A stretch of 35,658 nucleotides of DNA from contig JAUNGU010000016.1 of assembly GCA_030524315.1 (NCBI GenBank), forward strand, positions 1-35,658. Reading direction: 5' to 3'. Below are positions 1 through 35,658 of this stretch, one piece after another (positions within the stretch are counted from its first letter, which is position 1; each line of letters begins with the position of its first letter). The DNA is from Peptococcaceae bacterium (GTDB lineage: Bacteria > Bacillota > Peptococcia > Peptococcales > Peptococcaceae). A program made the position numbers and the translations under genes. Under the pieces are notes generated by a model that saw only the letters and a list, made by a program, of their open reading frames with translations, searched no databases and had not been told where the DNA came from.

Positions 1-113
1 TGGAAAAGAAGTCAGGGTATATCCAAGGATTTATGCACTTTGTCTTCTCGCTTGTGTTGTTCCTGATAGTGGGTATGCCACTGGCAAATATCTTGTTCCC
101 ATTCTCGATGTAA
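1..113 (+). CDS. C-terminal fragment of an SLC13/DASS-like membrane transporter (runs off the window start)
   Basis: The reading frame is open from base 3 and stops with TAA at 111-113, giving 36 visible residues. They form one hydrophobic helix ending in MPLANILFPFSM. This tail is clearly related to the last residues of the complete transporter on the opposite strand (259-1707), which ends in MPLASILMPY. Both share HFVFSL followed by a hydrophobic stretch and then MPLA-IL. I infer that the two genes are paralogues that converge on each other. Nothing can be said about substrate from the fragment, and the start lies outside the window. Confidence 0.75.
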   Translation, partial: EKKSGYIQGFMHFVFSLVLFLIVGMPLANILFPFSM

Positions 114-130
114 AACTCATATACACTAAT

Positions 131-181
131 AAAAGAGGCTAACCGATGAGCGAATGTCGTTCGTTGGTTAGTCTCTTTCTT
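131..181. terminator. Bidirectional-type intrinsic terminator between convergent transporter genes
   Basis: The arms AAGAGGCTAACC and GGTTAGTCTCTT pair over 12 bp with one G-U wobble. The plus-strand side is followed by a short T-rich tract and the other side by A-rich sequence, so it can serve both converging transporter genes. Confidence 0.75.
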
Positions 182-258
182 AATGCAGAAGACGTTTTCA
201 AAAGCTGGTTTATAGAATTTTGAGTGTGGGTGAATGATGGAGCATAGATTACATTACG

Positions 259-1707
259 TCAGTATGGCATGAGAATGGATGCGAGTGGCATTATGAGTAC
301 TAAGAAAAGTAATAGGGAGAAAACAAAATGTGAAAAGCCGTGTAGGTACATTTTTGATGTAATGATATTTTCTGCCCCAAACATCATTGCAGAGCTCCAG
401 CTTGCGGCAGGTGTTGTGAAAGCGGCGTTCATTGCAACTGCCAGTGCCAAGAACATGACAAATGGATTGCCGCCCATTTGTACATAGAGTGGACAAAGAA
501 GTGGAATGAAGACGACAATGAGCACCATGTTGTGAATGAACTGCGTAGCTAAGCCTAGTACAACCATGCAAATAATGAGGAAGACGCTTGGTGATAGAGC
601 GGTCAGGAGTGGTGTTACAACTGTCATGATCGATGAGAGAATACCACATTCCTCTGAATTGAATGCAGAAGCTAATGGTTCGGTTGCCACCAACAGCCAG
701 ATAATGTTCCATGAAATAGCATTTGCAGCTGTTTGCAGTGAAATATAATGTTCGCCATCGGCTTTTTTGTAAGCTGCCAGAATGGCACAAGCAATGCCTA
801 AGCAGCCTGAGAGACCGAGGGTGGTGAAGACCTTGGTAATAGCCCATCCATCCGGAAGAAATTGTGGGCTGACCATAGCAACAATGAAGGCAATGAGAAT
901 GGCGAGACAGAATTTTTGATCAGGCAACATTTTGGTCTTGCCTTGATAGGTGGTCGATAAATCGACATTAGCAATTGCGGAAAGATCAGGGCGTAGAATA
1001 AATTTAATGAGGAGAGGCCAAGCAATACAGTAAATTAGGCAATAGCATGCCCAGATCACAAACCAACCGACGAATGGAATTTCTGCATCTGGCATCCCGG
1101 TGCTAAAGAAGGAAATTTGCATGAGCGGACCGGGCATAAATGGGAAAATATAGCTGGCCCAAACAAAAACGGCGATGGTCGATGCTATGACCATGGTGTT
1201 CCAGGTATTCTTTTTAGGGAATCCAGCACGATCAGAAATCGAATAGCTGACGCCCCATAACAAAAATAGCCCAGCATAGTTGCATTGTAACAGCGTCAAA
1301 ATCGCAAGGGTGATTAACATACCAGATAAGAGTACATAAGGTTTCCCTTTGAAAATTTTGAGTGAAAGAATTTTATCGGCAACATATTGGGTGAGACGAC
1401 TTTGGGCAATGCCCTCCGCGAAAATAAAACTGAGGATCATTGGTGGAATCGTCTGGAAAGACCAGCCCGAGAGAAAAAGTGCGTCGCCGCCTTCTCCATA
1501 ACCGATAGCAGCAAGAAAGCAGAGACTCAGAATACTGGTCCAGTCCAACGCAATAAAGCACCAGGCGTAAATAACGCCGAGGAAAACACCGAGCACACGC
1601 ATGCCGAGTTCTGTGATTTGAGCAAATGGTGGGAGAAATCCAATACCAAAAGTTATGATTAAATAAATTGCTACATGTATATAATACATATTTTTGCGCT
1701 TTTCCAT
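259..1707 (-). CDS. SLC13/DASS-type (divalent anion:sodium symporter-like) permease
   Basis: This is a 482-residue protein with about a dozen hydrophobic segments along its whole length, expected in the cytoplasmic membrane. Near the C-terminus it has the segment FTTPAASWSSAMMFG, resembling the TPA-containing signature of the SLC13/DASS and related ion-transporter superfamily, whose members import di- and tricarboxylates, sulfate or related anions. The ATG at 1707 is chosen because GGAGG lies 8 nt upstream. The longer frame to 1776 would place this ribosome site inside the gene. It lies downstream of the NPP-type hydrolase at 1793-3853 on the same strand and is probably co-transcribed with it, with a hairpin between them. 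That pairing suggests import of the hydrolase's substrate or product. The substrate itself cannot be read from the sequence. Confidence 0.8.
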   Translation of the reverse strand: MEKRKNMYYIHVAIYLIITFGIGFLPPFAQITELGMRVLGVFLGVIYAWCFIALDWTSILSLCFLAAIGYGEGGDALFLSGWSFQTIPPMILSFIFAEGIAQSRLTQYVADKILSLKIFKGKPYVLLSGMLITLAILTLLQCNYAGLFLLWGVSYSISDRAGFPKKNTWNTMVIASTIAVFVWASYIFPFMPGPLMQISFFSTGMPDAEIPFVGWFVIWACYCLIYCIAWPLLIKFILRPDLSAIANVDLSTTYQGKTKMLPDQKFCLAILIAFIVAMVSPQFLPDGWAITKVFTTLGLSGCLGIACAILAAYKKADGEHYISLQTAANAISWNIIWLLVATEPLASAFNSEECGILSSIMTVVTPLLTALSPSVFLIICMVVLGLATQFIHNMVLIVVFIPLLCPLYVQMGGNPFVMFLALAVAMNAAFTTPAASWSSAMMFGAENIITSKMYLHGFSHFVFSLLLFLVLIMPLASILMPY

Positions 1708-1741
1708 TGTCATGACCTCCACTCTATCACGAACTAAAAGT

Positions 1742-1773
1742 TGTATCAGTCGACCGAATGGCCGACTGATACA
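1742..1773. repeat. Intercistronic inverted repeat between the hydrolase and transporter genes
   Basis: The arms TGTATCAGTCG and CGACTGATACA are perfectly complementary over 11 bp, and inside them CC/GG can pair after one A-C mismatch around a GAAT loop. On the minus (coding) strand it is followed by only a short CTTTT tract. It could be a weak attenuator, an mRNA-stabilising or processing hairpin, or an operator for the LysR regulator. Confidence 0.65.
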
Positions 1774-1792
1774 CAAAAAGTAGTAAACGTTT

Positions 1793-3853
1793 TTAGCTTT
1801 CTAAATCGAAGATTTGATAAACTGGGGCACCCTCACATTGTGCCGGAATTCGCACACCAGCGAGAATGGCCATCGTTGGGGCAATATCCACTTCGCGAAT
1901 AATGCGATCAGTATAGAAGCCTTTTTTGACACCGGAGCCGCCGATGGCGAAGATTGGAGATTCTGAGGTGTCAGCAAGACCCATATAGGTAGAGAGACTA
2001 TCCCCATGTACACGGTTGAAGCCTTCTGACAGCCAGTAGACGATATCACCAACTGAGCTGTCATCTTCCTGTGTACCGAGACCAAGCAGTGCAGCATCTT
2101 GTTTGCGTAGGGCGAGTGCAACACAGCGTTTGCCATTGTAACGATAGTTGTACAAATCAGTAATGATTTTTTCTTCTAACTCGTACTTATCTGCTGGATC
2201 AACAATGCCATGAGGATTGCGGCCCTTGAGATTGATATAAATATACAAACCACGAGGAGCGACAGCAGTTGTCTTTTCCCAATCGATTTCGCGTAATGGT
2301 TCACCGTTTTCATCCTTTTTCAGGACAGTATAGCCCATTTCGACCATTGCCTTTGTATTTACGCCAAATGGATCGCCCAATGCAGGTGGCATATCCTCGC
2401 GTGCGCAGACAAGGCCGTGGTCAGAAGTGACAATGATCGTCCAATCATCATCTAAGAGATGCATGAATTCGCCAATATAATTGTCGGTTTGAACGTAGGC
2501 ATATTCCATAACCGCCTGGAATTCTTCCGGAACAGAATTTGGATATTCTTCACGTTTTGCAGCACGTTCCCACATGCAATGACCGATGCAGTCAACATTG
2601 TGCAGATGGCTAAAGACAATTTCATATTGATGTTTTTCGATTAAATAATTGATACAATCTGCCTGCCATTTGGCGTAGAAGTCCCAGGATTTGCCTGCGG
2701 CGACAAACCAATCTTCTGGCATGGTGCTGGTAGAGAGGATAACGCCTGGTGCAGGACCAACATTATCAAAGATTTCGCGATAGAGTGATTTTGGATGGAA
2801 CAAATCTGGTAGGTCGGCCTTCATGGCACGACCGACATAGAGGAACACTTCGCTGCCATCTTCTGGTAAGTCAATAATCATATAGGTTTTTGTGACATCG
2901 ATGCGTTCTTCTTTTTTCAGAACAGTATCTGGTGTTGGTGGTATGATTTCTCGACCTTGAACAACGGCGAGCGGTTCTTCGCTGCGTTTGTTTTTGTAAA
3001 TCTCGACCTTATCATAGATGCCGTTTTCGTTTGGATAGATGACGCCTAGACGGCGTTCAAGACCGTTGCTCACAGGAATGGTAAATTCTTTGGCACCGGC
3101 TGGAAATTCTTTTTTCCAGTTATTGCAAGGTGACAGTTTGACTTTTTCTGCAATCTCGCGGTCGCGCGTTTCAAATTTATCAGCATTGGAATTCTCGCCT
3201 TCATATTCAGAAAGCATGATGGCATGTAGGGTGTTAGAGCCTAAGGTGTCCATCGCGTTACCTTGCTTTGGCGCATCATCGTCAACTTCTGCTAAATCGA
3301 CGCCGGAGATGATACAGCCAGCGCCACTGCTATGGTCTTCTTCTTCCATTTTGTATTCTGCGGCATCGGTGAAGGATTCCTTGGCCCAGATAAATTTATC
3401 AAATTCCATGACACCATCAACAAAATTGATATCACTTGGGGTGGTTCCTTCTACAACAGATAGGTTTGGACTATCAGAGGTTGGAGGCCAAGAAGAGCCT
3501 GGCCAATGCCAAACGAGGGTGTTTCGTCCTGCTTCAGCAGTGACGTTCCATAGCTGTTCAGCTTTGCAATTACGAGAATCGAGAGAGTAAACAAGGGTGT
3601 CGAGCTCAGTAGGGTGTTGATTCCAAAAATCTGTGATACCGTGGGTACCAGGTGTGGCACCGGTAGCAAGTGTTGTCCACATTGGTGGGGTAATCGTTGG
3701 TACGCCGCCGAGCATGACCAGGTCTTCTCTGGCAGAGCCGTGTTCAAGTAATTTCTTGAGATTTGGCATTTTGCCAGCATCGAGAAATTTTTTGGCTAGT
3801 CGGGCATCCATGCCGTCGACGCCGACGACAATCATTTTTCTTTGCTTGCTCAT
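1793..3853 (-). CDS. Alkaline-phosphatase-superfamily hydrolase of the nucleotide pyrophosphatase/phosphodiesterase (NPP) type
   Basis: This 686-residue protein has no obvious signal peptide, so it is probably cytoplasmic. The N-terminus IVVGVDGMD supplies the first metal-binding Asp (D13). The segment ending at TPGTHGI aligns with the NPP nucleophile region and makes Thr55 the likely nucleophile. Further metal ligands are seen in HLHNVDCIGH, in TSDHG, and probably in VHGDS near the C-terminus. These are the hallmark sites of type I phosphodiesterases and related phosphonate or sulfate ester hydrolases. It is longer than a bare NPP domain of roughly 400 residues, with a large insertion between about residues 130 and 380. 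AAGGAAGG lies 8 nt before the ATG. The gene precedes the SLC13-like transporter and is divergent from the LysR regulator, which points to an inducible catabolic unit. The exact substrate is unknown. Confidence 0.8.
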   Translation of the reverse strand: MSKQRKMIVVGVDGMDARLAKKFLDAGKMPNLKKLLEHGSAREDLVMLGGVPTITPPMWTTLATGATPGTHGITDFWNQHPTELDTLVYSLDSRNCKAEQLWNVTAEAGRNTLVWHWPGSSWPPTSDSPNLSVVEGTTPSDINFVDGVMEFDKFIWAKESFTDAAEYKMEEEDHSSGAGCIISGVDLAEVDDDAPKQGNAMDTLGSNTLHAIMLSEYEGENSNADKFETRDREIAEKVKLSPCNNWKKEFPAGAKEFTIPVSNGLERRLGVIYPNENGIYDKVEIYKNKRSEEPLAVVQGREIIPPTPDTVLKKEERIDVTKTYMIIDLPEDGSEVFLYVGRAMKADLPDLFHPKSLYREIFDNVGPAPGVILSTSTMPEDWFVAAGKSWDFYAKWQADCINYLIEKHQYEIVFSHLHNVDCIGHCMWERAAKREEYPNSVPEEFQAVMEYAYVQTDNYIGEFMHLLDDDWTIIVTSDHGLVCAREDMPPALGDPFGVNTKAMVEMGYTVLKKDENGEPLREIDWEKTTAVAPRGLYIYINLKGRNPHGIVDPADKYELEEKIITDLYNYRYNGKRCVALALRKQDAALLGLGTQEDDSSVGDIVYWLSEGFNRVHGDSLSTYMGLADTSESPIFAIGGSGVKKGFYTDRIIREVDIAPTMAILAGVRIPAQCEGAPVYQIFDLES

Positions 3854-3905
3854 AAATAAAACCTTCCTTTCAAAAAAGACAGAAAATTAAATGCATTTCT
3901 TAATT

Positions 3906-3942
3906 TTATTGTAATCATAAGGAAGAGGCTTGCATAATTATG
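3906..3942. promoter_or_regulatory. Candidate LysR-type operator sites in the divergent intergenic region
   Basis: Two palindromes lie between the divergent NPP and LysR genes. TTAT-N7-ATAA at 3906-3920 fits the T-N11-A style of LysR-regulator boxes, and CATAATTATG at 3933-3942 is a perfect 10-bp palindrome. A possible minus-strand -10 (TACAAT, complement of 3908-3913) sits inside the first one. The -35 elements are weak, as is common at activator-dependent promoters. Assignment as operators is inference. Confidence 0.5.
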
Positions 3943-4036
3943 GATAGGATGGGGAAAAGGGTATGAGTAATAACAAAAATTCATAACTTACTTTTTGATA
4001 AAAGACCAGCGATAATAATTGAGAAAGTGGGTGAAT

Positions 4037-4945
4037 ATGGTGAAAATAGAATCACTTGCGTACTTTTTAGATGTCTGCGAAACACAGTCATTGAATCAAA
4101 GCGCACGCAGACTTTTTCTGACGCAACCAGGATTAACCAAAAGTATTCAAAAACTAGAGGATGAAATTGGTGTGCCACTTTTTGAGAGGACCCAGTCAGG
4201 TGTCTTTTTAACACCATCAGGAAAAGCGTTTAGACCGTATGCAGAGAAAATTGTGACGACCTATAAAGAGGCAATTACAGGAGCATCACAGTTGTGCGCT
4301 TTTTCTCAGCCACTCAATATTTTCACTCAGCCTATTTTTTCAGAGCTATGCATGTCGCTTTTTCTAAATGATTTATTTAAACGATTTCCAAATTTGGAAG
4401 TCAATCTCGTGGATAATTTGACCTGGACAGAGAGAAAGAATATGTTTTCATTTATTGAAGATCGGCCATGTAATTCGATTATGTTAGTTTCTGGAATTTT
4501 GTCTGAATTTGGCACTCAATTAGAGCATTATAATGTCGTCTCTTTGGGGACGGAGGATACTGTTGTGTATATGAACAAGCATCATCCCTTTCGACGAAAG
4601 AAAGAGATGACATATGATTTTTTAGTGGAACATAATGCAGAGGTGTGCTTCTGGAATAATCCTTATTTCAATCCGATGCTGCTCCAAACAAATTTTTCTA
4701 GCGTAAGCAATCTGACGATACTAAAAAATATGATCTTGAAAAGGGATTTCTTGGTATGTTTCCCGCCTCAAATTGGTGACCGAATTTTTCAAAATGAGGA
4801 GGTCATTCATTTACCGCTCAGGGGATTCGATTCTGTGCATTATATGTTGGTTTTTAGCGATGCTTTGTCAAAGGAATTCTATCCAGCGCTGCGTTTGCTC
4901 AAAAACGATGCCTTAAATTTTTTTGCCGGTAATGAGCCCGTGTAA
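4037..4945 (+). CDS. LysR-family transcriptional regulator
   Basis: The protein has about 302 residues. Residues 1-60 form the typical winged helix-turn-helix of the family: IESLAYFLDVCETQSLNQSA, then a QPGLTKSIQKLEDE recognition segment and PLFERTQSGVFLTPSG. The remainder is the usual co-inducer-binding domain. It is transcribed divergently from the NPP hydrolase-transporter pair, with 183 bp between starts that contain LysR-box-like palindromes, so it most likely controls those genes and itself. The ATG at 4037 follows GGGTGA by 2 nt. A longer TTG start at 4019 has no ribosome site. The inducer is not known. Its AT-rich composition matches the NPP gene rather than the GC-rich genes downstream. 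Confidence 0.9.
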   Translation: MVKIESLAYFLDVCETQSLNQSARRLFLTQPGLTKSIQKLEDEIGVPLFERTQSGVFLTPSGKAFRPYAEKIVTTYKEAITGASQLCAFSQPLNIFTQPIFSELCMSLFLNDLFKRFPNLEVNLVDNLTWTERKNMFSFIEDRPCNSIMLVSGILSEFGTQLEHYNVVSLGTEDTVVYMNKHHPFRRKKEMTYDFLVEHNAEVCFWNNPYFNPMLLQTNFSSVSNLTILKNMILKRDFLVCFPPQIGDRIFQNEEVIHLPLRGFDSVHYMLVFSDALSKEFYPALRLLKNDALNFFAGNEPV

Positions 4946-4985
4946 GATGGTTTTGCTCAAGAAGCAGATTCGTCGTTTATTTCCC

Positions 4986-5018
4986 ATCCCACGTATCCAC
5001 CTATGCGTGGGATTTTTT
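4986..5018 (+). terminator. Intrinsic terminator of the LysR gene
   Basis: An 11-bp stem (ATCCCACGTAT with ATGCGTGGGAT, one T-G wobble) encloses a 6-nt loop and is followed by six T. It also marks the edge between the AT-rich block and the GC-rich block. Confidence 0.9.
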
Positions 5019-5048
5019 CGTGGGCGGATATCGTCGTGGGAAATTTTC

Positions 5049-5077
5049 TTGCAGCTTAGGTGGCGGTGGTGTATGCT
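5049..5077 (+). promoter_or_regulatory. Sigma-A-type promoter for the DUF975-sppA unit
   Basis: TTGCAG and TATGCT are separated by exactly 17 bp. The same pair of hexamers with the same spacing stands in front of sdaAB on the other strand. Confidence 0.7.
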
Positions 5078-5126
5078 TGGTTTATGAAATGATAGATGAT
5101 GTCATGTTATTCAAAGGAGGATGTGT

Positions 5127-6032
5127 ATGTCTAACGGGACGTTTGGGTTTTCGCGGGCGCAGCTGAAGGCGCAGGCGAAGCAGGCGCTTAGTCCGAACTG
5201 GCCGCTGGTGATTGCGGTGACGCTGATTTATTTGCTGTGTGCCGGTGCGTATAGCGGGACGAATTACAATAATATCAACGGCGAGCTGACGGTGTACGAT
5301 GGCTCGTCGGTGGCGAATTTTATCTCCAATCACGCGGGCTGGGTGACGCTGGGGATGCTGTCGGTGGGGCTTGTGGGTCTCATTGGCGGGATCCTTGTAG
5401 ATGGTGTGTTGAGCTTTGCCTATTCGGCTTGGATGCTGAAAATGGCGGAGCTTGACGCAAGCCGCAAGATCTCCTTTGGCGAATTTGTCGATGGCTTCCG
5501 CTTTATTATCAAGGCGGCACTGGCCTATCTCTGGCAGTCGCTGTGGACGTGGATCTGGGGGCTTATGCTGGTGGTGCCGGGGATGATTGTGATGATGCTT
5601 GGTTTTGTGGCGTGGGACGGCACGTCGTTTTTGGCGATGTTTGGCGTGGCGCTGATGCTGGCGGCAGTGCTGGCGATGATTTGGGCGGTCACACGCTACA
5701 GCTTTCTCTATCAGGTGATTGCCGACAGCCAGGGCAAGGTTGGCGTGTGCGATGCGCTGCGTTATTCGATTGCGATCATTAGCGGCCACGTCGGGGATTT
5801 GGTGATGCTCTTCGTTTCCTTTATCCCGTGGATGCTCTTGGGTGGGATCACCTTTGGGCTGGCGTTTTTCTATGTGACGCCGTATATGTCGATGACGCTG
5901 GCCATGGCCTATCGCTGGATGCGCGATGAGGCCTTCCGCGAAGGGCGGCTGGACCCGGCGCTCTTGGGCTATATGAAGCGCGACGACGCGCGTCCTGCTG
6001 TGGACGCTGCATACGAGGAGGCAGAAATATGA
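5127..6032 (+). CDS. DUF975-family integral membrane protein
   Basis: This 301-residue polytopic membrane protein has an N-terminal segment (FSRAQLKAQAKQALSPNWPL) leading into a first membrane helix, as is typical of the DUF975 family found across Firmicutes. Around six hydrophobic segments follow, and there is a cytoplasmic-looking charged C-terminus. The family's function is not established. The ATG at 5127 has AGGAGG six bases upstream. An in-frame ATG at 5121 directly abuts that site and is less likely. Its stop overlaps the sppA start as ATGA, so the two are translationally coupled. Coupling to a membrane peptidase suggests envelope homeostasis, but that is inference. Confidence 0.8.
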   Translation: MSNGTFGFSRAQLKAQAKQALSPNWPLVIAVTLIYLLCAGAYSGTNYNNINGELTVYDGSSVANFISNHAGWVTLGMLSVGLVGLIGGILVDGVLSFAYSAWMLKMAELDASRKISFGEFVDGFRFIIKAALAYLWQSLWTWIWGLMLVVPGMIVMMLGFVAWDGTSFLAMFGVALMLAAVLAMIWAVTRYSFLYQVIADSQGKVGVCDALRYSIAIISGHVGDLVMLFVSFIPWMLLGGITFGLAFFYVTPYMSMTLAMAYRWMRDEAFREGRLDPALLGYMKRDDARPAVDAAYEEAEI

Positions 6033-7033
6033 GCGAGTATCAAAAAATCGACGACGCAGAGCAGATGATGCCAGCGCCAAAGCCACCGAAGAAGCACAGC
6101 AAATGGCTGATTTTCTTTGGTGTCATCGGTTTTCTCGTGCTCTGCGCAGGCATCTCGATTTATGGCCTTGTCGGCAGCACGAGCGATGGCGCGGAGCCCT
6201 TTGCCAGCGGCCAGAAAAATGTCGCCATCATCGATATTGATGGCCAGATCGAGGCGGCAGGCGACACCTACAATCAGGAATTTATCAACGCGCAAATCAA
6301 AAAGGCGCGCAATGATTCGGACAATGTGGCGATTTTGCTCTTGATTGATTCGCCAGGGGGCGCCGTCTACGAAAGTGACGAGACCTATCTCAAGCTCCTG
6401 AGCTACAAAAAGAAAACGGGCCGCCCCGTCTACGCCTATTGCGAGAGCATGGCGGCGTCGGGTGGCTACTACATTGCCTCAGCGGCCGATGAGATTGTCG
6501 CCAATCGCAATTCGATGGTTGGCTCCATCGGCGTCATCGGCGGACAATTTGTAGATGCGACGGGCCTCCTCGAAAAGCTCGGCATCGACGTTACCGCCGT
6601 CCACAGCGGCGCCAACAAGCTCATGGGCGCCACCTACGAAAAGCCAACCGAGGAGCAGATCGCGATTTTGCAGAGCATCAGCGACGAGGCCTATGAGCAA
6701 TTTGTCGGCATTGTCGCCAAAAGCCGCGGCATGAGCACGGACGATGTCAAAAAATTGGCTGACGGCCGCGTCTACAGCGCCAAGCAGGCCAAGGCCAACG
6801 GCCTCATTGATGGCATTTCGACGCTTTCCAGCTTTGACAAAAAAATCAAGGGCGAGGTCGGCGAGGATGTGGTCTTCTACCATGAATCCTACGAAAATAA
6901 TTCCTTCGGCAAATGGTTCAGTCAGCTGAGCAGCGTGGCCAAAAATCTCTCGGGCAACAGGAGCGAGCTTTCCGAAAGTCTTGAGGCTCTGGACAAATTG
7001 ACCTACACCCAGCCGATGTATTTATATCAGTAA
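6029..7033 (+). CDS. sppA: Signal peptide peptidase SppA (S49 serine peptidase)
   Basis: The protein has 334 residues with a single N-terminal membrane helix (about residues 26-48), so the catalytic domain should lie outside the membrane. The S49 core is clear: IDSPGGAVYES near residues 107-116, SMAASGGYY with the likely nucleophile Ser144, and SGANKLMG with the likely general base Lys197. Their 53-residue spacing fits the Ser/Lys dyad of short Bacillus-type SppA. The family degrades leftover signal peptides and membrane fragments in the plane of the membrane. The short, single-domain form is the Gram-positive type. It overlaps the upstream DUF975 gene by 4 nt and ends at a strong terminator. 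Confidence 0.93.
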   Translation: MSEYQKIDDAEQMMPAPKPPKKHSKWLIFFGVIGFLVLCAGISIYGLVGSTSDGAEPFASGQKNVAIIDIDGQIEAAGDTYNQEFINAQIKKARNDSDNVAILLLIDSPGGAVYESDETYLKLLSYKKKTGRPVYAYCESMAASGGYYIASAADEIVANRNSMVGSIGVIGGQFVDATGLLEKLGIDVTAVHSGANKLMGATYEKPTEEQIAILQSISDEAYEQFVGIVAKSRGMSTDDVKKLADGRVYSAKQAKANGLIDGISTLSSFDKKIKGEVGEDVVFYHESYENNSFGKWFSQLSSVAKNLSGNRSELSESLEALDKLTYTQPMYLYQ

Positions 7034-7045
7034 ACAAGAATTTTG

Positions 7046-7077
7046 CGGCAACTGGCGCGGGCCAGCTGCCGTTTTTT
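7046..7077 (+). terminator. Intrinsic terminator after sppA
   Basis: The stem pairs CGGCAACTGGC with GCCAGCTGCCG (one A-C mismatch), has a 4-nt loop, and is followed by TTTTTT. The serS promoter begins two bases after the T tract. Confidence 0.85.
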
Positions 7078-7078
7078 C

Positions 7079-7107
7079 TTGACTTCACTGGGTAGACATA
7101 ATAAAAT
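7079..7107 (+). promoter_or_regulatory. Sigma-A-type promoter for the T-box/serS transcript
   Basis: TTGACT and TAAAAT are separated by 17 bp, and transcription is expected to begin near 7113-7115. Confidence 0.8.
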
Positions 7108-7112
7108 TAATA

Positions 7113-7320
7113 CAGCTATGAAGGGGCTTTTCAGGGCATTTTCAAGGAGAGAGACGGTGGACGCTGCGAACCGGGTGAAGAGGTGCTGATTTTCCACCCT
7201 GGAGCGTTGGTGTAATGGCCACGGCTGACGACCGTTATCCGTCGTCGAGTGATGACATCTGTCATAAGCTGGGTGGTACCGCGGAATTTCTCCGTCCCTA
7301 TGAGTGGGGGCGGTTTTTTT
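7113..7320 (+). ncRNA. T-box leader (serine-type) controlling serS
   Basis: The conserved T-box sequence GGGTGGTACCGCGG lies at 7271-7284, followed by the competing terminator hairpin (CCGTCCC with GGGGCGG at 7292-7313 and seven T to 7320). Upstream, GGAGAGAGAC (from 7146) and CACCCTGGAGCG frame stem I. By alignment with the glycine T-box layout, where the specifier is followed by one purine and the closing strand, the specifier is TCC at 7193-7195, a serine codon, matching the gene downstream. Known mechanism: uncharged tRNA-Ser stabilises the antiterminator so that serS is expressed only when serine charging is low. The T-box position facing the tRNA discriminator is U rather than the expected C for a G73 tRNA-Ser, implying a G-U pair. 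Confidence 0.9.
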
Positions 7321-7402
7321 ATTGTATGAAGAATTTTCCGACAGTAGCGGTCGCCATCCTCTGCATAAATGTAAATTTTTTTCCAATCAGGAGGTTGTAT
7401 TC

Positions 7403-8668
7403 ATGTTAGACATCAAAGAAATTCGTCGAGATCCTGAACGCGTCGCCAAGGCTGTGGGCCGCCGCGGCAAGGAAATCGATATGAAGCCATTTTTGGAGGC
7501 CGACGAAAAGAGCCGCCAAATCACCGTCAAGGTTGAGGAGCTGCAGGCCCAGCGCAACGCCAAGAGCAAGGAAATCGGCACCCTCAAGCGCAACGGTGAA
7601 AACGCCGACGCCCTCATGCAGGAAGTCAGCGCCATTAACGAAGAAATCAAAAAGCTCGAAGCCGCCAAGGAAGCCGACGAAAAAATCGTCCACGATTTCA
7701 TCATTAGCCTGCCAAACATGCCCGACGACAGCATCCCAGACGGCGGCGAGGATGATTACGAGGTCCAGCGCACCTGGGGCGAGCCACGCCAGTTTGATTT
7801 TGACGCCAAGGCCCATTGGGACCTCGGCGAAAGCCTGAACATCCTCGATTTCAACCGCGCCGCCAAGGTCACCGGCAGCCGCTTTGTTTTCTACAAGGGG
7901 CTGGGGGCGCGTCTGGAACGTGCGCTCATTTCCTTTATGATCGACATGCACACCGACAAGCACGGCTACACCGAGCTGATTCCACCATACATGACCAACA
8001 GCACCTCGGATTTTGGCACGGGCCAGCTGCCAAAATTTGCCGAGGACATGTTCCATCTCGAAAACACCGATTATTATCTGATCCCTACCGCCGAGGTGCC
8101 AGTGACCAACTATCACCGTGACGAAATCCTTTCTGAGAAGGATCTGCCGGTGAAATATTGCGCCTTCAGCCCATGCTTCCGTTCCGAGGCGGGCTCTGCC
8201 GGTCGCGACACCCGCGGCATCATCCGCCAGCATCAGTTCCACAAGGTGGAAATGGTCAAGCTCGCCCATCCGGACCACAGCTGGGAAGAGCTCGAAAGCC
8301 TGACCCACGACGCCGAAGACATTCTCCAAGCCCTGGGCCTGCCTTATCGCGTCATTGCCCTGGCTGCCGGGGACATTGGCTTCTCCTCGGCCAAGACCTA
8401 CGATCTCGAGGTTTGGCTGCCAAGCTACAACACCTATCGCGAAATTTCGTCCTGCTCCAACTTTGTGGACTTCCAGGCACGCCGCGCCAATCTGCGCTTC
8501 CGTGATGCCGACGGCAAGGTGCGCTTTGTGCATACCTTAAACGGCTCCGGCCTGGCAGTTGGCCGCACCCTGTCGGCCATCATCGAAAACTACCAGAATG
8601 CCGATGGCAGCATCACCATTCCAGAAGCGCTTCTTCCATATATGCACGGCTATACGGAAATTCGCTAA
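7403..8668 (+). CDS. serS: Seryl-tRNA synthetase
   Basis: This 421-residue class II synthetase, close to the usual 420-430, charges tRNA-Ser with serine in the cytoplasm. Residues up to about 105 form the N-terminal coiled-coil arm that grips the long variable arm of tRNA-Ser, with helix-rich sequence such as [16 protein letters not shown]. The catalytic core shows motif 2 ([14 protein letters not shown], then HQFHKVE) and motif 3 ([18 protein letters not shown]). The start at 7403 follows AGGAGG by 7 nt and begins [11 protein letters not shown], the standard N-terminus. An upstream in-frame extension into the T-box terminator is not real. Expression is governed by the serine T-box leader. 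The SCIFF maturase follows 17 nt downstream, so the two probably share a transcript. Confidence 0.97.
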
Positions 8669-8685
8669 GGAATCGAGGCGTGAGA

Positions 8686-10080
8686 ATGAGAGATTTGGAT
8701 TTTAATCGCATTCATCGCTTTGTCTTTGACGATTTGCACCTGATGCTCGACATTAACAGCGGCTCGGTGCACGTCATCGACGAGGACGTGGATCTTTTCC
8801 TCGATGCCCTCGAGGAAGGTCGCTCCTGGGAGGAGGCCCAGGCTGTGACGGCGGCCAAAATTGGCGAGACGGATGCGGCAGATATTGCAGATGCCATTGC
8901 AGAGCTCATCGACGGCGGCATGCTCTTTTCTGACATTGATTTTTCGGAGTACACCCCCCACACTGAGCCGATTGTCAAGGCGATGTGTCTGCACATGGCC
9001 CACGACTGCAACCTGCGCTGCGGCTACTGCTTTGCCGACAGCGGTGCCTACGGTGGCGGTCGTTCGCTGATGAGCCTAGAGGTGGGCAAGAAGGCCATCG
9101 ATTTTCTCATGGAAGCGAGCAAGCATCGCACCCATGTGGAGGTCGACTTCTTTGGCGGCGAGCCGCTGCTCAATCTCCAGGTGTGCAAGGAGGTGGCCGC
9201 TTATGGCCACGCCCGCGCTAAGGAATTGGGCAAGGTCCTCAAGCTGACCATGACCACCAACGGCGTGCTTTTGGACGACGCCTGCACAAAATGGCTCAAC
9301 GATGAAAAAATGGACGCCGTCCTCTCCTTGGACGGGCGTCCGGACATTCATGACAACATGCGCCGCTTCGTCGGCGGTCAGCCAAGCTATCAGGTGTGCG
9401 CCGATCATTTCAAAAAATTCGTCGCCAGCCGCGACCAGCTGCAATATTATTTGCGCGGCACCTACACCCACTACAACCCGGACTTTGCCCAGGACGTCAT
9501 CCACATGGCCGACGACCTTGGCTTCAAGGAGCTCTCGATGGAGCCTGTGGTCGCACCGGCAGATATGCCCTACGCCCTGACCGACGACGACAAGCCAATC
9601 ATCCTCGAAAACTACAACATCCTCGCTCGCCACTATCTCAAGCGCTGGCGCGAGGGCAAGGGCTACAATTTCTTCCATTTCAATGTGGATTTCACCGGCG
9701 GCCCTTGTCTGCCAAAGCGTCTGTCGGGCTGTGGCAGCGGCCACGATTATCTGGCCGTGAGCCCAGAGGGGGATCTCTATCCTTGCCACCAATTTGTCGG
9801 CGAGGAGGATTACAAAATGGGCACGGTCTTTACCGGTATCGAAAAGCCGGAAATTGCCGAGCGCTTCCAAAAGGCCAACGTCCTCACCAAACCAACCTGT
9901 ATGAAATGCTGGGCGCGCTTTTTCTGTAGCGGCGGCTGCCACGCCAACAACATTCGTTATGGCGGCGGTATCAACGAGCCCTATGAATACGGCTGCGATT
10001 TGCAGCGCAAGCGCATCGAAAGCGCCATCTATGTACAAACCGTGAAGCTTCTCGAAAGCGAAGGAGATGACAACCAATGA
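8686..10080 (+). CDS. scfB: SCIFF-type peptide maturase (radical SAM/SPASM thioether-forming enzyme)
   Basis: This 464-residue enzyme begins with a peptide-recognition-like domain (residues 1-90). The radical SAM cluster motif CNLRCGYC follows, with Cys108, Cys112 and Cys115. The C-terminal SPASM region includes GCGSG, YPCHQF, then C-x2-CWARFFCSGGCHAN and a final GC, which bind auxiliary Fe-S clusters. This arrangement, especially CWARFFCSGGCHAN, matches enzymes that cross-link the clostridial Cys-rich SCIFF peptide (six Cys in forty-five residues) through thioether bonds. No SCIFF precursor gene could be found beside it, which is unusual because precursor and maturase are commonly neighbours. 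The ATG at 8686 has GAGG 7 nt upstream. The gene overlaps pheA by ATGA. An alternative is another SPASM maturase with a different target. Confidence 0.85.
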   Translation: MRDLDFNRIHRFVFDDLHLMLDINSGSVHVIDEDVDLFLDALEEGRSWEEAQAVTAAKIGETDAADIADAIAELIDGGMLFSDIDFSEYTPHTEPIVKAMCLHMAHDCNLRCGYCFADSGAYGGGRSLMSLEVGKKAIDFLMEASKHRTHVEVDFFGGEPLLNLQVCKEVAAYGHARAKELGKVLKLTMTTNGVLLDDACTKWLNDEKMDAVLSLDGRPDIHDNMRRFVGGQPSYQVCADHFKKFVASRDQLQYYLRGTYTHYNPDFAQDVIHMADDLGFKELSMEPVVAPADMPYALTDDDKPIILENYNILARHYLKRWREGKGYNFFHFNVDFTGGPCLPKRLSGCGSGHDYLAVSPEGDLYPCHQFVGEEDYKMGTVFTGIEKPEIAERFQKANVLTKPTCMKCWARFFCSGGCHANNIRYGGGINEPYEYGCDLQRKRIESAIYVQTVKLLESEGDDNQ

Positions 10081-10943
10081 GCGAGCTATTGCCAGCTTTT
10101 GCCGAACCGATCGAGCATCCGCGCGTGGCCTTCCAGGGCGTGGAGGGCTCCTTTAGCGACGGCGCCTGCGTCAAGGTTTTTGGCGAGGGGGTCGAGCGTC
10201 AGGGCATGGACCATTTTCAATACGTGGTCGATGCCGTCGTCGCCGGGGAATACGACTACGGCGTCCTGCCGATTGAAAATTCCTCGACAGGCAGCATCAA
10301 CGACGTCTACGATTTGCTCTACGATCGCCCTTGCTACATTGTCAATGAAACATCGCTGGAAATCACCCAGAACCTCATGGCCATTCCCGGCACCAAGCTT
10401 TCGGATGTGAAGTTCGTCTATTCTCATCCCCAGGGCCTGGGCCAGAGCCAGAAATTTTTGCAGCAGCATGGCATCGAGGCGCGTCCTTATGCCGACACGG
10501 CCATGTCGGCCCGCTACATTGCCGAAACCAAGCCGGAAGGCGGCGCCGCCATCGCCTCCAAGCAGGCGGCAGAGGTGTATGGCCTCGAGATTCTCGTGCC
10601 CCACGTCAATTTTAATTACTCAAACATCACCCGTTTTGTGGTGATTCGCAACCAGCCGGAGCTGGCGAGCGATCACAACAAGGTCAGCGTCGTCTTCAAG
10701 ACGGCCCACCGTCCGGGGGCGCTGCTGGAGGCGCTGCGCTACATTGCCGACGGCCACTACGACATGAGCCGCATCGAATCGCGGCCGGTCATCGGCAAGC
10801 CTTGGGAATACAGCTTTTACATCGATCTTTTGGGCCAGTGGCACGACGCGGCCTTTATCGATTGCCTGCGCAAGCTGCGCGAGGAAACAGAGGATTTTCG
10901 CGTCCTCGGCGTCTACGCCGCAGCCGAGCAGAGCTATCTCTAA
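10077..10943 (+). CDS. pheA: Prephenate dehydratase
   Basis: The 288-residue protein converts prephenate to phenylpyruvate, the committed step to phenylalanine. The catalytic domain (about 15-190) shows FQGVEGSFS, the segment VLPIENSSTGSI, and SNITRF with the catalytic Thr185 followed by Arg-Phe. A C-terminal ACT domain (about 203-285) contains the ESRP motif at 234-237, used for phenylalanine feedback. No chorismate mutase domain precedes it, so it is the monofunctional Gram-positive form. The gene starts inside the stop of the SCIFF maturase (ATGA), indicating translational coupling. MurB follows after 15 nt. The neighbourhood is a mixed housekeeping run, not an aromatic operon. Confidence 0.95.
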   Translation: MSELLPAFAEPIEHPRVAFQGVEGSFSDGACVKVFGEGVERQGMDHFQYVVDAVVAGEYDYGVLPIENSSTGSINDVYDLLYDRPCYIVNETSLEITQNLMAIPGTKLSDVKFVYSHPQGLGQSQKFLQQHGIEARPYADTAMSARYIAETKPEGGAAIASKQAAEVYGLEILVPHVNFNYSNITRFVVIRNQPELASDHNKVSVVFKTAHRPGALLEALRYIADGHYDMSRIESRPVIGKPWEYSFYIDLLGQWHDAAFIDCLRKLREETEDFRVLGVYAAAEQSYL

Positions 10944-10958
10944 AAGGGAGGACTGGAT

Positions 10959-11894
10959 ATGAAAGCGCTTTTTGCACCGATTGTCGGCTCTGCCAACGTG
11001 CTCGAAAATGAGCCGCTGGCTGCCCACACCACCTTCCGGATTGGCGGGCCTTGCCAGGCGATGGTTTTTCCAAAATCGCCCGAAGAATTGGCCGAGGTCA
11101 TGGCCCTCTGCAAGCTCAAGGAGCTGCCGACCTTCGTCCTCGGCAAGGGCAGCAATGTGCTCGTGGCCGACACTGGCATTGACGGCGTCGTCATTGCCAC
11201 CGACCATATTCGCCAGCTCACTGTCGACGGTGAGCGCGTGACGGCGTCGGCGGGACTCTCTCTCATCGACGTGAGCAAGGCCTGCGCCGAGCTCGGCCTC
11301 TCGGGGCTGGAATTTGCCAGCGGCATTCCCGGGAGCATCGGCGGCGCGGCGTACATGAACGCCGGCGCCTACGATGGCGAGATGAAGGACGTGGTTATGT
11401 CTGTCACCGTCCTGGACGAGGCAGGCGACGTTGTCGAGATTCCTGCCAGCGAGATGAAGTTCAGCTATCGCCACAGCCTGCTCAAGGAGCAGCCGCTGGT
11501 CTGCTTGGCAGTGACCATGCAGCTGGCGCGCGCCGACAAGCGCGAGATCCTCGCCAAAATCGCCGACCTCACCGAGCGCCGCACGAGTCGCCAACCCCTG
11601 GAATTGCCGAGCGCCGGCAGCACCTTCAAGCGCCCTGTCGGCCACTACGCCGGGCCTCTCATCATTGACGCGGGGCTGCAGGGCTACACCGTCGGCGGTG
11701 CTCAGGTCTCGACCAAGCACGCAGGCTTTGTGGTCAACGTGGGCGAGGCCACAGCCGACGATGTGATTCGGCTGATTCATCATGTGCAGCACGAGGTGCG
11801 TCGCCAATTTGGCGTCGATCTCGAGACAGAGGTCCGCTTCATTGGCAAATGGCAGGCGCATCCGCTGTTTGATGAGATTTTGCGTGCTGAATAA
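10959..11894 (+). CDS. murB: UDP-N-acetylenolpyruvoylglucosamine reductase
   Basis: The protein has 311 residues. It is the FAD enzyme that reduces UDP-GlcNAc-enolpyruvate to UDP-MurNAc, the second step of peptidoglycan precursor synthesis in the cytoplasm. The FAD-binding start is clear (HTTFRIGGPCQ, then LGKGSNVLV), followed by SGIPGSIGGAAYMNAGAYDGE and the active-site serine segment PSAGSTFKRP near residue 221. Late in the protein are GAQVSTKHAGFVVN and a conserved glutamate in the terminal region (DLETEVRFIG). This pattern is that of the Bacillus-like (type II) MurB. AAAGGGAGG precedes the ATG. The gene is the last in the serS-scfB-pheA-murB run and is closed by a strong terminator. Confidence 0.96.
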   Translation: MKALFAPIVGSANVLENEPLAAHTTFRIGGPCQAMVFPKSPEELAEVMALCKLKELPTFVLGKGSNVLVADTGIDGVVIATDHIRQLTVDGERVTASAGLSLIDVSKACAELGLSGLEFASGIPGSIGGAAYMNAGAYDGEMKDVVMSVTVLDEAGDVVEIPASEMKFSYRHSLLKEQPLVCLAVTMQLARADKREILAKIADLTERRTSRQPLELPSAGSTFKRPVGHYAGPLIIDAGLQGYTVGGAQVSTKHAGFVVNVGEATADDVIRLIHHVQHEVRRQFGVDLETEVRFIGKWQAHPLFDEILRAE

Positions 11895-11905
11895 TTCGCT
11901 TTGTA

Positions 11906-11946
11906 AAATAAAACAACTGCTTGGCGCGGTTGTTTTATTTATTTTT
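11906..11946 (+). terminator. Intrinsic terminator after murB
   Basis: A perfect 12-bp stem (AAATAAAACAAC with GTTGTTTTATTT) encloses an 11-nt loop and is followed by ATTTTT. Confidence 0.9.
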
Positions 11947-11995
11947 CCAGGAAAATCCAGTACAATGGGTGAAAACCTTGAAAGGAAGTGAGCGT

Positions 11996-13858
11996 TTGAA
12001 GAAACAATCGAAAGGCTTGGGCGTGGTGCCGTCGCTGGCGCTCCTTGTGCTCGCAGCGCTGGTGCTCACAGCGGGCGTCATCTGGCTCCAGCCGGGCGAT
12101 GTGGCGCTGGTGGCGGCAGCCATGCAGGCGCGACCGGTGGCCTTGGTGCTCAACGTGGTGCCGGTGTTTCTGCTTCTGGTGGCGGCGTATTTTTTGCTGG
12201 GCAATGTCTGTTGGGCGACGGCCCTCATTGGCGCGCTGGTGCTGGGGCTCTCTCTGGCCAACCGCCTCAAGATTCAGATTCGTGAGGACCCGCTCTCCTT
12301 CCAGGATATTTTTCTCTACCGCGAAGCCATGGAGGCAGCGAAAAGCTACCACATTGACTGGCCTTGGGCCCTCGTCGCGGCGGTGGCAGCGTGCGTCCTC
12401 GTGGCGATCGTCCTCGGCTTTTTCATCAAGAGCCGCATGCCCCGGCGCAAGCTGGCGCGCATCGCCCTTGTGATTTTGCCGATGGCGCTCCTCGCGCTGA
12501 TGGTGCAGACGGTCATCGCCGATCGCCACATTTACGACCACATTCCTGTCTCCAACGAGGGCAACATGGCGACGATGTATTGCGAGCGCGGCTATGTCTA
12601 CAGCTTCCTGCATTACATCACCACCTACAGCGTCGCCGAGCCCGAGGGCTTCGACAAGGCAGAAGCCGCCAGCTGGAACGACGCGGCGACAAGCGACGCC
12701 GACGCTGCGGCGGTCAACGTTGTCCTTGTGCAGAACGAGGCCTTTTCGGACATTACCTCCTGGGACGGCTTCGCCTTTGCCGACGGCGACGATCCGCTGG
12801 CCAATTTCCACAGCCTGCAAAACGACGCCCACGCCATCAGCGGCCACATTGTCGTGCCGCAATTTGCCGGTGGCACCGCCAACACCGAGTTCGACGTGCT
12901 CACAGGGATGCAGACCATCAACACGGCGTCGTCGGCCTTCCGCGCCCTGCATCACAACACGGGCTCTCTCTATCGCGTCTTTGACGACGAGGATTACGAG
13001 ACGAGCATGTTCCACCCTGGCGAGGCTTGGTTCTACAACCGCGAAAACGTCTACCGTTGGTTCGGTAGCGAGGACATTCGCTTCAAGGAGGACATGCCGG
13101 GGCTCGCCGAGGAAGGCGGCTGGACGATGGACACGAGCTTTGCCGATGTGATCATCGACAACCTCAACACCCAGACGGCGGCGGGCAAGCACGTCTTTAA
13201 CGAGAGCGTCACCATCCAAAACCACATGTCCTACACCAACGACAAGTATGGCGATGTTGCCATTCCTGAGGTGCCGCTGTCTGTCGAAATGAGTCAGGCC
13301 GATCACGACATGCTCTCGGTCTACACCAAGGGCGTGCGCGATGCCGACGCCATGCTCAAAAAACTGACCGACGCCTATCGCGACAGCGAGACGCCGGTGG
13401 TCTTTGCCTTCTACGGCGACCATCTGCCATATCTGGGCGACGACCAGCGTATTTACAAGCTTTTGGGCAAGAACTTTTCCGGCGACAATCCGACAGACGC
13501 CGCGAGTCTCCAGGCCTACGAGACGCCGTTCATTATCTGGGCCAACGACGCCGCTGCCGACGCCCTCGGCTGGGATGCGGCGGTGCAGAAATTGTCTCTG
13601 CCAGAAAATCCCACCATCAGCGCCTGTTACCTGGGCGCGACGGTGCTCGAGCTCACCGGGCGCAAGGACGCCGACCCATGGTTTTCCTTCCTCGCCGATT
13701 TGCGCAAGACCTACCCCGTGCTCACAACCGACGTCGTCATGACCGCCGACGGCAGCCTGCGCGCCACCAGCGACCTGAGCGAGGCGGAAGCAGCGCCCAT
13801 CAACAAAATGAAACAATGGTCCTACTATCGGCTCAAATACGACAAGCCACAGGATTGA
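11996..13858 (+). CDS. LtaS-like phosphoglycerol transferase (lipoteichoic acid synthase family)
   Basis: This membrane enzyme of 620 residues has about five N-terminal transmembrane helices (to roughly residue 175) and a large extracellular sulfatase-fold domain. The Mn-binding and catalytic residues of the family can be placed: Glu248 in VQNEAFSD, nucleophile Thr294 in GGTANTEFD, and Asp475-His476 in YGDHLP. Their spacing closely matches characterised LtaS enzymes, which transfer glycerol phosphate from phosphatidylglycerol to build lipoteichoic acid or related polymers. The TTG start at 11996 is chosen for AAGGAAG seven bases upstream. The frame extends further back only into the murB terminator. 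A possible -10 (TACAAT, 11961-11966) lies just upstream with a poor -35. The polymer made is inferred from family only. Confidence 0.85.
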   Translation: MKKQSKGLGVVPSLALLVLAALVLTAGVIWLQPGDVALVAAAMQARPVALVLNVVPVFLLLVAAYFLLGNVCWATALIGALVLGLSLANRLKIQIREDPLSFQDIFLYREAMEAAKSYHIDWPWALVAAVAACVLVAIVLGFFIKSRMPRRKLARIALVILPMALLALMVQTVIADRHIYDHIPVSNEGNMATMYCERGYVYSFLHYITTYSVAEPEGFDKAEAASWNDAATSDADAAAVNVVLVQNEAFSDITSWDGFAFADGDDPLANFHSLQNDAHAISGHIVVPQFAGGTANTEFDVLTGMQTINTASSAFRALHHNTGSLYRVFDDEDYETSMFHPGEAWFYNRENVYRWFGSEDIRFKEDMPGLAEEGGWTMDTSFADVIIDNLNTQTAAGKHVFNESVTIQNHMSYTNDKYGDVAIPEVPLSVEMSQADHDMLSVYTKGVRDADAMLKKLTDAYRDSETPVVFAFYGDHLPYLGDDQRIYKLLGKNFSGDNPTDAASLQAYETPFIIWANDAAADALGWDAAVQKLSLPENPTISACYLGATVLELTGRKDADPWFSFLADLRKTYPVLTTDVVMTADGSLRATSDLSEAEAAPINKMKQWSYYRLKYDKPQD

Positions 13859-13864
13859 TTTTTT

Positions 13865-13896
13865 GCCGCTGGCAGCTATCTGCCAGCGGCTTTTTT
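13865..13896 (+). terminator. Intrinsic terminator after the LtaS-like gene
   Basis: A perfect 11-bp stem (GCCGCTGGCAG with CTGCCAGCGGC), 4-nt loop, and six T. Confidence 0.93.
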
Positions 13897-13960
13897 GCGG
13901 CTGTCATCTGGCTATGGCGAAAAATTTGCAAGTGGTCATTTTAGAATGTTCAGATCGGCG

Positions 13961-13966
13961 TATAAT
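13961..13966 (+). promoter_or_regulatory. Probable -10 element for the pyridoxal kinase gene
   Basis: A consensus TATAAT lies 35 bp before the start codon. No good -35 is present at the right distance, so the promoter is either weak or activator-dependent. Confidence 0.45.
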
Positions 13967-14000
13967 GTGACAAAGAACAACCGATCAAGGAGGATTTTTC

Positions 14001-14846
14001 ATGAAACGCGTACTCAGCATCCAAGATATTTCCTGCTTCGGCAAATGCTCGACCACCGTCGCCCTGCCAATTATTTCGGCCATGGGCGTGGAGACGACGA
14101 TTTTGCCAACGGCAGTGCTTTCGACCCATACCATGTTCCCAGGCTTCACTGTCAAGGATTTGACCGACGAGCTGCCAAAAATTCTCGACCACTGGAAAAC
14201 CCAGGACATTCATTTTGACGCCATTTACACCGGTTACCTCGGCACCGTCGAGCAGATGGATATTGTGCGTCGAATTTTTGCTGATTTCAAGGACGAGGAC
14301 ACCATCGCCTTTGTCGATCCCGTCATGGCCGACCACGGCAAACTCTATCCCGCCTTTGACGAGGCCTACGCCAAGGAAAACGCCAAGTTCTGCGGCGCCG
14401 CCGACATCATCGTGCCAAACCTCACCGAGGCTTGCTTCATGACCGACACCGAATATCGCGAGGATATTGACGAAGCCTACGTCAAGGACCTTCTGCAAAA
14501 GCTCGCTGCCCTCGGCGCAAAAATCGTCGTCCTCACAGGCATCGGCCTGGCACCGGGCAAAAATGGCATCTACGGCCTCGACACCACCACCGGCGAGTAT
14601 TTCACCTACCAAAACGACAACGTCGACGCCACCTACCACGGCACCGGCGACGTTTTCTCGAGCGTCTCCGTCGGCGGCCTCGTCCGCGGCCTCTCGCTGA
14701 CCGACGCCTTCGCCCTCGCCGCCGATTACACCGTCGACACCATCCGCGAAACCATGAAAAATCCCGACAAGCCATGGTACGGCGTCGATTTTGAAACCAC
14801 CATCCCAAGCCTCGTCCAGGGCTTGCAGGCAAAACTGAATAAGTAA
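14001..14846 (+). CDS. Pyridoxal/pyridoxamine kinase (PfkB-like)
   Basis: The 281-residue ribokinase-fold enzyme phosphorylates B6 vitamers to the cofactor form in the cytoplasm. The N-terminus VLSIQDISCFGKCSTT and the segment PTAVLSTHT are typical of pyridoxal kinases. FVDPVMADHG provides the ATP/metal region, VPNLTEA the middle motif, and HGTGDVFSS (213-221) the anion hole with the catalytic Asp217. AAGGAGG lies about 7 nt before the ATG. It appears to be a single-gene unit between two perfect terminators. It may have PdxK or PdxY specificity, which the sequence does not settle. The product supplies PLP to many amino-acid enzymes, although the neighbouring L-serine dehydratase is an Fe-S enzyme and does not use PLP. 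Confidence 0.92.
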   Translation: MKRVLSIQDISCFGKCSTTVALPIISAMGVETTILPTAVLSTHTMFPGFTVKDLTDELPKILDHWKTQDIHFDAIYTGYLGTVEQMDIVRRIFADFKDEDTIAFVDPVMADHGKLYPAFDEAYAKENAKFCGAADIIVPNLTEACFMTDTEYREDIDEAYVKDLLQKLAALGAKIVVLTGIGLAPGKNGIYGLDTTTGEYFTYQNDNVDATYHGTGDVFSSVSVGGLVRGLSLTDAFALAADYTVDTIRETMKNPDKPWYGVDFETTIPSLVQGLQAKLNK

Positions 14847-14864
14847 GGGCGACCCTCGCCCATC

Positions 14865-14895
14865 AAAAAAAGCCACCGAATTCGGTGGCTTTTTT
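14865..14895. terminator. Bidirectional terminator between the pyridoxal kinase and metallophosphoesterase genes
   Basis: A near-perfect palindrome: seven A, then GCCACCGAA paired with TTCGGTGGC, then six T. It works in both directions and sits exactly between convergent genes, touching the stop of the minus-strand gene. A smaller hairpin (GGGCGA/TCGCCC) precedes it at 14848-14862. Confidence 0.93.
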
Positions 14896-16006
14896 ATACG
14901 CGCAGAGTGATGCTGACGATTTCGTTGCTCGAGCCGAGGCGCAGGGGCATCCAAAAATAACCGGCCCCAGCAGAAACGACGATGTGGGTCTGGCCGATGG
15001 TGGCGTGGCCGTAGAAGCCGTCCTTGGGGCTGGCCAGGCGCGTGAAGAGGTTGAGGGGGAAGAATTGGCCGCGGTGGGTGTGGCCGCAGAGAACGAGATC
15101 GGCACCGGCGCCCACGGCCTCGGGAATACCGGCGGGATTGTGGTCGATGACGATGAGCGGGCGCGCGGGATCCTCGCGGTGGATCTCGCGCAACGCTGGT
15201 CGCGGCAGGGCGATGTGAAAGAGGTCGTTGCGGCCGAGGAGGTCAAAGCGCGGATGCTGGTAGATGTCGTTAAAGAGCAGGGTGATGCCCGCGCGCTCGA
15301 AAAAGTCGCGCATCAGCGCATCCGTTGCCAGGGGATCGTGGTTGCCGACGACGGCAAAGATGCCATCGGGGGCGTGGAGCGCGCGAAAAATATCGGCAAA
15401 GGCGTCGGGATCCTCGCATTCGTCGACACGGCCGTCGTTGAAAATATCGCCGGCGAGAATGACCATGTCGGGATTTTCGGCGTTGATGGCGCGAGCGATG
15501 CGACCCAGGGCGCGGATATCGACGCAGCTCCCCAGATGGAGGTCGCTTGCGAGGACGAGCTTGTAGGGCGCGCCGTCTGCGCACAGGGTGAGATCATAAT
15601 GGACGGTGACGAGTTCTGTCTGGGCGCGGAGAATGCCGATGCCCGTCGCCGCCAGCGCCGCAAAGAGGGCTGCCAGATAGAGGGCCTGGGGATGGTCGGG
15701 GAGCGCCAAGGCGAGGAGACGCGCGATGGCCAGCGCCAGGATGAAATAAAAGACGAAGGCGCCGATCCTGCCGCCAACGCGAATGATGCGGCGGCCGAGG
15801 GGCGTGAAGTGAGCGGCGCGGCGGGCGATTTGCACCGCCACGAGAATCGCCAGGAGCACGGCGAACACCACCGGCCCCACATGCACGCCGCCGAGGGAGG
15901 CGACAAAGGCGTCGGTCTCGGCGCTGACAAAGGCGAGGAGGGCGAGAATGAGGACGACGAGAAAGCCCCAGAAAAGGCGGATGGCAAGGGAGCGCTGTTT
16001 TTTCAT
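14894..16006 (-). CDS. Membrane-anchored metallophosphoesterase (YkuE/YaeI-like)
   Basis: The protein has 370 residues. The first 125 contain about four hydrophobic segments, and the rest is a calcineurin-like phosphoesterase domain with every metal motif visible: SDLHLG (154-159), GDIFND (186-191), GNHD (221-224) and GHTHRGQ (308-314). Members with N-terminal membrane helices generally act at the cell surface, and some cleave lipid-linked phosphates such as UDP-diacylglucosamine. The exact substrate here is unknown. Its ATG overlaps the sdaAA stop codon (ATGA), so it is translationally coupled to serine dehydratase and should be made together with it. No functional link between these two enzymes is known to me. 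The gene ends within the bidirectional terminator. Confidence 0.88.
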   Translation of the reverse strand: MKKQRSLAIRLFWGFLVVLILALLAFVSAETDAFVASLGGVHVGPVVFAVLLAILVAVQIARRAAHFTPLGRRIIRVGGRIGAFVFYFILALAIARLLALALPDHPQALYLAALFAALAATGIGILRAQTELVTVHYDLTLCADGAPYKLVLASDLHLGSCVDIRALGRIARAINAENPDMVILAGDIFNDGRVDECEDPDAFADIFRALHAPDGIFAVVGNHDPLATDALMRDFFERAGITLLFNDIYQHPRFDLLGRNDLFHIALPRPALREIHREDPARPLIVIDHNPAGIPEAVGAGADLVLCGHTHRGQFFPLNLFTRLASPKDGFYGHATIGQTHIVVSAGAGYFWMPLRLGSSNEIVSITLRV

Positions 16007-16929
16007 TGATGCGCAGGACCTTTGCAGGCGCAGCCCACGATCGGCCCATCGCCAAAGACCTGCCGCCGCAGCTTTTCGCCCGTCGGCGTCGTTGCCAGGC
16101 CGCCATCGGCGGTTTCGCGCAAGGCCACAGGCATGAGATCGCCGACGCGCTTCATGGCGACGATGACCTCGTCGGCGGGAATGTGGCTAGTGATGCCCGC
16201 CAGCGCCATTTCTGCTGCCATGAAGGCGGTGGTGACGCCGCTGGCATTGCGCTTGATGCAGGGAATTTCCACAAGCCCTGCCACAGGATCGCAGACGAGG
16301 CCGAGGGTGCATTTGAGGACGATGGCCACGGCGTGATCGACCATTTCCGGCGAGCCGCCTGCCATTTCCACAATCGCTGCTGCTGCCATCGCCGAGGCTG
16401 AGCCGCATTCTGCCTGGCAGCCGCCGGAGGCTCCCGCCAGCGAGGCGTTGTTGGCGATGACCATGCCCACGGCAGAGGCGGTGAAGAGACTCATGACGCA
16501 GTTGAATTCGCTGATGTTGTGCTCCTCGCGCATGGTCGCCACTGCCGCTGGCAAAATTCCGCAGCTCCCTGCCGTCGGCGCAGCGACAATGCGCCCCATC
16601 GAGGCATTGAGCTCGCTCACAGCGAGCGCCCGCCAGATGGCGCCGCTCATAAAGGACCCCGTCAACGTGCGCTTGCGCTGGTAAGCTTGGTGGAGCTTGG
16701 CGGCGTCGCCGCCGGTGAGACCGCTGGTGCTTTTGAGGTTGGGATCGGTGCCCTTGTCGATGCTTTCCATCATCACCTGGTAATTGTGCAGCATCTTGTC
16801 ATAGAGGGCCTGGGGAATGTCCTCGGCCTGGGCCGCCTGGTCGATGATGACCACATCCGAGATGCGCTCCTTGCGCGCCTGGGCGAGGGCGACGAGCTCG
16901 GCCAGGGAGGTGTATTTGAGAGAATCCAT
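16003..16929 (-). CDS. sdaAA: L-serine dehydratase, iron-sulfur dependent, alpha subunit
   Basis: The catalytic subunit has 308 residues. With SdaAB it deaminates L-serine to pyruvate and ammonia using an oxygen-sensitive [4Fe-4S] cluster. The segments AAPTAGSCGILPA, SGGCQAECG and LVCDPVAGLVEIPC carry the cysteines expected to hold the cluster. Residues 1-30 form the small helical lead-in. The ATG at 16929 follows AAAGGTGG by 5 nt. The longer upstream frame overlaps sdaAB and is not used. The C-terminus is slightly longer than I expect and ends in GCACKGPAHQ, adding two cysteines. The gene lies 14 nt after sdaAB and overlaps the following metallophosphoesterase gene by 4 nt. Use of this enzyme is typical of anaerobes fermenting serine. 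Confidence 0.95.
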   Translation of the reverse strand: MDSLKYTSLAELVALAQARKERISDVVIIDQAAQAEDIPQALYDKMLHNYQVMMESIDKGTDPNLKSTSGLTGGDAAKLHQAYQRKRTLTGSFMSGAIWRALAVSELNASMGRIVAAPTAGSCGILPAAVATMREEHNISEFNCVMSLFTASAVGMVIANNASLAGASGGCQAECGSASAMAAAAIVEMAGGSPEMVDHAVAIVLKCTLGLVCDPVAGLVEIPCIKRNASGVTTAFMAAEMALAGITSHIPADEVIVAMKRVGDLMPVALRETADGGLATTPTGEKLRRQVFGDGPIVGCACKGPAHQ

Positions 16930-16943
16930 AGCTTCCACCTTTC

Positions 16944-17615
16944 TCAGCCAATGGGCTGAATCGAAATACAAGAATCGATGCCAGGAAGGGCGTCGATTTT
17001 TTTGCAAAGGGCCGCGCCGGTGTCGGCGTCGATGCTGTCAACCGAAATGCTCATGACCGCCTCGCCGCCGCGCGACTGGCGCGAAAGGTCAAAGTGACAA
17101 ATGTTGGCGCCCGCCTCGCTGAGGAGGTCGGTGACGGCGGCAATCGCCCCCGGCACGTCGCGGTGGATGACGATGAGGGTGTAGTACTCGCCCGACAGCG
17201 ACACCGGCAGGCCGTTGATGCGGCTGATGTGGATATTGCCACCGCCGATGCTCTCGCCACGCATCGACGAGGTGTGGCCGCTGGCATCAGTGAGATGGAT
17301 CTCGGCGGTGTTGGGATGGGCGTCGTCAAAATCCGTGGGGATGAATTGCACGCCCATGCCCGCCTCCTCTGCCAGAGTGAGGGCGTCGCGCAGACGCTCG
17401 TCGTCGGGCCGCATGCCAAGAATCCCTGCCACCAGCGCGCGGTCGGTGCCGTGGCCCTTGTAGGTCTTGGCAAAGGAGCCGTGGAGATAGATGGTCGCGG
17501 CCACCGGCGCCTCGCCGGCAAGCCTGCGCGCCACGAGACCAAGCCGCGCCGCACCGGCTGTGTGGGAGCTAGATGGGCCAATCATCACCGGCCCGAGAAT
17601 ATCAAAGACGTTCAT
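16944..17615 (-). CDS. sdaAB: L-serine dehydratase, iron-sulfur dependent, beta subunit
   Basis: The 223-residue partner of SdaAA begins with the conserved FDILGPVMIGPSSSHTAGA, which contributes to the serine-binding site. The middle shows GHGTDRALVAGILG. From about residue 148 there is an ACT domain (YTLIVIHRDVPGAIAAVTDLL) typical of the two-subunit clostridial/Bacillus form. GGAGG lies about 8 nt before the ATG. It is the first gene of the sdaAB-sdaAA-phosphoesterase operon and is driven by a clear promoter at 17648-17676. Together with the serine T-box on serS it makes serine handling a recurring theme in this window, though the two operons are separate. Confidence 0.95.
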   Translation of the reverse strand: MNVFDILGPVMIGPSSSHTAGAARLGLVARRLAGEAPVAATIYLHGSFAKTYKGHGTDRALVAGILGMRPDDERLRDALTLAEEAGMGVQFIPTDFDDAHPNTAEIHLTDASGHTSSMRGESIGGGNIHISRINGLPVSLSGEYYTLIVIHRDVPGAIAAVTDLLSEAGANICHFDLSRQSRGGEAVMSISVDSIDADTGAALCKKIDALPGIDSCISIQPIG

Positions 17616-17647
17616 CAGTTATCGCCTCCTCAGATTTTTCTAATGAA

Positions 17648-17676
17648 AGCATAGCATCTCCCGCCAAAACCTGCAA
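17648..17676 (-). promoter_or_regulatory. Sigma-A-type promoter of the sdaAB operon
   Basis: On the minus strand, TTGCAG (complement of 17671-17676) and TATGCT (complement of 17648-17653) are 17 bp apart, giving a leader of about 25 nt. Confidence 0.75.
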
Positions 17677-17693
17677 CGTCCGTGCTTTGGCGC

Positions 17694-17724
17694 AAAAAAA
17701 AATCCACCGAGCATCCTCGGTGGA
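17694..17724 (-). terminator. Intrinsic terminator for the acyltransferase/membrane-protein unit
   Basis: A perfect 9-bp stem (TCCACCGAG with CTCGGTGGA), 4-nt loop. Read on the minus strand it is followed by a run of nine T. It sits 6 bp after the stop of the gene at 17730-18128. Confidence 0.9.
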
Positions 17725-17729
17725 AAATA

Positions 17730-18128
17730 TTAGCGATTGGCCAGTCGATTGACCGAAAGAAAGCTTGCCACAAAGGCGCAGCACTGGAGCACCAGCGGCA
17801 TTGGATCAGCAAACAGCGCCGAAAGCGACAGCACGAGGGTGCCGCGGGCGTTCAGCCAGAGCAGCACAAAGGGCCCGATTGCCACCAGCCAAAACAGCGC
17901 CAGCGTCGGCGCGGGCACCGCCACGCGGCTGCGCACGCAGAGATTGAGCATGATGCCGCAGATGATCCAGCCCGGCAGCGTCGGCACGACGTTGGCCGCC
18001 AACGCCATCGAGGTGCCGCTGCTGAAGGTCGCAAAGAGGGCATCGAGAAAGCTGTAGATCGCCGCGCTCAGGGCAAAGCCCGCGTAGCAGAAAACGAGAA
18101 AGAGCGCAAAGCGCAACATATTTTTCAT
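17730..18128 (-). CDS. Small multi-spanning membrane protein, function unknown
   Basis: A 132-residue protein with about four hydrophobic helices and few charges, so surely in the membrane. I do not recognise a family. A strong ribosome site (AAAGGAGG, six bases before ATG) and the terminator directly after its stop support it as a real gene. It lies 21 nt downstream of the acyltransferase on the same strand, so the two are probably co-transcribed, and it could assist that enzyme or act on the same envelope polymer. That link is inferred from position only. Confidence 0.7.
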   Translation of the reverse strand: MKNMLRFALFLVFCYAGFALSAAIYSFLDALFATFSSGTSMALAANVVPTLPGWIICGIMLNLCVRSRVAVPAPTLALFWLVAIGPFVLLWLNARGTLVLSLSALFADPMPLVLQCCAFVASFLSVNRLANR

Positions 18129-18149
18129 GAAAGGCCTCCTTTGTCGCCG

Positions 18150-19205
18150 CTAATCGCGATGGAGGAGCTTTTCCTTCAGGGCTTGGACGCGCCGATCCTT
18201 TTTCGCGAGAATGACAGCGATGAGCGTCGTGCCCACAAAGACCACCACCGTCGTCAGAAAAATCGTCACCCCATAATATGGGAAGACGGCGTCGATGCGG
18301 TCCTGGAGCAGAAAATCGTAGGTAAAAATCAAAAGCGGCGAAATAATGAATATCCGCAGTGTATGCTTGGAGAGCGTCTGCACAGCCTGGGATGCGTGAT
18401 AATTGCGGCAAATGAATTTGAGCATGTAGAGCACGGCCCCCGCCATGAGCAGCTCGCTATAGTCGTTGAAAAACGGCATCGCCAGCGCCCCGGCCAAGGT
18501 TGGCGCGTGGGAGAGCTGATAGGCGCGTAGGCTCACGCCGAGCCCCAGCGCCAGCCCCGAGATGATCGCTAGATTTTGGTGATGCGGCAGCCGCGCGATC
18601 CAGGCCCCGAGCAGAAAATAAAAGAGCACATTGTTTGGTGTCACCAAGGTTAGGTTCGAGAGAATGTATTGCAGACATTCAGGAAAATACGGCGTAAACG
18701 GCCGCAGAATATAATTGAGCACAAAGACCAGAAGCAGCGTGTAGGTCAGCGTCTGCAAATCCTTGAGCTTTGACAGCACAGGCATGAGAATGTAAAAGCC
18801 CATGAGCATCAAGAGATACCAAAAATGGTACGGCCCGCGGATCCAGGTCACCAGCATTTGCGCCGGTGTGAGCAGCGGCGCGCCGGAGAGATAGCAGCCC
18901 AGCTGCTTGCCCAGCATGAAAATTAGTGCCCAAATAATGTAGTTGTTGAGAATGAAGAAAAATTTCTTGGCGAATTTGAATTTGTACTGCTCGCGCAGGA
19001 GCAAAACCCCCGACATCATCATAAACATCGGCAGGGCAATGCGCGTGTAGCCATTGATGACGTATGGTGCGAGCGCCGGTGCATCCAGCGGCCGCAGATT
19101 CATATCCACATAGAGCGCCGATACGTGCAGGAAAATAATCAAAAACGTCGCCAAAATTTTCAGCACGTCAATATAAGACAGACGTGGCAAGTTTGAACGA
19201 GACAT
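18150..19205 (-). CDS. Membrane acyltransferase, acyltransferase-3 (OafA/YrhL-like) family
   Basis: The protein has 351 residues with about ten membrane helices. The N-terminal LSYIDVLKILATFLIIFLHVS carries the family's conserved helix with a histidine, and the segment GPYHFWYLLMLMGFYILMP is also typical of the family. Such enzymes move acetyl or other acyl groups onto extracellular glycans, peptidoglycan or teichoic acids. The acceptor here is not known. The ATG at 19205 is preferred because GAGGGGGG lies six bases before it. The longer frame to 19232 lacks a ribosome site of its own. It is followed by the small membrane protein and a terminator. A TATAAT lies upstream on the minus strand (complement of 19237-19242) but its -35 is poor. 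Confidence 0.85.
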   Translation of the reverse strand: MSRSNLPRLSYIDVLKILATFLIIFLHVSALYVDMNLRPLDAPALAPYVINGYTRIALPMFMMMSGVLLLREQYKFKFAKKFFFILNNYIIWALIFMLGKQLGCYLSGAPLLTPAQMLVTWIRGPYHFWYLLMLMGFYILMPVLSKLKDLQTLTYTLLLVFVLNYILRPFTPYFPECLQYILSNLTLVTPNNVLFYFLLGAWIARLPHHQNLAIISGLALGLGVSLRAYQLSHAPTLAGALAMPFFNDYSELLMAGAVLYMLKFICRNYHASQAVQTLSKHTLRIFIISPLLIFTYDFLLQDRIDAVFPYYGVTIFLTTVVVFVGTTLIAVILAKKDRRVQALKEKLLHRD

Positions 19206-19269
19206 TGTCTTCCCCCCTCGTTTTTTAGACAATATGATTATAGTAACAGTTTACCGGAGCACGGGCAAT

Positions 19270-19297
19270 ATTTTTTGCAAGCCCGCGCGCAAAAAAT
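19270..19297. repeat. Inverted repeat between divergent genes
   Basis: The arms ATTTTTTGC and GCAAAAAAT are a perfect 9-bp inverted repeat around a 10-nt GC-rich centre. It lies midway between the divergent acyltransferase and the secreted-protein gene, 27 bp or more from either -10, and could be an operator or a structural spacer. Confidence 0.5.
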
Positions 19298-19328
19298 CGA
19301 ATTGGTAACAAGCCCTTGCCAGCGGGTG

Positions 19329-19334
19329 TATAAT
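19329..19334 (+). promoter_or_regulatory. Probable -10 element for the secreted copper-amine-oxidase-N protein
   Basis: A consensus TATAAT lies about 98 bp before the TTG start. The best -35 candidate (TTGGTA) is 21 bp away, so the promoter is imperfect. The leader of about 90 nt shows no riboswitch that I recognise. Confidence 0.45.
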
Positions 19335-19431
19335 AGAGATGGAATTGTCACGTTGCTGTTGTGAACTCTAAAAGAAAAGGGGCTAAAATAACAGGTGTCA
19401 ATTCAAGCAGACAGACAAAGGAGGAACTGTT

Positions 19432-19956
19432 TTGAAAGCAATCCGCAAAAATATTTTGACGCGCCTGTTGGCTTGTGCCCTCATGATTCTCGTCGTGGGC
19501 AGCTGCATCGCCAGCCCGGCGCACGCAGAAACCACCACTGAAACCACCGGCGCGCAGCGCATCGTCCTCACCATCGGCGAGGGCAATATGGAAGTCGACC
19601 GCACCCAGGTGCAGATCGATGGTGCCGTACCGCTCATTAACAACGGCCGCACCTATATTCCATTGCGCGCCGTCGCCGAAGCCTTTGGCGCTGAGGTCGA
19701 TTACCAGGGTGCCAGTGGCGACATCATCATCGAAAACGACGGCAGCAAGGTCGTCATGAATACGCTTGCCAGCGTCTACAGCGTCAACGGCGTCCTCAAA
19801 TGGATGGACATGGCGCCATACGTCAACAGCGACGACCGCACCATGGTGCCGGTGCGCTTCGTCTCCGAAGGCCTCGGCTACAACGTCGAGACCGAGAAGA
19901 ACGACGCCGGCAAAATCCAATTCATCATCATCACCCGCACCGCCGGCGACCAGTGA
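19432..19956 (+). CDS. Secreted protein with copper amine oxidase N-terminal-like domain
   Basis: A 174-residue protein. Residues 1-32 form a signal peptide (basic start, hydrophobic LLACALMILVVGS core, likely cut after AHA). The mature part is one copper-amine-oxidase N-terminal (PF07833-type) unit, with the repeated pattern INNGRTYIPLRAVAEAFGA and DDRTMVPVRFVSEGLGY. This domain is common in secreted and wall-associated proteins of Clostridia and usually has no oxidase attached; its role is probably structural or binding. The TTG at 19432 follows AAAGGAGG by about 7 nt and the frame has no better start. The gene is a single unit ended by a strong terminator. Confidence 0.88.
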   Translation: MKAIRKNILTRLLACALMILVVGSCIASPAHAETTTETTGAQRIVLTIGEGNMEVDRTQVQIDGAVPLINNGRTYIPLRAVAEAFGAEVDYQGASGDIIIENDGSKVVMNTLASVYSVNGVLKWMDMAPYVNSDDRTMVPVRFVSEGLGYNVETEKNDAGKIQFIIITRTAGDQ

Positions 19957-19976
19957 GCCAAAAAAACTCACATATC

Positions 19977-20016
19977 AAAAAATCTTCGCTCAGAACCCCC
20001 GGGCGAAGATTTTTTT
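19977..20016. terminator. Intrinsic terminator after the secreted-protein gene
   Basis: AAAAAATCTTCGC pairs perfectly with GCGAAGATTTTTT over 13 bp. A second imperfect hairpin (GGCGCA-ATTTTC with GAAAAT-TGCGCC, one mismatch) follows directly at 20020-20050, making a tandem pair. Confidence 0.9.
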
Positions 20017-20122
20017 GTTGGCGCAAATTTTCCAGCCGAAAATCTGCGCCCCTTGTCAGCGATTGATAAGAATTTTACCAGCAATAAGGGATGATAATAA
20101 AAAAATATAAAAATAAAGCTAT

Positions 20123-20159
20123 TCATTCCTCAAGAAATCAGTATAATAATAGAGGATGA
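20123..20159 (+). promoter_or_regulatory. Promoter -10 within a gapped inverted repeat upstream of the marR-smsCB operon
   Basis: TATAAT lies at 20142-20147. It is flanked by TCATTCCTC (20123-20131) and GAGGATGA (20152-20159), complementary apart from one extra base. A site embracing the -10 is a sensible position for autoregulation by the MarR protein encoded next. The -35 is weak. Operator function is inferred. Confidence 0.45.
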
Positions 20160-20194
20160 TTTAGTAGCTAAACTTTCGCTTGAGAGAGGAGTGG

Positions 20195-20638
20195 GTGATC
20201 GCGCAAAAGGATTTGTACATCACCGCCTATCGCTTGATCAACAAATACAACGCAAAGACCAAACAGCCCAAGAGCTTCGGCACTGCCCAATCTGTGTGCG
20301 GCTCTGAGGCCCAGGTCTTGGATGTGCTTTCAAATGAAGGAGATATGAGCGCATCCCGGCTCGCCCAAACCCTTGGCATCACCAAGGGTGCCGTCTCCCA
20401 AACCCTGGCCAAGCTCGAGGCTAAAAATTTGGTGAGCCGCAAAAGCGTGCACAGAGGTGGCAACACCACCGATATTTGTTTGACGCCGGCGGGAAAAGAG
20501 ATTTTAGTGAATTATTATGCGTATAGAAATTGTAGACTGAGAAAGGTGATCGCGACCGCCCAGTCGTTGCCGCCGGAAAGTGCGGCGGCTATGGTCACCA
20601 TGCTAGAGGCCTTTGAGGAGGCCCTCGATCAATATTAA
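20195..20638 (+). CDS. MarR-family transcriptional regulator
   Basis: About 147 residues with the MarR winged helix-turn-helix: VLSNEGDMSASRLAQTLGITKGAVSQTLAKLEAKNLVSRK, then the wing with NTTDICLTPAGKEI. Members bind palindromes as dimers and usually repress their own operon. No metal- or cluster-binding cysteine cluster is evident (there is a Cys near the N-terminus, one near the end of the wing and one in the next helix), so the signal is unknown. The GTG at 20195 follows AGGAG but by only 3 nt; a TTG at 20180 is the alternative. It is followed 21 nt later by the SufC-like gene and is probably the first gene of that operon, an unusual pairing because Suf operons in other bacteria are controlled by SufR or IscR. 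Confidence 0.85.
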   Translation: MIAQKDLYITAYRLINKYNAKTKQPKSFGTAQSVCGSEAQVLDVLSNEGDMSASRLAQTLGITKGAVSQTLAKLEAKNLVSRKSVHRGGNTTDICLTPAGKEILVNYYAYRNCRLRKVIATAQSLPPESAAAMVTMLEAFEEALDQY

Positions 20639-20659
20639 ACAGTAGAGGAGAGTTCGTCT

Positions 20660-21373
20660 ATGCTGAAGTTAGAACACATTTCCTACGGGGTTGAGGAACG
20701 CCCAAATATTCTCGACGATGTCAATCTCGAGATCGACCAACCCTTCGTTGCCATCACCGGCCCAAACGGCAGCGGCAAGAGCACCCTGGTCAAGGTCATT
20801 GCTGGCATCATCAAGCCAACGAGCGGCCGCATCTATTATGATGGCAAGGACATCACCGATTTGTCCATCACCGAGCGCGCCAATCTGGGCATCAGCTATG
20901 CCTTCCAAAAACCGGTGTCCTTCAAGGGGCTGCGGGTCATCGATTTGCTGACCTTGGCCGCTGGCAAGGGCACGACCCTCACCGAAGCCTGCGATTATTT
21001 GAGCGAAGTGGGTCTATGCGCCCGCGATTACATCAACCGCGAGCTCAACGACAGCCTCAGCGGTGGCGAAATGAAGCGCATCGAAATCGCCATGATTTTG
21101 GCGCGCAGCACCGGTCTGTCCCTCTTTGACGAGCCGGAAGCCGGCATCGATCTCTGGAGCTTCCAGAATTTGATTCAGGTGTTTGAAAAAATGAACGCCC
21201 AGACCGAGGGCAACATTCTCATCATCAGCCATCAGGAACGCATTCTCAACATTGCCAACAACATCATCATGATGCAGGACGGCAAGGTCGTTCGTCAGGG
21301 CACGCCGGAAGAGGTCATGCCGCACATTTTGAACACCGGCTGCACGAAAATCATGGACAAGCTCGCTCAGTAA
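20660..21373 (+). CDS. SufC-like ATPase of a minimal Fe-S assembly system (SmsC)
   Basis: A 237-residue ABC-type soluble ATPase. Walker A GPNGSGKST begins at residue 34, the signature LSGGEMKR at 133-140, Walker B with the extended SLFDEPEAGID around 154-164, and the switch histidine in ISHQ (His191). The DEPEAGID sequence and the pairing with a single short SufB-like scaffold are characteristic of the SMS (SUF-like minimal) machinery described in anaerobes and archaea, rather than of full SUF with SufB, SufD, SufS and SufU. Known role: ATP-driven shape change of the scaffold during Fe-S assembly. It sits between the marR gene and smsB, 12 nt before the latter. Confidence 0.88.
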   Translation: MLKLEHISYGVEERPNILDDVNLEIDQPFVAITGPNGSGKSTLVKVIAGIIKPTSGRIYYDGKDITDLSITERANLGISYAFQKPVSFKGLRVIDLLTLAAGKGTTLTEACDYLSEVGLCARDYINRELNDSLSGGEMKRIEIAMILARSTGLSLFDEPEAGIDLWSFQNLIQVFEKMNAQTEGNILIISHQERILNIANNIIMMQDGKVVRQGTPEEVMPHILNTGCTKIMDKLAQ

Positions 21374-21385
21374 GGAGGAAGGACA

Positions 21386-22303
21386 ATGGATGCAATTCAG
21401 AAACGTTTATTAAAAGAAGTCGCCGATCTCGACAGCCTGCCAGTGGGCGCCTATAATATTCGCGCCGATGGGGAAAGCGCCGGCCGCCGCTCCACCGAAA
21501 ACATTGAAATCGTCTCCCAAAAGGGCCGCCCAGGCATCGAAATCCACGTCAAGGATGGCACCGTCAATGAATCGATGCACATTCCTGTCATCATGGAGCA
21601 GAGCGGGCTCAAGGATCTCGTGTACAACGATTTTTACATCGGCGAAAATTGCGATGTGACCATTGTCGCCGGTTGCGGCATTCACAACTGCGGCGGCGAA
21701 AACAGCCAGCACGACGGGATTCACACCTTCTACATTGGCAAAAATTCCAAGGTCAAATATTATGAAAAGCACTTTGGTGAAGGCGACGGCCGCGCCAAGC
21801 AGATTATGAATCCAACCACCGTCGTCCATCTCGAAGAAAACGCCGATTTTGAAATGGAAACGGCGCAGATTGGCGGCATCGACGACACCATTCGCGAAAC
21901 CACCGGCGATCTCAAGGACGGCGCCACCCTCATCGTCAAGGAAAAAATTCTCACTACCGGCGATCAGGTCGCCAAGACCCACTTCTCGGTGGATCTCGAC
22001 GGCGAGCATTGCAGCACCAATGTCATCTCCCGCAGCGTCGCTCGCGACCAATCCCGCCAGGAATTTGTCTCCCGCATCAACGGCAACACCGAATGCTACG
22101 GCCACACCGAATGTGACGCCATCATCATGGACGATGCCCACGTCACCGCATCGCCAGAGCTGGCTGCCAACTGCGTCGAAGCCAGCCTCATTCACGAAGC
22201 CGCCATCGGCAAAATTGCCGGTGAGCAGCTCATCAAGCTCATGACCCTCGGCCTCACTGAGCAAGAAGCAGAAGCCCAAATCATCAACGGCTTCCTCAAA
22301 TAA
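21386..22303 (+). CDS. SufB-like scaffold of a minimal Fe-S assembly system (SmsB)
   Basis: A 305-residue protein, much shorter than canonical SufB (about 470). The central region forms a beta-helix of the SufB/D type with GCGIHNCGGENSQHDGIH near residue 91 on, and the C-terminal SufB/D signature is clear: CVEASLIHEAAIGKIAGEQL followed by a helical end (LGLTEQEAEAQIINGFL). Cysteines and histidines in GCGIHNCGG and near CYGHTEC are candidates for cluster contacts. Together with SmsC it should form the scaffold complex that builds and passes on [4Fe-4S] clusters in the cytoplasm. AGGAGG lies about 6 nt before the ATG. No cysteine desulfurase, SufU or SufD gene follows; the operon ends at a perfect 18-bp terminator. 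Confidence 0.87.
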   Translation: MDAIQKRLLKEVADLDSLPVGAYNIRADGESAGRRSTENIEIVSQKGRPGIEIHVKDGTVNESMHIPVIMEQSGLKDLVYNDFYIGENCDVTIVAGCGIHNCGGENSQHDGIHTFYIGKNSKVKYYEKHFGEGDGRAKQIMNPTTVVHLEENADFEMETAQIGGIDDTIRETTGDLKDGATLIVKEKILTTGDQVAKTHFSVDLDGEHCSTNVISRSVARDQSRQEFVSRINGNTECYGHTECDAIIMDDAHVTASPELAANCVEASLIHEAAIGKIAGEQLIKLMTLGLTEQEAEAQIINGFLK

Positions 22304-22326
22304 GAGGGTTATCACGCAAAGCGCAC

Positions 22327-22372
22327 ACGCCGCCGAGGCGACAGCAATCTGTCGCCTCGGCGGCGTTTTTTT
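22327..22372 (+). terminator. Very strong intrinsic terminator after smsB
   Basis: A perfect 18-bp GC-rich stem closed by a 4-nt CAAT loop and followed by seven T, among the strongest in the window. Confidence 0.96.
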
Positions 22373-22392
22373 GATGCCAAGGACGGCTTTTC

Positions 22393-22421
22393 TTGACAAG
22401 GCGCGGAATAAGGGGTAGCCT
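22393..22421 (+). promoter_or_regulatory. Possible promoter for the ABC-2 exporter genes
   Basis: A perfect -35 TTGACA is followed after 17 bp by TAGCCT, a poor -10. A weak or activated promoter is likely. The pattern could also be a chance -35. Confidence 0.4.
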
Positions 22422-22463
22422 GGAAGAGAATTATAAATTGATTATTAAAAGGAGGACACCTGC

Positions 22464-23360
22464 ATGAAATATGTGGTTGAATTATCGCACCTCAAAAAAT
22501 CTTTTGGCAAGGTGACGGCGCTCGAGGATGTGTCCTTTGCGGTGGCGCCCGGCGAGGTGCTGGGATTCATCGGTCCCAACGGCGCAGGCAAATCGACGAC
22601 CCTGCGCGTGCTTTTGGGCAGCATCCGCCGCGATGGCGGCGAGGCGAGGATTTTTGAACGGGATGTGTGGCGCGACAAGCTAGAGATTCATCGCAGGCTT
22701 GCCTATGTGCCGGGGGATGTGGCGCTCTGGCCCAATCTCACCGGCGCAGAAATTCTGCGCTTGCTGCTCAAATTGCACGGCAATGTCGACGAAAAGCGGT
22801 GCAAGACGCTGATCAGCGCCTTTGAGCTGGACGTGCGCAAAAAGGCCAAGTCCTATTCCAAGGGCAATCGGCAAAAGGTGGGGCTGATTGCGGCGCTGGC
22901 GACGGCGTCGGATCTGTATATTTTTGATGAGCCTACAAGCGGACTCGATCCCCTCATGGAGCGCGTCTTTCAGGAGGAGGTGCTACGGCTCAAGGCCCAG
23001 GGCAAGACGGTGATTCTCTCCTCCCACATTCTGAGCGAGGTCGACAAGCTGGCCGATTCGGTGGCGGTCATTCGCCAAGGACGCATTGTCGAGGCGGGCA
23101 ATCTCGACGCCCTGCGCCATCTGACGCGCACCCGCGTACATTTGCAGACGCTAGACGACGCCGCTTTTTTGGCGAAGGTGGACGGCGTGCACGATTTTTC
23201 GCAGCAGGGGATGCGCGTCGCCTTTGCCGCAGACGGCGGCGCAATGTCTGCCATTCTGGCAGCGACGGCGCAGCTTGCGATTGTGCAATTTGAGGCGGCG
23301 CCGCCGACCCTCGAGGATTTGTTCATGACCCACTACGAGCGAGGCGGTGAGCCATCATGA
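22464..23360 (+). CDS. ABC-2-type exporter, ATP-binding subunit
   Basis: A 298-residue ATPase. Walker A GPNGAGKST begins at residue 37, the signature is SKGNRQKVG (132-140), Walker B is YIFDEPTSGLDP (152-163), and the switch is SSHILSE. The C-terminal part (about 215-290) is the small domain common in drug and lantibiotic exporters of the ABC-2 group. It energises export through the permease encoded immediately downstream, whose ATG overlaps this stop as ATGA. The substrate is not shown. There is no biosynthetic gene next to it, so a role in resistance or in export of a cell product is only a guess. Confidence 0.92.
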   Translation: MKYVVELSHLKKSFGKVTALEDVSFAVAPGEVLGFIGPNGAGKSTTLRVLLGSIRRDGGEARIFERDVWRDKLEIHRRLAYVPGDVALWPNLTGAEILRLLLKLHGNVDEKRCKTLISAFELDVRKKAKSYSKGNRQKVGLIAALATASDLYIFDEPTSGLDPLMERVFQEEVLRLKAQGKTVILSSHILSEVDKLADSVAVIRQGRIVEAGNLDALRHLTRTRVHLQTLDDAAFLAKVDGVHDFSQQGMRVAFAADGGAMSAILAATAQLAIVQFEAAPPTLEDLFMTHYERGGEPS

Positions 23361-24970
23361 CGAGCGCCTTTTATCATTGGCCGCTGCTCTTGCGCGATGC
23401 CCTCAAACGCGATTGGCGGCTCCTGACCCTCTGGGTGATCGGCCTCGCCGCCTTCGCCGGGGGATTTGTGCCCGCCTTTACAGCCATTGGCAAGGGGGAC
23501 GGCCTCGTCGCCTTTTATGAAACCATGAAAAATCCTGCGATGGTGGCGATCACCGGGCCAACGTCCGTGAAAACGGCAGCGGATTACACCGTTGGTGCCA
23601 TGTACAGCCAGACGATGCTCCTGTATTCGGCGCTCATCGCGGCAATTGTCGCGGCCCTATTTGTGGTAGCGCATACGCGCCGCGAGGAGGAGCAGGGCCT
23701 CAGCGAATATTTGTGCAGCTTCCAGCTGGGGCGGCAGGCGGGGCTTTTGGCGCTCGCGGTGGAGTTGCTAATCGTGCACGTCTTGCTGGCCCTTGCCATC
23801 TGCGGCCTCATGATGGCCTTTGGCGAGGACTCGATGCCTGCAGAGGGCTGCCTTCTCTTTGCGCTGGGCGTAAGCCTGGGCGGGCTCTTGGGCGGGGCGA
23901 TGGCCGCCTTCTTTGCCCAGCTTGTGCCGACGGCATCGGCCGCCAGTGGCGCGAGCCTGGCAGTGATCGGTGCGCTCTATCTCTTGCGCGCCCTCAGCGA
24001 TATTGCAAGCGAATCCCTCTCGCGCGTCAATCCCTTGGGCAGCCTGGTTTACACCTACCCCTTCACAGAAAATGCCCGCGTGCCGCTTGTCTGGCCGCTC
24101 TTGGCGATGGGCATCTTGCTGGCTTTGGCATTTCTGCTCCAGGGGCGGCGGGATTTTGGCAGCGCCTATTTTTACGGACGCGCAGCCAAGGGCCTCGGAT
24201 GCTTCTCGCCACAGAGCGCCGCTGGTCTGCTCGTGCGTCTCAATTGCGGCACCATGCTGGCGTGGCTTGCGACCCTGGCGATACTCGGCGCGGCCTATGG
24301 CTCCATCTATGGCGACATGGAAAAATTCCTCAACAGCAGCCCGCTGGTACAGGCCCTCTTTGCGGTCCAGGGCCAGTCGCCGGAGGAAGCCTTTACAGCG
24401 ACGATTCTCGTGGTGCTCATGGGGGTGGCGGCGATTTTGCCCGTCGTTGTCGTCAACAAGCTCTGCAGCGAAGAGGCTGCCGGTCACCTGGTGCAGCTCT
24501 TGGCGACCAGGACCTCGCGCCGCAAGCTCTACGTCAGTGCGCTGGCGCTGGCGGTTGCTTGCGCCGTGGCGGGCTGTCTGCTTGCGGCGGCCAGCCTTGG
24601 CGCCGTCGGCATCGCCTCCATGCAGCAGACATCGCTGACCCTGCAAGCGGTCGTCCTGGCGGGACTCAATGTGCTGCCAGCCATGCTGGTGGTGCTGGGC
24701 CTGGCGGCGGTGCTTTGCGGCTTTCGGCCGCGGCTGCGCCTGCTGAGCTATTGCTACCTGGTTTACGCCTTCATGCTCGCCTATTTTCAGCAGCTCCTCG
24801 ATTTGCCAACGTGGCTCAACCGCACGTCGGTCTTCACCTGGCTGCCAGAGATGCCACTGGCGGATTTTGACGGTCGCACTTGGAGCGGCATGCTGGCGCT
24901 GGCGATGCTGCTCATGATTACCGGCGGCATCGGCTACGAGCGGCGAGATTTTCGTGAAAACGAGACATAA
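23357..24970 (+). CDS. ABC-2-type exporter, permease subunit (two-half, about 12 helices)
   Basis: A 537-residue membrane protein with roughly twelve hydrophobic segments in two similar halves (about 1-270 and 290-535). Each half has a similar pattern: a first amphipathic segment, and an Arg/Glu-rich cytoplasmic loop in which RREEEQGLSEYLCSFQLGR (first half) parallels CSEEAAGHLVQLLATRTSRR (second half). This shows a tandem duplication inside the gene, as in exporters related to antibiotic-resistance permeases of Actinobacteria and Firmicutes. It overlaps the ATPase gene by 4 nt and ends at a bidirectional terminator. Substrate unknown. Confidence 0.85.
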   Translation: MTSAFYHWPLLLRDALKRDWRLLTLWVIGLAAFAGGFVPAFTAIGKGDGLVAFYETMKNPAMVAITGPTSVKTAADYTVGAMYSQTMLLYSALIAAIVAALFVVAHTRREEEQGLSEYLCSFQLGRQAGLLALAVELLIVHVLLALAICGLMMAFGEDSMPAEGCLLFALGVSLGGLLGGAMAAFFAQLVPTASAASGASLAVIGALYLLRALSDIASESLSRVNPLGSLVYTYPFTENARVPLVWPLLAMGILLALAFLLQGRRDFGSAYFYGRAAKGLGCFSPQSAAGLLVRLNCGTMLAWLATLAILGAAYGSIYGDMEKFLNSSPLVQALFAVQGQSPEEAFTATILVVLMGVAAILPVVVVNKLCSEEAAGHLVQLLATRTSRRKLYVSALALAVACAVAGCLLAAASLGAVGIASMQQTSLTLQAVVLAGLNVLPAMLVVLGLAAVLCGFRPRLRLLSYCYLVYAFMLAYFQQLLDLPTWLNRTSVFTWLPEMPLADFDGRTWSGMLALAMLLMITGGIGYERRDFRENET

Positions 24971-25023
24971 AAAAAGATCCCTGCTTAGTCTTCTTTCGGA
25001 AGATGATCGCAGGGATCTTTTTT
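24969..25023. terminator. Bidirectional terminator between exporter and Nudix genes
   Basis: A-rich sequence, then GATCCCTGC paired with GCAGGGATC, with an inner smaller hairpin (TCTTC/GAAGA), then T-rich sequence. It sits exactly between convergent genes. Confidence 0.9.
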
Positions 25024-25035
25024 CTCGCAGTGGTG

Positions 25036-25560
25036 TCAATCCGCCAGCGCCGCCAGCGCCGCCGCAAGATCGTCACGGCAGACATTGTATTGCTCGATTT
25101 CCGGCGGCGCGAAGGTGCCGTCCTCGATGAGGGCTTCGAGCTCGGCCTGGGTGACCCAGCGCCAGTCGACGGTTTCTCCGGGCTGGAGGACGATGGCGTC
25201 GGGGTTGATGTCAGTGAGATAGATGTAGCAATCGATAAAGGCGGTGGGAATGCGCAGGGTCTGGATGTGCGCGAGATCGGCAGTGTGACAATCCATGCCC
25301 GTCTCCTCACGCACCTCGCGAGCGGCGCCCTCGGCGCTCGTCTCGCCAGCGAGAATCGAACCGCCGGTGTTTTCCCAGACGTTCGGGCAGACCGATTTTT
25401 CCGGGCTGCGCTTGGTGACGAGGATGCGCCCGAGGTGACGGTGGATGGTCCAGACGCCGATCACTGTGTGGTAGCGGCCCGCTGGCATCTCGTCGCCACG
25501 GCGCAGGGTTTCGCCGGTGGGTTGTCGCGCCTCATCCACCAGATCCCAGTACTCGGCCAT
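25036..25560 (-). CDS. Nudix hydrolase
   Basis: A 174-residue Nudix-fold protein. The Nudix box (G-x5-E-x7-RE-V-x-EE-x-G-M) is complete: GSILAGE then REVREETGM with 7 residues between, near residues 67-90. The N-terminal EYWDLVDEARQPTGETLRRGD resembles isopentenyl-diphosphate isomerase-like and related NUDIX members. The family hydrolyses nucleoside diphosphates linked to another group; the substrate is not known. Its ATG shares one base with the upstream helicase stop (TGATG), so the two are coupled. It is the last gene of the run that begins at 27933. Confidence 0.9.
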   Translation of the reverse strand: MAEYWDLVDEARQPTGETLRRGDEMPAGRYHTVIGVWTIHRHLGRILVTKRSPEKSVCPNVWENTGGSILAGETSAEGAAREVREETGMDCHTADLAHIQTLRIPTAFIDCYIYLTDINPDAIVLQPGETVDWRWVTQAELEALIEDGTFAPPEIEQYNVCRDDLAAALAALAD

Positions 25561-26834
25561 CAGTGCTCGCCCCTTTTCAGCCGCTTTGGCTGGCCCTTGC
25601 TCTTGCGCTGCTTGGCGCGGGTCTTCTGATGCTTCTGCGCGGGTTTTGTGGCGTGGGATTTTTTCTTTGTGGCCTTTTCCGCCCTATCCGGCTTTTCCGG
25701 CGCGCCAACGACGACGGCGCCACCGGCGAGATGCACCTCGGTGAAGCTGATGCCCAAATCGCGGTGGTAGATGCGAATGGCCGCCTCGTCCTGGTCAGAG
25801 ACAAAGGAGAGGGCCGCGCCTTCGCGATCGCCGCGGGCCGTGCGGCCGACGCGGTGCACGTAGGTCAGGGGATCATGCGGAAAATCCATGTTGATGACCT
25901 GATCGATGTCGTCAATGTCCAGCCCGCGGGCGCTGAGATCGCTGGAAATGAGAATGCCCTCGACGCCCTTGCGAAAATCGTGCATCGCCTTCTGGCGATC
26001 GAGCTTCTTCATGTCCGCTGAGAGGGCCGCCACTTCGATGTGGTGATAGGCCAGGCGGTCCTGGAGATGGAGAATCTCCTCGTCGCCGTTGAGGAAGATC
26101 AGCGTCTTGCCATCCATAGCAGCGAGGACACGGCGCAGGTTGTCGAATTTTTTGCGCGCCTCACAGCGCAGAACAAAGTGGCCAATATTCGGATTGAGAG
26201 CCGCCGCCTCGCTGCTCACGAGAAAGGCGGGGTCGTCGAGACTCTCGCGCAAATAGGCTTGCACACCGTCGGGAATCGAGGCGGAGACGGCGATGGTCTG
26301 GGTCGATTGGCGCAGCGCCTTGCGCACAAGCTTGAGCAAGCGGCCGTTTTCCTGGGCGCTGATGGCATCAACCTCGTCAAAGACGACGGCCTCGATGGTC
26401 TGTCCATTGATTTTGCGCCGGTCAAAGAGCTCGAGGACGCGCCCCGGTGTGCCGATGAGGACCTGCGGGCGGCTCTTGAGCTTGTCGATTTGGTGGTTGA
26501 TGTTGGCGCCGCCGCCGAGAAGCGCCAGGCTGTAGGCGACAGGGAGCGCCGCGTTGAGGGCGCGCAGGACGTTCGCGATTTGCACCGCGAGCTCTTGAGT
26601 CGGTGCGAGCACAAGCAGGCGATTGCCCGCCTCCCCCGGCGTCAGGCGCGCCAACAGCGGCAGGAGATAGGCAAGTGTCTTGCCGCTGCCTGTGCGCGAC
26701 TGCATGACGACGTTGCGGCCGTCATGAATGAGGCCGTAGCTAGCCGATTGAATCTCCGTCGGCTCGCTGATATGAAAAGCTGCGGCCAGGCCGTCAGCCA
26801 AGGCCTGTGGTAAAGCATCAAAAGAAAAATCCAT
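25560..26834 (-). CDS. DEAD-box-type RNA helicase with a lysine-rich tail
   Basis: A 424-residue helicase. Q-motif Gln29, motif I SRTGSGKT (46-53), Ia PTQELA, Ib TPGR, motif II DEVD (153-156), motif III SAS (184-186), then motif V SSDLSARGLDID and VI HRVGRTARG. Motif II and motif III depart from the usual DEAD and SAT, and motif VI has TARG rather than TGRA. The last 50 residues are very basic (KATKKKSHATKPAQKHQKTR and further), as in cold-shock and ribosome-assembly helicases that hold structured RNA. GGAGG lies 5 nt before the ATG at 26834. The earlier ATG at 26846 is abutted by the previous gene's TAA and has no ribosome site. It unwinds RNA; its target is unknown. Confidence 0.88.
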   Translation of the reverse strand: MDFSFDALPQALADGLAAAFHISEPTEIQSASYGLIHDGRNVVMQSRTGSGKTLAYLLPLLARLTPGEAGNRLLVLAPTQELAVQIANVLRALNAALPVAYSLALLGGGANINHQIDKLKSRPQVLIGTPGRVLELFDRRKINGQTIEAVVFDEVDAISAQENGRLLKLVRKALRQSTQTIAVSASIPDGVQAYLRESLDDPAFLVSSEAAALNPNIGHFVLRCEARKKFDNLRRVLAAMDGKTLIFLNGDEEILHLQDRLAYHHIEVAALSADMKKLDRQKAMHDFRKGVEGILISSDLSARGLDIDDIDQVINMDFPHDPLTYVHRVGRTARGDREGAALSFVSDQDEAAIRIYHRDLGISFTEVHLAGGAVVVGAPEKPDRAEKATKKKSHATKPAQKHQKTRAKQRKSKGQPKRLKRGEH

Positions 26835-26846
26835 TCTATCCTCCAT

Positions 26847-27653
26847 TTAGTTGAGTGTGATCACGTCGAGATCATCCGGCGCATACACCGGCCCGTCAAA
26901 ATGGGTGCGCGCTTCGGCGGTGTAGCGCGCTTTGCGCGTGTCAAGCCCTGTGTCCTCGCCGTGGAAGAGAATCAGCGCCCCGGCACCGGCGCGGGTCGCA
27001 TTATCTGCCGCATCGACGACCGTCGAATGCTTGATGCGATGCGGATGGTAGATCTCCTCCTCGCTGGCCAGGCACATTGCCTCGTGCACGAGATAGTCGG
27101 CGCCCGCAGCCCACGGCAGGTCTGCCTCGCGCATCGGCTCATCGCCGAGGAAAACCAGCGTCTTGCCGTTGGTGAGCGTCGCCCGCCAGCCGTATTGGGT
27201 CGTCTTGAGAGCGCCTGTGTCAAAGAAGGTCACCTGCCATGGTCCAATGGCGCAGGTGTCGCCGTCGGCCACCGCGTGAAAAATAATCTCCTTGTCAAAA
27301 TGCGCCACCACCGATTGGGGCACAATCAGGCTGCAAATCTCGCGCAATGTCGCCAACACACTCTCGTGACCATAGATCGTCAGCGGCGCCGTGCGCCCGC
27401 CGCGGTCAAATTGATGGCCGATGACGCGCACCAGCCAAATGGCGCCGACGAGGTGATCGGTGTGAATATGAGAGACAAAGAGGTCTGTCACCTTCTCCGT
27501 CGCCACCTCGGCGCGCTCCATTTGCAAGAGCACATTGTTGCCGCCACCGGCGTCGGTCATAAAATAGTGGTCCTCGTTGTTGAGCACCAGACAGGTTGTA
27601 TAGCAATGATAGGCCAGGGCGTGGCCTGTGCCTAGAAAAATCAGTTTATCCAT
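26847..27653 (-). CDS. Metallo-beta-lactamase-fold hydrolase (RNase Z-like)
   Basis: A 268-residue MBL-fold protein. The N-terminal FLGTGHA and the metal motif SHIHTDHLVG are clear, with later metal-binding segments FLGDE and ILFHGED, and a His in HPHRIKHSTV. The overall layout resembles the RNase Z/ELAC group and other phosphodiesterase-type MBL enzymes. It lacks the long exosite arm I would expect of a full RNase Z, so the tRNA-maturation role is not secure. AAAGGAGG lies 9 nt before the ATG at 27653; the ATG at 27662 touches that site. It overlaps the upstream unknown gene by 8 nt and lies right before the helicase, an RNA-related setting. Confidence 0.85.
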   Translation of the reverse strand: MDKLIFLGTGHALAYHCYTTCLVLNNEDHYFMTDAGGGNNVLLQMERAEVATEKVTDLFVSHIHTDHLVGAIWLVRVIGHQFDRGGRTAPLTIYGHESVLATLREICSLIVPQSVVAHFDKEIIFHAVADGDTCAIGPWQVTFFDTGALKTTQYGWRATLTNGKTLVFLGDEPMREADLPWAAGADYLVHEAMCLASEEEIYHPHRIKHSTVVDAADNATRAGAGALILFHGEDTGLDTRKARYTAEARTHFDGPVYAPDDLDVITLN

Positions 27654-27933
27654 TGTTGGCATCCTCCTTTGAAAGGGTCAATCGCAGCTTGTTGCTGCGC
27701 GGAAATTCGCGCCGGGCGATGGGCTTGATCGCCTTGAGCACCTGGGCGCGTGAAAGCCCCTCCTGCACGCCGCTCGCAAAGCCATCCTCCGCCAGACGAA
27801 ACACATCCGCCCCCACACACGTAATCGCCAGCCCGCGATCATTTTTCCATGTGCGAATCCTCAGCACCTCGCCCACCTGCATCTTCTTCAACCGTGATTG
27901 ACACTCATCCTGTAAACGATCCCGCGCAATCAT
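27646..27933 (-). CDS. Unrecognised 95-residue protein at the head of the helicase operon
   Basis: A 95-residue charged protein with no membrane segment and no motif that I recognise. The centre (VGEVLRIRTWKNDRGLAITCVGADVFRLAEDG) may form a small beta-rich fold. It runs into the MBL gene by 8 nt, so it is translated as part of the same message and is probably real. The ATG at 27933 is preferred because a TGn-TATAAT promoter (complement of 27957-27965) would start the message near 27950, leaving too little leader for the earlier ATG at 27945. GGGTGA serves as its ribosome site. Confidence 0.6.
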   Translation of the reverse strand: MIARDRLQDECQSRLKKMQVGEVLRIRTWKNDRGLAITCVGADVFRLAEDGFASGVQEGLSRAQVLKAIKPIARREFPRSNKLRLTLSKEDANNG

Positions 27934-27956
27934 CCCATCACCCACTTTCTTGACAC

Positions 27957-27965
27957 ATTATAGCA
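27957..27965 (-). promoter_or_regulatory. Extended -10 promoter for the minus-strand helicase/MBL run
   Basis: On the minus strand, TG-C-TATAAT forms an extended -10; no clear -35 exists, as is typical for that type. Confidence 0.6.
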
Positions 27966-28161
27966 TATTTTCGCGCATGCGGGCGCGGTTTGCGCGAGTG
28001 GGGAGGGATCAAAAACCATGGGATCATTTCTGGAAATGGAGGATGGCATAAAAATCGTTTCATTTATTTGTAGCATGACTTTTGATTTTTTCGGCGTGTA
28101 GTTTGAATAGAACCCTTACATGCTTCCATTTATCTACGATTGTTCAATAAAACGCGTGTTG

Positions 28162-28190
28162 TTGAAAATTATTATAATCCACAGTATAAT
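28162..28190 (+). promoter_or_regulatory. Promoter of the AAA-ATPase gene
   Basis: TTGAAA and TATAAT are separated by exactly 17 bp, with a start near 28197. The preceding 27946-28161 stretch holds no gene that I can support. Confidence 0.8.
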
Positions 28191-28220
28191 AATCTTGAGA
28201 ATAAAAAGGAGGTGAGAAGC

Positions 28221-29609
28221 ATGGAGAAATTTATCGACAGAACGGACGAAATGGCCACGCTCCAACATGAATACGAGCGAAAAGGCAGTGCGCTGGTGAT
28301 TTTATACGGACGCCGCCGCGTTGGCAAAACGACACTCATTTCTGAGTTTATCAAGGATAAAAAGGCGCTCTTCTTTTTGGCCAGTGAGGAATCGGAATCG
28401 CAAAATCGTATGGCGTTCAAGGACAAGGCCGCTGAATTTATTGACAGCGACCTGCTCAGGCATGCGGATGTGAAGGATTGGGATACGATTTTCAAGGCGA
28501 TCCTGGACGCGCGATTTGACAGCAAGCCTGTGATTGTCCTTGACGAGTTTCAGTACATTGGCAAATCGAATGCGGCTTTTCCTTCCATTTTTCAACGTAT
28601 TTGGGAAGAAACCCTCAAGGACAAAGAGGTGATGGTCATTCTTTGTGGCTCGTTGATTTCCATGATGAAGTCTCAAACCCTTGATTATAGCAGCCCTCTG
28701 TATGGTCGTCGCACGGCGCAAATTCGTCTCAAGCAAATTCCCTTCCGCTATTATGACGAATTTTTCCCAGACAAAGCTCACCGTGAGCTGATCGATTTAT
28801 ACGCCATCACTGGCGGCGTGCCAAAATACATCGAATTGTTTGCAGAGGACACAGACCTCTACACAGCCATCCAGCACAATATTTTGAACACGTCCAGCTA
28901 CCTGTACGATGAGCCGGAGTTTCTCTTGCAGCAGGAAGTTTCCGAGGTCGGCACGTATTTTTCTGTCATCAAAGCGATTGCTGCGGGCCATAGTAAATTG
29001 TCTGCCATTGCAACGGCATTGGAGATCAAGCAGACCAATCTCACCAAATATCTAAAAATCCTGATTGACCTGGATATTTTGGAGCGTGAGGTTCCTGTCA
29101 CCGTCGATCATCCGGAAAAAAGTAAGATGGGCCTCTATAAAATCAAGGACAATTATTTGCGCTTCTGGTTTGCTTTCGTCTATCCAAACCGCAGCTATAT
29201 TGAAAGCGGCAACAGTACTATTGTCATGGACAAAATTCGCCAGAATTTGATAGATCATCACATTGCCTATGTGTATGAGGATGTGTGCCGTGAAAAAATG
29301 TGGACATTGAATGCAGAGGGTAAGTGGCCTTTTTCCTTTGCAAAAGTCGGACGTTGGTGGGACAAAAACAATGAGATTGATATTGTCGCCCTAGATCCCG
29401 AAAGCAATAATCTCATCCTTGGCGAATGTAAGTATTGGCAAAACGAAGTCGGTACCAGTGTCCTGCGAGATCTTGAAGCAAAAACTGCCCATGTCAAATG
29501 GCAGAATGACAACCGCCGGACTTGGTACATTCTCTTCAGCATCTCCGGTTTCACCGGCGAGCTCAAAGCCATCGCTGAAAATCGCAGTGATGTGATGTTG
29601 TGCGAGTGA
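28221..29609 (+). CDS. AAA-type ATPase with C-terminal nuclease-like (DUF234) domain
   Basis: A 462-residue protein. Residues 1-215 form a P-loop ATPase of the archaeal-ATPase type: Walker A GRRRVGKTT (30-38) and Walker B VIVLDEF (104-110), followed by a winged-helix middle domain. The C-terminal part carries NEIDIVALD (Asp387) and LGECKYW (Glu402, Lys404), the D...ExK spacing of the PD-(D/E)XK nuclease fold, as in DUF234-type ATPases. The family is widespread and variable; its function is unknown, with defence or mobile-element links suggested for some. The ATG at 28221 is preferred: AAAAGGAGGTGAG sits upstream. The longer frame from 28140 lacks a ribosome site and runs through the promoter. 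Composition is AT-richer than its neighbours, which suggests transfer. Confidence 0.85.
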   Translation: MEKFIDRTDEMATLQHEYERKGSALVILYGRRRVGKTTLISEFIKDKKALFFLASEESESQNRMAFKDKAAEFIDSDLLRHADVKDWDTIFKAILDARFDSKPVIVLDEFQYIGKSNAAFPSIFQRIWEETLKDKEVMVILCGSLISMMKSQTLDYSSPLYGRRTAQIRLKQIPFRYYDEFFPDKAHRELIDLYAITGGVPKYIELFAEDTDLYTAIQHNILNTSSYLYDEPEFLLQQEVSEVGTYFSVIKAIAAGHSKLSAIATALEIKQTNLTKYLKILIDLDILEREVPVTVDHPEKSKMGLYKIKDNYLRFWFAFVYPNRSYIESGNSTIVMDKIRQNLIDHHIAYVYEDVCREKMWTLNAEGKWPFSFAKVGRWWDKNNEIDIVALDPESNNLILGECKYWQNEVGTSVLRDLEAKTAHVKWQNDNRRTWYILFSISGFTGELKAIAENRSDVMLCE

Positions 29610-29723
29610 CAAGCTTACGGTTAAAAAAGGGGCGCAACCGTTGGTGCAGCACTATAAAGGTTGGGATTATGGTTCTGAACTTGCAATAAACCACACCTTC
29701 ATTCAATAATAAGCCCTTTTAAT

Positions 29724-29752
29724 TTGCACTTTCTTCAATCCGGGACTACAAT
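29724..29752 (+). promoter_or_regulatory. Promoter of the 59-residue small protein
   Basis: TTGCAC and TACAAT are separated by exactly 17 bp, with transcription expected near 29759, about 28 nt before the start codon. The 29610-29723 stretch before it has a small hairpin (ACGGTT/AACCGT) but no gene. Confidence 0.75.
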
Positions 29753-29786
29753 ATAGGCGAATTCAAGGGAAGGAAGCGCAAGTATC

Positions 29787-29966
29787 ATGAATAACGATCT
29801 CTATGAAGAAGGCTGCAAAAATGCTGAGCGCGTGGCTTCAAAGTTTGGCTATTACACGGCGCTCTGTGATGACGAAGTGGCCGAGCCTGAAAAGCCTGTT
29901 TCCGCTGATTGCGCCCATGCGAAAAAAGCCGTTTCAAAATATGGTATCACCCTCGTTTGTGAATAA
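29787..29966 (+). CDS. Small 59-residue cysteine-containing protein of unknown function
   Basis: ATG at 29787, TAA at 29964-29966. It begins MNNDLYEEGCKNAERVASKF and ends KKAVSKYGITLVCE, with four cysteines (10, 27, 43 and 58) and a soluble, mixed-charge composition. It has a consensus promoter 35 bp upstream, GGAAGG about 13 nt before the ATG, and a strong terminator right after the stop, so it is an independent gene rather than chance. I do not recognise the family. It lies downstream of the AAA ATPase in the same AT-richer islet, but its own promoter means it need not be co-expressed. Confidence 0.6.
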   Translation: MNNDLYEEGCKNAERVASKFGYYTALCDDEVAEPEKPVSADCAHAKKAVSKYGITLVCE

Positions 29967-29973
29967 GCATAAT

Positions 29974-30027
29974 AAAATCCCCGTTTAGTAAGATGACGAC
30001 GTGTCTTTTCCTGAACGGGGATTTTTT
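29974..30027. terminator. Terminator between the small protein and aldo/keto reductase genes
   Basis: AAAATCCCCGTTTAG pairs with CTGAACGGGGATTTT over about 15 bp (one T-G wobble), with A-rich and T-rich flanks, so it can serve both converging genes. Confidence 0.9.
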
Positions 30028-30041
30028 GCAGTTGTGAGATT

Positions 30042-31037
30042 CTAGAGCTGGTCAGTAAGATCCGGCAGGAGTGCTCGCATTTGCGCCAGATCAGCCGGAT
30101 CAATCGCCAGGGTCAGGGCGCTGGCGTTGTCTTCGACCTGCGCTGGTTTGCGGGCGCCGCAGAGCACGTGGAGGCCGTCGATCATTTGGGATGTGAGCAC
30201 AATCACCAGAGCCGCCGGCGAGCAGTGATATTTTTCGCAGAAGGGCGCCAGCGCTTCGACAAAGGCAATGCCCTGGGCGCGAATGGCTGGCTGCCAGCAT
30301 GGATTGCCGTTGCGCACGTCGCCCGGCGCAAGCACCGTGTCCATGCGTGCCTTGCCGGTGAAGAGCCCTTGCTCCAGTGGCGAATAGGCCTGAATCGAAA
30401 TGCCCAGCTCCTGGCAGACAGGCACCAGCGCCTTTTCGATGCGGCGGGTAAAGAGGCTGTATTTTTCCTGGATGACGTCCAGCTGCCCCGCCGCCGTGTA
30501 GGCGCGAATGTGCTCAGGCGTCACGTTAGAGGCGCCAATGGCGCGAAGCTTGCCCTCGCGCTTGAGCGTCTCTAGCGCATCCATCGTCTCGGCAATCGGA
30601 TAGAGATTTTGATCCGGCGACTGCCAGTGGGTGTAAATCACATCAATATAATCGGTGCCCAGTCTGCGCAGGCTCGCCTCCACATCCTCGCGGATGCTAG
30701 CTGGCGAAAGATCCCGGTAGACATCCGTCCCGTCCACCGTCTTGTGAAAAATCGGTGTCCCGTGGCGCCACTCTAACCCGCACTTGGTCGACAGCACCAC
30801 CTTGTCGCGCTTGCCCTTGAGGGCCTGGCCAACGACATTCTCGCTGTGGTAGCGGCCATAAATTGGCGCCGTATCCACCCAGACAATCCCGCGATCAATC
30901 GCCTCATGGATGGCACGAATCGACAACGCATCATCATTGTCGCCCCACCAGCTGCCACCACCAATCGCCCAAGTCCCAAGCCCCAAAAAAGGCACCGCAA
31001 TACCACTCTGGCCAATCTCACGCATCACATTCATCAT
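30042..31037 (-). CDS. Aldo/keto reductase
   Basis: A 331-residue NAD(P)H-linked reductase of aldehydes and ketones in the cytoplasm. The catalytic tetrad is complete: Asp55 and Tyr60 (VDTAPIYG), Lys85 (STKCG) and His137 (YTHWQSP). The N-terminal LGLGTWAIGGG and the later QAYSPLEQGLFTGK are typical of AKR families acting on small carbonyls, such as those near YajO/YghZ. AAAGAGGTG lies before the paired ATGs at 31037 and 31034. A consensus-like promoter stands at 31071-31100. It is a single-gene unit ending at the shared terminator. The substrate is not known. Confidence 0.93.
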   Translation of the reverse strand: MMNVMREIGQSGIAVPFLGLGTWAIGGGSWWGDNDDALSIRAIHEAIDRGIVWVDTAPIYGRYHSENVVGQALKGKRDKVVLSTKCGLEWRHGTPIFHKTVDGTDVYRDLSPASIREDVEASLRRLGTDYIDVIYTHWQSPDQNLYPIAETMDALETLKREGKLRAIGASNVTPEHIRAYTAAGQLDVIQEKYSLFTRRIEKALVPVCQELGISIQAYSPLEQGLFTGKARMDTVLAPGDVRNGNPCWQPAIRAQGIAFVEALAPFCEKYHCSPAALVIVLTSQMIDGLHVLCGARKPAQVEDNASALTLAIDPADLAQMRALLPDLTDQL

Positions 31038-31070
31038 AACGCACCTCTTTCATAGTAATTTGTTACCGCT

Positions 31071-31100
31071 ATTATCCCCCGTCCGCAGAGAATTTGTCAA
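31071..31100 (-). promoter_or_regulatory. Promoter of the aldo/keto reductase gene
   Basis: On the minus strand a perfect TTGACA (complement of 31095-31100) and GATAAT (complement of 31071-31076) are 18 bp apart. Confidence 0.7.
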
Positions 31101-31171
31101 CGTGGGGAATGCGATAGAATAGCCCCACCATCCAATCATCACCTCAAACCTACCCAACCACTAAAATTTAA

Positions 31172-31200
31172 TTGCAATAGCAACGGGGGCGGTGTATAAT
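31172..31200 (+). promoter_or_regulatory. Strong promoter of a gene-free transcript (candidate small RNA)
   Basis: TTGCAA and TATAAT are separated by exactly 17 bp, with a start near 31207. No open frame follows before a terminator. The 31101-31171 stretch upstream shows nothing. Confidence 0.75.
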
Positions 31201-31206
31201 CGTGTC

Positions 31207-31287
31207 AGCAGGAAATGGCGATGCCATTTCTATTTGCTGAAGAAGGCATTGGCGAGCGAGCGTGGACGCGCGTCAATGCCTTTTTAT
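31207..31287 (+). ncRNA. Candidate small RNA of about 80 nt
   Basis: Following the promoter, the transcript would fold into hairpin 1 (31206-31239: outer CAGCA/TGCTG, inner GAAATGGC/GCCATTTC around a GAT loop) and then a terminator hairpin (31243-31282: AAGGCATTG/CAATGCCTT, perfect 9 bp) followed by TTTATTTT. There is no ribosome site or credible open frame inside. It matches none of the RNA families that I can recognise by eye (not 6S, T-box, SRP or a known riboswitch class). The start is predicted from the -10 and the end from the T tract. Confidence 0.6.
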
Positions 31288-31314
31288 TTTGCAAATGCCA
31301 AGAAATGGTGACAA

Positions 31315-31341
31315 CCTACCCTGGGCGGTGGGAATTTTTTT
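31315..31341 (+). terminator. Second terminator-like hairpin before the tRNA
   Basis: CCTACC pairs with GGTGGG (6 bp, one wobble) around a 6-nt loop and is followed by AATTTTTTT. The T tract overlaps the -35 of the tRNA promoter. It would catch read-through from the small-RNA unit. Confidence 0.6.
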
Positions 31342-31368
31342 GACGAAGTTAGGCACGCATGATATACT
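31340..31368 (+). promoter_or_regulatory. Promoter of the tRNA-Arg/trxB transcript
   Basis: TTGACG and TATACT are separated by exactly 17 bp, starting transcription near 31375, about 33 nt before the tRNA. Confidence 0.82.
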
Positions 31369-31407
31369 TTAGAAAACGTCGTCATAGACAATAAATGTTG
31401 AAGCAAT

Positions 31408-31480
31408 GCCGGTGTAGCTCAGAGGATAGAGCAGTGGTTTCCTAAACCATGTGCCGCAGGTTCGACTCCTGTCACTGGCG
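31408..31480 (+). tRNA. tRNA-Arg (anticodon CCT)
   Basis: A 73-nt cloverleaf. The acceptor stem pairs GCCGGTG with CACTGGC, the D stem GCTC/GAGC, the anticodon stem GTGGT/ACCAT around loop TTCCTAA, and the T arm GCAGG-TTCGACT-CCTGT. The discriminator base is G, and CCA is not encoded. Anticodon CCU reads AGG. The gene lies 26 bp before trxB with no terminator between, so the tRNA should be cut out of the 5' end of the trxB message. Confidence 0.95.
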
Positions 31481-31506
31481 TTATAGAAAACAGGAGGATG
31501 TAAAAT

Positions 31507-32436
31507 ATGGTAGATGTAGCAATTATTGGCGCAGGGCCTGCAGGGCTGACAGCTAGTGTGTACGCGCGTCGCGCAGGCTATTCTGTGCTCGTCTTTGAAA
31601 TGGGGATGCCTGGTGGCCAGGCGTCGACGACTGATTTGGTCGAAAATTTCCCTGGCTATCCGCAGGGGATCGCTGGCGCGGAGCTTGGCATGAAATTTTA
31701 CGAGCATGCCCAGGCTTTTGAAGCCGAATTTGTTTTTGAACCGGTGGTGCGCCTGGAAGCGCAAGGGGATGTCAAAAAAGTCATCACCAACAACGGCACC
31801 GAGGAAAAAGAATATGAGGCCAAGGTTCTCATCATTGCCACTGGCGCCCATCCGCGCAAGCTTGGCGTGCCAAATGAAGACAAGTTCCGCGGCCACGGTG
31901 TCAGCTATTGTGGCACCTGCGATGGGTTCTTCTTCCGCGGCAAGGATGTCTGCGTCGTCGGCGGCGGCGATGTGGCGGTTGAGGATGCCATTTATTTGGC
32001 CAACATGTGCAACAGTGTCACTGTTTTCCATCGCCGAGATGAATTACGTGCCAACAAGCGCAGCCAGGAAGCGGCCTTTGCCAACGACAAGATTACCTTT
32101 GTCTGGGATACGGTCGTGGAACGCTTAGATGGCGACGAGCAGCTCAGCACCGTCGTGACCAAAAACGTCAAGACCGGCGAGGAAAAAGAGTGGCACTTTG
32201 ATGGTTGCTTCATCTTTGTCGGCTACGACCCAAACAAGGATGCCTATCCAGAAGGCCTCAAGGTCGACGATCGCGGCTATGTGATCACCGATGAACGCAT
32301 GGCCACCAACATTCCTGGCGTCTACGCCGTTGGCGACGTGCGTCAAAAGATTGTGCGCCAGGTGGCCACAGCCGTTGGCGATGGCGGCATCGTCATGACA
32401 GATATTGAACGCTATTTCAGAGAAGGGGCCCATTAA
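31507..32436 (+). CDS. trxB: Thioredoxin reductase
   Basis: A 309-residue flavoprotein that passes electrons to thioredoxin in the cytoplasm. FAD-binding GAGPAGL at the N-terminus, redox pair Cys135-Gly-Thr-Cys138 followed by DG, then the NADPH-site motifs GGGDVAVEDA and HRRDELRA, and the C-terminal FAD motif GVYAVGDVR. The redox motif reads CGTC rather than the usual CAT/VC. The HRRxxxRA motif supports NADPH use over the ferredoxin-dependent type found in some Clostridia. The ATG has GGAGG nine bases upstream. It follows the tRNA-Arg gene directly and its last base starts a tiny membrane-peptide gene. Confidence 0.95.
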   Translation: MVDVAIIGAGPAGLTASVYARRAGYSVLVFEMGMPGGQASTTDLVENFPGYPQGIAGAELGMKFYEHAQAFEAEFVFEPVVRLEAQGDVKKVITNNGTEEKEYEAKVLIIATGAHPRKLGVPNEDKFRGHGVSYCGTCDGFFFRGKDVCVVGGGDVAVEDAIYLANMCNSVTVFHRRDELRANKRSQEAAFANDKITFVWDTVVERLDGDEQLSTVVTKNVKTGEEKEWHFDGCFIFVGYDPNKDAYPEGLKVDDRGYVITDERMATNIPGVYAVGDVRQKIVRQVATAVGDGGIVMTDIERYFREGAH

Positions 32437-32546
32437 TGAGAAAGAGTCAAAACAAGCTGACACGTATTTTTGTGATTGTGCTCGTGGTGCTCCTTTGTGT
32501 AGGATTGCTTTTACCATCCTTTATGTCGGTTTCCGGTTATTGGTGA
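32436..32546 (+). CDS. 36-residue single-pass membrane peptide overlapping trxB
   Basis: The ATG at 32436 uses the last A of the trxB stop (TAATG), and the frame ends with TGA at 32544-32546. The peptide starts MRKSQNKLTR, followed by an about 20-residue hydrophobic helix (IFVIVLVVLLCVGLLL), then PSFMSVSGYW, so it is a positively charged N-terminus, one membrane span and a short external tail. AAGGGG lies about 8 nt before the ATG. The overlap implies translational coupling with trxB. I do not recognise a family. It is shorter than usual gene-calling limits. Confidence 0.6.
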   Translation: MRKSQNKLTRIFVIVLVVLLCVGLLLPSFMSVSGYW

Positions 32547-32594
32547 GCCGACAGAGGATGTGCAAAATAAATTTTATTTAAGGAGGAAACGCAG

Positions 32595-32783
32595 ATGAGT
32601 GAAGAAAAAGATATGAGAATTTATCAGTGCCAAATGGCATCCTGCGGCTACATGTACATGCCATCCAAGGGCGACAGAAAAGGGAAGATTCCTCCAGGAA
32701 CTTCTTTTGAAGATCTGCCAGATACCTGGAGATGCCCACTTTGTGGTGCAACCAAGGCTGCATTTAAGCCACTTGACGACTAA
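32595..32783 (+). CDS. Rubredoxin with a CX4C first iron-binding motif
   Basis: A 62-residue small iron protein that carries single electrons in the cytoplasm of anaerobes. The second site [13 protein letters not shown] is the ordinary CPxCG form, as are the segment [17 protein letters not shown] and its aromatic core. The first site reads [10 protein letters not shown], so four residues separate the cysteines instead of two. This variant is known from type II rubredoxins of sulfate reducers but is uncommon. AAGGAGG lies about 9 nt before the ATG. It lies just after trxB and the membrane peptide and ends at a terminator, suggesting a shared role in oxidative-stress or thiol-linked electron flow. 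Confidence 0.92.
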
Positions 32784-32801
32784 GCTTCATTGAGATACAC
32801 C

Positions 32802-32841
32802 AAAACCGCTGGCGCATGGCGTCGGCGGTTTTGCTATTTTT
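32802..32841 (+). terminator. Terminator after the rubredoxin gene
   Basis: AAAACCGCTG pairs with CGGCGGTTTT over 10 bp (one wobble), followed by GCTATTTTT. Confidence 0.8.
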
Positions 32842-32891
32842 GGGGAGGCGTCTTGCAAGAAAAATCTTATCGCCAAAATGTATTAACGTCC

Positions 32892-32920
32892 TTGCATTTG
32901 TTGCCTTGACATGGTATGAT
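32892..32920 (+). promoter_or_regulatory. Promoter of rpsT
   Basis: TTGCAT and TATGAT are separated by exactly 17 bp, giving a leader of about 50 nt. Confidence 0.8.
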
Positions 32921-32976
32921 ATTTCCTGTTAAATCGCTCGAATAGAGTAAAAATTGCCATGGGGGAGGTGTTCGCA

Positions 32977-33240
32977 TTGGCAAACATCAAATCTGCAAAG
33001 AAGCGCGCTAAAACTGCTCAGGTTCGTCGTCTTCGTAACGCTAGCGCAATGAGCGCTGTTCGTTCCGCTGTTAAGGCTTTCGATCAGGCTGTTGAAGCCA
33101 ACGATAAGGCAAAGGCTGCCGAAACTATGGCAGTTGCTGTCAAGAAACTGGATCAGGCTGGTTCCAAGGGTCTGTTGCACAAAAACAATGTTGCAAACAA
33201 AAAATCCAGAATCATGAAGGCTTACAATAAGATGGCGTAA
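32977..33240 (+). CDS. rpsT: 30S ribosomal protein S20
   Basis: An 87-residue basic helical protein that binds 16S rRNA early in small-subunit assembly. It begins (M)ANIKSAKKRAKTAQVRRLRNAS and contains SAVRSAVKAF and KGLLHKNNVANKKSR, the family hallmarks. The start is the TTG at 32977, with GGGGGAGGTG upstream. Non-AUG starts are common for S20 and give the correct family N-terminus. An ATG at 32959 in frame would add six residues containing the ribosome site. It is a single-gene unit with its own promoter and a weak terminator. Confidence 0.97.
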   Translation: MANIKSAKKRAKTAQVRRLRNASAMSAVRSAVKAFDQAVEANDKAKAAETMAVAVKKLDQAGSKGLLHKNNVANKKSRIMKAYNKMA

Positions 33241-33253
33241 GTTCAAATAGAAG

Positions 33254-33278
33254 AAGCTGCCGGTGGGTGGCTTTTTTT
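33254..33278 (+). terminator. Terminator after rpsT
   Basis: AAGCTGCC pairs with GGTGGCTT (two wobbles), 4-nt loop, followed by seven T. It is modest, so some read-through into the lipoprotein gene 28 nt later is possible. Confidence 0.7.
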
Positions 33279-33305
33279 ATTAGAAAGAATGTGATGAGGA
33301 TGCAC

Positions 33306-33881
33306 ATGAAAAAGTGGCTGCTGGCGTTTATCCTGCTCCTTTTTGTGGGTGGCATGACAGCTTGCGCCAGCGAGGAAGCAACTGCCGTCAAAGCGCAAAC
33401 CGTGACCATCACCGTGCCGCGGGGACTGCTTGCGGGGCAAACGAATCAAGAAATCGAGAAAAATGCACAGGATGAGGATATCAGCGTGCACATCAATGAC
33501 GATGATACCATCACCTACAAAATGACTGAGGAGAAACAACAAGAGCTGCTCCTTGGCTACAAAACCCATTTTGAAGAGGTCCTGCAAAAGGACATGGATG
33601 ACGGCAAGCTGCCAGGCGTGGTGGACGTCACCTACAGCGATGATATGAAAACCTTCGATGTTTCGGTCAATGCTTCTGCCTATCAGGCAGAGGGTGGCCG
33701 GCTCGATATGGATTTATTTTATTCGACGGGCACTGGCTATCAGCTGTTTTCGGGCATTGATGAAAAATCCATCGACGTACAGGTCAATATCATCGATCAG
33801 GACAGCGGGCAAACCATCGACACCATGAGCATGCGCGAAAGCTTCGTTAACGAACAGTCGCCAGGTGACGGCGCCGATTGA
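33306..33881 (+). CDS. Lipoprotein of unknown function
   Basis: 191 residues. Residues 1-20 (MKKWLLAFILLLFVGGMTAC) form a lipoprotein signal peptide with the lipidated cysteine at position 20, so the protein is anchored to the outer face of the membrane. The mature part is acidic and soluble, with predicted beta strands (VKAQTVTITVPRGLL, then VHINDDDTITYKM) and a long helix after. I recognise no family. GAGGA lies 5 nt before the ATG. The frame extends upstream to 33267 but loses the signal. It may be read from the rpsT promoter past the weak terminator, as no convincing promoter is seen. Confidence 0.75.
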   Translation: MKKWLLAFILLLFVGGMTACASEEATAVKAQTVTITVPRGLLAGQTNQEIEKNAQDEDISVHINDDDTITYKMTEEKQQELLLGYKTHFEEVLQKDMDDGKLPGVVDVTYSDDMKTFDVSVNASAYQAEGGRLDMDLFYSTGTGYQLFSGIDEKSIDVQVNIIDQDSGQTIDTMSMRESFVNEQSPGDGAD

Positions 33882-33882
33882 G

Positions 33883-33917
33883 AAAAAAGAACTTGCGAGA
33901 AGCAGGTTCTTTTTTTG
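33883..33917. terminator. Terminator after the lipoprotein gene
   Basis: AAAAAAGAACTTGC pairs with GCAGGTTCTTTTTT over 14 bp (one wobble), 5-nt loop, with T-run. Confidence 0.9.
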
Positions 33918-33959
33918 TGCGCGTGGCGACGAAAAGAAAAATACGCCGCGCGCCATCGA

Positions 33960-33988
33960 TAGACAAACCATGCAATAGACGATATAAT
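33960..33988 (+). promoter_or_regulatory. Promoter of the acidic coiled-coil gene
   Basis: TAGACA (one base from consensus) and TATAAT are separated by exactly 17 bp; transcription begins near 33995. Confidence 0.85.
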
Positions 33989-34022
33989 GAAACATAACAG
34001 ACAAAATCAGGAGGCGTGAAAA

Positions 34023-35549
34023 ATGCCAGACAAAGAAACCCTATTTCCCCAAGCGGAAAATCAAAAATTTAACGTCAGTAACGTCTTAAATGATGGCAGT
34101 GGCGCACGCGTAGACAAGCAGCCAGAAACGCCCGACGAAAATCCCGACATTAATATTGAAGAAGGCGCGCCATTTACAGATGGCATTGATCCGGAGGCAA
34201 AGATCAGCGACTATGTGCGTCTGAACGAAGAAGAGGACCTGCAAGAGGAGCAAGCGCCACAAGAGCCTGCAGAGGAAGCGCCGCCACAACCGGCCGCGCC
34301 GAGCGCATCAGCAAAGCGGGAAACCCTGCAAAGCGCCGTCATTCGCAAGCAAGCCCAACGCGCGCGGGCGTCATTCTTGCAAGATTTGCGCTCCCTGGAT
34401 GATGAGCCAGCCATTCAGCGGCTGAACCAAGTGGACCACACAGACGACGAAGAAGATCCGGTGGCCGCAGTGGATCAGGCAATCGAAGAAAAAGTGGCTG
34501 CCGAGCCGGAAGACGCAGAAGAAACACCTGATGAAGCCCCGGTAGAAGCACCAGAACCAGAAGATACAGATGAAGATGAACCGGAGCAGCTCACCTTCAA
34601 GGACCTGCTGGCACCGGCCAGTCGCCTCGTCAAAAAACCTCGATTTTCGCAAAAGCATGAGGATGACGCAGAGGCAGAGGAAGAAACTGAAGAAAAGCCT
34701 GCAGCAGAAGCGTTTGCCGACGATGCACCGCGCGACGATATTGACGATGAAGAGACGGCGATCAGCGACGATATCATGAAGGAAAAAGTTGACGCTCAGG
34801 AAGAAACCGAGGAAGAGTACTACGAGGACGAGCTTGCCGAAGCGCGTGCCGCGCAGCAAAAAGGCCATTCCATTTGCGACGATCTCTATCAGCTCCAAAG
34901 CATCCTCGAAGAAGCCAAATCACCGATGTTCCACAAAACGGAAGTCCTCGTGCCTCGTGAGAAAACCCTGCGCCTCGTGCGATCCCTCACAGCCATTTGC
35001 GAAGTGGACCCTTCCTATATAGATGGTGGCGCAGAGGATAAGCTCGTCGATCGACTCGTCAGCGAGCATTCCGACGAGGATTACGAACCTCTTAAACGCG
35101 CCCGTAATCGCGCTCAAAGCATCATCAAAAACGCCACTGACCACGCCGATACCATCGTCAACGATGCAAAAATCCTGGCCACTCAGCTATTGACCGAGAC
35201 AGAGGCAGAGATCAAAGAGAAATACGATGCCGCAGACGATCGCATCTCTCTGCGTATGACCACGGCAAAAGAAGAAAGCTCTAAGAAGCTCAACCAAGCC
35301 CGTGAGGAATTGACCATCAGCCGTCAACGCAGCGTAGAAATCCTCAGCAAATATCTCGAAAAAGCCGAGGACGACTATCAAGGCTATTGGGAACGCGCAG
35401 AAAATACCGTCGTTGCCTCATTGGAGCAGAGCGAATCCATTCTCAAAAAAGCCGAAGAAATCTATCAAAGAGAGCTCGATGCCATTCGCCAGGATCGAGA
35501 TGAGCTCGACGAAATCCTCGAGCACCTTAAACGCTACAAAAAATTCTAA
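34023..35549 (+). CDS. Acidic, low-complexity plus coiled-coil protein, function unknown
   Basis: 508 residues in two parts. Residues 1-280 are disordered and strongly acidic (runs rich in Glu, Asp, Pro and Ala, with a few basic islands). The C-terminal 230 residues are helical and coiled-coil. The segment DLYQLQSILEEAKSPMF, followed by a charged helix with ARNRAQSIIKNATDHAD, resembles a common Firmicutes family of uncertain role (often mislabelled ATPase or DivIVA-like, which begins with a similar helix and typically lies near coaD/ackA/rpmF genes). Here that core carries a very long acidic N-terminal extension, which is unusual. AGGAGG lies eight bases before the ATG. It ends at a perfect 12-bp terminator. 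No signal or membrane span is seen. Confidence 0.8.
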   Translation: MPDKETLFPQAENQKFNVSNVLNDGSGARVDKQPETPDENPDINIEEGAPFTDGIDPEAKISDYVRLNEEEDLQEEQAPQEPAEEAPPQPAAPSASAKRETLQSAVIRKQAQRARASFLQDLRSLDDEPAIQRLNQVDHTDDEEDPVAAVDQAIEEKVAAEPEDAEETPDEAPVEAPEPEDTDEDEPEQLTFKDLLAPASRLVKKPRFSQKHEDDAEAEEETEEKPAAEAFADDAPRDDIDDEETAISDDIMKEKVDAQEETEEEYYEDELAEARAAQQKGHSICDDLYQLQSILEEAKSPMFHKTEVLVPREKTLRLVRSLTAICEVDPSYIDGGAEDKLVDRLVSEHSDEDYEPLKRARNRAQSIIKNATDHADTIVNDAKILATQLLTETEAEIKEKYDAADDRISLRMTTAKEESSKKLNQAREELTISRQRSVEILSKYLEKAEDDYQGYWERAENTVVASLEQSESILKKAEEIYQRELDAIRQDRDELDEILEHLKRYKKF

Positions 35550-35554
35550 AAACA

Positions 35555-35601
35555 CGCACCACTCACAGAGAAACGCTCAAGTGAGTGGTGCGATTTTATT
35601 T
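35555..35601 (+). terminator. Terminator after the coiled-coil gene
   Basis: A perfect 12-bp stem (CGCACCACTCAC with GTGAGTGGTGCG), 14-nt loop, then ATTTTATTT. The remaining 57 bp to the window end show no gene. Confidence 0.9.
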
Positions 35602-35658
35602 AACGGCGAATTGTCAAGTCAAGTGCAACATAGTTGAATAATATACTTCATACGGAGT

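Follow-up and report, generated by a model that had tools for sequence, protein, structure and literature searches.

Introduction

Small RNA (sRNA) genes of the class found by sRNAscanner and sRNAPredict (PMC2916834) consist of an orphan promoter with an intrinsic terminator, positioned between divergent or unrelated genes. That report puts the share of genuine sRNAs among high-scoring hits of such methods at about 40%; of 16 candidates put to the test, 6 yielded a band. Skipping-rope RNA (Rfam RF02924), which occurs elsewhere in the genome studied here, is a structured RNA that stands by itself between genes and has its promoter and terminator there. Leader-peptide attenuators combine a short frame with a hairpin and a terminator ahead of an expressed unit. 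Our literature search found nothing specific on sRNAs of the bacterial group considered here.

Herein, we analyze an intergenic segment in a 35,658-nt stretch of a Peptococcaceae genome (the window). The segment resembles the first class in its promoter, terminator and position and in a transcript predicted here at about 80 nt. It also shares the general build of skipping-rope RNA, whereas its length, sequence and structure differ from that family, to which it has no match. Unlike typical base-pairing sRNAs, the candidate is more self-structured, is known here from sequence alone and lies in a genome in which Hfq was undetected.

Results and Discussion

Architecture of the unit

The gap that holds the unit spans 369 bp, with a divergent aldo/keto reductase gene on one side and tRNA-Arg(CCT)-trxB on the other (Table 1). 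The unit's promoter and terminator share a strand at a distance of 80 nt, and the gap holds no other gene; an intergenic trans-acting sRNA is likewise expected to carry both signals itself, in the space between genes. The scan recovered the TTGCAA-17-TATAAT promoter named in the sequence-only reading that drew attention to this segment. Transcription is predicted to start near A31207, about 7 nt past the -10 element, so that the RNA would open directly with the 5′ hairpin.

Table 1. Features of the gap and its flanking genes (window coordinates)
Feature	Position	Strand	Basis or remark
Aldo/keto reductase gene, divergent	30042..31037	-	Pfam PF00248
Reductase gene promoter, TTGACA-18-GATAAT	31100-31071	-	Promoter scan
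Sigma-70-type promoter, TTGCAA-17-TATAAT	31172..31200	+	Promoter scan, 10/12 consensus matches
5′ hairpin, CAGCAGGAAATGGC / GCCATTTCT / TGCTG	31206..31239	+	Fold; pair probabilities near 1
40-codon frame, AGGA 7 nt upstream of ATG 31221	31221..31343	+	Overlaps hairpin and terminator
Intrinsic terminator, stem AAGAAGGCATTGGCG/CGTCAATGCCTTTTT, octaloop AGCGUGGA, tail TTTTTATTTT	31240..31288	+	Fold; inverted repeat
Weak second terminator-like hairpin, then T run, -8.7 kcal/mol	31315..31338	+	Just before tRNA promoter
tRNA-Arg promoter, TTGACG-17-TATACT, TG before -10	31340..31368	+	Promoter scan
tRNA-Arg (CCT)	31407..31481	+	
trxB	31507-32436	+	After tRNA-Arg; Pfam

The two-part hairpin inside CAGCA/TGCTG, also part of that reading, is present in the fold. 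It is laid out as CAGCA(G)GAAATGGC-GAT-GCCATTTC(T)ATTTGCTG, with CAGCAGGAAATGGC (31206-31219) paired to GCCATTTCT (31223-31231) and to TGCTG (31235-31239). The fold has 14 pairs, a GAT triloop, a 3-nt AUU bulge and an energy of -16.3 kcal/mol. By itself this hairpin is not exceptional, because 0.8% of 34-nt windows in this genome (54-56% GC) fold as well. The terminator starts immediately after it and carries its octaloop at 31259-31266. A hairpin and a T tract had been described correctly, while the length given, 9 bp, was too short: the fold shows a 15-bp stem with 3 further pairs inside it. Since the neighboring plus-strand genes have signals of their own, no other purpose for this terminator is evident. 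The predicted 84-nt RNA (31207-31290) folds at -41.6 kcal/mol (z = -6.68; equaled by none of 200 shuffles), and the fold is identical for start sites from 31203 to 31207. Unpaired positions are confined to the triloop, the bulge, the octaloop and single bases.

Chance expectation and genome-wide scan

The background comprised 303 kb of the same genome, made up of 267 kb of stretches and the window. Chance in the gap was modeled by 1000 dinucleotide shuffles, and a strong terminator was defined as -18 kcal/mol or better. Promoter-like sites with at least 10 of 12 consensus matches number 79 in the 303 kb, counting both strands. Some promoter-terminator unit appeared in 0.9% of the shuffles of this gap, and a promoter with a strong terminator in 0 of 1000. 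The separate parts are not rare; their combination is. The earlier suggestion that such pairing next to a promoter is unlikely by chance thus holds for the combination, which beats the shuffles, and fails for the hairpin alone. A chance arrangement that is wholly untranscribed would draw on just this frequency of promoter-like sites and of equally stable hairpins, but the joint occurrence with a comparable terminator, absent from every shuffle, leaves it very improbable.

Across 84 intergenic gaps (17.9 kb), five fully intergenic promoter-terminator units were found versus 0.19 expected in shuffles, and two versus 0.007 when the terminator had to reach -18 kcal/mol or better. Of the four units besides this one, two correspond to RNA genes already known: L080 holds a tRNA, and L070 a skipping-rope sRNA that scores 41.2 bits where RF02924 requires 36.7. 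The rule thus picks real RNA genes. Signals coordinated far above chance, together with a rule that also finds the tRNA and the Rfam sRNA, make an independent sRNA gene the best reading of the segment, and we regard it as fairly probable.

The skipping-rope sRNA lies at L070:6755-6852 (about 26755-26852 of contig G000:C79) with its own promoter and terminator. Adjoining it is a divergent 74-nt promoter-terminator unit on the other strand (L070:6599-6701).

An open frame across the unit

The sRNA claim of the sequence-only reading included the statement that no open frame or ribosome site lies within the unit. This part was wrong: AGGA-7-ATG at 31221 starts a 40-codon frame that crosses the terminator and ends at 31343, within the tRNA-Arg promoter. 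The frame could belong to a small-protein gene or a leader peptide, in which case ribosomes entering the terminator would block its hairpin and allow read-through into tRNA-Arg and trxB (attenuation). The well-spaced, Shine-Dalgarno-like AGGA and a frame open across the terminator fit such a role, and leader-peptide attenuators likewise have a short frame, a hairpin and a terminator ahead of the unit they control. Unlike in those systems, however, the downstream unit has its own promoter, a run of regulatory codons is missing, and the frame runs through the terminator to stop inside the next promoter. In addition, AGGA and ATG are buried in the 5′ hairpin, and by our own estimate a frame this long would follow a given ATG by chance in roughly one of seven cases. 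A protein search of 59 genomes found no relatives at E < 0.03 (best E = 0.03, chance level), and the frame had no Pfam match. A small-protein gene or leader peptide is therefore improbable, and the frame is probably a chance product and not a gene.

Distribution and genomic context

DNA searches of the genome itself and its relatives returned chance matches only; the best of these, where checked, fell inside open reading frames. A covariance model made from this one sequence found no homologue in 59 relatives, a sample with one genome of the genus. Its match in one distant genome (G043/L063) was set aside as chance, being a plain gene-end terminator in which only the GGCATTG arm agrees. No homologues were found in phages, plasmids or viral contigs. 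The Rfam search gave no family above its gathering score, skipping-rope RF02924 included, in line with the earlier reading, which had recognized none; the best sub-threshold matches were unrelated terminators or microRNA models (E >= 0.15). A mobile repeat was also rejected, as the unit is single-copy in the genome and has no flanking direct repeat. For young sRNAs, absence of homologues from other genera is expected, and it carries little weight for or against the candidate.

Judged by TrxB, the closest relative is G003 (69% identity), which retains tRNA-Arg-trxB and carries a different divergent gene upstream, encoding a 140-aa protein that by eye resembles a Fur-family regulator. Its gap before tRNA-Arg shows no similarity to the unit, and the reductase gene is also absent there. 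Among 45 related genomes the reductase had no relative at E <= 1e-60, and the 298 other genomes of a 299-genome phylum sample held only one, 43% identical. A scan of genome contigs with TrxB found no close relative. The rarity of the reductase gene suggests horizontal acquisition. Based on this rarity and on the different upstream gene in G003, the gap is peculiar to the present lineage, and it was perhaps created on arrival of the reductase gene.

This history bears on the main rival, transcriptional noise or a decaying remnant. Here a spurious promoter would lie in a gap of recent rearrangement, the terminator would simply insulate tRNA-Arg-trxB from stray transcription, and any short RNA would be functionless. 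The lineage-specific gap, the other upstream gene in the nearest relative with tRNA-Arg-trxB synteny, the fact that none of the 45 relatives has the adjoining reductase gene at the cut-off applied, and the lack of conservation in DNA or covariance-model searches speak for it. However, an insulator needs neither a 5′ hairpin nor its own promoter, and the coordination of promoter, compact hairpin and strong terminator exceeds chance. We consider noise or a remnant a serious but doubtful explanation.

On the far side of the reductase gene, a 59-codon frame without a Pfam match lies upstream on the plus strand (29787-29966), the reductase gene being on the opposite strand. It is followed by a terminator-like inverted repeat at 29978-30027.

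Proposed transcript and mode of action

Under the preferred reading as an sRNA gene, RNA polymerase would start near 31207 and stop near 31284-31288, releasing an RNA of about 80 nt that would consist almost entirely of the 5′ hairpin and the terminator hairpin. A discrete transcript is predicted with reasonable confidence, an estimate that combines the published success rate of about 40% with the strength of the terminator. Given a transcript, a regulatory role is roughly an even prospect.

Sealed ends favor the stability of bacterial RNAs in general, and paired 5′ and 3′ ends may likewise stabilize this RNA. It could act in trans through the exposed octaloop, GAU triloop and AUU bulge, by loop pairing with mRNA or by protein binding, independently of Hfq. 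In the absence of a classical seed, loop-mediated pairing or protein binding would be the likeliest route if the RNA is functional. The few bases left unpaired for such a seed in the modeled fold would count against the sRNA reading. So do the missing homologues among 59 relatives and missing Rfam match, the weak local pairing and the undetected Hfq and CsrA. Duplex energies with the neighboring mRNA starts (trxB and the reductase gene) are only -0.9 to -2.2 kcal/mol, and no local target is therefore proposed. Neither Hfq (PF17209) nor CsrA (PF02599) had a match in the genome, an 87%-complete assembly. A CsrA-sequestering sRNA of the CsrB/RsmZ type, which would have many GGA loops, was rejected, there being no PF02599 match in this incomplete assembly and just one GGA in a loop. 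A more specific proposal, a genus-specific, Hfq-independent regulatory RNA that is nearly seedless and acts by its terminator octaloop or by protein binding, is unlikely in that exact form. More credibly, the segment is a lineage-restricted sRNA candidate of an ordinary, common type, new only in that this one is undescribed. If transcribed, it would add an sRNA to a lineage for which the literature searched yielded no sRNA work, and a redox gene cluster would have a lineage-specific RNA gene as its neighbor, in a genome with no detected Hfq. The candidate alone changes no general picture.

Past trxB, the window continues with two genes named from their sequence, the first apparently for rubredoxin and the second apparently rpsT. 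A second TrxB-like protein with a longer frame (about 410 residues) is encoded at G000:C98:616-1521 (L051) and was also found in the other members of the family that were searched.
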